From NCBI GenBank assembly GCA_902772915.1, contig CACYCE010000008.1, forward strand, positions 1 to 56,006: 56,006 nucleotides of DNA, read 5' to 3'. Below, in pieces: positions 1 through 56,006 of the stretch. The translations under genes and the position numbers were made by a program. This DNA comes from an uncultured Erysipelotrichaceae bacterium (lineage in GTDB: Bacteria; Bacillota_I; Bacilli_A; RFN20; CAG-288). Within the stretch, counting starts at the first letter, position 1; each line of letters starts with the position of its first letter. The notes under the pieces are model-generated. The model was not told where the DNA came from, did not search any database, and saw only the letters and a program-made list of their open reading frames with translations.

Positions 1-879
1 AAATACGTCTCTTCTTCTTGTCATCAAGCTGGATCTTATGTCGATGATGAAGTTGTTAGATTCGACTTCACTTGTGATTCTAAACTTACTACTGAACAGA
101 GAAACGCTATCGAAAGGGAAGTTAATTTAGACATTTTAAAGCACATTCCTTGTACTACTCAGATTCTTCCTATTGAAGAAGCTAAGAAGACTGGAGCTAT
201 GCAACTATTTGGAGAAAAGTACGGTTCTGAAGTTAGAGTTGTCACATTCGGAGATGTCTCTAAAGAATTTTGTGCGGGAACTCACGTCAACAATACTTCA
301 GATATAGGAATATTTGTGATTACTGAAGAAACAGCTATTGCTGCTGGTATAAGAAGAATCACTGGTATGACTTCTTTAAAAGCTTACGAATATTTGAAGA
401 ATAAGGAAGAATCTTTAAACGATGTTGCTATATCTCTAGGTGTTAAATCAGCGAAAGAAATCCCCGCCAAATTGAAAGCTAACCAAAATGAGAAAGAAGA
501 ATTGAGCAAGAGAATTTCCTCTTTAGAAGGTGAATTAGTTTCTTTCAATAGAAATAACCTCATGAACTCTAAAATTGAATTAGGTGAATTCAATTTATAT
601 TATTCTGTAGTTGAAAATTTTACCCACGAACAAATGATTGATTTATTAAAATCCGTCAACGACGAAAATGGAGTAGTAATCTTGTTTAATAACTCTAAAG
701 ACAAAGGTCAGTTAGGTGTCTATTCTTCTTATTCTAAGAAGAAAGCAGGAGACTTAGTTAGACTTATTACCGCTAAATTAGATGGACATGGTGGAGGTAA
801 ACCCGACTTGGCTTTTGGTGGATACACCTCTATTAGTAAAGTTAATGATGTTGCATCTTGTTTAAAGGAAATAATCTAA
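1..879 (+). CDS. alaS: Alanyl-tRNA synthetase, C-terminal part (5' end outside window)
   Basis: The reading frame is open from base 1, so only the last 292 residues of a roughly 870-residue enzyme are present. AlaRS charges tRNA-Ala with alanine. The visible part carries the editing-domain zinc ligands: a cysteine/histidine stretch at the very start (CHQAGS, followed by VVRFDF) and the CAGTHV motif near residue 92. Behind them lie a coiled-coil segment (about residues 160-185) and the C-Ala region with the glycine-rich GHGGGKP motif near residue 263. The TAA stop overlaps the ATG of the next gene (TAATG), so ruvX is probably translated by coupling. In Bacillus alaS is likewise followed by ruvX and a DUF1292 gene, but with ireB between; ireB is absent here. 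Confidence 0.97.
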   Translation, partial: KYVSSSCHQAGSYVDDEVVRFDFTCDSKLTTEQRNAIEREVNLDILKHIPCTTQILPIEEAKKTGAMQLFGEKYGSEVRVVTFGDVSKEFCAGTHVNNTSDIGIFVITEETAIAAGIRRITGMTSLKAYEYLKNKEESLNDVAISLGVKSAKEIPAKLKANQNEKEELSKRISSLEGELVSFNRNNLMNSKIELGEFNLYYSVVENFTHEQMIDLLKSVNDENGVVILFNNSKDKGQLGVYSSYSKKKAGDLVRLITAKLDGHGGGKPDLAFGGYTSISKVNDVASCLKEII

Positions 880-1307
880 TGGATAATAAGAAACACATCT
901 ATTTAGGTTTAGATTTAGGTACTGTAACTTTAGGTGTATCTATATCTAGAACTGGTATTATCGCTTCAGGGTACGAAGAATTTAGATTTCCTTCTTGCGA
1001 GTGGCATATTCCTTTACAAGAGGTGGAGCGAATTGTTAAACTCGAAAAGGTGGATATCATTGTTCTTGGTCTACCTTTGAATATGGATGGAAGCGAATCC
1101 GAGATGAGTCAAAATGCTCGGAAATTTGGGAAGGAAATTAAAAACTTATTTCCTAAAATTAAAATCTATATGCAAGATGAAAGACTCTCATCTGTGGAAT
1201 CTAATTCTTACCTAATCGAAGGAGGAATCAGTCGTAAACACAGAAAGAAAGTCGTCGATAAGGTAGCCGCACAGGTGATATTAGAACGCTATTTAGAAAG
1301 AATGTAA
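879..1307 (+). CDS. ruvX: RuvX/YqgF family RNase H-fold nuclease (pre-16S rRNA processing)
   Basis: A 142-residue protein of the YqgF family, which trims the 5' end of pre-16S rRNA and has also been called a Holliday junction resolvase. Family motifs visible: GLDLGTVTLGV near the N-terminus (catalytic Asp), VLGLPLNMDG in the middle, the QDERLSS acidic motif and VDKVAAQVILERYL at the C-terminus. An in-frame TTG at 858 would add seven residues inside alaS. The ATG at 879 is preferred because it overlaps the alaS stop, has an AAAGGAA site about 10 bases upstream and gives the usual family length. Confidence 0.95.
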   Translation: MDNKKHIYLGLDLGTVTLGVSISRTGIIASGYEEFRFPSCEWHIPLQEVERIVKLEKVDIIVLGLPLNMDGSESEMSQNARKFGKEIKNLFPKIKIYMQDERLSSVESNSYLIEGGISRKHRKKVVDKVAAQVILERYLERM

Positions 1308-1318
1308 GGAGTTAAAAA

Positions 1319-1741
1319 ATGGCTAATCAAGAAAAAAGAGAAAAACGATATATCATCTTAACTGATGAACAAGGAGTCGATACTAAAGTCGAATTATTAT
1401 TCTCCATCTTTGAAGAAAAATCTAACGATCAATTTATTTATGTCGTCGATCCTAAAGATGATGGAGCGGTCATAGTTTTCAAGAGCGATAAAGATGGTAA
1501 TTTAGAAATGGTTACCGAAGAGAATTCCTCTCCTGAAGTTATGACTTTCGTCAGAGAAACTTTCGAAGCTTATCAACACGGCGAATTAGAATTTGTCGGT
1601 GATGAGGAAGAAGAAGGCGAAGAATGCTCTTGCGGTTGTGGTCATCATCACCACCATCATCACCATGAAGGCGAATGTTGTTGTGGAGATGATGAATGCG
1701 AATGCAAAGACGGAGACTGCGATTGCAAAGAAGATAAATAA
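1319..1741 (+). CDS. DUF1292 (YrzB-like) protein with His8/Cys-rich tail
   Basis: A 140-residue protein. Residues 1 to about 90 match the DUF1292 family found after ruvX in many Bacillota (RYIILTDEQG, LFSIFEE, YVVDPKDDGAVIVF); its function is unknown. After an acidic linker the tail (about residues 102-140) holds ten cysteines and eight consecutive histidines, mostly in CxC pairs, so it is a plausible metal-binding segment. The histidines mix CAT and CAC codons. The start ATG at 1319 lies 8 bases after an AAGGAG site and 11 bases after the ruvX stop, so it sits in the alaS-ruvX operon, closed by the terminator at 1753. The tail is treated separately in the findings. Confidence 0.88.
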   Translation: MANQEKREKRYIILTDEQGVDTKVELLFSIFEEKSNDQFIYVVDPKDDGAVIVFKSDKDGNLEMVTEENSSPEVMTFVRETFEAYQHGELEFVGDEEEEGEECSCGCGHHHHHHHHEGECCCGDDECECKDGDCDCKEDK

Positions 1742-1752
1742 ATTGTATTTAT

Positions 1753-1778
1753 AGCGAGATTTTATCTCGCTTTTTTTT
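1753..1778 (+). terminator. Rho-independent terminator of the alaS-ruvX operon
   Basis: A perfect 7-bp stem (AGCGAGA / TCTCGCT) with a 5-base loop is followed by eight T residues. Confidence 0.93.
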
Positions 1779-1790
1779 AGGGGAAAACAT

Positions 1791-2555
1791 ATGAAAATCA
1801 TCTCTTTTAACGTCAATGGTATCCGCGCGATACTTCAAAAGAATTTCATTGAAGATTTCAATAAGTTCGACGCTGATATCTTCTTTATTGAAGAAAGTAA
1901 ATACAGCGAAAATGAACATTTAAATTTTCCTTTTGAGCCGGAAGGATATTTCACTTACTGGACTGTCTCTAAATTGAGAAAAGGATATTCTGGAGTCACT
2001 TTATTTACTAAGAAAGAACCTATTTCTGTTCATTACGGCTTAAAAGAAGGCAAATACGATGAAGAAGGTAGACTCATCACTGCTGAATACGATAATTTCT
2101 TTTTTGTAGGGGCTTATGTACCTAATTCAGGTGAGGGATTGAAAAGATTAGATTTTCGTATGCAATTTGAAAATGATCTTCTTGAATATCTCAATGAATT
2201 GAAGAAGATTAAACCTGTTATTTACACTGGGGATTTAAATGTCGCTCACAATGAAATAGATATTAAGAATCCTCAAGCTAATATTCACAACGCAGGTTTT
2301 ACTAAAGAGGAAAGGGAAAAGTTTACTATTCTTTTATCTAATGGTTATATCGATACTTTTAGAAAACTCTATCCTCAAGAAGTTAAATATTCTTGGTGGT
2401 CTTATAGATTTAATGCTAGAGCTAATAATGCCGGATGGAGAATTGACTATTTCTTAGTTTCGGAAGATATTATTTCTAAAGTTAAAGATTCTAAGATTCA
2501 CAATGACATTTACGGCTCTGATCATTGTCCAATTGAATTAGATATTGATTTGTAA
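1791..2555 (+). CDS. exoA: Exodeoxyribonuclease III / AP endonuclease (ExoA type)
   Basis: A 254-residue endonuclease/exonuclease/phosphatase-fold enzyme that cuts DNA at abasic sites in base excision repair. Motifs: MKIISFNVNGIR at the N-terminus, the metal-binding glutamate in EESK, YVPNSGEGL, TGDLNVAHNEIDI (catalytic Asp/Asn), GWRIDYFLVS and the terminal GSDHCPI with the catalytic His. Length matches Bacillus ExoA. The ATG at 1791 follows a GGGGAAAA site just behind the preceding terminator, so the gene may rely on its own promoter or on read-through. Confidence 0.95.
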   Translation: MKIISFNVNGIRAILQKNFIEDFNKFDADIFFIEESKYSENEHLNFPFEPEGYFTYWTVSKLRKGYSGVTLFTKKEPISVHYGLKEGKYDEEGRLITAEYDNFFFVGAYVPNSGEGLKRLDFRMQFENDLLEYLNELKKIKPVIYTGDLNVAHNEIDIKNPQANIHNAGFTKEEREKFTILLSNGYIDTFRKLYPQEVKYSWWSYRFNARANNAGWRIDYFLVSEDIISKVKDSKIHNDIYGSDHCPIELDIDL

Positions 2556-2562
2556 AGTGTCA

Positions 2563-2591
2563 TTGATTTAGATTTTAATTATTTATATAAT
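2563..2591 (+). promoter_or_regulatory. Sigma-A type promoter for the T-box ileS transcript
   Basis: A -35 box TTGATT (2563-2568) and a perfect -10 box TATAAT (2586-2591) are spaced by 17 bases. The predicted start near 2598 is at the beginning of the T-box leader. Confidence 0.75.
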
Positions 2592-2597
2592 TAACGA

Positions 2598-2790
2598 GTA
2601 GCGATGATTAGACAAGTGCAATAGATTATCTTTATTTAAGCGAGCTGAGTATGGTGAAAGTCAGTTAAAGAAACTATAGATGCATATCACTAGGAGCGAA
2701 TATTATTAATTAAGTGCAAAGATTAAAGTTCTTTGAAGTGAGGTGGTACCGCGTTAAAAGCGTCCTCATAAAAGAGAACTTTTTTATTTT
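2598..2790 (+). promoter_or_regulatory. T-box riboswitch (isoleucine) upstream of ileS
   Basis: The T-box core AGGTGGTACCGCG is at 2741-2753. Stem I features lie at about 2640-2700, with AUC (Ile) followed by A at 2686-2688 as the probable specifier codon, matching the downstream isoleucyl-tRNA synthetase. The terminator pairs AAGTTCTTT (about 2726) with AAAGAGAACTT (2771-2781), followed by a T-run. Uncharged tRNA-Ile should favour the antiterminator and allow ileS transcription. Confidence 0.93.
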
Positions 2791-2807
2791 TTAGGAGAGG
2801 AATAAGT

Positions 2808-5522
2808 ATGGAACTAAAAAAATCGTTAAACATGTTTAAAGGTGACTTTCAAATGAAAGCTGATTTAGCTATTCACGAACCTGAATATGTTAAAAGATGG
2901 ACGAAAATGGATCTTTACAACAAGATGAGAATTAAAAGGGAAGGTTGTTTAGATTACTACCTTCACGATGGTCCTCCTTATGCTAATGGAGATATTCACT
3001 GCGGTCACGCATTAAATAAAATTGTCAAAGATGCTATTAATAGATATCAAGCTTTAAAAGGTTACCATATTACTTATATTCCTGGGTGGGATACTCACGG
3101 TCTTCCTATAGAAAACGCTTTAACTAAATCTGGAGTTAATAGGAAAGAAATTTCCGTGGCTGATTTTAGAAGACTCTGTATGAAATACGCCTATAAACAA
3201 GTCGATAAGCAAATGGCGCAATTTAAACGTTTAGGAGTCATCGGTGATTTTGATCACCCTTATATCACTTTAACTAAAGATTACGAAGCTGATGAAATTC
3301 ACGTTTTCTCTGAAATGGCTTTGAAAGGTTACATCTATAAGGGATTGAAACCTGTTGCTTGGTCACCTTCTTCAGAATGTGCTTTAGCTGAAGCTGAAAT
3401 TGAATATAAGGATGTTACCGCTAGAACAATCTATGTTAAATTCCAAGTAGAAGATGGGAAAGGTCTTTTAACTAAAGATGACTATTTCGTCATTTGGACT
3501 ACAACTCCTTGGACTATTCCCGCTGATACTTCTATCTGTTTAAATCCTAAGATGATTTACGGTTTGTATGAGACTGAAAAGGGAAGATTAATCTTCTTAG
3601 CGGATTTGAAAGACTCTTTAGTAAAAGAATTCGGCTTAGAAAGATGCGAATTAGTAAAAGAATTTACTGGTAAAGAATTAGAATACATCACTGTTAAGCA
3701 TCCTTTATATGAAAGAACTTCCTTAGTAATTAACGGCGACCACGTTACCGCTGATTCTGGTACTGGTTGTGTTCACACGGCTGGAGGTCACGGTTTAGAT
3801 GACTACAAAGTCTCTACTAAATATGGTTTACCTAATTTATGCCCTGTCGATGATAAAGGATATATGACTAAAGAAGCCGGTGAACAATTAGAAGGTTTAT
3901 TTTACGAAGAAGCTAATGATAAGGTTGTCGATATCTTAAACGAAGGTGGATATATCCTTTCTGAAAAGAAGATTGTTCACTCCTATCCTCACGATTGGAG
4001 AACTCATAAACCTGTTATTTTTAGAGCTACTCCTCAATGGTTCTGTTCAATTGCTAAATTTAGAAATGAAATTTTAGAAGAAATTGAAAAAATCTCCTTC
4101 AATCCTTCATGGGGTAAAGTTCGATTACATAACATGGTAGCTCAAAGAGAAGATTGGTGTATTTCTAGACAGAGAGCTTGGGGTGTACCTATTCCTATTA
4201 TCTACTGCGAAGATGGAACTCCTATTATTGAAAGAGAAGTCTTTGAACATATAGAAAAATTATTTAGAGAATTTGGATCCAATATTTGGTTTGAAAAAGA
4301 AGCTAGTGAATTGCTTCCTGAAGGATATAAGAACGAACATTCTCCTTCTAATAAGTTTACTAAAGAAAAAGATATTATGGATGTGTGGTTCGATTCAGGG
4401 TCTTCTTGGCTATCTTCAGATATCAATAGAAACGCACCTTATCCTGCTGATTTGTATTTTGAGGGAACTGACCAATATAGAGGTTGGTACAATTCTTCTT
4501 TAACTTTAGCGGTTGCTACTGGTCATAAATCTCCATTCAAAGCGATTTTAACTCATGGATTTATCGTTGATCAAAACGGTCAAAAATTCTCTAAATCCTT
4601 AGGAAATGGTATTGCTCCAGAAGATATTTACAATGTTTATGGTGCGGATATTTTAAGATTGTGGGCCGCTTCAATCGATTTCACTACTGCGGAAATTAAG
4701 ATTTCTGAAGATTTAATTAAGACTATTTCTGAATCTTATAGAAAGATTAGAAACACATTTAAATTCATGCTTTCTAACCTCTACGATTCTAGAGAAGATA
4801 AAGTTGATTTATCTAAACCTTATGAATATTCTCACCTCGATGAATTAGTCTTGGCTAAAGAAGCCGATATTATTAGACAAGTTGATGAAAAATTTGCTAA
4901 ACACGATCACATCGGTGCAGTCTCTTTAATTGAGAATTATATGATTAACGATCTATCTTCTTTCTATTTAGATTACGCTAAGGATATCTTGTATTGTGAT
5001 AGTATCGATTCATTAAGAAGAAAAGGTGTTCAACACGTTTTATATACTTTAGTTCACGATTTAGCTATCGTTTTATCTCCTGTACTTTGTTTTACTATGG
5101 AAGAAGTTTACGACCATATGCCTAACAAGAAAGAAGAATCTGTCGCTTTAGAGGATTTCCCTTCTAGAGAAGTTGATGAAAAGAAATTAGCGATGTACAA
5201 CTGTTTCATGGATATTAGATCTAAAGTCTTTAAGAAATTAGAAGAAGAGAGAGCTGATGGCTGTTTAGCTTCTAATACTGAAGCGGTAGTAAATTATTCT
5301 CCTTCTAAAGAAGAAAAAGAAACTTTAGATTACATCGGTGGTGAAATGGTCGCTAAAGCGTTAATTGTTTCTGAATTTAGTTATACTTCCAAGGAATTAG
5401 AAGTCACTAAATCTAACGGCGTTAAATGTGAAAGATGCTGGAATTATGTTACTTCTTATTCTCAAGATGATGAAGGTCACAACATTTGTCCTAGATGTAA
5501 GGAGGTTATTGAAGCAAAATAG
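2808..5522 (+). CDS. ileS: Isoleucyl-tRNA synthetase
   Basis: A 904-residue class I synthetase, the usual bacterial length. Signature motifs: PPYANGDIHCGH near residue 60 (HIGH box variant HCGH), the editing domain with TTPWT, WCISRQRAWGVP, DVWFDSGSSW, and KFSKSLGNG near residue 592 (KMSKS box). The C-terminal zinc finger is CERCW (about 873) plus CPRC (about 894). The ATG at 2808 has a GGAGAGG site 8 bases upstream, directly behind the T-box terminator. lspA starts within a few bases of the stop, giving an ileS-lspA-rluD operon; ileS and lspA are neighbours in many bacteria. Confidence 0.98.
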   Translation: MELKKSLNMFKGDFQMKADLAIHEPEYVKRWTKMDLYNKMRIKREGCLDYYLHDGPPYANGDIHCGHALNKIVKDAINRYQALKGYHITYIPGWDTHGLPIENALTKSGVNRKEISVADFRRLCMKYAYKQVDKQMAQFKRLGVIGDFDHPYITLTKDYEADEIHVFSEMALKGYIYKGLKPVAWSPSSECALAEAEIEYKDVTARTIYVKFQVEDGKGLLTKDDYFVIWTTTPWTIPADTSICLNPKMIYGLYETEKGRLIFLADLKDSLVKEFGLERCELVKEFTGKELEYITVKHPLYERTSLVINGDHVTADSGTGCVHTAGGHGLDDYKVSTKYGLPNLCPVDDKGYMTKEAGEQLEGLFYEEANDKVVDILNEGGYILSEKKIVHSYPHDWRTHKPVIFRATPQWFCSIAKFRNEILEEIEKISFNPSWGKVRLHNMVAQREDWCISRQRAWGVPIPIIYCEDGTPIIEREVFEHIEKLFREFGSNIWFEKEASELLPEGYKNEHSPSNKFTKEKDIMDVWFDSGSSWLSSDINRNAPYPADLYFEGTDQYRGWYNSSLTLAVATGHKSPFKAILTHGFIVDQNGQKFSKSLGNGIAPEDIYNVYGADILRLWAASIDFTTAEIKISEDLIKTISESYRKIRNTFKFMLSNLYDSREDKVDLSKPYEYSHLDELVLAKEADIIRQVDEKFAKHDHIGAVSLIENYMINDLSSFYLDYAKDILYCDSIDSLRRKGVQHVLYTLVHDLAIVLSPVLCFTMEEVYDHMPNKKEESVALEDFPSREVDEKKLAMYNCFMDIRSKVFKKLEEERADGCLASNTEAVVNYSPSKEEKETLDYIGGEMVAKALIVSEFSYTSKELEVTKSNGVKCERCWNYVTSYSQDDEGHNICPRCKEVIEAK

Positions 5523-5526
5523 TCCT

Positions 5527-6510
5527 ATGAAAAATAGCAGTAAATTAAAAGAGTATTGTATTTGGTTTGGTAAATCCTTCCTTTGGCTGATGCCTGTCTT
5601 ACTCGCTTTTGATATCTGGTCAAAATTAGGCGTGGAAGTTTTCTTATTCCAACAAGGCAAAGTATTAACTCTAATTCCTAATTTCTTCTATATCAGAGTT
5701 GCACACAATACTGGTGCAGCCTGGTCATTTGGCTCGGGTTATACAGTTTTATTAGCTTGGGTCTCTTTAGTTGCGGCCGTATTATTGATTGCCTTCTTAA
5801 CTTGGAAATTTAAAAAATTAAATTGGTGGTATAGAATCGCTTTATATCTAATTATCACTGGTTGCGTAGGTAATTTAATCGACAGAGCTTTCTCAGTAAT
5901 GGCTCCTACTTCTTTATACGGAAATGGTGTTATAGATTTCTTAGATTTCCACTTTGGTAATTATGTATTTCCGACTTTCAACCTCGCTGATTCTTATTTA
6001 GTTATTGGTTGTATAGTATTAATTATTGGCCTTATTGTTACTGAAGCTGTTTCTAATAAGAAAAATAAAGAAGATAATATCGAAGCTGAAGTTCTTTCGT
6101 CAGCTCAAAATGAATCTGCTTCTAACACCGATTTATCTTCTCAGAAAGAAACTAGAAATGATGAAGTTATCATTCCTGCTCCTGTAGAAGAAATTAAAGA
6201 AGAAACTTCTCAAGATGAAAAGTCTGAAGATAATAAAGATGAACAAACTTCAATAGAAAATAATGAAGAACAAGCTCCTAATGAAGAAAAAGTTAGTAAG
6301 CCTATTCTCGAAGAAAAATCAGAAGAATCTAAATCTGTTGAGGAACCTGTTAAAGAAGAAACTCAAACTGTAAAAGAAAATAATAAAAAGCCTAAAGCTA
6401 AGAGCAAACCTAAAACTTCTTCTAAAAAAGAACCTGTAAAAAGAGAAGTTGTCGTTATTAAAACTACTAAGCCTAAAACTAAATCTTCTAAAAAAGGAAA
6501 GACTAAATAA
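5527..6510 (+). CDS. lspA: Lipoprotein signal peptidase II with long charged C-terminal tail
   Basis: LspA cleaves signal peptides of diacylated prolipoproteins in the membrane. Residues 1 to about 178 are the four-helix peptidase, with the FDIWSK, VAHNTGAAWSFG, GNLIDR and FNLADS motifs that carry the two catalytic aspartates. Residues 178-327 are a low-complexity tail, first Glu-rich and then Lys-rich, roughly doubling the family length. The start is uncertain. ATG 5527 lies 4 bases after the ileS stop but 21 bases from the AAGGAGG site at 5499-5505. An in-frame TTG at 5509 is only 3 bases from that site and would add six residues. Lipoproteins at 12574 and 38041 are plausible substrates. 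Confidence 0.93.
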   Translation: MKNSSKLKEYCIWFGKSFLWLMPVLLAFDIWSKLGVEVFLFQQGKVLTLIPNFFYIRVAHNTGAAWSFGSGYTVLLAWVSLVAAVLLIAFLTWKFKKLNWWYRIALYLIITGCVGNLIDRAFSVMAPTSLYGNGVIDFLDFHFGNYVFPTFNLADSYLVIGCIVLIIGLIVTEAVSNKKNKEDNIEAEVLSSAQNESASNTDLSSQKETRNDEVIIPAPVEEIKEETSQDEKSEDNKDEQTSIENNEEQAPNEEKVSKPILEEKSEESKSVEEPVKEETQTVKENNKKPKAKSKPKTSSKKEPVKREVVVIKTTKPKTKSSKKGKTK

Positions 6511-7424
6511 TGAATAAATTCGTTTCTAAAGAAGAAGGTAGATTAGATGTTATTCTTTCTCAAGAATTGAACATTTCTCGTGCTCAAGCTCAAAAAATCA
6601 TTAAAAATGGTGTTAAAGTTAATTCTAAAATTGCTTCTAAATCTGGTTACGCTGTTTTTAATGGAGACGAAATTGAATATGAAGAAATTGAAATAGAAGA
6701 GAATAAATTCACTCCCAGCGATATTCAATTAGATATTATCTATGAAGATGAGGATATATTAGTAATCAATAAACCTCGTGGTTTAGTTGTTCATCCTGCT
6801 CCAGGTCATCATTGTGATACTTTAGCTAATGGTTTAGCTTATAAATTCAACAATGAAGAATTAGAAGAAGATGAAGAATTTAGAATGGGGATTGTTCATA
6901 GAATTGACAAGGATACTTCCGGTTTATTAGTCGTGGCTAAAAATAGTCAAAGTAAAGAATTCTTATCTAACCAAATTTCTCAACATTTAGTTAAAAGAGA
7001 ATATATCTGCTTAGCTACAGGAATATTTAAAGATCAAAAATTTAGAGTTGAAGCTCCTATTGCGAGAAATCCTTTTCAAAGAAAAATGATGTCAGTTGAT
7101 GTAAAAAATGGTAAAAGCGCTATAACTCACTTTGAGGTTATTAAGCAATTTTCTTCTTTAGCCTTATTAAAGTGCGATTTAGAAACCGGAAGAACTCATC
7201 AAATCAGAGTTCATCTTTCTTACATTAAGCATCCTATAGTAGGAGATAAAGTTTACGGTCTTAAAAATGATTTTGGATGTAAAAAAGGTCAACTTCTACA
7301 TGCCTATAAATTAACCTTAACTCATCCTCGCAGTTTAAAAGAGATGACATTCTTAGCCCCTCTAGATGATTATTTCAAAGAGAGTTTAGAGAGATTAGTA
7401 GGAACTAGTAATATCGATTATTAA
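6510..7424 (+). CDS. rluD: RluD-type 23S rRNA pseudouridine synthase
   Basis: A 304-residue RluA/RluD family enzyme. An N-terminal S4 RNA-binding domain (RLDVILSQELNISRAQAQKII, residues 11-31) precedes the catalytic domain with HRIDKDTSGLLVVAK near residue 130, where the Asp is the nucleophile, and GRTHQIRVH near residue 230. Which uridines it modifies cannot be told from sequence. Its ATG overlaps the lspA TAA (TAATG). lspA-rluD linkage is common in Bacillota. The 3' end overlaps the convergent rnhC gene by four bases. Confidence 0.95.
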   Translation: MNKFVSKEEGRLDVILSQELNISRAQAQKIIKNGVKVNSKIASKSGYAVFNGDEIEYEEIEIEENKFTPSDIQLDIIYEDEDILVINKPRGLVVHPAPGHHCDTLANGLAYKFNNEELEEDEEFRMGIVHRIDKDTSGLLVVAKNSQSKEFLSNQISQHLVKREYICLATGIFKDQKFRVEAPIARNPFQRKMMSVDVKNGKSAITHFEVIKQFSSLALLKCDLETGRTHQIRVHLSYIKHPIVGDKVYGLKNDFGCKKGQLLHAYKLTLTHPRSLKEMTFLAPLDDYFKESLERLVGTSNIDY

Positions 7425-8341
7425 TTGATATCTTTATAATTTCTAAATAAATGTTTAACATACGGGTCGAGATATTCTTTCCCGTATTTTTTTATTAATT
7501 TATTGTAAACTAAATCGACTTTAGCCCCGGCTCCTTTAGGAATAGTCATTCCTAATTCCGCTTCCATCTGTCTCCAATCTTGGAGAAAGTAGAATCTCGC
7601 TAATATAGAGCTAGTTGCAACAGAAGGGTAGTACGATTCTCCTGAAGTGTGGAAAATCAAAGGAGAAGAGATAATTTGATCTTTACAATAACGCCTGTAT
7701 ATACCTTCCTTTTCAAATTGATCTATATATACGGGAACAGTATCTTTTATATGATATTTTTCAATTAGTTTCTTATGGGCGAAATTGTGAGCTGTAGCTA
7801 ACATCATGTGAGTAGAGTAGCCTAATTTATCTAATTCATCCATCTTTAGAGGAGTTATTTTAACTACGTGTTTTTTAATTTTATGATCCAATAATTTCTG
7901 ACCTATTTCTTCGATTTTAGAATCATTTAATTTTTTAGAATCTTTCACACCTAAACTTTCGACAAATTTAACATCATCAGGAGTCAAGAAAGTAGCGCAT
8001 ATGTACATACCTAAAAAGAAATCACCTACCCCTACTTCATCAGAGCCGATTTGATAAGATAAATCCTCCCATTTAGCGTTTACTTTATTTTGCTTAACAG
8101 GTTCAGGTATCTCTTTAAAGAATATCTTCGCTTCAATTTTAATCTTCTCTAAATTACCTGCAAAAACGACAGTAAAAAGATCCTTAGAGGAAGTCTTATA
8201 ACCATTAATTTTAATTTTATCGTGAGTTTCAGTAGCAAAAATATCGTAAGGTCTTTTCTCATCTTTAATCTCTTTAGCATCGTAGAAATCCATGATGAGT
8301 TTGATAGTAGATTCGTCAGTTTTAAATTTTAAATAATCCAT
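7421..8341 (-). CDS. rnhC: Ribonuclease HIII
   Basis: A 306-residue RNase H type 2 family enzyme that removes RNA from RNA-DNA hybrids. The long N-terminal TBP-like region (about residues 1-85) separates RNase HIII from RNase HII. The catalytic domain begins with IGSDEVGVGDFFLG near residue 92, followed by GVKDSKKL and YIDQF. It lies on the minus strand, divergent from mutS2 across a 60-base gap and convergent with rluD. rnhC-mutS2 proximity is also seen in Bacillus. Confidence 0.95.
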   Translation of the reverse strand: MDYLKFKTDESTIKLIMDFYDAKEIKDEKRPYDIFATETHDKIKINGYKTSSKDLFTVVFAGNLEKIKIEAKIFFKEIPEPVKQNKVNAKWEDLSYQIGSDEVGVGDFFLGMYICATFLTPDDVKFVESLGVKDSKKLNDSKIEEIGQKLLDHKIKKHVVKITPLKMDELDKLGYSTHMMLATAHNFAHKKLIEKYHIKDTVPVYIDQFEKEGIYRRYCKDQIISSPLIFHTSGESYYPSVATSSILARFYFLQDWRQMEAELGMTIPKGAGAKVDLVYNKLIKKYGKEYLDPYVKHLFRNYKDIN

Positions 8342-8374
8342 CTTTGCTGCTTTTATACTAAATATACATATTAA

Positions 8375-8383
8375 TGATACAAT
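8375..8383 (+). promoter_or_regulatory. Extended -10 promoter of mutS2
   Basis: TGATACAAT is an extended -10 element (TGnTACAAT) 18 bases before the mutS2 ATG. No convincing -35 box is visible. The 60-base rnhC-mutS2 gap must also hold the divergent rnhC promoter. Confidence 0.5.
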
Positions 8384-8401
8384 ATTTAGGGAAAATTTAT
8401 T

Positions 8402-10741
8402 ATGAAGAATTTAGAAGAATCCTTGGAATTTAACCGTATTGAAGAAGAATTATTCACTTACTTTGCTTTCGATGAAAGCAAGATATCTTTTTCCTCTTCA
8501 AAAATGATCACTTCTAAATTAGATTTAGAAGAAGAGCACGGCCACTTAAAAGAGACATCTAAATTCATATCTTCAGAAGAAATTAATCTCGAACACACTT
8601 GCGATTTATCTTCTGCGTTTTTATTGTCTTCTAAAGGAGGAATTCTTTCTATTCAAGAATTAGCTTCTTTCATACCTTTTTTAATAAATAATGAAATATT
8701 GAGAATCAAATTAAATCACCATCCAGAATATGAAAGATTGCATTATTTATCTCAAGATTTAAAAGACTTCAATTATATAAAAAATAGATTATCAGTCTCG
8801 ATTCTCCCTGATTTAACTTTATCTGATGATGCTTCACCTTTACTTCACGATATAAGAGTTAGATTAAACGCTCAATTAGTTAATCTATCTAACGCTATTA
8901 AAACAGTTCAAGGTAAGTATCAATCTTATTTAACTGATATTGGTCAAACTGTCAGAAATGGTCTACCTAGTTTAGCAGTGAAATCTGAATTTAAGAATAA
9001 AGTCAAAGGTATGGTCCAAGATATTTCTAATTCTGGCGGAACTATCTATATCGTCCCTATTGAAATTTTAGATATTCAAAATAAAATTTTCACTTTAAGA
9101 GAAGATGAAAGAGAAGAGATTCAAAGAATAATTAAAGATTTATCTTCTTTAATTGCTTCTAAATACGAAGATTTAAATAAAGCTTATTTAACTTGTGTAA
9201 GATTAGATTCATTAATCGGAAGAGTTAAATATGGAAATTCTTATTCAGGTAATATTGCGGAAATTTCTAAAGTAATATATCTATCTGATTTATCGCACCC
9301 TCTTTTAAATAGAAATACTGTAGTAAGAAGCACATTTTCTCTAGGCGATGCTTCTAGAAAGATCCTAGTTATTTCTGGCCCTAATGCTGGAGGTAAGACT
9401 GTTTTAATTAAAGCTGTAACTCTTGCCTGTTATATGAATCAGAAGGGCTTATTAGTCTCTTGCTTAGGAGAATGTAAACTCCCTATATTTAAAAATATTT
9501 TCTTCTTATCAGGAGATAGTCAATCTATCATGGATTCACTTTCGACTTTTTCAGGTCACGTTGAATCTTTAAAAGAAGGTCTAGAACAAGTCAATTCTTC
9601 TTCTTTATTTGTCGTGGATGAAATAGGTCAAGGTACTTCACCTAATGACGGGGAAGCAATAGGAGTTGCGACTATTGATTACCTAAAGAAAAAAGGTGGA
9701 TATGCGATATTGACTTCTCATTATGATGGAATTAAACAAAAAGCTTACGAGGATGAGAATTGTCTAGTCGGAGCGATGATTTTTGATGAAGAGACTATAA
9801 AACCTACTTTTAGATATCAAGAAGGAATGATTGGACGTTCTTACGCTTTAGAAGTCTCTGAAAATATGGGCTTAAATAAAGAGATAATTGATTCTGCTCG
9901 CCTCTATTTAAAGCGTAAAAACAAAATAGAAGGTAAAGATCAAATTGAGAAAGCTATCGCCCTTCAACAAGAAAACCTCAAGCAGATAGAAATCTACAAT
10001 AAGAAGATTGAAGAAGCTAATAAATTGTTAGAAAAGCGTCAAAAGGCTTTAGATGGCTTAACTAGAGAAAAAGAAGCTATAGCCTCTAAAGCTGAAGATA
10101 AATTGGAAGAGATGATTCTAGAAAAGAGAAAAGAAATAGATGCTCTATTTAAAGAACACAAGATTTCTTTAAAGGATTTAGCTGATATCAAAGGTAAATT
10201 AAACGAAGTTGATTTATCTAAAAATAAAAATTTAGGTAAATATAAAAAAGAAGAAAAGAATGTTAAGCCTCCTAGAGAATTCAAAATTGGAGATGTAGTT
10301 AAAGTCACTTCTTTAAATAATAGCGGCGAAGTAACTTCTATCAATAAATCCAAGAATCAAATAAGCGTGAAAATTGGTGGGATAGAATTTAAATTAAGCC
10401 CTTCTGATTTAGTTTATATGCATTCAAAGATGGATAAAGAGAATCCTCTTGAAAAGAAAGTAATGGTTGCAGATTCTTATATAAACAGAAAAACTGGCGT
10501 TCCTTTAGAATTGAATATCATCGGTTTAAGACAGGATGAAGCTAAAGCTAAATTAATTAAATATCTAGACGATTGTATTCTTTTACATTTCCACCAAGTT
10601 CGCATTATTCATGGGCACGGAACTGGAGCGCTAAGAAATATGGTTAGAACTTATCTTTCTAAGTGCGACAATGTCGAATCGTTCCGCTTTGGAGGAGAAG
10701 GAGAAGGAGGAGTCGGGGCAACCGTCGTTATTTTAAAATGA
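8402..10741 (+). CDS. mutS2: Endonuclease MutS2
   Basis: A 779-residue MutS2 protein. It has a clamp/lever region without the mismatch-recognition domain and an ABC-type ATPase with Walker A GPNAGGKT (about residue 326) and Walker B VVDEIGQGTSPNDGEA (about 400). A coiled coil spans about 500-600, and a C-terminal Smr nuclease domain (LNIIGLRQDEA, then IIHGHGTGALR) covers about 700-779. Family work links MutS2 to recombination suppression and, in Bacillus, to splitting collided ribosomes. The TGA stop overlaps the next ATG (ATGA), so uvrC is translationally coupled; this also shows TGA is a stop codon here. Confidence 0.97.
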   Translation: MKNLEESLEFNRIEEELFTYFAFDESKISFSSSKMITSKLDLEEEHGHLKETSKFISSEEINLEHTCDLSSAFLLSSKGGILSIQELASFIPFLINNEILRIKLNHHPEYERLHYLSQDLKDFNYIKNRLSVSILPDLTLSDDASPLLHDIRVRLNAQLVNLSNAIKTVQGKYQSYLTDIGQTVRNGLPSLAVKSEFKNKVKGMVQDISNSGGTIYIVPIEILDIQNKIFTLREDEREEIQRIIKDLSSLIASKYEDLNKAYLTCVRLDSLIGRVKYGNSYSGNIAEISKVIYLSDLSHPLLNRNTVVRSTFSLGDASRKILVISGPNAGGKTVLIKAVTLACYMNQKGLLVSCLGECKLPIFKNIFFLSGDSQSIMDSLSTFSGHVESLKEGLEQVNSSSLFVVDEIGQGTSPNDGEAIGVATIDYLKKKGGYAILTSHYDGIKQKAYEDENCLVGAMIFDEETIKPTFRYQEGMIGRSYALEVSENMGLNKEIIDSARLYLKRKNKIEGKDQIEKAIALQQENLKQIEIYNKKIEEANKLLEKRQKALDGLTREKEAIASKAEDKLEEMILEKRKEIDALFKEHKISLKDLADIKGKLNEVDLSKNKNLGKYKKEEKNVKPPREFKIGDVVKVTSLNNSGEVTSINKSKNQISVKIGGIEFKLSPSDLVYMHSKMDKENPLEKKVMVADSYINRKTGVPLELNIIGLRQDEAKAKLIKYLDDCILLHFHQVRIIHGHGTGALRNMVRTYLSKCDNVESFRFGGEGEGGVGATVVILK

Positions 10742-12537
10742 AAATAATCACGCCTTTACTTCAATCGAAGATAGATTTACTTCCTGACCGTCCCGGTTCT
10801 TATCAGATGAAAGATAAGGATGGGACTATTATTTACGTAGGTAAAGCTAAATCTCTAATAAAAAGAGTTAAGCAATATTTCACTCGTCCTCAAGCTGGTA
10901 AAGTTATGAAGATGGTCGAAGAAATAGAGGATTTCGATATTATTGAAACCAATACTGAGAAAGAATCTCTACTTCTGGAAATTAATTTAATTCAAAAATA
11001 TTACCCTAAATACAATATCTTGTTGAAGGATGGCAAGATGTATCCTTACATCGCTTTAAAAAAGGGTAATGATCCTTATTTAAAGATATCTCATAACAAC
11101 AAAGAAAAATCCTATTACTACTTTGGACCTTTTCCTTCTTCATCCTCAGCTTACACCATGATTAAACTCATGAATAAAATTTTTCCTTTGCGCAAATGTA
11201 AGGCTATACCTTCTAAACCTTGCTTGTATTATTATTTAGGTCAGTGCTTAGCTCCTTGCATCAACAAAGTAAAAAAAGAAGATTACAAAGATATTCTCCT
11301 TCATATGAACAGATTGATGAACGGAGATACTTCCGAACTGATATCCGATATTAAAAAGAAGATGAAAGAATGCTCTGATAACTTGGATTTTGAAAGAGCT
11401 CAAGAATATAAAGAACAGATAGCTTCTATTAATCATATAGTTTCTCAACAGAAGATTATGTTTGAAGATCACATCGATAGGGATGTAGTAGGTTACTCGG
11501 AAAGAGAAGGTTACTTATCGGTTATATTCTTCCTTTATAGAAGAGGAATTTTATTAGGTAAAAACTTATTTGTTATTAACAAGATGGGGGATTTAGGAGA
11601 TCAATTAGAAGAAGTAATTATACAATTCTACCAGAATCATCCTAAACCCAAAGAATTGATAATATCTTATAAAGATATCTCTCAAATTATTTCAGAAGCT
11701 CTAGAATTGAAAGTTATAGTCCCTTCTAGAGGTTTTAAAAAAGATCTTCTTTTCATGGCTTTAGATAACGCTAAACAAGGCTTAGATCAACATTTCCAAA
11801 CTGCTAGATTGGAAGATGATAATTTAGCTTTATTAGAAGAATTAGGTAGTAAGCTAAGCTTAAAGAAGACACCTTTAGATATAGAGCTTTACGATAACTC
11901 CCATTTGCAAGGAGCTGATGCTATAGGGGCGATGGTTAAATATATCAATGGGGAAAAGGCTCCTTCTTTATATAGAAAATACAATTTGAGGGGAGAAAAT
12001 ACTAAAGACGATTTAGCTTCGATGAAAGAAGTCTTGACTAGGAGATTTTCTCATCTTCAAGATCCGAAGAATAGAAGACCTGATTTAATTATTCTCGATG
12101 GTGGAGAAAATCAAATTATGGCAGCTTTAGAAGTTGAAGAAAAAGAAAATGTCGATATTCCTTTATGTGGTCTAAAGAAAAACGATAGACACGAGACTAA
12201 CGCATTAATTACTTCTTATGGCGAAGAGATACCTTTAGATCGTACTTCTTCTTTATTCTTCTTGTTGATGAGAATGCAAGATGAAGTTCACAGATTCGCT
12301 ATTTCGACTTTCAGAGCTAGAAAATCCAAAGACTTCTATCAGACTATATACGATGATATTGAAGGTATTGGTAAAAAACGTAAAGCTATGTTAATAGATG
12401 CCTATCCTACTATTGATTCTATTAAAGATGCTTCTATAGAAGAATTAGAGCAATTGATACCTAAGCAAGCTGCGCTATTATTAAAAGAAAAGATTGCTAA
12501 GCAGGATAAAATAAATAACAAATTGAAAACTAAGTAA
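10738..12537 (+). CDS. uvrC: Excinuclease ABC subunit C
   Basis: A 599-residue UvrC, which makes both incisions in nucleotide excision repair. The N-terminal GIY-YIG domain (PGSYQMKD, IIYVGKAKSLIKRV, residues 15-45) makes the 3' cut. A UVR motif near residues 200-235 (FERAQEYKEQI) contacts UvrB. The RNase H-like domain starts near residue 380 (DIELYDNSHLQG), and a helix-hairpin-helix region lies at about 538-590. The ATG at 10738 overlaps the mutS2 stop. A longer frame from 10663 adds 25 Arg-rich residues that only reflect the overlapping mutS2 frame, so it was discarded. Confidence 0.97.
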   Translation: MKIITPLLQSKIDLLPDRPGSYQMKDKDGTIIYVGKAKSLIKRVKQYFTRPQAGKVMKMVEEIEDFDIIETNTEKESLLLEINLIQKYYPKYNILLKDGKMYPYIALKKGNDPYLKISHNNKEKSYYYFGPFPSSSSAYTMIKLMNKIFPLRKCKAIPSKPCLYYYLGQCLAPCINKVKKEDYKDILLHMNRLMNGDTSELISDIKKKMKECSDNLDFERAQEYKEQIASINHIVSQQKIMFEDHIDRDVVGYSEREGYLSVIFFLYRRGILLGKNLFVINKMGDLGDQLEEVIIQFYQNHPKPKELIISYKDISQIISEALELKVIVPSRGFKKDLLFMALDNAKQGLDQHFQTARLEDDNLALLEELGSKLSLKKTPLDIELYDNSHLQGADAIGAMVKYINGEKAPSLYRKYNLRGENTKDDLASMKEVLTRRFSHLQDPKNRRPDLIILDGGENQIMAALEVEEKENVDIPLCGLKKNDRHETNALITSYGEEIPLDRTSSLFFLLMRMQDEVHRFAISTFRARKSKDFYQTIYDDIEGIGKKRKAMLIDAYPTIDSIKDASIEELEQLIPKQAALLLKEKIAKQDKINNKLKTK

Positions 12538-12571
12538 AAAAGGAATCTCATTTTTTGAAGATTCCTTTTTA
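12536..12571. terminator. Bidirectional terminator between uvrC and the lipoprotein gene
   Basis: The stem AAAAAGGAATC / GATTCCTTTTT (12537-12547 with 12560-12570) has a 12-base loop. A-run and T-run on either side let it end both the + transcript of uvrC and the minus-strand transcript of the lipoprotein gene. Confidence 0.9.
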
Positions 12572-12573
12572 AA

Positions 12574-14355
12574 TTATCCTCTAGGTTTAAATTCAACGTG
12601 AATTTCACTTATATCAGTTCCTAAAATATCAGAACCGTATTTGTAGAAACCGTTGATAGAAGTCAAGGTAATTTTATTAGATGATGAATCTATGTAATAG
12701 AAAGAAGGGAAGTAATGTTCGTCATTTTTAACAATGTCAGTTTCTTTACCGAAGATGACGAATTTATTGTTTTCGCTAATTGAAACTGGTTCTTTATTAA
12801 TTCTTTCACCAGTGAAACCATTTAAAGTTATAACGGTAGTAGAAGAGACATCTTCTTTGACATTTACACTAGCTGCACTTCCAACGATGGCTTTGATAGT
12901 TTTAGCTTCATTGATGGAATAAGGGAAAGTTATATTTTTATCTTCAGAGTCAGTGTAATTGATTACTTTCTTACCTGTACCAATCTTAGCAGAAGTAATC
13001 TCATCTACTTCAGCTTTAGATATAGAATAACTACCTTCAGAAGCATAAGTCGAATCTTGACTTAAACCTAAAGCACTTCCGAAAGGATCGTAATAAGTAA
13101 TATTTAATTTATTTAAAGAGACATACTCGATATTAATGGTAATATTCTCTTCAGTAACCGTATATTTACTGTTAAATATAGGAATTTCTTTAGAAGAAGC
13201 ATCTAGATATATAACTTTAGTTAATCTTAACGTTTCATCATTAAGGTAGTAGGGATTTAAATCAATAATTCCATTTGGAGCGATATTATTAATTATAGAA
13301 GTATTGTAATCTACTCCATCTTTTTTTACTTTGACAGTGATAATAGGATCGTTGACCCATAAAGCGTACAAAATAATATCTTCTTTAGGAATAGTTGTAA
13401 ATTCGTATTGTTTATCTACTCCATAAGTTGGATTTTCTTTAGTGTACCAACCGGCGAAATATTTGTTGTCAATTTTAAATTTCGTATAATCTAAAGTTCC
13501 ATCGTTTTTATTAGGAGCTTTGATTGGTGTACCTTCAAATTCGTAATAAGGATCGATATTATATCCTTCTACATTAGTGACAAAAGAGACTGAATGTTTT
13601 TTAACAAAATTGGCATATATAGTCGTTGAAGTCTTCGGCATTGATTCAAAATTGAATCTAGTTTTGAAAGTATCTTCTATATACCATCCTTCAAATTTAT
13701 AATCTTCACCTTTATCTAGAGAGACATCTTCTAAGAAGGAAGAAGGAATACTTGATTCAGGAGCAAACAATCCACTTTTTACTACCTTACCATCGATATT
13801 AACTGTCAAAGTAGGGTAAATCTTATAACTTGCCGTCAAAGTAATATCCGAAGAAGGGAAACCATTTTTAAAATCGAAATCTATTCCGTTATTTTGCCAG
13901 GAAGCAAAAGAATGGTTAGCTTTTGTGGGAATAGGAAAGGCGCTGTGAGGAATTACATCGCTAGGTAATCCGTAATAAGTTGTTACTGCACCAGACTCAA
14001 AGCTTCCTTCTCCTGCATCTAAATTAATGTGGACGTATTTAGCGTATTTACCATAGACGTCAATGCTTTCATTAGGGAAATAATTGAAATAAATTCTCTC
14101 GGTTGAAAAATCTTGACTTGTAAACCAACCCTTAAAGGCGTGGTCTGCTTTAATTTCTGCCGCATCTATTTGTTTATCTATAGCAGAGTCTTGTTCAATT
14201 TTAGTACCGCTAATTCCAGTTAAAGTTAAAACGTTGTTGCTTCCATCGAAAAACTTGATGGTAACTTCTTTGTTCGTACTAGGTGAACACGAAAAAAGTG
14301 AGGCTATAGTTAAAAATGATAATGGAGCAATGATTATCTTATGTATACGTTTCAT
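12574..14355 (-). CDS. Surface lipoprotein with InlB-type (Listeria-Bacteroides) repeats
   Basis: A 593-residue predicted lipoprotein. A lysine/arginine start and hydrophobic stretch (residues 1-22) end in the lipobox LFSC, so it should be processed by LspA and anchored outside the cell. The body contains several copies of a beta-grasp type repeat with the telltale F-x-GW motif: FKGWFTSQDF, FASWQNNG, FEGWYIEDTF and FAGWYTKENP, each followed by an I/T-x-x-Y/A segment. Such repeats occur in many surface proteins of gut Bacillota and in internalin-like proteins. The C-terminal third (from about residue 340) is less regular and not recognised. No enzymatic motif is visible; adhesion or a structural surface role is an inference. 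Confidence 0.82.
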   Translation of the reverse strand: MKRIHKIIIAPLSFLTIASLFSCSPSTNKEVTIKFFDGSNNVLTLTGISGTKIEQDSAIDKQIDAAEIKADHAFKGWFTSQDFSTERIYFNYFPNESIDVYGKYAKYVHINLDAGEGSFESGAVTTYYGLPSDVIPHSAFPIPTKANHSFASWQNNGIDFDFKNGFPSSDITLTASYKIYPTLTVNIDGKVVKSGLFAPESSIPSSFLEDVSLDKGEDYKFEGWYIEDTFKTRFNFESMPKTSTTIYANFVKKHSVSFVTNVEGYNIDPYYEFEGTPIKAPNKNDGTLDYTKFKIDNKYFAGWYTKENPTYGVDKQYEFTTIPKEDIILYALWVNDPIITVKVKKDGVDYNTSIINNIAPNGIIDLNPYYLNDETLRLTKVIYLDASSKEIPIFNSKYTVTEENITINIEYVSLNKLNITYYDPFGSALGLSQDSTYASEGSYSISKAEVDEITSAKIGTGKKVINYTDSEDKNITFPYSINEAKTIKAIVGSAASVNVKEDVSSTTVITLNGFTGERINKEPVSISENNKFVIFGKETDIVKNDEHYFPSFYYIDSSSNKITLTSINGFYKYGSDILGTDISEIHVEFKPRG

Positions 14356-14414
14356 ATTTTACCTAATTTAATTATAAACATATTTTTTGAAAGTTTAGGT
14401 AGTTTTTATTAAGT

Positions 14415-14444
14415 TTGACATAAAAGTATCATTTATAATATATT
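14415..14444 (+). promoter_or_regulatory. Promoter of the DUF21/CBS protein gene
   Basis: A perfect -35 box TTGACA (14415-14420) and TATATT (14439-14444) are spaced by 18 bases. A TATAAT at 14434 would give a spacing of only 13. Confidence 0.6.
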
Positions 14445-14480
14445 TATATTTACTTATAAGGAGGTAATTAATCACAAAAA

Positions 14481-15527
14481 ATGGAAATCCCGCTGTTGGT
14501 ACTGTTCATTATCTGTGTTTTTTTATCAGGTTTCTTCTCAATGTCAGAAACCGCCTATACGTCCTTATCACACGTTAGAATTGAAAGATTAGCGAAAACT
14601 AGCAAAACCGCTAAGATTGCTTTATTTTTAGATGAACATTACGAAAGATTACTTTCGTCTATTTTGATTGGTAATAATATAGTTAATATTATTGCTTCTA
14701 CAGTTTTTACTTTGCTCGCTACAAGGTGGTTTGGCGAAAATGGCCCTGTTTTATCTACAGTTATTGTTACAGTCGCAATTTTAATTTTTGGTGAAGTTAC
14801 TCCTAAAGCTATTGCTAAATCTGCTTCTACTAAAACTTGCTTAGTGACAGCTTGGCCTTTGATAGTCTTGTATTATTTATTTTATGGCTTTGCCGTCTTC
14901 TTTGAATATTTCACTAAATTTATACTGTGGGCTTTCCATTTAAATAGAGGAGAGACTACCTTAACTGAAGATGAATTGAAGATGCTAGTTGAAGATATTC
15001 ACGAAGAAGGCGTCATTCCTCAGCAAGAGCACGACTTAATTCAAAAATCTATCATCTTTGATGATAAGACTGTTAAAGATATCATGATGCCTTGGGATAA
15101 AACGGTTAAAGCTTACAATAATGAATCTGATTTTGAAATTAAGGAAATGTTTGAAATCAATAACTATTCTAGAGTTCCTTATCTAGATTCTGATGATAAT
15201 AAAGTCTTAGGCTTACTCTTACAAAAAGATTTCTACGAAATGTTAATTGAGCAGAATAGATCTATTCAATCTATCATTATTGAACCTTTATTTTTCAACA
15301 TAGACACTCCTATATCTGAAGCATTTAGAACATTGCAAAAAGAGAAGATTCAATTAAGTATCATCATTGATGACGATAATAATCCCGTAGGTGTAGTTTC
15401 TATTGAAGATATAATTGAAGAATTAGTAGGTGAAATCGAAGATGAACACGATGCTGAGGATATAGAAGAAAATGAATATTACTCTTCAGCGATGAAAAAC
15501 AAGAAAAGTCGTAAAAAGGCTAAATAG
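14481..15527 (+). CDS. DUF21 (CNNM) and CBS-pair membrane protein, CorC/HlyC family
   Basis: A 348-residue membrane protein. The N-terminal DUF21/CNNM domain (about residues 1-185) has hydrophobic segments and the motifs FFSMSETAYTSLSHVRIERL and FGEVTPKAIAKS. A CBS pair follows (about 200-325; DIMMPWDKTV, SRVPYLDSDD, GVVSIEDIIEELVGEI). The family is linked to magnesium or cobalt efflux, and CBS pairs bind adenosine nucleotides. The C-terminal CorC/HlyC transporter-associated domain seen in longer members is missing; the protein ends soon after the second CBS in a Lys-rich tail. The strong AAGGAGG site lies 16 bases before ATG 14481, unusually far, but an in-frame TAA at 14469 excludes an upstream start. 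The 3' end overlaps the convergent TetR gene by 8 bases. Confidence 0.9.
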   Translation: MEIPLLVLFIICVFLSGFFSMSETAYTSLSHVRIERLAKTSKTAKIALFLDEHYERLLSSILIGNNIVNIIASTVFTLLATRWFGENGPVLSTVIVTVAILIFGEVTPKAIAKSASTKTCLVTAWPLIVLYYLFYGFAVFFEYFTKFILWAFHLNRGETTLTEDELKMLVEDIHEEGVIPQQEHDLIQKSIIFDDKTVKDIMMPWDKTVKAYNNESDFEIKEMFEINNYSRVPYLDSDDNKVLGLLLQKDFYEMLIEQNRSIQSIIIEPLFFNIDTPISEAFRTLQKEKIQLSIIIDDDNNPVGVVSIEDIIEELVGEIEDEHDAEDIEENEYYSSAMKNKKSRKKAK

Positions 15528-16095
15528 GTTCTAAAACTCTCTCTAAACTAGGTAAGATAATTGAGGCTAAGGTTTCGACGGATTTTTTATTGTAATCTGT
15601 AAAATCAGAATCGATATACTCAGTGATAATTTTAGCTATTCCCGCCGAGTGATATTTAATAATTAAATCGAATTTTTCGGCATTGAATTTATAAAACTTA
15701 TTTAAAAAGACGAAAGAAGAATCTTTTAAGATTTTAAAAGCGAATAAATTTAAATGCTCATAATAAACTTGAGATTTGACTATCGCTGTTAAAAATTTCC
15801 TGTGTTCTTTGACATTATTAAGAAAATCTTCCATTAACAAAATTAAAATGGTTTCTTTGTCATCGCTCTTTTCTATATTATTTCTGGCTGCGCTATAGAA
15901 AAAAGAAGAAAAATCATTTAAGTAAGAAATAATAATATCATCGACGTAAGAATAATGAAGATAGAAAGTCTTTCTAGCGATATTAGCTTTTTCAGTTAAT
16001 TCAGTTACTGTAATTTTTCTATCGGGATTCTTATCTACTAAATCGATGAAGGTTTCCAAAATTAATAATTTGGTCTTTAATATTCTTTTATCCAT
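15520..16095 (-). CDS. TetR-family transcriptional regulator
   Basis: A 191-residue regulator with a typical N-terminal TetR helix-turn-helix at about residues 8-52 (KLLILETFIDLV, ITVTELTEKANIARKTFYLHY). The C-terminal ligand domain is divergent and rich in aromatic residues and resembles the TetR-like class often called dihydroxyacetone kinase regulator-like; that sub-assignment is a guess. It is divergently transcribed from degV, so autoregulation and control of degV are the simplest hypotheses. A candidate operator lies at 16167-16191. Confidence 0.88.
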   Translation of the reverse strand: MDKRILKTKLLILETFIDLVDKNPDRKITVTELTEKANIARKTFYLHYSYVDDIIISYLNDFSSFFYSAARNNIEKSDDKETILILLMEDFLNNVKEHRKFLTAIVKSQVYYEHLNLFAFKILKDSSFVFLNKFYKFNAEKFDLIIKYHSAGIAKIITEYIDSDFTDYNKKSVETLASIILPSLERVLEPI

Positions 16096-16166
16096 ATCTT
16101 GATTATACTCAAAAATATAAAATTTGTTACATATTTCACAATTGTAAAATAATGGTATTTATAATT

Positions 16167-16191
16167 TGTAAACTTATATGTATACTTTACA
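16167..16191. promoter_or_regulatory. Candidate operator/promoter between TetR and degV
   Basis: The inverted repeat TGTAAA-N13-TTTACA overlaps a good -10 box TATACT (16181-16186) reading toward degV. The position between a TetR gene and its divergent neighbour suggests a regulator site, but only 6-bp arms are seen. Confidence 0.35.
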
Positions 16192-16214
16192 CGAACATGA
16201 AGGAGTTTGTTAAT

Positions 16215-17081
16215 ATGCAAGATTATGTTATTGTCATGGACGCCTCTGGCGATTGCGATCCCAAAGTCATCGAATCTGAAAACATAGGTTTCTTACCTAT
16301 GGAATATACTTTAGGCGATGAATTTAGAATTTGTTCTACTATGGAACCTGAAGACATCATGAAGCAATTCTACAACGGACAAAGAGAATCCAGTTTAACT
16401 AAGACTACTCAAATCACCCCTTATAAATATGTGGAATTTTTCTCTAAATTTATGGAAGAAGGGAAATCGGTTCTATATTTATCTTTATCTTCCGGTTTAT
16501 CTAAGACTTATGAGTCTTCTTTAATTGCTAAAGATGAATTGAAAGAGAAGTATCCTGATGTTGATTTATATTCTATCGACTCATTAGCGGGTACTGGTGG
16601 AATCGGTGTTCTAGTTCAAGAAGCTGTAAGAAATAAGAAAGCGGGAATGAGCATAGAAGAAAACTTCGAGAAAGTTTCTGAAATGACTCACAGAATTTAC
16701 CACTGGTTTATGGTCGACGACTTAAATTATTTAAGAAGAGGTGGAAGAGTCTCCGCTACTACAGCTTTTGTTGGAACTTTATTAAATTTCAAACCCATCT
16801 TAAAAATCGATAAGGTCGGTAAATTAGAGACCATTGGTAAAGAGAGGGGAAGAAAAAAGGCTTATTCCACTTTGTTAGGTTATTTCGATCAATATTACGA
16901 TGAAAGTGTCACTAAAGATGTCTATATCTGCCACGCTGATAACCTCGAAGGTGCAGAATTCTTAAAGGCTGAATTGTTGAAGAAATATCCTTCCTTAAAT
17001 GTTACTATCACTTACTTATCACCTATTATTGGTGCACACACCGGACCTGATATGGTCTCTATAATTCACTTTGGTAAATAA
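16215..17081 (+). CDS. DegV family fatty-acid-binding protein
   Basis: A 288-residue DegV protein. In Bacillota such proteins (FakB) bind fatty acids and present them to the kinase FakA for phospholipid synthesis; no fakA is in this window. Motifs: VIVMDASGDCD at the N-terminus, TTKTTQITPYKY-like substrate loop (LTKTTQITPY), SLSSGLSKTYESS, IDSLAGTGGIG and YLRRGGRVS. The frame extends upstream to 16152. ATG 16215 is preferred because an AAGGAGT site lies 9 bases before it and the extra residues do not match the family. Confidence 0.92.
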   Translation: MQDYVIVMDASGDCDPKVIESENIGFLPMEYTLGDEFRICSTMEPEDIMKQFYNGQRESSLTKTTQITPYKYVEFFSKFMEEGKSVLYLSLSSGLSKTYESSLIAKDELKEKYPDVDLYSIDSLAGTGGIGVLVQEAVRNKKAGMSIEENFEKVSEMTHRIYHWFMVDDLNYLRRGGRVSATTAFVGTLLNFKPILKIDKVGKLETIGKERGRKKAYSTLLGYFDQYYDESVTKDVYICHADNLEGAEFLKAELLKKYPSLNVTITYLSPIIGAHTGPDMVSIIHFGK

Positions 17082-17085
17082 GCGA

Positions 17086-17115
17086 GAAAAAAGCCCAGAT
17101 TACTGGACTTTTTTT
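17086..17115. terminator. Terminator between degV and the flavodoxin gene
   Basis: A-run, stem GCCCAG/CTGGAC with one mismatch and short loop, then a T-run. A/T tracts on both sides make it suitable for both convergent genes. Confidence 0.75.
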
Positions 17116-17118
17116 GAT

Positions 17119-17562
17119 TTATTGAGCTTTTTCTAAAATCTTCTTATATTTAGCTACACCTTTAGCTAAATCTTTTTCAGAAGGACGACCTTTGCCAGTG
17201 TGAACACCTTTTAATTTCATTTCACCAGTGATGGCAAATTTACCTAAGAAATTGACGTTCTTCTTCTTTAAGATTTTTTTAGCTTTGCCAGCGAAGTTCT
17301 TACCGGAAGCAGAAGTGGAGAAGAGGAAGACTTTTTGATTAGGTTCTAATTTGATGTTTTGAATGTATTTGAGCATAGGAATAGGCCATTTAAAAGCGTA
17401 AGGAGCAGAGCCAAAACCGATGACATCATAACCTTTAATTTCTTCTTTAGGAGCGTCTAAAAGTAATTGTACTTCAGTTCCTTCGACATTTTTAGCCATT
17501 TCTTCAGCTAATTTTCTGGTGTTTCCTAAAACACCTCTATATGTAACTAATAAAATTTTCAT
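17119..17562 (-). CDS. Flavodoxin-like protein
   Basis: A 147-residue flavodoxin-fold protein. It starts with the beta strand and FMN phosphate loop MKILLVTYRGVLGNTRKLAEEM, followed by GYDVIGFGSAPYAFKWP and VFLFSTSASGKNF. Flavodoxins of this size carry low-potential electrons, replacing ferredoxin when iron is scarce. The sequence is closer to the flavodoxin-domain (Flavodoxin_5/NADPH-reductase-like) proteins than to classic FldA, so an oxidoreductase role in stress is equally possible. It is monocistronic, with its own promoter (17588-17616) and a GAAAGG ribosome site. Confidence 0.85.
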   Translation of the reverse strand: MKILLVTYRGVLGNTRKLAEEMAKNVEGTEVQLLLDAPKEEIKGYDVIGFGSAPYAFKWPIPMLKYIQNIKLEPNQKVFLFSTSASGKNFAGKAKKILKKKNVNFLGKFAITGEMKLKGVHTGKGRPSEKDLAKGVAKYKKILEKAQ

Positions 17563-17587
17563 ATTATTTTATGCCTTTCTTTTTTTA

Positions 17588-17616
17588 ATTATATGGATAA
17601 TGTTTAATGTTATGAA
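17588..17616 (-). promoter_or_regulatory. Promoter of the flavodoxin gene
   Basis: On the minus strand TTCATA (17616-17611) and TATAAT (17593-17588) are spaced by 17 bases, about 20 bases before the AG-rich ribosome site. Confidence 0.5.
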
Positions 17617-17672
17617 TAAATATGCTTGATTATTTATCAAAGTGACTAAGTATAAATACTGATTAGAACAAG

Positions 17673-17706
17673 AAAAAAGTAGATACCTAGTGAAGATATC
17701 TACTTT
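17673..17706 (-). terminator. Terminator of the glycosyltransferase gene
   Basis: A perfect 10-bp stem (AAAGTAGATA / TATCTACTTT) has an 11-base loop. Read on the minus strand it is followed by six T residues, and its upstream arm overlaps the stop codon of the glycosyltransferase. Confidence 0.85.
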
Positions 17707-19030
17707 ATTTTTTATCGTAATAATCAGAATTTCTTTTGACTTGTTCCCATTTAACGTTCTTTTTCATACCTCCAAACATCAATGAGAAGGCGTAGAAGAG
17801 AACGTAGATTATAAAGAAGAAGACTAAGCCGACAAACTGACTTTTTTTCTTAGCTCCGTATTTCTTGTATTCAGTAGCAGTCATAACTGTAGGAACTAAC
17901 ATACCAAATAGCAAATAGAAGGCTGCTACAGTTATAGCTATAGCTATTAAAGCAGTGAAGATTGCTGAAGAGAAGTATTGAGTATTGAACATGCTTAGAG
18001 GAATGAAATTATTCGCAGCAAGCCCTCCAAAGATAAAGAAGTAAGCGAAGAATAATAAGAACCAGGTGAAGAAGATTCCTCCTATAGAAACCCATATATA
18101 AGTAGTGTAAGTTTCTAAGTAAGTAAATTTGAAGGTCTTGAAGAACATCTTCAACATCTTACCCATTTTTTCTTTTAATAAGACTTTATTACCAGCGGCA
18201 ATTCTCTTATTTCTAATAGCAGTATCATGACCAGTAGAAGGGAGGTCTTCATAGACTATAGCATCTTCAACAAAGCGGATAGTTTTACCTTCTAACATTC
18301 TATTGAAAGTATATTCAGTATCTTCACAGATAGAAGTGACATCGTAACCGTTAGATTCTAGTAATAATTTTCTAGACATCGCTGCTCCAGGTCCGTTAGG
18401 ATGGGCGGATAATTTCATAACTTCTCTTGCTCTAGAACCGAATCTAGAATCGAAGCAATAAAAGAATGAACAAGCTTTTGTAAAGAAGTTTTGCGCTCCA
18501 TTAATTGCTCCTTCATAAGGGCGAGAGAATTCTGAACCGCTTTGATAAGCATCGTTCATCAAGGAAGTGAATTCATCGTTGATGTGGTTATCAGCATCTA
18601 ATCTAATGATGATTTCTGTGTCCTTATCATTTTCTAATATATAGTCGATCCCGTATTTAAGAGGGTAGAGAGCCATTCTGTGTTTAGGATCTGGGTCATC
18701 GTGAACTAGGACAATCGCTCCAGCTCTACTTGCTTCTTGAGCGGTGTTATCAGTGCAATTATTAGCAACGACGTAGACATTAAATAATTCTTTAGGATAT
18801 TTTTGATTATCTAGAACAGATTTAACTGTGTTGTAGATAACTGAAGATTCGTTTCTAGCCGGTATGATATAAGCGATTTTAGCTTTTTTATCAGATTTAG
18901 GGAAAGTTTTCTTCTTACATACTAAAGCTACTATAATCTCAATCAATTGGACCAGAAGAAGTAAGGCGAATAAACCGAGGACGACGTAATTAACTATTCT
19001 TAAAACTACGAATAAATATTCATACCACAT
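17705..19030 (-). CDS. GT2-family membrane glycosyltransferase
   Basis: A 441-residue processive-type GT2 enzyme. An N-terminal membrane helix (about 5-38) precedes the GT-A domain: IIPARNES (about 56), VVANNCTDNTAQEA (about 87), RLDADNHI (DxD, 145-147), AHPNGPGAAMSRKLL and ICEDTEYTFNRML (catalytic Asp, about 233). Three further hydrophobic segments near 310-420 complete a topology like polysaccharide synthases. The sugar and acceptor cannot be told from sequence; envelope glycan or exopolysaccharide synthesis is inferred. A TATAAT box on the minus strand (19044-19039) lies so close to the ATG that the message would be nearly leaderless, and no Shine-Dalgarno site is visible. Confidence 0.88.
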   Translation of the reverse strand: MWYEYLFVVLRIVNYVVLGLFALLLLVQLIEIIVALVCKKKTFPKSDKKAKIAYIIPARNESSVIYNTVKSVLDNQKYPKELFNVYVVANNCTDNTAQEASRAGAIVLVHDDPDPKHRMALYPLKYGIDYILENDKDTEIIIRLDADNHINDEFTSLMNDAYQSGSEFSRPYEGAINGAQNFFTKACSFFYCFDSRFGSRAREVMKLSAHPNGPGAAMSRKLLLESNGYDVTSICEDTEYTFNRMLEGKTIRFVEDAIVYEDLPSTGHDTAIRNKRIAAGNKVLLKEKMGKMLKMFFKTFKFTYLETYTTYIWVSIGGIFFTWFLLFFAYFFIFGGLAANNFIPLSMFNTQYFSSAIFTALIAIAITVAAFYLLFGMLVPTVMTATEYKKYGAKKKSQFVGLVFFFIIYVLFYAFSLMFGGMKKNVKWEQVKRNSDYYDKK

Positions 19031-19114
19031 ACATAAAAATTATAACATCTATCACTACGATTTAAAAATATCTTTAGTTTAGGTTACGCCAATATAAATG
19101 AATAATTGGCAAGA

Positions 19115-19162
19115 AATAAAAAAGGATTGATTTTTAATTACCAATCCTGTTGTTTTTAAATG
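19115..19162. repeat. Left copy of a 48/49-bp direct repeat (terminator-like) bounding the island
   Basis: This 48-base stretch matches 20325-20373 except for one region differing by a base insertion. It contains AGGATTG / CAATCCT stem arms and an A/T tract, so on the minus strand it reads as an intrinsic terminator. The right copy is the natural terminator of the tRNA-Asp/tRNA-Gly unit. Confidence 0.85.
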
Positions 19163-19167
19163 TCTTT

Positions 19168-19234
19168 CTGTATATCAAATGATACCAATTTTAAGAACGA
19201 AAATTAACTCTGTATACTACATGATACCAGTTTT
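19168..19234. repeat. Two imperfect 25-bp repeats downstream of the island genes
   Basis: Segments 19168-19192 and 19210-19234 match at 21 of 25 positions, sharing CTGTATA and ATGATACCA, with starts 42 bases apart. They lie in the otherwise gene-free 19031-19253 interval, which besides these repeats and the left terminator copy shows nothing recognisable. Confidence 0.6.
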
Positions 19235-19253
19235 TTGGCAAATGACGACATTT

Positions 19254-19856
19254 TTAATTGTGGCCAACACTCCTATTGTTTAAAAACGACTCAATTTTAA
19301 TAGCAACTTCTTTTACTGATTGCATGTCATTTGATTTGATTTTAATGGTTTCGCCATCTTTTATGTATTTGATAATTAACTTCCCGTAGGAATGCTTGTA
19401 GAAAATAAACACTTTACCAGCAGGAATCAAGCCCATATTTTCTATTTTTATTTTAACTATTTTATTAAGAGGAACAGAATGGTAAACTCTTCCAGATAGA
19501 ACCTTTAATACTTGAGTTGTTTCATCCAAAACAACAACATTATCTCCTTTTGAGAGTTGATTTTTGGAAATCATAAAAGGCACAAAAAATAAGAAGACTC
19601 CAGCGATTATTGCAGTAATCCAAATCAAGACATATTTCCAAATAGGCGAGGCTGGAGGAACGGGTTTATATGATGAGCGTCCGTTTTCATAATCCCGCAA
19701 GTCCATATTGTATAGCCATAGATCGTATTCATAGTTCGTATGAACCAACCAGAAAACAAAGCCTCCAATTCCTAATGCCAAAATCAAAAGGACGATGGCT
19801 AATGCCACCACCGATCCTTTTGAATCTACATATTTTTTCCCGAGTATTTTATTCAT
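19254..19856 (-). CDS. Two-helix membrane protein of unknown function (island gene)
   Basis: A 200-residue protein with a membrane segment at about 16-38 (VVALAIVLLILALGIGGFVF), an extracytoplasmic Tyr/Pro-rich loop and a second membrane segment at about 72-95. A soluble C-terminal half of beta-strand character follows (VVVLDETTQVLKVLSGRVYHSVPL, KVFIFYKHSYGKLIIKY), reminiscent of bacterial PH-like domains but not assignable. Codon use differs from neighbours: ATA for Ile, GTG/GTA for Val, TCA/TCG for Ser and mixed Leu codons, against TCT/TTA elsewhere. Together with the flanking repeats this points to horizontal origin. Its ATG follows the stop of the upstream 86-residue gene with no gap, so the two form one unit. 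Confidence 0.65.
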   Translation of the reverse strand: MNKILGKKYVDSKGSVVALAIVLLILALGIGGFVFWLVHTNYEYDLWLYNMDLRDYENGRSSYKPVPPASPIWKYVLIWITAIIAGVFLFFVPFMISKNQLSKGDNVVVLDETTQVLKVLSGRVYHSVPLNKIVKIKIENMGLIPAGKVFIFYKHSYGKLIIKYIKDGETIKIKSNDMQSVKEVAIKIESFLNNRSVGHN

Positions 19857-20117
19857 CTATCCCAAATCACCCATAATAATTAGAGGATCAGTAGCTTGTT
19901 TGACAACCATGTGTCCAATTTCAATGTCTACGGTATTTTCCGAAGCTAATGTAGGGAGAACTCTGACAATGGAAACGCAATCTTTACTATTGCCTTTTTT
20001 TGAAACAAACGATCTCAGCGGTTCCTGAAGTTCATTAAAGTCAGTACCTTCAAGTTCGTTAAATTGATCGTGTCGTACATAGATAGTTGTTTTGATAAGG
20101 CGTAGTTTCTTACTCAT
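19857..20117 (-). CDS. 86-residue hypothetical protein (island gene)
   Basis: A short soluble protein with no motif I recognise. It begins MSKKLRLIKTTIYVRHDQFN, has a central Lys/Ser-rich stretch (SFVSKKGNSKDC) and a hydrophobic C-terminus (HMVVKQATDPLIIMGDLG). An AGGAACC ribosome site lies just upstream of ATG 20117. It is immediately followed by the membrane protein at 19254, so the two are likely co-expressed and may work together. Presence only inside the repeat-bounded island, with codon use unlike the core genes, suggests an accessory cargo gene. No function is proposed. Confidence 0.6.
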   Translation of the reverse strand: MSKKLRLIKTTIYVRHDQFNELEGTDFNELQEPLRSFVSKKGNSKDCVSIVRVLPTLASENTVDIEIGHMVVKQATDPLIIMGDLG

Positions 20118-20202
20118 AAAGGTTCCTCAAAAATCCAATCAATTGGCTATGCTTTTATAAGTATTTTAAATTTACCACAAAAAAATGTAAAAAGTCACTA
20201 TG

Positions 20203-20225
20203 CCACGGGAAACACCACGGGAAAC
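20203..20225. repeat. Tandem 11-bp repeat upstream of the island genes
   Basis: CCACGGGAAAC occurs twice with a single base between (20203-20213 and 20215-20225), about 85 bases upstream of the 86-residue gene. It may be a protein-binding site or part of an integration end. The remainder of 20118-20324 shows no convincing gene. Confidence 0.55.
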
Positions 20226-20324
20226 TTAAAAGGACTAATTTTCATTTCTTTATATATGTCTTTTGCAATTGGGTGATGTCTCCTTTTATGGATAATCAAA
20301 TCTATCAAAAAAGCCCCTAAATAT

Positions 20325-20373
20325 AATAAAAAAGGATTGATATTTTAATTACCAATCCTGTTGTTTTTAAATG
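20325..20373 (-). terminator. tRNA-unit terminator; right copy of the island-bounding repeat
   Basis: Directly after the 3' end of tRNA-Gly the minus strand reads AGGATTG, a 12-base loop, then CAATCCT and a T-run, an intrinsic terminator. The last two bases overlap the encoded CCA. It is duplicated at 19115-19162. Confidence 0.88.
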
Positions 20374-20445
20374 GAGCAGGTGACGGGAATCGAACCCGCG
20401 TAATCAGCTTGGAAGGCTGAAATTCTACCATTGAACTACACCTGC
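20372..20445 (-). tRNA. tRNA-Gly (anticodon UCC)
   Basis: Read on the minus strand: a 7-bp acceptor stem GCAGGTG/CACCTGC, anticodon loop CTTCCAA with anticodon TCC, T-loop GTTCGATTC and an encoded TCCA end. It lies 4 bases downstream of tRNA-Asp in the same direction. Confidence 0.96.
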
Positions 20446-20449
20446 TTAG

Positions 20450-20525
20450 TGGCGGATCATACGAGAATCGAACTCGTGATCTTCTCCGTGACAGGGAGAC
20501 ATGTTAACCGCTACACCAATGATCC
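20450..20525 (-). tRNA. tRNA-Asp (anticodon GUC)
   Basis: Minus strand: acceptor GGATCAT/ATGATCC, anticodon loop CTGTCAC (anticodon GTC), T-loop GTTCGATTC, discriminator G and encoded CCA. An upstream TTGAAA (20564-20559) with an AT-rich -10 region near 20535-20540 is a weak promoter candidate for the Asp-Gly unit. Confidence 0.96.
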
Positions 20526-20575
20526 GTGCTTGAATATAATTACATATTGAAAATTATTTTTCAAGTATTAAGAAT

Positions 20576-20614
20576 AAAAAAATGAGGGGAAACTAACATA
20601 CTTCCTCTCATTTT
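20576..20614 (-). terminator. Terminator of trxA
   Basis: A-run, AATGAGGGGAA and TTCCTCTCATT arms (one G-U pair) and a 9-base loop; on the minus strand it ends in a T-run just before the tRNA promoter region. Confidence 0.85.
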
Positions 20615-20630
20615 GATAATTAATTTAAAA

Positions 20631-20945
20631 TTATTCGCCGAAAGATTCTTTGATTACTTTTTCGACATCGCCTTTGTAGCGGAAGCCGACAAAGCCACCA
20701 ACTTCTTTGCCATCTTTGAAGAAATGGACGTTAGGAATATTGAATACACCATATTCTTGAGCTAAAGAAGGGAGTTCATCAACGTTAACTTTAATTAATT
20801 TGATAGAAGCATCATTAGCTTCAATTTCTTCTAAGACAGGACCTAATTGTCTGCAAGGTCCACACCAGTCAGCGAAGAAGTCGACGACGGCTTTTCCAGA
20901 AGCGATTTCATCTTTAAATTCTTTGACAGATTGTACAATTTTCAT
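20631..20945 (-). CDS. trxA: Thioredoxin
   Basis: A 104-residue thioredoxin, the normal length. The active site FFADWCGPCRQLGP (Cys 28 and Cys 31) and the cis-proline segment FNIPNVHFF are intact. It reduces protein disulfides in the cytoplasm and normally depends on thioredoxin reductase, which is not in this window. A GAGGT ribosome site precedes the ATG. It is 44 bases downstream of the TraX-like gene on the same strand, so it could be co-transcribed with it. Confidence 0.97.
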   Translation of the reverse strand: MKIVQSVKEFKDEIASGKAVVDFFADWCGPCRQLGPVLEEIEANDASIKLIKVNVDELPSLAQEYGVFNIPNVHFFKDGKEVGGFVGFRYKGDVEKVIKESFGE

Positions 20946-20989
20946 AATTTAATACCTCGTATGTTTATATATTAACCTCATTTGTAATT

Positions 20990-21889
20990 TTAGAAAAGTA
21001 AAACGCTTACTATTCCACCCATACCAAAGTAAAAGATGAGGTAGAATATGACTACATGTAAAGGGTAATAGAGATAAAAAGTGCAAGTTAAGAATTTATT
21101 AGATATACCTTTTCTCCCTGAATAAAAAATTAAAATCAAACCTGCTAAAGCTGAGTATTGCATATAGGCAAAAGGTATAGAGAAGTTAGCAAATAAAGGA
21201 TTAGTTACTCCGTATAATTTGTAGAAAACTAACATGATCATATTGACTATTAATAACATGCCTGCAGAGTAGATATTTTGAATAAGTCTTCCGTTTATTG
21301 AATAGACAACATCAGGATCTAATCCGCTGTTTTCTGCTAATCTTTTTTCGTGGAATAAGGTTAAATATCTCGCAACCATGAATCCGATGTACATCAATAA
21401 TCCATAAGTTCCATATTCACAATAGAAAGGGAAGAAAGGGAAATCAGAAAGAATGATGATAGTCGCAGGAATAATAGCTAAGAAAGAAAATTTATTTTGT
21501 TGATTTACTAAAGATGAAATCAAAGCACATAAGCCTAAAGTCAATAATGCGTTAGAGATATTTTGCTTAGTAATTAAAAATACTACTAGGTACATAATTC
21601 CACCTAGAACCATCAATTTTAATGAATATAGATAGGAATTTTTTGATCTTAATGTACCTTCGTAAGTTAAAAAAGCAAATAGAGGGAAGGCCAATCTTCC
21701 TAAAATTCTGAACACTTCATATAAAGGCCAACCTTGAGGGATAAAAAATAGACCAATGTGGTCGATAGTCATCACTATACAAGCGATGATTTTTAAAATA
21801 AAGTGGTCGATAAAAAGGTATTTTTGACTAGGTTGATCTTCACCTAAATGAAGTGAGAAGAAATCTTTTTTTTCTAAATATTCTTGCAT
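20990..21889 (-). CDS. TraX-family membrane protein
   Basis: A 299-residue polytopic membrane protein. The TraX signature is visible near the N-terminus: LKIIACIVMTIDHIGLFF, then FRILGRLAFPLFAFLTYEGTLRSKN. Some eight hydrophobic stretches follow. In the F plasmid TraX acetylates pilin, but chromosomal members in Bacillota are not tied to conjugation and no transfer gene is nearby. A membrane acyltransferase-like role in the envelope is the best guess. It starts 1 base after the stop of the CPBP protein gene, so the two are translationally linked. Confidence 0.85.
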   Translation of the reverse strand: MQEYLEKKDFFSLHLGEDQPSQKYLFIDHFILKIIACIVMTIDHIGLFFIPQGWPLYEVFRILGRLAFPLFAFLTYEGTLRSKNSYLYSLKLMVLGGIMYLVVFLITKQNISNALLTLGLCALISSLVNQQNKFSFLAIIPATIIILSDFPFFPFYCEYGTYGLLMYIGFMVARYLTLFHEKRLAENSGLDPDVVYSINGRLIQNIYSAGMLLIVNMIMLVFYKLYGVTNPLFANFSIPFAYMQYSALAGLILIFYSGRKGISNKFLTCTFYLYYPLHVVIFYLIFYFGMGGIVSVLLF

Positions 21890-21890
21890 G

Positions 21891-22799
21891 TTATCTTATG
21901 AATCCTGGAATTAAATATGAGATGGTAGAAATTATAGATGAACTATTCCCACTTCTATTGTTAATGGCAATAGAAATGTAGAGCATTACTACTGAGAGTA
22001 AATTGTTAAAACAGTGAACTAGGAAAGAGTGAGTAGGATTTCTATATTTATCGTAAGCGTAGGATAAGAATAGCCCTCCAATCATGTAAGTAGGGATGGA
22101 CAGTAATTCAATATAAAGGTCATTTCTCGAGGATGATTGAATAGAACTAATGATACCTTCTAGAACGTGAATTGAAGCGAAGACTACAACTACAGCAATA
22201 TAAGCCCATACTCGAGAGTAACGTCTTATAGCTTCAAATAAACCTAATCTATATGTGATTTCTTCAGTGATAGGAGCAAATAAAACCGTGAAAGGAATAA
22301 CTAAATAACCATAAGAGAGAAGTTGTTGATTTAATCCTGCTTGATTGGCGTTAGTGCCGGTAATATTTATAGCGCTCATAATGGCGTTTTCCACTTGGCT
22401 ATAGAGAATATTTAAGCCTAGCATTGCAAGAAAGACAAATAAGGCAAAAAGATAAGTTCCACCTTTAGTGAAAGCTTTAAGTTTGCTAAGCGTACCTTTT
22501 TTATCGAAAGCAAAGAGGAGACCTACTAAAATTCCCAATAGTAATAAATAAGTAAAAAAGTTAGTGAACGCTCCTATTTTTATGTTCAATAAATTCTTTT
22601 GTGCTTGAGTTAATTCCGCTATTTTTACATTGTCTACAGAGACGATGATATTAGTGCAAATTGTGCTTAGTACTGTACCTAGCAATTGAAACCCTGCAAA
22701 GCCTATGACAAAAAGAATGATGCAATGGGTGACTTTCAGACTGCTTACAGCCTTTTCTGATTCGTTTAATTCTTTTTTAGAATCTTGGTAGATAATCAT
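21891..22799 (-). CDS. CPBP-family intramembrane metalloprotease
   Basis: A 302-residue membrane protein of the CPBP (CAAX protease/bacteriocin-processing, Abi) family. The hallmark motifs are present: APITEEITYRLGLFEAIRR (EExxxR, about residue 178), FASIHVLEG and HCFNNLLS, giving the predicted metal-binding Glu/His residues. About seven or eight hydrophobic segments surround them. Family members cleave membrane peptides or give bacteriocin self-immunity; the substrate here is unknown. It is the first gene of a CPBP-TraX(-trxA) unit and divergent from the giant repeat protein. The double-glycine-like peptide at 53817 is far away, so no link is claimed. Confidence 0.87.
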   Translation of the reverse strand: MIIYQDSKKELNESEKAVSSLKVTHCIILFVIGFAGFQLLGTVLSTICTNIIVSVDNVKIAELTQAQKNLLNIKIGAFTNFFTYLLLLGILVGLLFAFDKKGTLSKLKAFTKGGTYLFALFVFLAMLGLNILYSQVENAIMSAINITGTNANQAGLNQQLLSYGYLVIPFTVLFAPITEEITYRLGLFEAIRRYSRVWAYIAVVVVFASIHVLEGIISSIQSSSRNDLYIELLSIPTYMIGGLFLSYAYDKYRNPTHSFLVHCFNNLLSVVMLYISIAINNRSGNSSSIISTISYLIPGFIR

Positions 22800-22842
22800 T
22801 TTACTTTGAGAATTCTTTGCAGTATTGCAAGCTTTATTATAT

Positions 22843-22848
22843 TATAAT
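22843..22848 (+). promoter_or_regulatory. -10 box for the giant repeat protein gene
   Basis: TATAAT ends 18 bases before ATG 22867, implying a leader of about a dozen bases. No well-spaced -35 box is evident (TTGCAG at 22817 is 20 bases away). Confidence 0.4.
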
Positions 22849-22866
22849 AACAAAGAGAAAGATATT

Positions 22867-25800
22867 ATGAATTTTGCACCTATTTTTGCAGATATCAACC
22901 AAATTTTGTCTTATATCAAGTGGGATTACTTTTTTATAATTCTCGCTGTTTTTGCTTTGATAGGAGCTTTAGCTTGTCTAATTAGAGGCATCTATCGCTC
23001 GACGACTAGGTATATCGCTGAAGGTATTTTAATAATCGTCTTGATTTTCACTATGAATCCTCTGGTCAATTTAGTTTCAGGTATCGATATAGGAGGTATG
23101 TTCCATATCGGCAGTATCAATATAAGTGGAACTGCAATTCAAGTGACGACAGTCGATGTAACTTTACAAAAGATATTAGCGGCATATTTTAATCTATCTA
23201 CGGCGACCTCACCTCAATTGAACAATTCGGTTATGGCTCTTTCTCACGCTGTTATCGGTTTAGCTCTATTTATCGTTGGAATGCTTTTGATAATTTTGAT
23301 TCTTGCACCTTTGTTAGGCTTAGCGTTCTACGCTTTATCTTTCTGCCTATTCCTTCCTAAAGAAACTAGAAAGACAAAAAAGCATCGTTTGGTATCTTTC
23401 TTTGTCGGCTTAGTTTGTTCAATAGTTATAGGTACAATCTTTATCTCACCTTTATCTAGCGTTGTTAATTCTGCATCTAATGTCGCAGTTGCGGTCAATA
23501 AAGCTGATGCTAAGACAAAGGAGAATTTGAAGAATTATCAAGCTTACATCGATTTATTAGCTTCCTATCAAGATTCCGCTTTCTTTAAAACTATGACTTT
23601 CGGTTCAGGTAACCCCGATAATGCTTTAGATTCAAAAATTATGGGTCAAGTTAGTACCTCTACAATAAATGGAGTTACTTTCGCATTTAACGATTTTGTC
23701 AAGGCTGTAGGAGATATCATAAATGTAGCTTTACCTGCAGTATCAATAGGGGAGACTACTACAATCGATTTTTCGATACTTTTACAAAAAGAAACATTCA
23801 ATACTATTTTTTCTAAAATCTCTCAATGGCAATTTTTAACTGCGATTTTGCCCGCTTTAGCTCAATATGGAATTAATTCTGCTGATCCTAACGGTGATTT
23901 AGGTATCAATATCGCTGGAGCGGATTTTGAAGGTGCTATTAACAACATCGATGATGTTTTCAATTATATGTACGATGGTATTATCTCTCCTACTGTCAAA
24001 GCTAACGAAGGAAAAGATTTTAGTAATTTTCAAGATTTAGTTATCACTTATGATTACAAATACAAAGAAAATGTAAAAAGTGGTATTAAAATCTTAAAAG
24101 ATAGTTCTGTCCTCGCTTCTATTTCTCCTTTATTAATCAAGAGTTTAGTTAAATCTAACGAAACTGGATTCTTCAAATTTGATCAGAAAACATTTGATAT
24201 ATCTCACTTCTTAGGCGATTTAGATAACTTAGTAGAATTCATATTCGATTCTTTAAGAGCTATGGGTAAATCTACTTTGAAGATTTCTGAGATGCCTAGT
24301 CTTATCGATGATATTTTACAATTCACCACTACCTCAACTGAAAATTACAATAAAGTTATTAGACCTTTAATCGTAGGGGGTAATATTGAACTACCTGCTG
24401 ATTCTAAGTTAGGTTTACCTGCTGAGACAATAACTAATTTCAGCGGTATGTTAGGTTTGAATTTACTATCTACAGATTATGTTGATTATTCAGCTTTAGT
24501 AACTACTTTAACTTCTTCTTCTGAAACTTCTGGAGCCATAGGTCAATATATAACTAACGAGACTATGGATAAAGTTGGTGCTAAACTCAATACATTAGAT
24601 GCCGATGGCAGAAAGTTAGAGTTTGGCAAGGTTTTAGATGCTTATTATGAAATGGCTAAGTTGAAAGAATCCGGCGTCGATTTAAATCATTTAGATTTAG
24701 AAAATCCTACTCACGTCAATGCTATTAAGTCTATGATTTCTAAATTGGATGGTTCATCTTTTGCGGAGATGATCATACCTGATGTCGCTAGAAAGATCTT
24801 CGCTGATGCTGGCGCTAGTGATATGTTATACGGCTTATCAATCGATGATTTTAATTTACATCCTGTCGACGCTGCAGGTAAATCTATCTTGATTCCTGAA
24901 TTAGTTAAAGTTTTCGATTTGACTAGCGATGCTTATGCAGTTTCTAAAGTCTTGTCGAAGACTGGTCAAACTACTAAGCAAATTCTCGATAGTTTAGATG
25001 AGTCTACTAGAAATGGAATTAAGAAGGTTCTTAACGGCATCTACGACTCTAAGATTTTAAATCCTGAACGAAAAATCAATGGCAAAGAAGGCGATGATAG
25101 TTTAGCTAAAAACGTCAACTTTAATTTCATCGTCACAAATTTATTCAAACTAGAATCGCTGCAAGATTTAGGGTTTGTGGTTCCTTCTGATTTATCTTCT
25201 ATCGATTGGAAAGATGAAGTTAACTATAATGGAGTAGTCACCAAGAAAGGTGAGATTTCTCGAATTGTCGATGGTTTAAAGATCTTCAATGAAAATTCTG
25301 AAATACTCGCTAGTGATTCTATATCTCTAGATAGTTTAGCCCAAGGTGATTTAGTTTCTAATTTATTTGCTACTTTAGGCTCATCTAAGTTGTTCCAACC
25401 TAGTTTAGGACCAATTCTTGATGCTAAAGTCGCTGCAAATTTGAAGACTCAATTTGGTATCAATGTTTCTTTTGCTCACATTGTTGATTGGGAACAAGAA
25501 GGCATCAATTTCCAAAAGGTCGTTAAGAATATTTCTGCGGCTTCCTCTGCTGGTCAAATTCAATGGGATTCTTTAACTAACGATCAAATTAATTCATTGT
25601 TAGTAAGCTTAGCCAAAACTGATATGCTTTCTGTTCAAGTTGACGACAATGGCTTATACGTCGATAAATTTGGCGAAATGGTCTTCAATTTATTGGACAA
25701 AGCCGGTTTATCTGCTGAAGTCCTAGGTAATTCTTTAAGCAAATCTGATTTCAGCATCGTCGAAAATAATCAAACTGGTAGCTTAAAACCTTCTTTCAAT

Positions 25801-27909
25801 TGTTGGTATGGAACTTTATCTGATGCTGGCTTAGATACTAATGGAGAAATATACAGTTTTGCTAACGCCTTTGATAATGCTGTCGCTTTAAAGGATATGG
25901 ATGGCGGACAAATCGATACTGTTAAACTCAAGCCTCTATTGATCGATATCAATAATTCTAATGTTTTAAGAAAATCTATTTCTTCAGTCTTATCACACTT
26001 CTTTGGAAAGATGGATCCTGTTTCTTTACCTGGTGGTAATCAAGTTTCTTTCACTAAGATTAATACTTCTTATTTCGACACTTTTACTAAAGCAGAAGCG
26101 GAAGAAGAGATTACAGATATTTGCAATTTAGTAGATTTAATAACTAACAAAGATGAAAATGGAAAGACTATTTTAGATAGATTGGGAGATCTTTCCACTG
26201 GTAAATTACCTTACGGGTTCTCCTCTGAAATCGCTCAATTGTTAAATTCTATTAGGGAAGTTCAAATGATGATTGTTCCTAAAGGTAGCGAAGTAACTTC
26301 TTTCTTTACTGATGTCTTATCTGGGATTTATAACTTCATCACTTTAGACAATATGATTTACAATTCTCCTGATGCTAAAATTCAAATGTCTGCTTTCATC
26401 CAAAAGATGAGCGATTCTTCTTGGAGTGGAACTGAAGGAGAAGTAAATAGAATTTGCTCTATGATTCAAGTCTTAGAGCCTACTTCTATAGATGCTGATG
26501 ATGGTATTAAAGTCTCCGATTTAACTGATGGTGATAAATTGAAAGATATCGACAAGACAAGATTAAAGGCTTTATTAAATAGTATTAATTCTTGCCGCAC
26601 TATTCACGGTGCTGTTCCTTCTTTGATGGATAAATTATTCACTCAGATGGATATTAATTCTTTGACTTCACCTAGAAATATCAATTGCAAAGTCTACACT
26701 GATTCTAGCGATGAATCTATCTTATGGTGGGAAAATGAAATCAATCAATTTATAACCTTATATCAAAATTTAGAAGATTTAGGTTTAGGAACTGATATAT
26801 CTTCTTTAGATTTAACTGCATCTAACGATTCTTTATCCAAGATTATTGTTCCTATTGATAAGATGAATCTATTCAATGATACTAAGGCTTATTTAGTTGC
26901 CCACTTTATAGATTCTAATAATGGTTCGAGTGTAACTTTATCTGATTACATCAGAGATTTAAATACTTCTTCTTATCAAACAACTAACCCTAAAGCTGAA
27001 AGAATATCACAGATCTTGTTTACTCCTGGTCATACTGAAGAAGAATTGACTGAACAACTTAATTTAGTGCAGAAATTCATTGCTACTATGACTAACGCTA
27101 CTAGTATTGATTTCTCAACTGGTGGAAGCGGAGTAACAGAAGTAGCCTTCAACCTCATCATGAAGACTATGGATATCACTTATAACCAAACTACTTCTAA
27201 AGCTGAATATGTCCGTTCATATTTAGCGAGTGAATTGATTAGTAATCTTTTAGTTATAAAATTACAGGAAGGTGCTACTACTTCTGCTTCTAAAGCTAAG
27301 ATTGAAGCAAGTATCAAAGAGATTATGTTCTCATCCACTGGAGCGGATTATTACGGTTTAAATATCTTGGAAGCTAGAGGTTTGCAAGGGGTTCCTACTT
27401 TAACTACTTTACCTGTTTACGATAAAGATGATCACGCTGAATTTGATACAATCGTCATCAACGCTTTCACTTTGATGGGTAGAAATACTACTGGAGTTGA
27501 TGCTTATTCTTCTTCTGTAGAGAATTATCAAGCATACAATTACATGGTCAATAATTTAGAAACTCAATATAAAGCTGCTTCAGTCTATAACATTAATAAT
27601 TCAGTTATCGCTTCCACTTTATTTGATATCTATGGTAAACAAGCAGAAATCTACGAAGATAATCTAGGAAATAAGCATAACGTCATTGAAACTATTGCTT
27701 TATACAATTCTTGGATTGATACTTATCAATCTTTACCTGATTATGCAAAGATTGCAATAGATGCTCAATTATCAACTCTAGGTATCACTTCTATCACTTC
27801 TGAAGATAAGATTAAATACGATTCTACTAACGGTGCTTACGAGTCGTTCGAAAGTATAGGTAACAAAGTGGTTAAAGCTTTAACGGTCTTATCTAATATC
27901 ACTATCTAA
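22867..27909 (+). CDS. Giant membrane-anchored repeat protein (1680 residues) with CvpA-like N-terminus
   Basis: The N-terminal 205 residues contain four or more membrane segments (about 20-40, 49-67, 127-163 and 176-203), with a layout recalling CvpA-like proteins (ALACLIRGIYRSTTRYIAEG). The remaining ~1475 residues are polar, leucine- and serine-rich and lack any domain I recognise. Degenerate internal repeats are visible: E-I/V-x-x-I, then L-K-x-L-L-x-x-I-N-x-S and F-x-x-M-D, at about residues 796, 990-1050, 1189-1270 and 1285. No cell-wall anchor or signal peptidase site is seen, so the long part could face either side of the membrane. ATG 22867 is preferred over an in-frame TTG at 22825 because the latter lies upstream of the -10 box. 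Its TAA overlaps the ATG of the YigZ-like gene. Codon use resembles core genes. Function unknown. Confidence 0.8.
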   Translation: MNFAPIFADINQILSYIKWDYFFIILAVFALIGALACLIRGIYRSTTRYIAEGILIIVLIFTMNPLVNLVSGIDIGGMFHIGSINISGTAIQVTTVDVTLQKILAAYFNLSTATSPQLNNSVMALSHAVIGLALFIVGMLLIILILAPLLGLAFYALSFCLFLPKETRKTKKHRLVSFFVGLVCSIVIGTIFISPLSSVVNSASNVAVAVNKADAKTKENLKNYQAYIDLLASYQDSAFFKTMTFGSGNPDNALDSKIMGQVSTSTINGVTFAFNDFVKAVGDIINVALPAVSIGETTTIDFSILLQKETFNTIFSKISQWQFLTAILPALAQYGINSADPNGDLGINIAGADFEGAINNIDDVFNYMYDGIISPTVKANEGKDFSNFQDLVITYDYKYKENVKSGIKILKDSSVLASISPLLIKSLVKSNETGFFKFDQKTFDISHFLGDLDNLVEFIFDSLRAMGKSTLKISEMPSLIDDILQFTTTSTENYNKVIRPLIVGGNIELPADSKLGLPAETITNFSGMLGLNLLSTDYVDYSALVTTLTSSSETSGAIGQYITNETMDKVGAKLNTLDADGRKLEFGKVLDAYYEMAKLKESGVDLNHLDLENPTHVNAIKSMISKLDGSSFAEMIIPDVARKIFADAGASDMLYGLSIDDFNLHPVDAAGKSILIPELVKVFDLTSDAYAVSKVLSKTGQTTKQILDSLDESTRNGIKKVLNGIYDSKILNPERKINGKEGDDSLAKNVNFNFIVTNLFKLESLQDLGFVVPSDLSSIDWKDEVNYNGVVTKKGEISRIVDGLKIFNENSEILASDSISLDSLAQGDLVSNLFATLGSSKLFQPSLGPILDAKVAANLKTQFGINVSFAHIVDWEQEGINFQKVVKNISAASSAGQIQWDSLTNDQINSLLVSLAKTDMLSVQVDDNGLYVDKFGEMVFNLLDKAGLSAEVLGNSLSKSDFSIVENNQTGSLKPSFNCWYGTLSDAGLDTNGEIYSFANAFDNAVALKDMDGGQIDTVKLKPLLIDINNSNVLRKSISSVLSHFFGKMDPVSLPGGNQVSFTKINTSYFDTFTKAEAEEEITDICNLVDLITNKDENGKTILDRLGDLSTGKLPYGFSSEIAQLLNSIREVQMMIVPKGSEVTSFFTDVLSGIYNFITLDNMIYNSPDAKIQMSAFIQKMSDSSWSGTEGEVNRICSMIQVLEPTSIDADDGIKVSDLTDGDKLKDIDKTRLKALLNSINSCRTIHGAVPSLMDKLFTQMDINSLTSPRNINCKVYTDSSDESILWWENEINQFITLYQNLEDLGLGTDISSLDLTASNDSLSKIIVPIDKMNLFNDTKAYLVAHFIDSNNGSSVTLSDYIRDLNTSSYQTTNPKAERISQILFTPGHTEEELTEQLNLVQKFIATMTNATSIDFSTGGSGVTEVAFNLIMKTMDITYNQTTSKAEYVRSYLASELISNLLVIKLQEGATTSASKAKIEASIKEIMFSSTGADYYGLNILEARGLQGVPTLTTLPVYDKDDHAEFDTIVINAFTLMGRNTTGVDAYSSSVENYQAYNYMVNNLETQYKAASVYNINNSVIASTLFDIYGKQAEIYEDNLGNKHNVIETIALYNSWIDTYQSLPDYAKIAIDAQLSTLGITSITSEDKIKYDSTNGAYESFESIGNKVVKALTVLSNITI

Positions 27910-28460
27910 TGTCCAAGACGATAAATAATAATTTACAAATCGAATATGAGGAAAAGGGAAGCAAGTTTCTTTGCTTTGCTTTTCCTTTTGATAATGAGAA
28001 AGATATCTCTGATAAAATTAAGCAAATTGGTGAACAACATTCTAAAGCGAAGCACGTTCTCTATGTTTTTAGAACGTCTTCTGGTAAAGAAGGCGCTTGT
28101 GAAGATAGAGAACCTATAACTTCTTGTCATCGCGCTTTAGCTATTCTAAAAGCCAAGAATATAGAAGATGTTTTAGTGGTGATGGTCAGGTATTTTGGAG
28201 GAACTTTATTAGGGGCATCTCACCTTGATAAATTGTATTTTTCTCTGATTTTTAAACTTTTAGATGATTCCAATTTAGAAGAGAAGAAACAATATTATTT
28301 CTTCGAGGGTAAAATAAAGAATATATTCTTGAAAAAGCTCGAAAAAGCTGTTTTGGATGAAGGTGGATTCATACTTGATAAAGAGTTTGAAGGGCCGTAT
28401 GTCAAGGTTAAATTTAAATCTCTAAAGGAAGAATCTGAAGCTTATAAACTTCTTATCTAA
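27909..28460 (+). CDS. IMPACT/YigZ family protein, divergent
   Basis: A 183-residue UPF0029/IMPACT-fold protein. KGSKFLCFAFPF, SKAKHVLYVFRT, NIEDVLVVMVRYFGGTLLGASHLDKLY match the N-terminal YigZ domain, and residues 115-183 resemble the C-terminal DUF1949 ferredoxin-like domain. The normally conserved DGEP-GTAG motif is altered to DREPITSCHRA, so it is a divergent member. The family role is unclear, with proposed links to translation. Its ATG overlaps the stop of the giant repeat protein gene (TAATG), so the two are translated from one message; whether they cooperate is unknown. Confidence 0.87.
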   Translation: MSKTINNNLQIEYEEKGSKFLCFAFPFDNEKDISDKIKQIGEQHSKAKHVLYVFRTSSGKEGACEDREPITSCHRALAILKAKNIEDVLVVMVRYFGGTLLGASHLDKLYFSLIFKLLDDSNLEEKKQYYFFEGKIKNIFLKKLEKAVLDEGGFILDKEFEGPYVKVKFKSLKEESEAYKLLI

Positions 28461-28483
28461 AAGGGGATTTCTGCTCTTTTTAG
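28457..28483 (+). terminator. Weak terminator-like hairpin after the YigZ gene
   Basis: CTAAAAGG pairs with CTTTTTAG across an 11-base loop. The T-run is inside the stem, so efficiency is doubtful. Confidence 0.35.
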
Positions 28484-28531
28484 ACCGTTTTGTTAGTATG
28501 CTAATTAATTTTGTTTGATATTGATAATTTA

Positions 28532-28540
28532 TGATATAAT
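28532..28540 (+). promoter_or_regulatory. Extended -10 promoter of the stand-alone hydrogenase gene
   Basis: TGATATAAT is an extended -10 element with a perfect TATAAT. TTGTTT at 28511 (18 bases upstream) is a possible weak -35. The ATG lies about 37 bases downstream behind an AAGAGGA site. Confidence 0.65.
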
Positions 28541-28576
28541 CTAACAGGGCATGGTTGCACCAAAGAGGAACACAAC

Positions 28577-30058
28577 ATGGCAAATAGTTTTGATCAATTA
28601 AATTTTTTTAAAAAGAGAGCCTTAGAAGAAGTTGCAAAAAGGACTTACGAAGGTACTCTTAGAAAAGAGGATGTCAATGACATTGCCCTTTCTTTTCACC
28701 CTTATGGAAAAAGCCAATATCGTTGCTGCATTTACAAAGAGAGGGAAATCACTAGAGAGAGATTGTATCTAGCGATGGGTTATACTCCTGAAGGAAAGGA
28801 ACAAATTCCTGGCCAATTTATCTATGTTCTAGAAGCGGCTTGTGACGATTGTTCTATCCACAGAGTTAGAATTACTGATAACTGTCGTAAATGTTTGTTT
28901 AAAGCTTGTGTTAACGCTTGTAAATTCGGTGCTATCAGGGAAGGTAATTCCAAGATGCATATCGAATATGACAAATGTAAAGCTTGTACGATGTGCGCTA
29001 AAGCTTGTCCCTATGGTTCTATCTTATTATCGGATAGACCTTGTCATAAAGCTTGCCCTACTGGTGCTTTAAAATACATCGAAGGTCAAATCGCTCAAAT
29101 CAAAGATGAAGAGTGCGTCAACTGTGGTCAATGCGCTGCTAGTTGTCCTTTCGGTGGTATTTCTGAGATTTCTTTTGTTAGACCTGTTATCGAAGAGATG
29201 AAAAAAGGTAAGAAAGTTATCGCTATGGTTGCTCCAGCTATTGTCGGTCAATGGGAAAATTCATCTTTGCAACAAGTTTATCAAGCCTTAAATGAAATTG
29301 GCTTTACTGATATTATGGAAGTTGCTGTCGGTGCGGATTTAACTACTAAAAATGAAGCTGAAGAGGCTTTAGAAGCTAAAAAGAAGGGCTTAAAGATCAC
29401 TACTTCTTGTTGTCCTGCCTTCGTCTCTTTTTTACAATTGAAGTTCCCTAAAGTTTATGAAAATCACACATCTAACGTTTTATCTCCTATGGCTATTACC
29501 GCTAGATTAGCTAGAGAAAAATACGGCGAAGATGCTGTAACTGTCTTTATTGGTCCTTGCGTTGCGAAGAAAGCAGAAAGACTTTTACCTAAGAATTTGA
29601 AGAATATCGATTACGTTTTAACTTTCGAAGAAGTTCACGCTATGATGGCCGCTAAAGGCGTGGTTCCTAAAGATTTAGAAGGTAATTCTGCTATTGAAGC
29701 CGGCTCTTATTCGGGTCGTAATTTCTGTAACACTGGCGGGGTTGCTAAATCCTTAAATGATTATTTAGCGGAAGTTGGAGAAGAGGAAAGGTTAACCTTG
29801 AAAGCTGCTTCTGGTCCTAAATTAGTCGTTCAATACGTCAAAGAACTTTCTCAAGGTAAACAAACTGAAGACGTCTTAGAAGGTATGATGTGCGAAGGTG
29901 GATGTATGGGAGGAGTTGATTCTCGCGCTTCTAATTTAATTTTGGCTAAATCTCACGCTGAAAAGCAGAACATTTCTGTCAAGTCAATTAAGATTGGAAC
30001 AGCAGCCGAAAAATATAAAAACGTCAACTGCCATTTCAACAAAGCTACCAATGAATAA
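28577..30058 (+). CDS. [FeFe] hydrogenase, group B-like, monomeric
   Basis: A 493-residue iron-hydrogenase. The N-terminal half carries several 4Fe-4S motifs: CRKCLFKACVNAC (103-115), CKACTMCAKACP (134-145), CHKACPTGA (156-164) and CVNCGQCAASCP (180-191). The H-cluster domain has the three signatures in variant form: TSCCPAF (276-282), GPCVAKK (326-332) and EGMMCEGGCMGG (435-446), instead of TSCCPGW, MPCxxK and ExMACPGGCxxGGGQP of group A. Such variants fit group B, of uncertain physiological direction, probably ferredoxin-linked. It is monocistronic with its own promoter and terminator. The maturases hydEFG are not in the window. Confidence 0.9.
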   Translation: MANSFDQLNFFKKRALEEVAKRTYEGTLRKEDVNDIALSFHPYGKSQYRCCIYKEREITRERLYLAMGYTPEGKEQIPGQFIYVLEAACDDCSIHRVRITDNCRKCLFKACVNACKFGAIREGNSKMHIEYDKCKACTMCAKACPYGSILLSDRPCHKACPTGALKYIEGQIAQIKDEECVNCGQCAASCPFGGISEISFVRPVIEEMKKGKKVIAMVAPAIVGQWENSSLQQVYQALNEIGFTDIMEVAVGADLTTKNEAEEALEAKKKGLKITTSCCPAFVSFLQLKFPKVYENHTSNVLSPMAITARLAREKYGEDAVTVFIGPCVAKKAERLLPKNLKNIDYVLTFEEVHAMMAAKGVVPKDLEGNSAIEAGSYSGRNFCNTGGVAKSLNDYLAEVGEEERLTLKAASGPKLVVQYVKELSQGKQTEDVLEGMMCEGGCMGGVDSRASNLILAKSHAEKQNISVKSIKIGTAAEKYKNVNCHFNKATNE

Positions 30059-30066
30059 TTTAATAG

Positions 30067-30096
30067 AACTCGCGTTGTAAAAAGCGCGAGTTTTTT
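30067..30096 (+). terminator. Terminator of the group B-like hydrogenase gene
   Basis: AACTCGCG / CGCGAGTT stem, 10-base loop and six T residues. Confidence 0.9.
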
Positions 30097-30129
30097 AATC
30101 TTGCTATTTTTTAAAAAAGTCTCTATTTA

Positions 30130-30145
30130 TAGTTAGATTTAACTA
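30130..30145. promoter_or_regulatory. 16-bp perfect inverted repeat upstream of hydCBA
   Basis: TAGTTA-GATT-TAACTA lies about 80 bases upstream of the likely -10 box. It is a candidate operator. It resembles, but does not match, Rex sites, whose GTTA/TAAC halves are spaced by six bases rather than four. Confidence 0.4.
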
Positions 30146-30222
30146 ACTTAAAATTTGAAAATTTTTGGAAACTTAAGGTCAAAAAAATATAAATAGTTAT
30201 TTATTTATATATCGTTAAACTA

Positions 30223-30228
30223 TATAAT
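30223..30228 (+). promoter_or_regulatory. -10 box for the hydCBA operon
   Basis: TATAAT in a very AT-rich stretch, about 43 bases before ATG 30271. The -35 region is weak (TTTATT around 30200). Confidence 0.45.
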
Positions 30229-30270
30229 AAAATAGAATTTGATTAGAAAGAAATTAGGAGGTTATCTACT

Positions 30271-30756
30271 ATGGGGAAAGAGCAAATGTCACCTGAAACC
30301 CAAGCCAAATATGATGAACTTGAACAATTCATCGCTTCTAAAGGGAACAAGGAACACGAACTTATTGCAATCTTGCACAAAGCGCAAGGTATTTTTGGGT
30401 ATTTACCCGAGGATGTTCAACGTTTTATAGCTAAGAGACTAAACGTACCTGTCTCCAAAGTTTTCGGCGTTGTCTCATTCTATTCGTTCTTCACGATGAA
30501 GAAAACTGGAAAATATGTTATCAGAGTCTGCTTAGGTACTGCTTGCTTTGTCAGAGGTTCAGAAAAGATTTTAAATGAATTCTCTGAGAAATTAGGTATT
30601 CAACCTGGTAATACTACCGCTGATGGTTTGTATACTTTAGAAACTGTTAGATGCGTAGGTGCTTGCGGTTTAGCTCCAGTTATTCAAGTTAACGGTAAAA
30701 CTTACGGAAACGCTACTGTTCAATCTGTAGGTCAAATCCTTGAGGAATACAAATAA
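30271..30756 (+). CDS. hydC: NADH-dependent [FeFe] hydrogenase, NuoE-like subunit
   Basis: A 161-residue thioredoxin-like 2Fe-2S protein (complex I 24-kDa/NuoE family). The four cluster ligands are in CLGTACF (about residues 89-94) and CVGACG (130-134). The N-terminal helical region (LIAILHKAQGIFGYLPEDV) and GVVSFYSFF are typical. It forms the first gene of a three-gene operon encoding the electron-bifurcating HydABC hydrogenase, which couples NADH and reduced ferredoxin oxidation to H2 formation. A strong AGGAGG site precedes ATG 30271; an upstream frame from 30239 is in another frame and spurious. Confidence 0.95.
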   Translation: MGKEQMSPETQAKYDELEQFIASKGNKEHELIAILHKAQGIFGYLPEDVQRFIAKRLNVPVSKVFGVVSFYSFFTMKKTGKYVIRVCLGTACFVRGSEKILNEFSEKLGIQPGNTTADGLYTLETVRCVGACGLAPVIQVNGKTYGNATVQSVGQILEEYK

Positions 30757-30776
30757 GAGGTAAGGAGGAACTATTT

Positions 30777-32681
30777 ATGGCTTTAGAAAAAATTAATTCT
30801 TACGAAGAATTTCTCGCTTACTGTAAGGAACATTCTCATTCTTTAGATATTAAAAAAGGAGTGAAGGGAATAGGAGAAGAAACGCATTTAATTTCTATTT
30901 GCTCCTCTTCAGGATGTCACGCTTCTTTATCTCAAGAAGTCTACGATGAATTTGATAAATATATCAAAGAAAACAAATTGGAAAAGAAAATTAAATTATC
31001 TATCACCGGTTGTTTCGGCTTCTGTGAAAAAGGACCTATTGTCAAGATTTTCCCTGAAGATACATTTTACATCCAAGTAAAACCTGAAGACGCTCCTAGA
31101 ATCGTCGATAATTTAGTTAAAGGAGATAAACCTCTTCTCGATAAATTGTATGTTAACCCCGCTGACAACAAACCTATAGTCAAGCAGGATGATATTCCTT
31201 TCTATAAGAAGCAAAAGAGAATCGCTTTAAGAGATTGCGGATTAATCAATCCTGAATCTTTAGAAGAATATGTCGCTAACAAGGGCTTTGCTGGTTTAGC
31301 TAATGTCTTATTTAAATATTCTTCTGATGAAGCAATTGAAATTTTAAAGAATTCCGGTTTAAGGGGAAGAGGTGGAGCTGGTTTCCCGACTTGGAAAAAG
31401 TGGGATATCGCTAGAAAAGTCCCTGGAGATGAGAAATATGTCGTTTGTAACGCTGATGAAGGTGATCCTGGAGCCTTCATGGATCGTTCCATCATGGAAG
31501 GTGATCCTTTCTCAGTCTTAGAAGGTATGATTATCGCTGCTAAGATTATTCAAGCTAACAAAGGTGTTATTTATATTAGAGCTGAATATCCTCTAGCGGT
31601 TGAAAGATTAGAAAAAGCCATTTATATATTACGTGAACACGGCTTGTTAGGTGACAATATCATGGGCTCAGGTATGTCTTTTGATATTGAAATCAAATAC
31701 GGTGCTGGCGCCTTCGTCTGCGGTGAAGAAACTGCTTTGATTGCTTCTGTTGAAGGTGGCAGAGGTGAGCCTACAGTCAAACCTCCATTCCCGGCTCAAT
31801 CTGGTTTATTTAAGAAACCTACTAACGTCAATAACGTTGAAACTTACGATAATGTTCCTTTTATCTTTGCTAATGGGGCAGAAGCTTTCAATTGCATCGG
31901 TACTGAGAAATCTAAAGGTACTAAGGTCTTCGCTCTAGCTGGTAAAATTAATAACGTCGGTTTAGTCGAAGTTCCTATGGGAACGACTTTAAGAGAAATT
32001 ATTTACGATATCGGTGGAGGAATTAAAAATGGGAAAGCCTTCAAGGCCGTTCAAACCGGTGGTCCTTCTGGAGGATGTATCCCCGCTTCCTTTATCGATA
32101 CCCCTATCGATTACGATAACTTAGTCTCTATCGGTTCGATGATGGGCTCAGGTGGAATGATCGTCATGGACGAAGATAACTGCATGGTAAATATTGCTAA
32201 GTTCTACCTCTCGTTCACTGTCGATGAATCTTGCGGTAAATGTACTCCTTGCCGTGTAGGAAATAAGAGATTATATGAAATTTTAGAGAAAATTACTAAC
32301 GGCGAAGGTACTTTAGAAGATTTAGATCAATTAGAATCTCTAGGAACTATCATCAAAGATACCGCTCTATGCGGTTTAGGACAATCTTCTCCTAATCCTG
32401 TCTTATCGACTTTGAAATATTTCAGAGAAGAATATATCGCTCACGTCACTGAAAAATTGTGTCCTGCTAAAGAATGTAAAGCTCTAGCTAGATACTCAAT
32501 TGATCCTAAAATATGTATTGGATGTGATATCTGCGCTAAGAAATGTCCTGTTGAAGCTATCTCCAAGACTGATCAACAAGCGAAGAATCCTAAATTATTC
32601 ATTCACGTTATCGATGATCACAAATGTATTAGATGTGGAACATGCGCTATGCATTGTCCTGTCAAGGCAATTAGTTTATAG
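30777..32681 (+). CDS. hydB: NADH-dependent [FeFe] hydrogenase, NuoF-like flavoprotein subunit
   Basis: A 634-residue subunit that binds FMN and NAD(H). An N-terminal thioredoxin-like 2Fe-2S domain (CSSSGCHAS near 42, CFGFCEKGP near 79) precedes the NuoF core with the NADH/FMN loop LRGRGGAGFPTWKKW (about 195-208). The 4Fe-4S motif SCGKCTPCRVG lies near 484. Two C-terminal ferredoxin clusters (CIGCDICAKKCP and CIRCGTCAMHCP) span about 579-634. This domain order is typical of HydB of bifurcating hydrogenases. It starts 20 bases after hydC with an AAGGAGG site; hydA follows 12 bases later. Confidence 0.96.
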   Translation: MALEKINSYEEFLAYCKEHSHSLDIKKGVKGIGEETHLISICSSSGCHASLSQEVYDEFDKYIKENKLEKKIKLSITGCFGFCEKGPIVKIFPEDTFYIQVKPEDAPRIVDNLVKGDKPLLDKLYVNPADNKPIVKQDDIPFYKKQKRIALRDCGLINPESLEEYVANKGFAGLANVLFKYSSDEAIEILKNSGLRGRGGAGFPTWKKWDIARKVPGDEKYVVCNADEGDPGAFMDRSIMEGDPFSVLEGMIIAAKIIQANKGVIYIRAEYPLAVERLEKAIYILREHGLLGDNIMGSGMSFDIEIKYGAGAFVCGEETALIASVEGGRGEPTVKPPFPAQSGLFKKPTNVNNVETYDNVPFIFANGAEAFNCIGTEKSKGTKVFALAGKINNVGLVEVPMGTTLREIIYDIGGGIKNGKAFKAVQTGGPSGGCIPASFIDTPIDYDNLVSIGSMMGSGGMIVMDEDNCMVNIAKFYLSFTVDESCGKCTPCRVGNKRLYEILEKITNGEGTLEDLDQLESLGTIIKDTALCGLGQSSPNPVLSTLKYFREEYIAHVTEKLCPAKECKALARYSIDPKICIGCDICAKKCPVEAISKTDQQAKNPKLFIHVIDDHKCIRCGTCAMHCPVKAISL

Positions 32682-32693
32682 GAGGAAGGAACA

Positions 32694-34448
32694 ATGGCTT
32701 TAATCAATATTAAAATCAACAACGTCCCTTTACAGGTTGAAGAGGGAACTTCCATTCTAGCCGCTGCTAGATTGTTGAAAATCGAAATTCCTACACTTTG
32801 TTACACTCCTATGCACCTAGTTCATCAACACAACAATCGCGCTTCTTGCCGTGTTTGTGTAGTTGAAATTAAAGGCAGAAGAAATTTAGCTCCGGCTTGT
32901 CACACTGAATGTACTGAAGGTATGGAAATCTTCACCAACACTCAAAGAGTCGTCATTGCTAGAAGAACCGTCATCGAATTATTGTTGTCTGATCACCCTC
33001 TAGATTGTCCTACTTGTTCGAAAAATATGAATTGTAGACTTCAAGCTGTCGCTGATCAAATGGGTATTAGAAAGATGCCTTTTAAAGGCGAATATTCTAA
33101 ACCTAACGTCTATTCAGATCCTACTTTCCCTATTAGAAGAAATTCCGCAAAATGTATTTTATGCGGTAACTGCGTCACCGTTTGTAACGAAGTTCAAACT
33201 TGCGGTGTCTTAGCTACTTATAAGCGTGGCTTCCACACTGAAGTCGGTGGAGAATTCGGCTTAGATTTATCTAAAACTAACTGTGTCGCTTGTGGGCAAT
33301 GTGTCAATGTTTGTCCTACTGGGGCTTTAGCTCAAGAATCAGTTTCTGATCAAGTCTGGAAAGTCTTAGGTGATGAAACTAAGAAAGTCGTCGTCCAAGT
33401 TGCTCCTTCAGTTAGAGCAGCTTTAGGTGAAGAATTCAAATATAACATTGGAACTTCCGTCACTGGCAAGATTCCTACCGCCTTAAGACAAATGGGCTTT
33501 GATGCTGTTTACGATACTAACTTCGGCGCGGATTTGACCATTGTTGAAGAAGCTAATGAATTAGTTAAGAGATTGCAAAATAACGGACCTTTACCTTTAA
33601 TTACTTCTTGCTGTCCCGGTTGGATTAATTTCATCGAAAAGAATTATCCTGAGATGTTGAAATATCCTTCTTCTTGCAAGTCTCCTATGTCTATGCAAGG
33701 GGCAACTATCAAGGCTTATTTGGCTGAAAAGAAAGGATGGAATCCTAAAGATGTCATCATTGTTTCTGTCATGCCTTGTACTGCTAAGTTGGATGAAATT
33801 AATCGTCAACAATTGGGTGAAGATCAACTTAAAGATAACGATTACGTCTTAACCACGAGAGATTTCGCCTCTATGATTAAGCAAGCTGGTATCAATTTCG
33901 ATACTTTAGATGTCTCTTCTTTCGATGACCCTATGGGTGAATCTACTGGTGGCGCTGATATCTTCGGTGCTTCTGGAGGTGTTATGGAAGCGGCTATCAG
34001 ATGCGCTAGATTCTGGTTAGAAGGAAAGACTGATAACTTAGAAATTCCTGAATTGAGAGGCTACGCTCCTGTTAAGAAGGGTAAAGTAACTATCAACGGC
34101 ATTGAATTAAGCTTATGCTGTGTCTCAGGTTTAGGTAATGCAAGACAAGTTCTCGAAGATATTAAATCTGGGAAAGAACATTACGATTTTGTCGAAGTAA
34201 TGGCTTGCCCTGGAGGATGTGTTAACGGCGGTGGTCAACCTTTCTATCACTCTAAAGAATCTGTAACTTTAGTTAAAGCTAGACAAAGTGTCTTGTATTC
34301 TGAAGATAGATTAAAGATTCATAGAATTTCCGCTCAAAATAATTCTATTATCAAACTCTATCAAGAATTTTATGGTGAATATGGTTCTGAGAAAGCTGAA
34401 GAGCATCTCCACACTCATTTTACCGATAGACAATACAAACAATTCTAA
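32694..34448 (+). CDS. hydA: NADH-dependent [FeFe] hydrogenase, catalytic subunit
   Basis: A 584-residue group A [FeFe] hydrogenase. N-terminal 2Fe-2S domain (CYTPM at 36, CRVCVVE at 52, CHTEC at 69), a His-ligated cluster region (HPLDCPTCSKNMNC, 101-114) and two 4Fe-4S clusters (CILCGNCVTVC at 154, CVACGQCVNVCP at 197). The H-cluster signatures are complete: TSCCPGW (304-310), MPCTAK (360-365) and MACPGGCVNGGGQP (503-516). A small-subunit-like C-terminal tail ends the protein. Unlike the hydrogenase at 28577 all three motifs are canonical. With hydC and hydB it should form the cytoplasmic trimer that disposes of fermentation electrons as H2. Confidence 0.97.
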   Translation: MALINIKINNVPLQVEEGTSILAAARLLKIEIPTLCYTPMHLVHQHNNRASCRVCVVEIKGRRNLAPACHTECTEGMEIFTNTQRVVIARRTVIELLLSDHPLDCPTCSKNMNCRLQAVADQMGIRKMPFKGEYSKPNVYSDPTFPIRRNSAKCILCGNCVTVCNEVQTCGVLATYKRGFHTEVGGEFGLDLSKTNCVACGQCVNVCPTGALAQESVSDQVWKVLGDETKKVVVQVAPSVRAALGEEFKYNIGTSVTGKIPTALRQMGFDAVYDTNFGADLTIVEEANELVKRLQNNGPLPLITSCCPGWINFIEKNYPEMLKYPSSCKSPMSMQGATIKAYLAEKKGWNPKDVIIVSVMPCTAKLDEINRQQLGEDQLKDNDYVLTTRDFASMIKQAGINFDTLDVSSFDDPMGESTGGADIFGASGGVMEAAIRCARFWLEGKTDNLEIPELRGYAPVKKGKVTINGIELSLCCVSGLGNARQVLEDIKSGKEHYDFVEVMACPGGCVNGGGQPFYHSKESVTLVKARQSVLYSEDRLKIHRISAQNNSIIKLYQEFYGEYGSEKAEEHLHTHFTDRQYKQF

Positions 34449-34473
34449 ACTTGTATCTTTAATTAGATGAATT

Positions 34474-34511
34474 AAACCCTTACTTTGTGTAAAATACTAG
34501 TAAGGGTTTTT
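34474..34511 (+). terminator. Terminator of hydCBA
   Basis: AACCCTTACT / AGTAAGGGTT stem with a 14-base loop and five T residues, ending just before the mrp ribosome site. Confidence 0.85.
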
Positions 34512-34524
34512 GGAAGGAATTTAT

Positions 34525-35349
34525 ATGAAAAGTAGTGAAGAAGAATTTCAAAAGAAAGTTGAAGAAAAATTCGGCGGTATTAAGCAAGCTGAGCTAGGTA
34601 AAGGTGCCTCAGTTAAGCATGTAATTGGTATCGTCTCGGGTAAAGGTGGGGTTGGTAAATCCTTTGTTTCCTCTTACTTAGCGGTTTTATTGGCTAGAAG
34701 AGGGTATAGAGTCGGTATTATGGACGCCGATATCACCGGTCCTTCTATTCCTTACGCTTTCGGAATTAAAACTAAAATTTACGGTAACCAAGAAAATATG
34801 ATGTTACCTGGATTAACTGCTAAAGAGCACATTCAAGTCATATCTTCGAATATGCTTTTAGATAACGATACTGATCCAATCGTGTGGAGAGGCCCTATGA
34901 TTGCTGGTATGGTTTCTCAATTCTATACTCAAACTTTGTGGGAATACCTAGATTTCTTATTAATCGATATGCCTCCTGGAACCGGGGATGTACCTTTAAC
35001 TATCTTCCAGACAATAAAAATGGATGGCATAGTCATCACTACTTCACCTCAAGGTTTAGTCAGTATGGTCGTTGAAAAAGCCGCTAATATGGCAAAAATG
35101 ATGAATATTCCTATCTTAGGTTTAGTCTCTAATATGTCTTATGTTAAGTGCCCTCATTGCGGAGAAGAAATCTATCTCTACGGAAAAGATCACTTAGATG
35201 AATTAATGGCTACTCACGATATTAAAACTGGAGTGAGAGTTCCTTTTGATTCTCTTATCGCTTCTTATATCGATAAGGGCGCTGTCGAAGAATTAGACGT
35301 TCCTTATTTAGATAAATTAGCAGATTCTGTAAGTGAATTAGAAAAATAA
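34525..35349 (+). CDS. mrp: Mrp/NBP35-family ATP-binding iron-sulfur carrier
   Basis: A 274-residue P-loop ATPase of the Mrp/ApbC/NBP35 family, which carries and delivers 4Fe-4S clusters. Motifs: IVSGKGGVGKSFVSS (deviant Walker A, about residue 38), MDADITGPSIP, DMPPGTGDVPLT and CPHC (209-212), the cluster-bridging cysteines at the dimer interface. The DUF59 domain of longer Mrp proteins is absent. ATG 34525 has a GGAAGG site 7 bases upstream; a TTG start at 34510 would fall inside the hydCBA terminator. Sitting directly after the hydrogenase operon, it may serve cluster supply to these iron-sulfur proteins; that link is inferred. Confidence 0.93.
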   Translation: MKSSEEEFQKKVEEKFGGIKQAELGKGASVKHVIGIVSGKGGVGKSFVSSYLAVLLARRGYRVGIMDADITGPSIPYAFGIKTKIYGNQENMMLPGLTAKEHIQVISSNMLLDNDTDPIVWRGPMIAGMVSQFYTQTLWEYLDFLLIDMPPGTGDVPLTIFQTIKMDGIVITTSPQGLVSMVVEKAANMAKMMNIPILGLVSNMSYVKCPHCGEEIYLYGKDHLDELMATHDIKTGVRVPFDSLIASYIDKGAVEELDVPYLDKLADSVSELEK

Positions 35350-35351
35350 TT

Positions 35352-36098
35352 ATGACAGAAGAAATTAAGAGAGAAAGCAATAAGTTAACTCAGGAGTTTC
35401 TTTCTGCTTTTAAAGATATTGAAACTTTTATAGTTGATTTAGCACGCACTAAAACTCACGATGATTACATTACTTTTTCTCGAGCTTTGACTTACGTGTT
35501 TAAATTCAAATTAAATTACGCAATATCTAAGCCTTACATCTATAATTTCTTAAAAACTTGTGCCGATATAAGAAATATCTTGTCCCACAATAACGATTTT
35601 GTCGTTCCTAGTGAAGAAGTAGTTAAAAATATAAAAATAATTGCTGCAGAATTAAATCATCCTGTTTTAATTAAAGATATCGCGACTAAGGGAAGTGATT
35701 TATTAGTTTGCGGACCTAATTCTAATATTAGGAATGTCGTTGAAAAAATGGCGGAAAAAGGTCTTTCTCACGTACCTATATTAGTCAATAATAAAGTCGT
35801 AGGTATTTTCTCTAATACTTCGTTCTTTCAAAAATATCACGAATCTAAGAATTTAGTTGTCGAAGATGATATGCGCGTCTTAGATTTTGAAGATATCTCT
35901 TCTTCTCACAAACATTTAAGCGAAGAATTCATCTTTGTTTCTAACGACACAAAAGTTGAAGATATCATTGGAGTCTTCTCTAAGAAAAGAGGGGAAAAGA
36001 GAGTCGCTTGTATATTCGTAACTACTACTGGAGATAGTTTTGGAGACTTACTAGGTATAGTTACTGAAACTGATTTATTGAAGATTGCTGATATGTAA
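35352..36098 (+). CDS. CBS-pair protein with helical N-terminal domain
   Basis: A 248-residue cytoplasmic protein. Residues 1 to about 105 are helical (FLSAFKDIETFIVDLA, YNFLKTCADIRNILSHNNDF). Residues 110-248 hold two CBS motifs (DLLVCGPNSNIRNVVEKMAEKGLSHVPIL and FIFVSNDTKVEDIIGVFSKK, ending LLGIVTETDLLKIADM), so it probably senses adenine nucleotides. It starts 2 bases after mrp and shares its transcript, closed by the terminator at 36098. The ADIRNILSHN segment recalls HEPN/DUF-type helical domains of toxin or abortive-infection proteins, but the RxxxxH pattern (RNILSH) is the only support. Confidence 0.75.
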   Translation: MTEEIKRESNKLTQEFLSAFKDIETFIVDLARTKTHDDYITFSRALTYVFKFKLNYAISKPYIYNFLKTCADIRNILSHNNDFVVPSEEVVKNIKIIAAELNHPVLIKDIATKGSDLLVCGPNSNIRNVVEKMAEKGLSHVPILVNNKVVGIFSNTSFFQKYHESKNLVVEDDMRVLDFEDISSSHKHLSEEFIFVSNDTKVEDIIGVFSKKRGEKRVACIFVTTTGDSFGDLLGIVTETDLLKIADM

Positions 36099-36125
36099 AA
36101 AAGTCCGATTAAATCGGACTTTTTG
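36098..36125. terminator. Bidirectional terminator between the CBS protein and dfx
   Basis: AAAAAGTCCGAT / ATCGGACTTTTT with a three-base loop; A- and T-runs on both strands let it serve both convergent genes. Confidence 0.93.
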
Positions 36126-36129
36126 TTTC

Positions 36130-36504
36130 CTAGATTTCAGCTTTCCAAAAGCCGTGTAAATTGCACATTTCGTAGGCCGCTATAGGTTTTTCTCCACCTA
36201 AATCAAATTGAGCTTCAGGTTTATCACTAGCAGTCAAGGATTGAATTTTGAATCCTTTATCAGTTTCTAAGATGATGTACTCAATTAAATGAGGTACACT
36301 CATCGGATGAGGGACTGATCCAACTTGAACACAAACCTTGTCCCCTTCAATTTTAACAACAGGAACGTGCTTTTCTAGAGCGCCATCAGTGGTGTTAGGA
36401 TTGAGTTTTACCATAGGTTGACCGCAGCAGATGGGAGTTTCGGTTTGTTCTTCTTTAAAGGCTAATAAGTTATGACAAAGCTTGCAATAATAAAAAGTAG
36501 ACAT
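36130..36504 (-). CDS. dfx: Desulfoferrodoxin / superoxide reductase (2Fe type)
   Basis: A 124-residue class I superoxide reductase, reducing superoxide to peroxide without making O2. The N-terminal desulforedoxin site has CKLC (7-10) and ICCGQ (27-28). The catalytic Fe(His)4Cys site is given by EKHVPV (first His and the conserved Glu/Lys), GSVPHPM, VPHLIEYI and the terminal CNLHGFW. This enzyme is typical of strict anaerobes and fits the hydrogenases next door. A GGAGGA ribosome site precedes the ATG. Confidence 0.96.
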   Translation of the reverse strand: MSTFYYCKLCHNLLAFKEEQTETPICCGQPMVKLNPNTTDGALEKHVPVVKIEGDKVCVQVGSVPHPMSVPHLIEYIILETDKGFKIQSLTASDKPEAQFDLGGEKPIAAYEMCNLHGFWKAEI

Positions 36505-36687
36505 ATTGTTCCTCCAATTCTTACTAATATTATGAAGTAAAACTGTTAAAAGATAAAGTAAATTTATATTTTGAAATTATAAAACAGGTTATAGTATTTA
36601 ATTTAAGTTTAAATTTTAAAAAATCGTTTTTAACTCTTGATAAATAATTTAAATTCATCTATTATAACTAAGCGAGGAAATTCAACT

Positions 36688-36764
36688 GGCCCTGTAGCTC
36701 AGCTGGATAGAGCAACAGCCTTCTAAGCTGTGGGCCGAACGTTCGAATCGTTTCAGGGTCACCA
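36688..36764 (+). tRNA. tRNA-Arg (anticodon UCU)
   Basis: 77 bases: acceptor GGCCCTG/CAGGGTC with one G-U pair, D-arm TAGCTCAGCTGGATAGAGC, anticodon loop CTTCTAA (anticodon TCT), T-loop GTTCGAATC, discriminator A and encoded CCA. UCU reads AGA, the favoured Arg codon in these genes. Confidence 0.95.
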
Positions 36765-36808
36765 TTATCGTATATACTTAATTAAAGTTAAATATGCGAA
36801 CAAAACGC

Positions 36809-36832
36809 AAAGAGGAGTAATCCTCTTTTTTT
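36809..36832 (+). terminator. Terminator after tRNA-Arg
   Basis: AAAGAGGA / TCCTCTTT stem with GTAA loop and a T-run. Confidence 0.85.
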
Positions 36833-37011
36833 ATTTAATGTCTACGCTCATATACTAGTTAGGTGAATATGGCGATGGAGATTTAAATAATTGAACTATA
36901 ATAAAAAACTTTTTTAACTTTAATAAAGGAGAAGTTGACTATATAAATTTATTTGAATTAAAAGTGTTTATCTCAATTATTTTAAATTATATAAAGCAAC
37001 ATATATTTTTA

Positions 37012-37020
37012 TGGTAAAAT
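37012..37020 (+). promoter_or_regulatory. Extended -10 promoter of nrnA
   Basis: TGGTAAAAT fits TGnTAnAAT, 20 bases before ATG 37041; an AGGAGG site follows. The rest of the 36833-37040 interval shows no gene. Confidence 0.45.
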
Positions 37021-37040
37021 GAATACTCCAGGAGGTTATT

Positions 37041-38051
37041 ATGCAATCTATAGAATATTTCAAACAACTTAAGACTGAATTCAAAGCGATTTTAAAAGCT
37101 ATTAAAGATAGTGATAGGATCGTCATTTTCAGACATAAAGTTCCTGACTATGATGCTTTTGGCACACAGATGGGCTTATATACTTGGATTAAAGAAAACT
37201 ATCCTGAAAAAGAAGTTCATTACGTGGGAGAATCTCATCATGCTTTCGTTCCTCGTTTATTCCCTCAACCTGAAGTTCTAGGTGAAGAATTTTATTCTAA
37301 ACCTTACTTAGCTATCATCGTTGATACTGGTAATTTAGATCGCGTATCCGAGCTTAATTTATCTAATGCTACTCAAGTAATTAGAATCGATCATCATCCT
37401 GAAGTCGCTCCTGAAAATTGGGGAGATATTAAATGCATCCACCCTGAAATGGCCGCTGCTAGTGAATTAGTTGCGTTGATGCTTCAATCTATAGGTACTA
37501 GTTTTTCTTATAGAGGAGAAATGAGTTCTAAAGCTGCAGAATATTTCTTCATTGGAATTGTTGGAGATTCTGGTAGGTTTAAATATCCTGAAGTCTCTTC
37601 TATGACTTTTAGAGTCACCGCTGATTTAATCGACTGTGGAATTGATAAAGATGCTATCTACAGAAAGATGTATCTGACTCCTATTAAAGAATTAGAATTC
37701 AAGAAATTAATCTTAAATTCTTATAAAGTAACAGAAAAAGGCACTTTATATTACATCATGACTGATGAGATGCTTAAACAATTTAATTTTATTCCTGGAG
37801 AAGGTAAATTAGGCTTAGATAATTTCAGAGATATCGAAGGAATCTACGCTGAAGTTAGTATCACCGAGGATGTTAAAGAAGGTAATTATAGATTATCCTT
37901 TAGATCTTCTTGCAAACACGTATCTAAAGTCGCTCAACTATTTGAAGGAGGCGGACACGCTTTTGCTGCCGGTGGTAAATTAAAAAGTCTAGATGAATTA
38001 CCTAGACTATTAGAGGAATTGGATAATTTAGAGATTGTTGTTAAAGATTAG
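37041..38051 (+). CDS. nrnA: NrnA-type DHH/DHHA1 phosphoesterase
   Basis: A 336-residue DHH-family phosphoesterase of the nanoRNase/pAp phosphatase (NrnA) type, degrading very short RNAs and dephosphorylating pAp, or cleaving pApA from c-di-AMP turnover. Motifs: HKVPDYDAFGTQMG (motif I), VDTGNLDRVS (motif II), IDHHPEV (DHH, motif III), GDSGRFKYPEV (motif IV) and the C-terminal DHHA1 GGGHAFAAGGKL. No membrane helices are present, so it is NrnA rather than GdpP. The 3' end overlaps the convergent lipoprotein gene by 11 bases. Confidence 0.93.
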   Translation: MQSIEYFKQLKTEFKAILKAIKDSDRIVIFRHKVPDYDAFGTQMGLYTWIKENYPEKEVHYVGESHHAFVPRLFPQPEVLGEEFYSKPYLAIIVDTGNLDRVSELNLSNATQVIRIDHHPEVAPENWGDIKCIHPEMAAASELVALMLQSIGTSFSYRGEMSSKAAEYFFIGIVGDSGRFKYPEVSSMTFRVTADLIDCGIDKDAIYRKMYLTPIKELEFKKLILNSYKVTEKGTLYYIMTDEMLKQFNFIPGEGKLGLDNFRDIEGIYAEVSITEDVKEGNYRLSFRSSCKHVSKVAQLFEGGGHAFAAGGKLKSLDELPRLLEELDNLEIVVKD

Positions 38052-39063
38052 CAATCATCTTGTTAAATTCAATTTCTTCAGATTGTTTTCTAAGTTCTTC
38101 TTTTGAAGAACTTTTTAAATTTCTAACTTCTTCTAATTGGGCCGAAGAGTAAGAATAACTATTATCAGAATTCTCAATTATTTCACCTTCGTTATGATAA
38201 ACAATTAAAGAAGAGTAAACTCCATTTTTGTAGGTTACTAAAGAAGGAACATAACCAGATAAATAATTAGTCAACCCATATTTTTCTTTAAAAGCTTTCC
38301 AAATAATTTCATATTCGTTACCAGGTTCGACTTTATCTCTAATTTCACTTACATCGTAAATATAAATTAACTTTTCAGGATTAGAATAAGAATAGGGAAT
38401 TAAATAATTCTTCATTAAACTCTGACAGTCTGAACAACTATTCCATAGGTAGAAAATAGAGACTTGATTTTTATTAGCTATATCTAAATCTAAAGAAAAA
38501 GTTGTTTCATTATTTTCTATTTGGTAATTGTAGTTTTCCGATTCTAAATATTTGTTTTCTAAATCGTTTAAACAGATGATGTTAGATTTCTTAAAATAGG
38601 TATCTAGAGTGTATTTAAATTTTGAATAAGTCGGGGCGCCAATTAAAGAATCTACGACTTTACCTTTGGAATAAAAATACAAAGTTGGAGTGGAAGTTAC
38701 CAAAGGGTAAGTAGAACTATCTTCATTAGATAATTCGTTGAAAGTTGTCGAAGAAATAGTGTAAAAGACCACGGAATTTTCTTTAGTGTATTCCACTATT
38801 AGATTTCTCATATCTGCGCAACCTTGGCATTGAAATTTAGTAACGAATAAGACAAAATCAAAATCCGTAGTCTTAGACATACTAACTTTAGTTTTTAGAT
38901 CTAAAGCTGATTTCAACATGACTATCGAAGCGGAAGATTCATTTTTATAAGGCCTAATTTTATTTATTTCAACAGGAATAGAATAAATTGATTCAACAGG
39001 GGAATTATTACACGCTGTTAAAGCAAACAAAGATATACCTAGTAATAAAATACTTTTCTTCAT
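38041..39063 (-). CDS. Lipoprotein with two thioredoxin-like CxxC segments
   Basis: A 340-residue predicted lipoprotein: a Lys-rich start, hydrophobic stretch and lipobox LTAC (Cys 18). Two segments look like thioredoxin-fold active sites: FDFVLFVTKFQCQGCADM (CQGC, about residue 76) with a cis-Pro-like TSTPTLYFY, and QVSIFYLWNSCSDCQSLM (CSDC, about 212) with a second GYVPSLVTYKNG. That pattern suggests tandem thioredoxin-like domains outside the membrane, for thiol-disulfide exchange or as a structural relic. CQGC and CSDC are unusual active-site dipeptides, so redox activity is uncertain. It is monocistronic and convergent with nrnA. Confidence 0.75.
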   Translation of the reverse strand: MKKSILLLGISLFALTACNNSPVESIYSIPVEINKIRPYKNESSASIVMLKSALDLKTKVSMSKTTDFDFVLFVTKFQCQGCADMRNLIVEYTKENSVVFYTISSTTFNELSNEDSSTYPLVTSTPTLYFYSKGKVVDSLIGAPTYSKFKYTLDTYFKKSNIICLNDLENKYLESENYNYQIENNETTFSLDLDIANKNQVSIFYLWNSCSDCQSLMKNYLIPYSYSNPEKLIYIYDVSEIRDKVEPGNEYEIIWKAFKEKYGLTNYLSGYVPSLVTYKNGVYSSLIVYHNEGEIIENSDNSYSYSSAQLEEVRNLKSSSKEELRKQSEEIEFNKMIANL

Positions 39064-39101
39064 GTAATAAATTATAAATCATTATTTCTTTAGTGAAAAA
39101 G

Positions 39102-39137
39102 AAAAAAGGGAAGAATCTATTTAGATTCAACCCTTAT
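39102..39137 (-). terminator. Terminator of ackA
   Basis: AAGGG-AAG-AATCTA and TAGATT-CAA-CCCTT arms with a 2-base loop; on the minus strand followed by a T-run. Confidence 0.75.
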
Positions 39138-39164
39138 ATAGTATCAAATTAAATTTCTAGTAAA

Positions 39165-40370
39165 CTATTTTAAGCCTAAGATTCTAACGATATCTCTAGC
39201 AATCATCAATTCTTCATCGGTAGGAATGACGACCATAGGAATGGAAGAATCAGGAGCGGAAATAATACCTTCTTTACCTAAAGCGATTTCTTCGTTGAGC
39301 TTATCATCTAACTTTAAGCCCATGAATTCAGAGCATTCATCGATGACTGCTTTTCTATAATAAGGAGCATTTTCACCAATACCTGCTGACCAGACGATTA
39401 AATCGACTCTACCTAATCTGCAAGCGTAAGCAGCGATGAATTGAGCTAATTTTCTCGCCCACATAGTGATAGCCAATTTAGCTTTAGGATCACCTTTTTC
39501 TGCCGCAGCTTGGATATCTCTAGTATCGTTAGAAACTTCCGAGACACCTAATAAACCAGATTGTTTATTGAATTCTTGATAGAGATCTTCACAGCTTCTA
39601 TTAGTGCAGTTTACTAAATAATTGAGAACGGAAGGATCTAAATCACCAGTTCTAGTACCCATCATGATTCCTCCTAAAGGAGTTAAGCCCATGGAAGTTA
39701 GGACACATTTATTATCTTTAACCGCACATAAGGAAGCACCTGAACCGATGTGGAGAGTTAATATACGAGCATCTTTTTTATTGTGTAAATATTTCTTAGT
39801 AGCTATTTCCGCTAAATATTTGTGAGAAGTACCGTGAGCTCCGTATCTTCTGCATTTATATTTATCGTAATATTCACGCTTGATAGGGAAGAGGTAATCA
39901 GCTTCGTCCATAGATTGATGGAAAGCGGTATCGAAAACGGCGATTTGACCGACTTTAGGTAAAGCTGCTTTGAAAGCTCTAAAGCCGATTAAATGAGGTT
40001 TATTGTGCAAAGGAGCAAGAGGAATCAAAGATTCGATCTTATCTTCAGTGTCTTTATCGAAGACGTGGGAATCCGCAAAGTAAGGACCACCTTGAACGAT
40101 ACGGTGACCAATACCTTGTATTTCATCAAAAGAAGCGATGATTTGATGTTCGATTAATCCATTCATAATCAACTTAACGGCGACACCGTGATCAGCTACA
40201 GGCAAGACTTTAGTAATTTTTTTGCCTTCCTTATTTTTAATTGAGAAAATCGCATCATCGTGACCGATTCTCTCGACGATTCCATTGGTAAGAACCTTTT
40301 CTTCCGGCATTTCGTAAAGTTTGAACTTCATTGAAGATGAACCGGCATTGACAGCCATAACTTTAAACAT
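39165..40370 (-). CDS. ackA: Acetate kinase
   Basis: A 401-residue acetate kinase, making ATP and acetate from acetyl phosphate. Motifs: VMAVNAGSSSMKFKLYEM (phosphate 1), FDTAFHQSM, GAHGTSHKYLA, LTLHIGSGASL, DTRDIQ and VWSAGIGENAP. Full family length. It lies divergent from glgB. An AAGGAG site precedes the ATG. The phosphotransacetylase partner is not in this window. No convincing CcpA site is visible in the 156-base ackA-glgB gap. Confidence 0.97.
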   Translation of the reverse strand: MFKVMAVNAGSSSMKFKLYEMPEEKVLTNGIVERIGHDDAIFSIKNKEGKKITKVLPVADHGVAVKLIMNGLIEHQIIASFDEIQGIGHRIVQGGPYFADSHVFDKDTEDKIESLIPLAPLHNKPHLIGFRAFKAALPKVGQIAVFDTAFHQSMDEADYLFPIKREYYDKYKCRRYGAHGTSHKYLAEIATKKYLHNKKDARILTLHIGSGASLCAVKDNKCVLTSMGLTPLGGIMMGTRTGDLDPSVLNYLVNCTNRSCEDLYQEFNKQSGLLGVSEVSNDTRDIQAAAEKGDPKAKLAITMWARKLAQFIAAYACRLGRVDLIVWSAGIGENAPYYRKAVIDECSEFMGLKLDDKLNEEIALGKEGIISAPDSSIPMVVIPTDEELMIARDIVRILGLK

Positions 40371-40497
40371 TTAAATAATCTCCTTGTTATACAATTAGTA
40401 TTTTAATTCCTAGGTACAAAGTTTTCAATTTAATATTAATGACTTTTAAACTAGCAAAAGAACGTAAGTATATATTTAAAAAAATATATAAATAATT

Positions 40498-40503
40498 TAT
40501 AAT
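40498..40503 (+). promoter_or_regulatory. -10 box for glgB-glgP
   Basis: TATAAT 23 bases before ATG 40527, followed by an AAGGAG site. The -35 region is AT-rich and weak. Confidence 0.45.
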
Positions 40504-40526
40504 AAAGCGAATAAGGAGTTTTTATT

Positions 40527-42479
40527 ATGGATCTTTCTTGGTTCGATGAATACTTAAGCGGTAATTCTCACACTGCATACAAACACTTTGGAGCTCATTT
40601 AGTTACTTTAGAAGATGGTAGAAAAGGTTGGGAATTTCTCCTTTACGCCCCTGAAGCTCAAAGCGTAGATTTACTCGGTGATTTCAATTCTTGGTCAGTT
40701 ATGAATAACGCAGCTATGGAAAAGATTGATTACCGAGGATTGTTTTACAAATTTATAGATAACGGCTGGGAATATCAGTCGTATAAATATCACATTTTAG
40801 GAAAAGATGGTCTCTACAGAGAAAAAGCTGATCCATTCGCTTTCTTCGCTGAGCTACCTCCTGCTTCCGCATCGAGATTGTTCGATATAGAAGGAATGAT
40901 TTTTCACGATGATAAATTCATGAAGAACAGAACTAGAATGTTCGATCAACCTATGTCCATCTACGAGATGCATTTAGGCTCTTGGCTAGGTCAACAATAC
41001 GGGCGCAATCTCTCTTATGAAGAAATCGCTCAACCTCTTATTGATCACGTTAAAGGCAATGGCTTTACCACTGTAGAAATCATGCCTATTACTCAATATC
41101 CTTTCGATGGTTCTTGGGGATATCAAGCTACTGGATATTTCGCTGTTGATTCTAGATATGGCAACCCTAAGCAATTGATGTCGTTTGTCGATAGGTTGCA
41201 TCAAGCTGGTTTAAATGTCATCTTAGATTTCGTCGCTGTACATTTTGCTGTTGATACTTACGGTTTAGAGAGATTTGATGGCTCTTGCATGTATGAATAT
41301 CAAGGCGAAAATGAATGGTCACAATGGGGAACTAAGAACTTCGATTTAGGTAAAGATCCTGTTCGTTCATTCTTGATTTCTTCCATGTGTTATTTCTTGG
41401 ACTATTTCCATTTTGATGGTATAAGGATGGATGCGGTCTCTAATATCATTTACTTTGGTGGCAATGTCAATAGAGGCATCAATCAAGGCGGCGTCGATTT
41501 TGTTAAACGCGCCAACTGGACTGTTCATAACTTCTATCCTAACGTGATGATGATCGCTGAAGACTCTTCCGCTTACGGTCAAGTTACTAAAGGCTTTAAT
41601 TCCGATGGTTTAGGGTTTGATTACAAGTGGGATTTAGGTTGGATGAACGACACTCTAAAATATTACAAGTTAGATCCTATCTATAAGAAGTTCCACCCTA
41701 ATTTATTTAATTTCTCTATGGCTTATTTCTATTCGGAGAATTTCTTACTACCTCTATCTCACGATGAAGTGGTTCATATGAAAGGAACTATCGTCAATAA
41801 GATGTACGGTGATTATTACACCAAGTTCGCTCTAGCTAGAAATCTCTACGGTTATCAATTCGCCCACCCTGGCAAGAAACTCAATTTTATGGGTAATGAA
41901 TTAGGAACATTCGATGAATGGAATGAAAAGAAGGGCTTAGCGTGGAATTTAAGAAGCTATCCTATTCACGATTCCTTCACTAGAATGATTAGAGATTTGA
42001 ATTTGATTTATTCTTCTCATCCTGCGATGTATGTAGAAGAATACAACCCTAATAGATTTAAGTGGATTATGGTTGATAATTCAGATCAATCTGTTTATGC
42101 GTTCTACAGACAAGCTAGAGGGGAAGTAATGGTCTTCATATTTAATATGACTCCTAATTACTATGAGAATTACTCTATCGGTGTTCCATATGCAGGTGAA
42201 TATGAAGAAATCTTCAATTCCGATAAGGATATCTACAGTGGTGGTAACCAATACAATGGTCAACAAATCTTCACTTCAGATAATTGGATGCACGGATTTA
42301 CTCAATCTGTAACTATCAAATTAACTTCTTACGCTTGTATCTATCTTCGACTTAAAGAAGACGTTGGATTAGCTGAAGATGAAAAAGAAAGGTTAGCTAA
42401 AGAAGCTCCTATTTCTGCTCCTAAATCACCCAAAAGCAGAAAGAGAAGCGTGAAGAAAATATTAAAAAGTGCCAAATAG
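40527..42479 (+). CDS. glgB: 1,4-alpha-glucan branching enzyme
   Basis: A 650-residue GH13 branching enzyme that introduces alpha-1,6 branches into glycogen. An N-terminal CBM48 domain (WEFLLYAPEAQSVDLLGDFNSW, residues 35-60) precedes the catalytic barrel: YEMHLGSW, EIMPITQYPFDGSWGYQ, DFVAVHFAVD, FDGIRMDAV (nucleophile Asp, about 300), MIAEDSS (acid Glu, about 342; usually AEDST) and LSHDEVVH (Asp, about 410). The C-terminal tail is Lys-rich. glgP follows after 17 bases, so synthesis and breakdown genes share an operon; glgA and glgC are not in the window. Confidence 0.95.
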   Translation: MDLSWFDEYLSGNSHTAYKHFGAHLVTLEDGRKGWEFLLYAPEAQSVDLLGDFNSWSVMNNAAMEKIDYRGLFYKFIDNGWEYQSYKYHILGKDGLYREKADPFAFFAELPPASASRLFDIEGMIFHDDKFMKNRTRMFDQPMSIYEMHLGSWLGQQYGRNLSYEEIAQPLIDHVKGNGFTTVEIMPITQYPFDGSWGYQATGYFAVDSRYGNPKQLMSFVDRLHQAGLNVILDFVAVHFAVDTYGLERFDGSCMYEYQGENEWSQWGTKNFDLGKDPVRSFLISSMCYFLDYFHFDGIRMDAVSNIIYFGGNVNRGINQGGVDFVKRANWTVHNFYPNVMMIAEDSSAYGQVTKGFNSDGLGFDYKWDLGWMNDTLKYYKLDPIYKKFHPNLFNFSMAYFYSENFLLPLSHDEVVHMKGTIVNKMYGDYYTKFALARNLYGYQFAHPGKKLNFMGNELGTFDEWNEKKGLAWNLRSYPIHDSFTRMIRDLNLIYSSHPAMYVEEYNPNRFKWIMVDNSDQSVYAFYRQARGEVMVFIFNMTPNYYENYSIGVPYAGEYEEIFNSDKDIYSGGNQYNGQQIFTSDNWMHGFTQSVTIKLTSYACIYLRLKEDVGLAEDEKERLAKEAPISAPKSPKSRKRSVKKILKSAK

Positions 42480-42496
42480 AAAAGGAGTTTATGTAA

Positions 42497-44911
42497 ATGT
42501 TATTTGATAATAAAGAAACTTTCATCTTGGATTTCAGACAAAGATGTGTCGAAAAATACGGTCGTGATGCTAAAGAAATCGATATAACTGAAGTTTATGA
42601 CATCTTAGGTACGATGGTTAGAGACTTCATGACTATCAAAGCTAAGGAAACTAAAGAATTAATTAAGAAAAAGAAATGCAAGCAAATGATTTATTTTTCT
42701 ATGGAATTCTTAATTGGTAAGATGCTAGAAGCTAACATGGTTAATTTAGGCATTGAAGAAATCGTCCAAGAAGGCTTCAAAGACATGGGCTTAGATTACA
42801 AAGCTTGTTTAGATCAAGAATCTGATGCTGGTCTAGGAAATGGTGGTTTAGGTAGATTAGCCGCCTGTTTTATGGATTCTGTAGCTTCTTTAGGTTATCC
42901 TGGCAACGGCAATACCATTAGATATGACTACGGTTTCTTCAAACAAAAAATTAGAAATGGCAGACAAGAAGAAATACCTGATCAATGGTTATTAAATGGC
43001 AATGTTTGGGAAGTTAGAAAACCTAAGCATGCTGTCATTGTTAAAATGTATGGTGATGCGGAAACTTACCAAGATGAAAAAGGTCAATACAAGTGGAGAA
43101 CTGTCAACGCCTTAAACGTCATCGCTATTCCTTGTGATATGGGTTTAATCGGTTATAAGAACAATGTTTGTAACACGTTGAGATTATGGACTGCTGAACC
43201 TTCCGCTGAAGAGATCCCTCAAAATACTTCATTTAGCGATTATCTAAAATTCGTTAAAGATTTAACTCACGGTTTGTATCCTGATGATACTACTGAACAA
43301 GGTAAATTATTGAGATTGAGACAGCAATATTTCTTAGTATCCGCTGGTTTGCAATCAATGTTAAGATCCTTCCGCAGAATTTCTAACAAAGCTGATTTAT
43401 CTAAATTACCTGAATATTATTGCGTTCAATTAAACGATACTCATCCTATTCTCGCTATTCCTGAATTGATGAGATTATTGATGGATGAACACGGTCTTGA
43501 TTGGGATGAAGCTATAAATATTTGTCAGAAAGTATTCTCCTTTACTAATCACACTGTTATGCCTGAGGCTTTGGAGAAGTGGCCTGTTCAATATGTCGCT
43601 TCCATCTGTCCTCGTGTCTATATGATTATCGAAGAAATCAACAGAAGATTGTTAATTAAATATCGTCAAGATGGTGTCCCTCAACATGAAATTGATAATG
43701 ACATCATTATTAAAGATGGCATGGTTAGAATGTGTCAATTAGCTATTAATATCTGTCACTCCGTCAATGGTGTTGCAGGGTTACACACTGATATTTTAAA
43801 GGCTCAGACTTTCGCTGACCTCTATAAGATGTACCCTGAAAAATTCAATAACAAGACTAATGGTATCACTCATAGAAGATGGTTCTTAGTCGCTAACAAA
43901 AATTTGTCATCTTACGTCACTTCTTTAATTGGAGATAAGTGGTTAGATAAACCTGAAGAAGGCTTAAAGAAGTTACTTAAATACAAAGATAACGTCAAAG
44001 TCGCTAGGGAATTCAACCGCATCAAGAAAGAAAATAAGCTGGCTTTAATCGAATTATTAAAGAAGCAAAACAACATTGAAATCACTCCTGATTTCATCGT
44101 CGATTCTCAAATTAAGCGTCTTCACGCATATAAGAGACAGATGTTGAATATCTTCAGAATCATCTACCTCTACAAGAGAATGAAGAGCGATCCTTCTTTT
44201 AGAATTAAACCTCACATCTACATCTTCGGTGCTAAAGCCGCTCCTTCTTACGTCTACGCTAAGAAGATTATCGAATTGATTTTAGCTGTTTCAAATACAG
44301 TCAATAATGATCCTGAAGTCAATAAATTTATGAAGGTCGCCTTTATTGAAAATTATTCTGTCTCGACTGCTCAAATCATCATTCCTGCTTCTGATATTTC
44401 CGAGCAAATTTCTACCGCTGGTAAGGAGGCTTCAGGAACTTCTAACATGAAATTTATGATGAATGGTGCGGTGACTTTAGGAACTTTGGATGGCGCTAAT
44501 GTTGAAATTGCTTCCTTAGTCGGAGATGAAAATATCGTCATCTTTGGTATGAATGCTCAAGAAGCTGATGAATTGAGAAATTCTGGTACTTATTCACCTT
44601 GGGATATCTACAATTCTTACGAGCCTGCTAGAATTGTAATTGATTCTTTGTTAGATGGTTCTTTCGATCCAGATGGCGAGAGATTCAGAATGATCCACTC
44701 TGAGATTATGAATAGGGGAGATGAATATTTTATCCTTAAAGATTTCGAGTCTTACTTACAAGCTAGTGAAAAGATCGACAACCTCTATTTAGATCAAGAT
44801 AAGTGGGGCAAGATGTGCATTGTTAACACTGCTATGTCTGGTTATTTCTCTTCGGATAGAACTATTGAAGAATACAATAAAGATATTTGGCATCTTAAGA
44901 AAGTTTCTTAA
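42497..44911 (+). CDS. glgP: Glycogen/maltodextrin phosphorylase
   Basis: An 804-residue GT35 phosphorylase releasing glucose-1-phosphate from glycogen or maltodextrins. Motifs: IYFSMEFLIGKML, DAGLGNGGLGRLAACFMDS, KTNGITHRRW, GAKAAPSYVYAKKII and the PLP-binding EASGTSNMKFMMNGAVTLGTLDGANVEI block (near residue 640; PLP lysine in NMKF). Length equals other bacterial glycogen phosphorylases. AAAGGAG site upstream. No clear terminator follows; the next gene has its own promoter. Confidence 0.96.
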   Translation: MLFDNKETFILDFRQRCVEKYGRDAKEIDITEVYDILGTMVRDFMTIKAKETKELIKKKKCKQMIYFSMEFLIGKMLEANMVNLGIEEIVQEGFKDMGLDYKACLDQESDAGLGNGGLGRLAACFMDSVASLGYPGNGNTIRYDYGFFKQKIRNGRQEEIPDQWLLNGNVWEVRKPKHAVIVKMYGDAETYQDEKGQYKWRTVNALNVIAIPCDMGLIGYKNNVCNTLRLWTAEPSAEEIPQNTSFSDYLKFVKDLTHGLYPDDTTEQGKLLRLRQQYFLVSAGLQSMLRSFRRISNKADLSKLPEYYCVQLNDTHPILAIPELMRLLMDEHGLDWDEAINICQKVFSFTNHTVMPEALEKWPVQYVASICPRVYMIIEEINRRLLIKYRQDGVPQHEIDNDIIIKDGMVRMCQLAINICHSVNGVAGLHTDILKAQTFADLYKMYPEKFNNKTNGITHRRWFLVANKNLSSYVTSLIGDKWLDKPEEGLKKLLKYKDNVKVAREFNRIKKENKLALIELLKKQNNIEITPDFIVDSQIKRLHAYKRQMLNIFRIIYLYKRMKSDPSFRIKPHIYIFGAKAAPSYVYAKKIIELILAVSNTVNNDPEVNKFMKVAFIENYSVSTAQIIIPASDISEQISTAGKEASGTSNMKFMMNGAVTLGTLDGANVEIASLVGDENIVIFGMNAQEADELRNSGTYSPWDIYNSYEPARIVIDSLLDGSFDPDGERFRMIHSEIMNRGDEYFILKDFESYLQASEKIDNLYLDQDKWGKMCIVNTAMSGYFSSDRTIEEYNKDIWHLKKVS

Positions 44912-44944
44912 TTTTAAAAATTCAAAAAAAATAGTAGTTTTCTT

Positions 44945-44972
44945 TTGACTATACTATTCACTTGGGTATAAA
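44945..44972 (+). promoter_or_regulatory. Promoter of tig
   Basis: TTGACT (44945-44950) and TATAAA (44967-44972) with 16-base spacing. Confidence 0.65.
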
Positions 44973-45018
44973 ATTAATTGGTATTTATTAAAGATTGCTA
45001 AATTGATAAGGAGTATAT

Positions 45019-46323
45019 ATGGAAAAAGTATTTCATGATAACAACGATGGTACCTTGAATGTATCGGTCACTTATTTACCTGCCGATTACAATCCTATCG
45101 TTACTAAAGTTATGGATAATTTAGTTAAAAATGTCACTGTTAGTGGCTTTAGAAAAGGTAAGGCCCCTAAAGATGTCGCCATGCGTTATGTCAAGAGTGA
45201 AGATGTCTACAACGGCATGATTAACAAATTAATCGACAAGGATTTCGCCACTCTTTTAGACGGATATGAAAACGCTTCTGATGTCGCTAATGTTCAACCT
45301 AGTTTATCTGTCTCTTCAGATGAGAAGAAAAACGCTTATAATTTAATTTACACTTTCGTTTTCTTACCTAAAGCTGAAATTGAAAAATTCTCTGGCTTAG
45401 GAATTGAAGTCAAAGCTAAATCGGTAACTGCTAAAGATGTCGATGAAGAAATTAAGAAATTAGCTACTGATGCTGCTGAATTAGTTCCTTCTTCTGAGGG
45501 AGCTGAACAAGGAGATCATGTCATTATTGATTTTACCGGCTATGTCGATGGTAAGGAATTCGATGGCGGTTCTGCTAAAGATTATGAATTGACCTTAGGT
45601 TCTCACGCTTTCGTACCTGGTTTTGAAGAAAAATTAATTGGTGTTAAAGAAGGAGAGAAGAGAACTATCGAATTGACTTTCCCTAAAGATTATTTAGCTT
45701 CTTTAGCTTCTAAAGACGCCAAATTCTCCGTCTCTGTCAAGGCTGTTAAGAAAGTCGTCTTACCTGAGGTGAACGATGAATTTGCTTCTTCTGTTCCTTC
45801 TTATAAAGTTAAGACTTTAGAAGAATTGAAAAAAGAAGTTAAAGCTAAGTTAACTAAAAACGCTAAAGATACCGCTAGAAATGAAAAGATTTCTAAAGTT
45901 TTCTCTGAAATTGAAAAGAAAGCTAAAATTGTCGTCTCTGACAAATATTTAGAAGTCTTATCTAAACAAGTTGAAGAAAATACTTTAGGTCAAGTTAGAC
46001 AATACGGCATGAACTTAAATGAATATTTATCTGTCGTCGGTTTAACTCAAAAGCAATTCCACGAAAACGCTTTAACTCAAGCTAAGGCTGAAGCAACTAG
46101 ATTCGCATTAGTTAGAGCTATCACTAAAGGAGCTTCTTTAGAAGTTAGCGAAGATGATTTAGCTAATGCTTTCGGCGGTAAAGAAAAATATGAATCTTTA
46201 ATTAAAGCCGGTAAAGAACAAGAAAAGAAGAATTCTAATTTCTCGATGAACGCTTATTTAGATAATATGCGTAACAACTTATTAGAGCAAAAAGTTAACG
46301 ATTATCTCTTCGAAAACAATTAA
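45019..46323 (+). CDS. tig: Trigger factor
   Basis: A 434-residue ribosome-associated chaperone and peptidyl-prolyl isomerase. The N-terminal ribosome-binding domain carries the signature GFRKGKAPKDVA (about 46-57). The FKBP domain spans about 160-245 (GDHVIIDFTGYVDGKEFDGG, FVPGFEEKLIGVKEGEKRTI). The helical C-terminal chaperone domain follows. Its neighbour lon is the partner in protein quality control; in many bacteria tig is followed by clpP/clpX, then lon. Confidence 0.97.
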   Translation: MEKVFHDNNDGTLNVSVTYLPADYNPIVTKVMDNLVKNVTVSGFRKGKAPKDVAMRYVKSEDVYNGMINKLIDKDFATLLDGYENASDVANVQPSLSVSSDEKKNAYNLIYTFVFLPKAEIEKFSGLGIEVKAKSVTAKDVDEEIKKLATDAAELVPSSEGAEQGDHVIIDFTGYVDGKEFDGGSAKDYELTLGSHAFVPGFEEKLIGVKEGEKRTIELTFPKDYLASLASKDAKFSVSVKAVKKVVLPEVNDEFASSVPSYKVKTLEELKKEVKAKLTKNAKDTARNEKISKVFSEIEKKAKIVVSDKYLEVLSKQVEENTLGQVRQYGMNLNEYLSVVGLTQKQFHENALTQAKAEATRFALVRAITKGASLEVSEDDLANAFGGKEKYESLIKAGKEQEKKNSNFSMNAYLDNMRNNLLEQKVNDYLFENN

Positions 46324-46345
46324 AATATTTCTTTGAAAATTGATA

Positions 46346-46370
46346 AAAAGCCCGTGTTTAACGGGCTTTT
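46346..46370 (+). terminator. Terminator of tig
   Basis: AAAAGCCCGT / ACGGGCTTTT perfect 10-bp stem, 5-base loop. Confidence 0.88.
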
Positions 46371-46412
46371 ATGATTTTTTGAAAAAAAGTTAAAAATAAT
46401 TGTGCAAAAAAC

Positions 46413-46437
46413 TAGCACTCTAAGGCTAAGAGTGCTA
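46413..46437. promoter_or_regulatory. CIRCE element (HrcA operator) upstream of lon
   Basis: TAGCACTC-N9-GAGTGCTA matches the CIRCE consensus in all but the outermost base of each arm. It overlaps an extended -10 (TGCTATATT, 46433-46441), so HrcA bound here would block transcription of lon. HrcA control of lon is known in mycoplasmas. Confidence 0.93.
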
Positions 46438-46468
46438 TATTATCACTAGAAAGTGTGTGGCAAGATCG

Positions 46469-46487
46469 TGTGATTTGCTACATCACA
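46469..46487 (+). other. Small hairpin in the lon 5' leader
   Basis: TGTGAT and ATCACA pair across a 7-base loop in the leader between the promoter and the AAAGGAGG ribosome site. It may only stabilise the leader. Confidence 0.35.
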
Positions 46488-46518
46488 ATCCTAGTCTACC
46501 TGAAAGGAGGTTATAATT

Positions 46519-48924
46519 ATGGATCAAAGTTTCGTTCTCCCTATCTACCCTGATTCTCAAGATGTACCCTTACCATCTTTGGAATATAAAATTAGAGTAT
46601 ACGACGCATATGGCAAAGAACTTTTTGATTATTTAAAAGAAGGTGAATATTTTATTATCAATTCAACTCACGTTGATTTCGCATTCTTAGCTAAAGATAT
46701 CAAGTCCGCTCTTTCCTATATAGAGCCTTTTGCTACTATTTGTGAAATCGTTTCTATTGTCAAAAACACCGCTTCTTATACTATTACATTTAAAGGTAAA
46801 TCTGTCGCTAATATCTCTTCAGCACGAATTATGGAGAATTCTTCTATAGTTCTCGGCTCTGGAAAATTAGTTTCCGACTTAGACACCGATAAATTCATGC
46901 TCATGCCTTTTATTGATGATATCAATAAGAGATACGATGCTATTTCTAAAAAGGTTCCTGGATTCCCGCCTTTTCCTAAACAAGAGGAAATTGAACAATA
47001 CGAACCCAGCTTCTATTTAGCCTACTTCTTAAATCTTCCTAGAAATATGAAGTTGACTCTTTTGAAGAACAACGATCCTATGAATAGATTACAAATCATT
47101 TTAAAATCTATGGATTCTTTAGCTGCGGATCCTCAAATTGAGAACGCCATTAACGCTAGAGTTGAAAAAGCGATTGAAAACAATCAAAAGGAATTTGTCT
47201 TAAGAGAGAAGATGAAGGCTATTAAAGAAGAATTGAAACCTTTCGATGGACCTTCTGAAGACGATAAATACCAAGCTGTCATCAACGATGAAACTGGCAA
47301 ATATCCTCAATCAGTTAAGGATAAAGTCAAATTAGAAGTTCAAAGATTATCTTTGATGCCTGGAGCCAGCCAAGAAGGTGCGGTTATTCGTACTTATTTA
47401 GATACTTTAATCAATATGCCTTGGTCTACTTCGACTCAAGATAATGAGGATATGGTCGCTGTTAAGAAGGTTTTAGATGAAGATCACTATGGTTTAAAGA
47501 AACAAAAAGATAGAATCTTAGAATATCTCGCTGTTAAATCTTTAACTAAATCTTTGAGATCTCCTATCTTATGCTTGTATGGACCCCCGGGAACTGGTAA
47601 GACCTCTTTAGCTATTTCTATCGCTCGTGCTTTAGGAAGAAAATTCTGCAAGATTTCTTTAGGCGGTGTTTCTGATGAAGCTGAATTAAGAGGACATAGA
47701 AAAACTTATGTCGGCGCCATGCCTGGGCGTATTATTTCCAATATTAAAAGAGTTGGAGTTAACAATCCTGTTATCTTGTTAGATGAGGTGGACAAAGTTA
47801 CTTCTGGAGGTTACCACGGTGACCCTGCCGCGGCCTTATTAGAAGTCTTAGATCCTGAACAAAATGTTCATTTCCAAGATAATTATTTAGAAGAATCCTT
47901 CGATTTATCTAATGTTTTATTCATCTGCACAGCTAATAATGTAAGGGAAATTCCCGCACCTTTAATCGACAGATTAGAAATGATCGAATTAAATACTTAT
48001 ACCAAGATGGAGAAGTATCATATTGCTACTGATCATTTGATTCCTATTGAATTAGAAGCCAATGGTTTAGATAAAGAAAATATTGAATTTACTCAAGAGG
48101 CTTTAGAATTCATTATCGAGCACTACACTATGGAAGCAGGTGTTAGAGAATTGAGAAGAAAGATTGCCACTATCATGAGAAAGTTCGCAGTTGAATTCTT
48201 AACAGAAGGTAAAACTAAAGAAAATGCTCATTTAGTTGTCACTAAAGAAGTGGTTGAAAAATATTTAGGTAAGCCTATATTCGAACACACTAGAAAAGGT
48301 AAAGCTGATCAAGTCGGTATTGTCAATGGTCTAGCTTACACTGATTTTGGTGGAGAAATATTACCTATTGAAATCAATAATTACCCTGGTTCTGGTCAAT
48401 TAATTTTGACAGGTAACTTAGGTAAAGTTATGGAAGAATCTGCTCGTACCGCATTCTCTTATGTCAAATCTATTTCTAATAAAATTGGCGTAGATGAAGA
48501 ATTCTGGAAGAAGAATGATTTCCACATTCACGCCCCTGAAGGTGCGACTCCTAAGGATGGACCTTCCGCTGGTGTCGCTTTAGCTACAGCTATCATCTCT
48601 TGTGCCACTTCGATTCCTTTAAGAAATGATGTCGGTATGACTGGTGAAACAGACTTAAGAGGTAATTCTATGCCTATAGGCGGTTTAAGAGAGAAGTCTT
48701 TGGCAGCTTTAAGAGAACATTTGAAATTGATCTTAGTTCCTAAAGAAAACCACAAAGATGTCGAGGAATTGCCTGAAGAAGTCAAGAAAGGGTTGGAAAT
48801 TGTTGAAGTAACTTCGGTTATGGATGTCCTTCCTTACGCTTTTGATAAAAATCCTTTAGTCAATCAAAAAGTTAGCCCGAAAGTAATAAATAATGATAAA
48901 CCTTCAAAAGACGAGCTTCGTTAA
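46519..48924 (+). CDS. lon: ATP-dependent Lon protease
   Basis: An 801-residue LonA. A divergent N-terminal substrate domain (about 1-200) and a coiled coil precede the AAA+ module with Walker A GPPGTGKTSLA (about 355), SLGGVSDEAELRGHRKTYVGAMPG and Walker B VILLDEVDK. The C-terminal protease has the catalytic Ser in DGPSAGVA (about 680) and Lys in GGLREKSLAA (about 726). It degrades damaged and regulatory proteins. Regulation by CIRCE at 46413 is strongly suggested. Its 3' end overlaps engB by 32 bases; lon-engB linkage is also found in Bacillus. Confidence 0.97.
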   Translation: MDQSFVLPIYPDSQDVPLPSLEYKIRVYDAYGKELFDYLKEGEYFIINSTHVDFAFLAKDIKSALSYIEPFATICEIVSIVKNTASYTITFKGKSVANISSARIMENSSIVLGSGKLVSDLDTDKFMLMPFIDDINKRYDAISKKVPGFPPFPKQEEIEQYEPSFYLAYFLNLPRNMKLTLLKNNDPMNRLQIILKSMDSLAADPQIENAINARVEKAIENNQKEFVLREKMKAIKEELKPFDGPSEDDKYQAVINDETGKYPQSVKDKVKLEVQRLSLMPGASQEGAVIRTYLDTLINMPWSTSTQDNEDMVAVKKVLDEDHYGLKKQKDRILEYLAVKSLTKSLRSPILCLYGPPGTGKTSLAISIARALGRKFCKISLGGVSDEAELRGHRKTYVGAMPGRIISNIKRVGVNNPVILLDEVDKVTSGGYHGDPAAALLEVLDPEQNVHFQDNYLEESFDLSNVLFICTANNVREIPAPLIDRLEMIELNTYTKMEKYHIATDHLIPIELEANGLDKENIEFTQEALEFIIEHYTMEAGVRELRRKIATIMRKFAVEFLTEGKTKENAHLVVTKEVVEKYLGKPIFEHTRKGKADQVGIVNGLAYTDFGGEILPIEINNYPGSGQLILTGNLGKVMEESARTAFSYVKSISNKIGVDEEFWKKNDFHIHAPEGATPKDGPSAGVALATAIISCATSIPLRNDVGMTGETDLRGNSMPIGGLREKSLAALREHLKLILVPKENHKDVEELPEEVKKGLEIVEVTSVMDVLPYAFDKNPLVNQKVSPKVINNDKPSKDELR

Positions 48925-49462
48925 ATCTTCTCCTACTAAAAAAGATTTCTTGATCGATAAGAAACAAGTGGTCTTTTTAGGAAAATCTAACGTCGGAAAA
49001 TCTTCTTTAATTAACGCTTTAACTAATCAAAAAACTCTAGCGGTCGTCTCTTCGACTCCTGGACGTACTCAGATGTTAAATTACTTTTCTTTGGAAGATA
49101 AGTATTATCTAGTCGACGCTCCTGGTTACGGTTATTATAAAGATTCCAAATTAGATTTTACTCCGATGATGGATGACTATTCATCTTTAGGTAACAAGAT
49201 TATTAAAAGAGCTTATATCCTTTTAGACCCTCGTCGTAAGATAACTGTCGAAGATAAGGTCTGTATAAATATCTTCTATAACGCTGGTATTTCTATTAGA
49301 CCTGTATTTACTAAAGTCGACAAATTAACTCAAAAAGAAAAAGCCGCTGCAGAAAAAGATTTCAATCAAGTCTTACCTAATACGAAAATCTTCTGGGTTT
49401 CCGCTTTAAAAAAGACGGGGTTAGATTTCTTAAAGGCTGACATTTCTCAAGCTTTAGAATAA
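48893..49462 (+). CDS. engB: Ribosome biogenesis GTPase EngB/YsxC
   Basis: A 189-residue GTPase needed for 50S subunit assembly. G motifs: FLGKSNVGKSSLINAL (G1, about 29-44), STPGRTQMLNYF (G2), VDAPGYGYYK (G3), FTKVDKL (G4, TKVD) and WVSALKKTGLD (G5). The ATG at 48893 lies inside the end of lon and gives the expected N-terminal length; no later start would keep the first strand. Translational coupling with lon is likely. Confidence 0.96.
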   Translation: MINLQKTSFVKSSPTKKDFLIDKKQVVFLGKSNVGKSSLINALTNQKTLAVVSSTPGRTQMLNYFSLEDKYYLVDAPGYGYYKDSKLDFTPMMDDYSSLGNKIIKRAYILLDPRRKITVEDKVCINIFYNAGISIRPVFTKVDKLTQKEKAAAEKDFNQVLPNTKIFWVSALKKTGLDFLKADISQALE

Positions 49463-49464
49463 TT

Positions 49465-49494
49465 AATAGGGAGATTGTTTTCTCCCTATTTTTT
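49465..49494 (+). terminator. Terminator of lon-engB
   Basis: AATAGGGAGA / TCTCCCTATT perfect stem, 6-base loop, T-run. Confidence 0.93.
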
Positions 49495-49504
49495 AGTTTT
49501 TTAT

Positions 49505-49518
49505 TGTAAGCGCTTTAG
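49505..49518. promoter_or_regulatory. Possible cre (CcpA-binding) site upstream of pepC
   Basis: TGTAAGCGCTTTAG agrees with 12 of 14 positions of the cre consensus, including the central CG. It lies about 80 bases before the pepC ATG. No ccpA is in the window. Confidence 0.4.
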
Positions 49519-49597
49519 TAAGTAGGAAAGTAGATTAATAACTCAATTAAGAAATATACTTTAAATATAAATTAATACGGAAAGGCAAAATTATATC

Positions 49598-50938
49598 ATG
49601 ACAAAAAAAGCAATATCTTATGAAGATTTATCTTCATATTCTAAATTCTATTCTTCCGATAAGAGAAGCGCAGTTTTAAGACACGCTTTATCTAAGAGTG
49701 AATTGAACAATGTCATTTCTTCTTTGGATGCTCCTTCTAATTTGAATTTTAATTTTTCAATCGAAGTTAAGACTATGCCTGTTACTAGTCAAAAAAGAAG
49801 CGGGCGCTGCTGGATATTCTCTGCTTGTAATGTCTTAAGAGAATCTATTGCTAAGAAATTAGGTATCAAAGATATGTTCGAGATTTCTCAAAACTACATT
49901 TCATATTATGACAAATTTGAAAAAATTAATTTTGTCATGGAAGGGGTTATCTCTTTGTTAGATGAAGAAATCTCCTCTAGAAAGAACCAATTCTTATTAT
50001 CTTCTGGGGTAGGAGATGGCGGACAGTGGGGAATGTTTGTCGATTTAGTTAAGAAGTACGGAATCGTTCCTAAATCAGTTTTCCCTGAAACCGCGCAATC
50101 TGAAATGACTTTCCCTTCAAATAAGATTATCAATGCATCAATTAGAAAATTCGCTTACGAAGCTAGAAAGATTTATAACGAATCTCACAATATTGATTCT
50201 ATTTATGAATTGAAAGGGGAATATTTACAAAAATTCTATTCTTTATTAACCTCTTGCTTTGGAGTTCCTCCTGCGAAATTCGATTTTGAATATACTGACT
50301 CTCAAGGTAAATATCACATTGAAAAAGATATCACTCCTAAACAATTCTTCGATAAATATGTCGGAGATGAAATCGATGAATATGTCTCTTTAATTAACGC
50401 TCCGACTTCCGATAAAGATTATTATCAAACTTACCAAATTGAGCTATTAGGTAATGTGATAGGAGGTAAAGGAGTCACCCATTTAAATATCCCTATGGAG
50501 AGAATGAAAGAATTAATTATTTCTCAATTGCAAAACGGGGAAATTGTCTGGTTCGGCTCTGATGTTTCTAATTATGGAGATAGAGTTGGTGGAGTCTGGG
50601 ATGATAAAGCCTTAGATTATTCTTCCGCTTTTGATTTAGATGTTAAATTTGATAAATCTGCAATGTTAGATTTCTATCATTCTTCGATGAACCACGCCAT
50701 GGTTATTACTGGAGTAGATATAATCGAAGGTAAACCTACTAGATGGAAGATTGAAAATTCTTGGGGTAGTGAAGCGGGCAACAAAGGTTATTACATTATG
50801 TCCGATTCCTTCTTCGATTTATTCGTCTATCAAGCTGCGATTAAAGAAAAATATCTTTCTGATGATGAAAAGAAAGCCCTCAAAGGTGATTCAATATTGT
50901 TAGCCCCTTGGGATCCTTTCGGAACTTTAGCAGATTAA
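49598..50938 (+). CDS. pepC: Aminopeptidase C (C1B papain-like cysteine peptidase)
   Basis: A 446-residue bleomycin hydrolase/PepC family cytoplasmic aminopeptidase. The catalytic triad is visible: Cys in KRSGRCWIFSACNVLRE (about residue 71), His in MNHAMVITGVD (about 367) and Asn in KIENSWG (about 387). The C-terminus ends APWDPFGTLAD, close to the PepC tail that occupies the active site and restricts it to aminopeptidase action. It probably recycles peptides. AGGAAAGG-like site lies about 12 bases upstream. Confidence 0.95.
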   Translation: MTKKAISYEDLSSYSKFYSSDKRSAVLRHALSKSELNNVISSLDAPSNLNFNFSIEVKTMPVTSQKRSGRCWIFSACNVLRESIAKKLGIKDMFEISQNYISYYDKFEKINFVMEGVISLLDEEISSRKNQFLLSSGVGDGGQWGMFVDLVKKYGIVPKSVFPETAQSEMTFPSNKIINASIRKFAYEARKIYNESHNIDSIYELKGEYLQKFYSLLTSCFGVPPAKFDFEYTDSQGKYHIEKDITPKQFFDKYVGDEIDEYVSLINAPTSDKDYYQTYQIELLGNVIGGKGVTHLNIPMERMKELIISQLQNGEIVWFGSDVSNYGDRVGGVWDDKALDYSSAFDLDVKFDKSAMLDFYHSSMNHAMVITGVDIIEGKPTRWKIENSWGSEAGNKGYYIMSDSFFDLFVYQAAIKEKYLSDDEKKALKGDSILLAPWDPFGTLAD

Positions 50939-50940
50939 GA

Positions 50941-50969
50941 TTGAAAAATAATTTTATTAAGTGTAATAT
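50941..50969 (+). promoter_or_regulatory. Promoter of the T-box valS transcript
   Basis: TTGAAA (50941-50946) and TAATAT (50964-50969) with 17-base spacing, directly after the pepC stop. Confidence 0.65.
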
Positions 50970-50975
50970 TTATGT

Positions 50976-51162
50976 ATCTTGAGGTGATTAATAGCCTTTT
51001 TTGATAGAGAGTTCCTTCCTAGCTGCAAGAGGAATAAAAAAGAATTGATCTGGTCGCAAGATGAAGTTATTAAACAAATTTATTAAGAGCATAGAGAAAG
51101 TCTATCTATGAAGCAAGGTGGTACCGCGTGGAAGCGTCCTTGTAAAGATAGGCTTTTTTATT
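50976..51162 (+). promoter_or_regulatory. T-box riboswitch (valine) upstream of valS
   Basis: The T-box core AAGGTGGTACCGCG is at about 51115-51129. GUC (Val) followed by G at 51053-51055 is the likely specifier codon. The terminator pairs AAAGTCTATCT (from about 51096) with AGATAGGCTTT (about 51146-51156) and a T-run. Confidence 0.92.
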
Positions 51163-51182
51163 GTTTTTAAGGAGGTAAGAAT

Positions 51183-53759
51183 ATGGAATTAAAGATGGAA
51201 AAAAACTACGATCACTTCAAAGTGGAAGAAGGCAAATTCGATTTTTGGAATGAGTCAGGCTATTTTAAAGCTAACCCTAGTTCTTCTAATAAAGGCTTTT
51301 CGATGATTATTCCTCCTCCTAACGTCACAGGTGTTTTACATATCGGTCACGCTTTAGATGCTACTTTACACGATATCATCGGACGTTATAAAAAATTATC
51401 TGGTTACGATGTTTGTTTTGTTCCTGGAACTGATCACGCCGGTATCGCAACTCAAGCTAGGGTGGAAAAGAATTTACGTGAAAAAGGTATCTCTCGTTAC
51501 GATTTAGGAAGAGAGAAGTTTTTAGAAGAAACTTATAAATGGACTTATCAATCTCAAAAGACTATTCACGAACAGTGGAAAGCTTTAGCCATAGGTATGG
51601 ACTATTCTCGCGAATTCTTCACGATGAATGAGCAAACTAACAAAGCTGTTTTGAAAGTGTTTAAACAACTTTATGATGAAGGTTTGATTTATAAAGGAAG
51701 AAGAATAATTAACTGGGATGTCACTTTACAAACTGCCTTATCTGATATTGAAGTTGAACATGAAGATATCCCTGGTATCTTTTATTATTTCAAATATAGA
51801 TTAGTTGATGATAAAGACAAATATTTTGTCGTTGCTACTACTAGACCTGAAACTATGTTTGGCGATGTCTGCCTAGTTTACAATCCTAAAGATGAAAGAT
51901 TCGCTTCTTTAGAGGGCAAGTACGCTATCAATCCTGCCAATGGAGAAAAGTTACCTTTTATCGCTGATTATTACGTCGATAAAGACTTTGGTACCGGCTT
52001 AATGAAATGTACTCCCGCTCACGATCCTAATGATTTCGCTATCGCTAAACGTCACAATTTAGAAATGCCTATTTGTATGAATTTAGATGGCACTATGAAT
52101 GAATTAGCAGGTGAGTACAAAGGTTTAGATAGATTTATCTGCCGTGATAAATTAGTTGAAAGAATTAAAGAAAACGGCGATTTAGTTAAAGAAGAGAAGA
52201 TTGTTCACTCTGTAGGTCACTCTTCTAGATCTCACACCATAGTAGAACCCACCTTATCTGATCAATGGTATGTAAAGATGGAACCTTTAGCTAAGAAGGT
52301 ACTCGAATTAGAAAAAGGTGAACAGAGAATTAAATATTTCCCTTCCAGATTCGAAAAAGTCTTTTTGAATTGGTTGAAAGACACTCAAGATTGGTGCATC
52401 TCTAGACAATTGTGGTGGGGTCATAGAATCCCTGTTTATACCAATAAGAAAACTGGAGAGGTGGTTTGTTCTATCGAGCAGCTTCCTGAAAGTGAATGGG
52501 AACAAGATAACGATGTCCTCGATACTTGGTTCTCTTCAGGTTTATCCCCTCTAGTTTTAACTAATTGGCCTAATCTCGAGGATCCCTACTTCAAGAAATA
52601 TTTCCCTCTAGATGTCATGATAACCGGTTACGACATCATCTTTTTCTGGGTGGCTAGAATGGCCTTTGATTCTGCGCATTTTACTGGCAAATTACCTTTT
52701 AAAAATGTCTTTATTCACGGTTTAGTTAGAGATGAATTAGGAAGGAAGATGTCTAAGTCTTTAGGTAATGGAGTCGATCCTTTGAAAGTTATTGACGAAT
52801 TTGGGGTAGATTCCTTGCGTTACGCTTTAGCTACTTCGACCACTCCGGGTTTAGATATGTCTTTTGGTACATCTAATATCAAAGAAGCTCACGTCTTTTT
52901 AAATAAGGTGTGGAACGCTTCTAGATTCGTCTTGATGTATTTCCCTGAAAATTACCAACCTAAGGATGTCTCTGAATTGAAGTTGTCTTTCATTGAGGAA
53001 TATCTCTATTCTCATTTAAATGAAACAATTAAAAATGTCACTAAGAATATGGAGAAATACGAAGTTGGACAAGCTGGTCAATATCTCTATTCTTTCATTT
53101 ATGACATTTACTGTTCTAATTACATCGAACAAGCCAAGATTGATTTAAATGGAAATGATGAAAATAGAAAAGAAGTTGTACTTTCAGTTTTGTATGACGT
53201 CTTAAAGAAAGTATTAATTATGCTTTTTCCTTTCTCTCCTTGTATCTCTGAAGAAATCTATTCTTTCTTACCTATGCATAAGAAATCTCTCTACGAAGAA
53301 TCTTATCCTTTACCTGTAAAGAAATCTTTAAAGAAATCTGAATTAGGAGAAGAATTAGTCAACATTGTTAAATACATCAGACAATTCAAAGCTGAAAATA
53401 AGATTAGTCCTTCTAGCAAAATCAACTTATTTGTCAAAGGGGAAGAGAAAGAAATAAATTTATTGAAACCTTATTTAATTAAATTAGGTAATATCGATAA
53501 ATTTAATATTACTTCTTCTGAGGATGAAAGCTTCAGATTCTTCTCTGAATTTGGCGTAAAGTGCGAAAAAGAAGAAGTGGCAGTTTCTCCGGAAGTTATC
53601 AAGAAGAGAATTGAAGAATTAGAAGGAGAATTAAATAGAAGTAAGAAGATGTTATCTAATCCTAACTTTTTAGCTAAAGCTCCTAAAGAGAAGATTGAAC
53701 AAGAAAAGCAAAAATTTGCTAAATATCAAGCTGAATACGATAAATACACTAAAAAATAG
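51183..53759 (+). CDS. valS: Valyl-tRNA synthetase
   Basis: An 858-residue class I synthetase. PPPNVTGVLHIGHALD (HIGH, about 50), the editing domain with VATTRPETMFGD, WCISRQLWWGHRIP, VLDTWFSSGLSP and GRKMSKSLGNGVDP (KMSKS, about 522-526). The C-terminus ends in the ValRS coiled coil (IKKRIEELEGELNRSKKML to the end). AAGGAGG site 6 bases upstream, behind the T-box terminator. The transcript ends at the hairpin 53776-53813. Confidence 0.98.
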   Translation: MELKMEKNYDHFKVEEGKFDFWNESGYFKANPSSSNKGFSMIIPPPNVTGVLHIGHALDATLHDIIGRYKKLSGYDVCFVPGTDHAGIATQARVEKNLREKGISRYDLGREKFLEETYKWTYQSQKTIHEQWKALAIGMDYSREFFTMNEQTNKAVLKVFKQLYDEGLIYKGRRIINWDVTLQTALSDIEVEHEDIPGIFYYFKYRLVDDKDKYFVVATTRPETMFGDVCLVYNPKDERFASLEGKYAINPANGEKLPFIADYYVDKDFGTGLMKCTPAHDPNDFAIAKRHNLEMPICMNLDGTMNELAGEYKGLDRFICRDKLVERIKENGDLVKEEKIVHSVGHSSRSHTIVEPTLSDQWYVKMEPLAKKVLELEKGEQRIKYFPSRFEKVFLNWLKDTQDWCISRQLWWGHRIPVYTNKKTGEVVCSIEQLPESEWEQDNDVLDTWFSSGLSPLVLTNWPNLEDPYFKKYFPLDVMITGYDIIFFWVARMAFDSAHFTGKLPFKNVFIHGLVRDELGRKMSKSLGNGVDPLKVIDEFGVDSLRYALATSTTPGLDMSFGTSNIKEAHVFLNKVWNASRFVLMYFPENYQPKDVSELKLSFIEEYLYSHLNETIKNVTKNMEKYEVGQAGQYLYSFIYDIYCSNYIEQAKIDLNGNDENRKEVVLSVLYDVLKKVLIMLFPFSPCISEEIYSFLPMHKKSLYEESYPLPVKKSLKKSELGEELVNIVKYIRQFKAENKISPSSKINLFVKGEEKEINLLKPYLIKLGNIDKFNITSSEDESFRFFSEFGVKCEKEEVAVSPEVIKKRIEELEGELNRSKKMLSNPNFLAKAPKEKIEQEKQKFAKYQAEYDKYTKK

Positions 53760-53775
53760 CAAACAATGCAAAAAT

Positions 53776-53813
53776 AAGCTCCTTAATCCTTTATGGATAT
53801 AAAGGAGCTTTTT
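53776..53813 (+). terminator. valS terminator overlapping the peptide gene's ribosome site
   Basis: AAGCTCCTT (53776-53784) pairs with AAGGAGCTT (53802-53810), with an inner ATCC/GGAT stem, followed by five T residues. The 3' arm contains AAAGGAG, the only Shine-Dalgarno site for the peptide gene that starts 9 bases later. Confidence 0.85.
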
Positions 53814-53816
53814 ATT

Positions 53817-54005
53817 ATGAATAATTTAAGAAAGTTATCTGATCGAGAAATGGAGAAAGTTATAGGAGGAGAAGCTATTACTCTAGCGGGAGTAATGGCG
53901 ATATTAGTAATATCAATTGTCGTAGTAATGTGCTACAGATTTTTTATCTCTCCTAAAGGCAAAGTTTCTCTACCAGGAGGGTTTGAATTCGAATGGAAAA
54001 ATTAA
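53817..54005 (+). CDS. 62-residue peptide with double-glycine leader-like N-terminus
   Basis: A small protein starting MNNLRKLSDREMEKVIGG. The segment LSDREMEKVIGG fits the double-glycine leader pattern of class II bacteriocins and related secreted peptides (LS..E(L/M)..(I/V).GG). Cleavage after GG would leave a 44-residue peptide with one strongly hydrophobic stretch (AGVMAILVISIVVVMCYRFF) and a polar tail. ATG 53817 is preferred over 53793 because AAAGGAG lies 9 bases before it. Its stop directly abuts the radC ATG. No peptidase-ABC transporter or immunity gene is visible. It could equally be a plain single-pass membrane protein. Confidence 0.62.
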   Translation: MNNLRKLSDREMEKVIGGEAITLAGVMAILVISIVVVMCYRFFISPKGKVSLPGGFEFEWKN

Positions 54006-54692
54006 ATGAATTTTAAAAGTTTACCTTTAGAATTCCGCCCTAGGGAAAAAGCTAAAAGAGAAGGTATTGAATCTTTATCAAACGTCGAACTGTTAGCTAT
54101 ACTTCTACAAACTGGTATTAAAGGTAAAGATGTCATAACTCTAGCTAGTGAAATTCTAGATTCGGAAGGAGGCTTATATAGTCTATCCAATTCTACATAT
54201 AAACAATTAGATTACAAAGGCCTAGGAGAAGTAAAAAAGCTTAAGCTTCTAGCTTGTTTTGAACTATCAAGACGCGCTAAAGAAGAAGGAATGTATTCTA
54301 TCAAAGTCGAATCTAGTAAAAAATGCGTCGATCTTTTTGGCAAAGATATTTCCTTTTTAAAAGAGGAGAGGTTGATAGCAGTCTATTTAGATGGGAATGA
54401 ACGTTTAATTAAAAAAGAAGTAATTAATTACGGAAACGCATACTCATGCAACATAGATTTTAAAAAGATTCTTCAAAAGTGTTTAGCCAATTCTTCTTAT
54501 TATCTTTATTTAATACATAACCATCCTTCCGGCAGTTCAATTCCTTCAAAGAAGGATGAAGATTTTACTAAAGCTCTAGCTTATTCGCTTAGTTCGATAG
54601 GTGTGATACTTTTAGATCATTTAATAGTCAGTGGAAATGAATATTCTTCCATAAGAAAATTTCTCGATAAAAGACAAAATAATAATAAATAG
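54006..54692 (+). CDS. radC: RadC/JAB-domain protein
   Basis: A 228-residue RadC-family protein. An N-terminal UPF0758 helix-hairpin-helix region (RPREKAKREGIESLSNVELLAILLQTG, about 11-37) precedes the MPN+/JAB domain with the metal motif HNHPSGSSIPSKKDEDFT (about 172-189). Despite the name it is not a proven repair protein; the JAB motif suggests a metal-dependent hydrolase. Its ATG immediately follows the stop of the 62-residue peptide gene, so translation is probably coupled. Confidence 0.95.
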   Translation: MNFKSLPLEFRPREKAKREGIESLSNVELLAILLQTGIKGKDVITLASEILDSEGGLYSLSNSTYKQLDYKGLGEVKKLKLLACFELSRRAKEEGMYSIKVESSKKCVDLFGKDISFLKEERLIAVYLDGNERLIKKEVINYGNAYSCNIDFKKILQKCLANSSYYLYLIHNHPSGSSIPSKKDEDFTKALAYSLSSIGVILLDHLIVSGNEYSSIRKFLDKRQNNNK

Positions 54693-54733
54693 ATATTAAA
54701 ATTATGATATTATATCACTAGGAAATATTTTGT

Positions 54734-55693
54734 ATGGGAAAGAATAGAGAATTAGAAGCTGAGAAATTATTCCAAGAGGGATATTCTTTATTGGAAAGAG
54801 AAGATGATGATGCTTTAACTTCTTCACGCATCTTCGTTAAACCTTTACAAAAAGCCGCGAAAATGAAGAATGCTAAAGCGCAATTCATGATCGGCTACCT
54901 TCTTTATGTTGGCTATAAGGATATTCCTGTCAATAGGAAAAAAGGGAATAGAATCTTAAAGAAGACTTACCCTCGTTTAGAGGAACTCTCCAACAAGAAC
55001 CACGATTTTCAAGCTACTAAATTCTTATCTGAATATTACCGTGTTCCTTTAGCAAACTACGTTAAAGATGTCGATAAAGTTAATTCATTATTATCTTTAT
55101 CTGACACTTATCTCGATATGAGATTACATAATGCGGATAATACTTCCGACTATAGTAAAGATGTTGAGAGTGTCAATCCTCTGTCTAAAAAAACTGATAC
55201 CACTTCTTACGATCAATTAGTTAAAGCTATATCGGAATTAGATGAATCAGTGGACAATACAGAGAGATTGAAAATTATATCTGATGCGGCGGATAACGGA
55301 AATATCCGCGCCTGCTTATTCTTAGGAGAAGCTTATATGGAAGGGAAATTAGTTCCTTTCGATAAAGACCGCGCCAAACTCTACTTTGTTGAAGCGGAGA
55401 AAGGTGGTTCTGTAAAAGCTAAATATTTATTAGGGAAAGAAGAACTTGAAGCAAACTTTTCTAAAAGAGAAGCTATCAACGGCTTGAATAGAATCTATCA
55501 AGCTGCTAAAGATGGCTTAAAAGATGCTCAATTCTATCTTGGAAAAGTCTATTACGAAGGTGTCTACGTCCAAAAAGATTACAAGAAAGCTTACGTCTAT
55601 TTTCAAGCTAGTTTAGCTAGAGGTGAAGGTAAAGCTGAAAAGTATATGCAAGAGATAGAATCTAAAACCGGAGATAGAGTCCTATTTAATTAG
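54734..55693 (+). CDS. Sel1-repeat (SLR/TPR-like) protein
   Basis: A 319-residue soluble helical repeat protein. Sel1-like units are visible near residues 35-75 (AKAQFMIGYLLYVGYKDIP...KKGNRIL), 190-235 (NIRACLFLGEAYMEGKLVPFDKDRAKLYFVEAEKGG) and 250-300 (GLKDAQFYLGKVYYEGVYVQKDYKKAYVYFQASLARGEG). No signal peptide is present. Such proteins are scaffolds; the partner is unknown. It follows radC by 41 bases, and a GATATTATAT stretch upstream may hold a promoter. Confidence 0.85.
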   Translation: MGKNRELEAEKLFQEGYSLLEREDDDALTSSRIFVKPLQKAAKMKNAKAQFMIGYLLYVGYKDIPVNRKKGNRILKKTYPRLEELSNKNHDFQATKFLSEYYRVPLANYVKDVDKVNSLLSLSDTYLDMRLHNADNTSDYSKDVESVNPLSKKTDTTSYDQLVKAISELDESVDNTERLKIISDAADNGNIRACLFLGEAYMEGKLVPFDKDRAKLYFVEAEKGGSVKAKYLLGKEELEANFSKREAINGLNRIYQAAKDGLKDAQFYLGKVYYEGVYVQKDYKKAYVYFQASLARGEGKAEKYMQEIESKTGDRVLFN

Positions 55694-55725
55694 ACTTAGG
55701 CTAAGAGTATAAAAATGTAAGAATG

Positions 55726-55756
55726 AAGCAGGGGAAGTTAACCCCTGCTTTAATTT
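55726..55756 (+). terminator. Terminator after the Sel1-repeat gene
   Basis: AAGCAGGGG / CCCCTGCTT perfect 9-bp stem, 7-base loop, AT-rich tail. Confidence 0.88.
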
Positions 55757-55856
55757 TTATAAAAAATCTATCAAGTTCGCATTTATTAATGAATATATAT
55801 AAGTTAAGTATTAAAAGAATATATAAAAAAATAATAAAAAAATTATTAAAAAATTG

Positions 55857-55885
55857 TTGACACACCTTTTTATAAATGGTAGTCT
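55857..55885 (+). promoter_or_regulatory. rRNA operon promoter
   Basis: Perfect -35 TTGACA (55857-55862), 17-base spacer and -10 TAGTCT (55880-55885), preceded by an A/T-tract region like an UP element (from about 55820). The 55694-55856 stretch otherwise holds only the terminator at 55726. Confidence 0.78.
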
Positions 55886-55891
55886 ATATAA

Positions 55892-56006
55892 GCGCTGGGA
55901 AAAAAGAGCGTCCACAATACAGCTGGTCTTTGAAAACTGAATAGACAAATAATCATCAAAGTAAGAGAAATCTTACTTTCAATGGTAAGTAAAACTAGTC
56001 AATTCT
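55892..56006 (+). other. Leader of a 16S rRNA operon (16S gene begins beyond window)
   Basis: The boxA-type sequence TCTTTGAAAACT (55927-55938) is the conserved Bacillota rRNA antitermination leader, here followed by GAATAGACAAAT. A perfect 9-bp hairpin AAAGTAAGA-GAAA-TCTTACTTT spans 55958-55979. With the promoter upstream and boxA present, 16S rRNA is expected just after base 56006. Confidence 0.8.

Follow-up and report, generated by a model that had tools for sequence, protein, structure and literature searches.

A short gene between valS and radC is a core gene of its bacterial order and probably encodes a resident membrane microprotein, whose double-glycine-type leader would be cut by a C39 protease encoded next to ybeY and whose translation would be held down by a hairpin that contains its Shine-Dalgarno (SD) site. 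The gene is located in a window, the whole 56,006-nucleotide stretch of DNA from an uncultured Erysipelotrichaceae bacterium that was analysed, and all features of the window described here are on the forward strand. Its open reading frame (ORF) of 62 residues starts with the ATG at 53817, ends with the TAA at 54003-54005, and has valS as its upstream neighbour (51183-53759 in the ORF list). The first 18 residues (53817-53870, MNNLRKLSDREMEKVIGG) form the leader, with conserved residues at L-12, E-8 and G-1. They are followed by the mature part of 44 residues beginning with EAITL (53871-54005 with the stop codon), which is predicted from hydropathy to contain one hydrophobic helix and carries a PGGFxFxW tail, and is conserved order-wide. 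The first base of radC (54006-54692; PF04002 and TIGR00608) abuts the stop codon. Downstream of valS, the arms AAGCTCCTT (53776-53784) and AAGGAGCTT (53802-53810) form a hairpin (53776-53810, fold z -2.4) that is followed by a T-rich stretch. The only SD site of the peptide gene, AAGGAG at 53802-53807, is wholly inside the 3' arm, with all its bases paired. These are the main structural claims of an earlier note on this DNA: a 62-residue frame with a double-glycine-type (GG) leader, a sole SD site hidden by the hairpin, and a flush join to radC. All of them are borne out by our analysis, and both the leader positions and the design of the hairpin recur across the order. In a pattern scan, the interval from valS to the peptide ORF had no promoter-like site, and nothing near the gene rose above chance. 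It is possible that the peptide is controlled through read-through from valS, and that translation of radC is coupled to it. Upstream of valS, positions 50963-51144 match a T-box leader (RF00230, 56 bits, E 8e-11, under the gathering score of 93).

That the peptide is a core gene came from searches of related genomes. A homologue, mostly in a single copy per genome, was found in 56 of 59 relatives. These cover all 38 of the near-complete genomes and 28 of the 30 genera, and such conservation rules out a chance ORF. In a class-wide sample, all 56 genomes of the order have the peptide. Its neighbourhood is also retained. radC is directly downstream in 59 of 63 loci of the order, in 7 of 8 from family f20 and in 30 of 30 from family f25, where one small ORF sometimes intervenes in f20 and f25; the count for the order includes some genomes that were retrieved twice. 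In most of the order and f20 loci that were inspected, valS precedes the peptide. Another ORF, of about 130 residues, separates the peptide from radC in several loci of f20 and f25. At L116, L118, L119, L148 and L152 (f25 and f20), the two genes are separated by a small ORF for a membrane protein of about 120-137 residues that may be SPOR- or SpoIIB-like. No immunity-like gene adjoins the peptide in the loci inspected. In f20 and f25 the peptide is co-located with radC-mreC-mreD, which hints weakly at a role in envelope or division work. Tandem copies were also observed: two or three precede radC at L148 and L149 of f20 (genomes G294 and G193), and one genome of the order has two (G006:C79:3112-3455). 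Peptide matches in family f17 were set aside; they are weak and adjoin C39 transporters, but their mature part is of a different type (IDGxxRPLxC). At L141-L145 of this family, a full C39 transporter, an ORF of 118-158 residues and a GG peptide with an IDGxxRPLxC-like end are found near yqeY-, rpsU- or cdd-like ORFs.

Comparison of 52 distinct sequences from the order shows that the mature part is conserved better than the leader, with a mean column entropy of 1.26 bits against 2.14 bits. This is the opposite of the bacteriocin pattern and the reverse of the better-conserved leader for which the earlier note had proposed a search. Within the leader, three positions are nearly fixed, L-12 (44/52), E-8 (49/52) and G-1 (51/52). 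The residue before G-1 is glycine in 33 of the 52 sequences, and in most of the others it is V, S, P or A, so that homologues do keep the motif, but as VG, SG, PG or AG as well as GG, and a GG pair is not strict. Alignment and hydropathy suggest that the mature peptide is a single hydrophobic helix flanked by Glu on the N-terminal side and by Arg or Lys on the other, and its conserved C-terminal tail reads SxxGxxxxPGGFxFxW. No Pfam or NCBIfam model matches the window peptide above its cut-off; the closest case is TIGR01847 (bacteriocin_sig), which scores 14.0 against a cut-off of 15.7 and only with a longer frame, while the peptides of some relatives exceed this cut-off.

The only C39 peptidase match in the genome of the window, which is 93% complete, is P0002, a protein of 400 residues (G000:C20:56892-58094, minus strand) whose gene lies upstream of ybeY, cdd and era and is unlinked to the peptide gene. 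It matches Peptidase_C39 (PF03412) with 33.4 bits against a cut-off of 22, and no other Pfam domain was seen. Among 19 aligned members, P0002 and its counterparts in the order have the catalytic Gln, Cys and His in 19 of 19 each and Asp in 18 of 19. A sequence check found no Walker A motif in P0002 or the other aligned members, indicating that the ATPase is absent. Profile comparison with 28 C39 transporters gave a probability of 99.7% for a match that spans the C39 domain and the greater part of the membrane domain. Of the C39 peptidase-ABC transporter envisaged in the earlier note, the peptidase thus exists with an intact catalytic site, while the ATPase is missing in the sole C39 protein. 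C39 matches were seen in 37 of 38 near-complete relatives and, within the class sample, in 55 of the 56 genomes that belong to the order. Sequence conservation of P0002 is low, about 28-30% within the genus, and many homologues therefore escaped a search with one sequence. One genome, G360, has a peptide with GG and no C39 match, perhaps because of an assembly gap. The C39 ORFs of the order are mostly 380-450 residues long, and certain families show just a short C39 ORF. Where the downstream flank is readable, ybeY follows closely in about two-thirds of the order genomes and is absent there in about one-third. A handful of order genomes have an additional full C39 transporter. At L056, L059 and L060, it adjoins an ORF of about 130 residues and a possible radical-SAM-like ORF, and these loci are perhaps ordinary RiPP clusters.

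The position upstream of ybeY is occupied differently in other families. In f20, a full C39 transporter is immediately upstream of ybeY and the GG peptide is beside radC (L159, L160, L146-L149, L152). A full C39 transporter is likewise directly upstream of ybeY in mycoplasma-like genomes, in which TGA encodes Trp (L254-L257), and one of these transporters passes the cut-off of NF045998. In f25, the slot has a C39-only ORF of about 110-127 residues. The states seen at this slot are therefore a full transporter, an ATPase-less membrane protease, a bare protease, and nothing, and we infer that it changed by loss of domains rather than by gain.

Family f25 also contains peptides that have lost the leader. 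A C39 ORF precedes ybeY in 11 of the 12 leader-bearing genomes inspected. For one of the 12, G442, the leader is assumed from the length of the frame and from the genus rather than read from the peptide. The exception is G341, which keeps a leader with GR replacing GG and has no C39 seen before ybeY. None of the leaderless f25 genomes with a readable ybeY locus has C39 there; the neighbour, where seen, is phoH, phoU or fmt. Nevertheless, 19 leaderless genomes retain the mature peptide with radC downstream, and most of the leaderless peptides have positive charges on the C-terminal side only. The co-loss identifies the mature part as the unit that endures. It is not a strong independent correlation, because only about two changes are needed on the RadC+YbeY tree. 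Full C39 transporters are also present elsewhere in the genomes of G511 and G517.

How the leader and the C39 protein may work together is suggested by these sequence features. We argue that the gene product would be a single-helix membrane microprotein with a housekeeping role, and that its precursor carries a double-glycine leader, which the C39 cysteine protease of the ybeY locus, here P0002, would cut after residue 18. P0002 itself probably descends from a C39 ABC transporter whose ATP-hydrolysing half is gone. By the positive-inside rule, positive charges stay on the cytoplasmic side of a membrane helix. As Glu precedes the helix and Arg or Lys follows it, an N-out/C-in topology is expected, with the SxxGxxxxPGGFxFxW tail inside. 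With its charges, the leader would impede passage of the N-terminus, and its removal would let this short segment cross the membrane. It is conceivable that cleavage by the cytoplasmic C39 domain could permit insertion without an ATP-driven exporter. Counter to this explanation, a different ABC protein could provide the ATPase in trans. Also on this side are the lack of linkage between the two genes, the loose GG pair, genomes G341 and G360, the small number of changes behind the co-loss, and the order genomes in which ybeY does not closely follow the C39 gene. The hairpin downstream of valS, which holds the SD site, would repress translation of the peptide.

That the hairpin is more than a coincidence of this one locus is supported by folding 52 peptide genes of the order that have an SD site, together with 74 other genes of the order loci. 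Every base of the SD site is in a 3' arm in 32 of the 52 peptide genes and 10 of the 74 others (Fisher p = 3e-8, with no correction for kinship). The full pattern, in which a T-rich stretch also precedes the start codon, occurs in 21 of 52 and 3 of 74 (Fisher p = 3e-7, likewise with no correction for kinship). In the window, none of the 25 larger genes with an SD site shows the full pattern. Where the SD site varies (AGGAGG, AAGGAG, AGGGAG or AGGGGG), the 5' arm tends to match it, L007, L013 and L024 being among the cases; the arms were aligned poorly by MAFFT, so these compensations are descriptive and carry no covariation score. There is nevertheless a substantial chance, somewhat short of even, that the hairpin just serves as a compact terminator for valS, contains the SD site by accident and has no regulatory meaning. 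The genome is compact and AT-rich, and a sizeable minority of the order lacks the hairpin. Its absence from the list of terminators produced by the pattern scan of the window is counted on the same side. The excess of the full pattern in peptide genes over other genes, and the matching of 5' arms to variant SD sites, argue against such an accident.

Two further explanations of the peptide have to be weighed. It could be secreted as a class II bacteriocin or as a signalling peptide, in line with the earlier note, and C39 would then cleave and export it with an ATPase from another ABC protein. The leader is typical and matches bacteriocin models, and full C39 transporters are present at the same locus in f20 and in mycoplasmas. 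We consider this unlikely, since conservation is concentrated in the mature part, the peptide is found in essentially all genomes of the order and mostly as one copy, and no immunity-like gene adjoins it. The retained synteny, the persistence of leaderless forms and the lack of an ATPase in the order's C39 protein also speak against it. Alternatively, the frame could be a translated leader ORF that controls translation of radC by coupling, the peptide product being of little weight. The stop codon abutting radC in the window and the presence of radC directly downstream in nearly all loci would fit, but the strong amino-acid conservation of the peptide would not. As several f20 and f25 loci have the ORF of about 130 residues between the two genes, and probable mycoplasma relatives adjoin rplU or lspA instead, control of radC is a very improbable reason for the existence of the gene. 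We therefore prefer a resident microprotein matured by C39.

The proposed system resembles known GG leader/C39 ABC systems (class II bacteriocins, ComC-type pheromones and PCAT1) in the leader positions -12, -8 and -1, the intact C39 catalytic residues of P0002 and its homologous membrane domain. It differs in that the C39 protein of the order has no ATPase domain, the genes are unlinked, and the substrate is a core gene whose mature part is conserved above the leader and persists in leaderless versions. The best NCBIfam match of P0002 is to the Mbov_0121 family of transporters (NF045998, E 9e-9), which includes mycoplasma C39 transporters. The f20 transporter, which has the same position before ybeY, matches this family with 2e-67, whereas P0002, matched over residues 3-168, reaches only 34.1 bits where the cut-off is 500, and stops before the ATPase domain. 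The mycoplasma C39 transporter 0401 of syn3A can be likened to this family and may belong to NF045998. Like the stand-alone maturation proteases FapD and FilB (NF058616 and NF050078), P0002 is a C39 protein without its own ABC ATPase. Its matches to them are weak, it retains a membrane domain derived from a transporter, and its surroundings showed no amyloid or pilus genes.

More broadly, we tentatively suggest, at slightly less than even confidence, that in a large clade of Bacilli including the mycoplasmas, this branch of GG/C39 systems serves the core maturation of one resident membrane microprotein and not the secretion of weapons or signals. The ybeY-linked C39 protein could shed its ATPase, then its membrane domain, and then vanish along with the leader, leaving the mature microprotein in place. 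Orphan C39 transporters, syn3A 0401 among them, would have their missing substrates in the mycoplasma peptides. Such decay from a full exporter to a bare protease, with the substrate persisting, would undercut the labelling of each GG-leader peptide as a bacteriocin. Our results also add a radC-adjacent core gene and a recurrent hairpin that combines a terminator-like stem with a ribosome site.

The GG peptides of mycoplasmas are probably homologous to the radC-linked peptides, given profile E-values of 1e-5 to 3e-3 in an earlier search, the shared architecture and the shared ybeY transporter. With a profile including mycoplasma members, a GG peptide match was found in 120 of 124 genomes of family f22, and the best-matching peptides bear the motif SxxGE[IV]KxKDxSxKW. 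Family f11 gave weaker matches, several of which are GG-leader ORFs between rsmI and rplU. The mycoplasma peptides are offered as candidate substrates for C39 transporters reported without one, such as syn3A protein 0401, which Breuer et al. (PMC6609329) describe as a C39 transporter lacking a known double-glycine substrate. As rpmA is 0499 (PMC6609329), and the L27 protease and rsmI are 0500 and 0504 (PMC4993169) in the syn3A numbering, the candidate slot for the substrate in JCVI-syn3A would be, if one remains there, a gene between rplU and rsmI.
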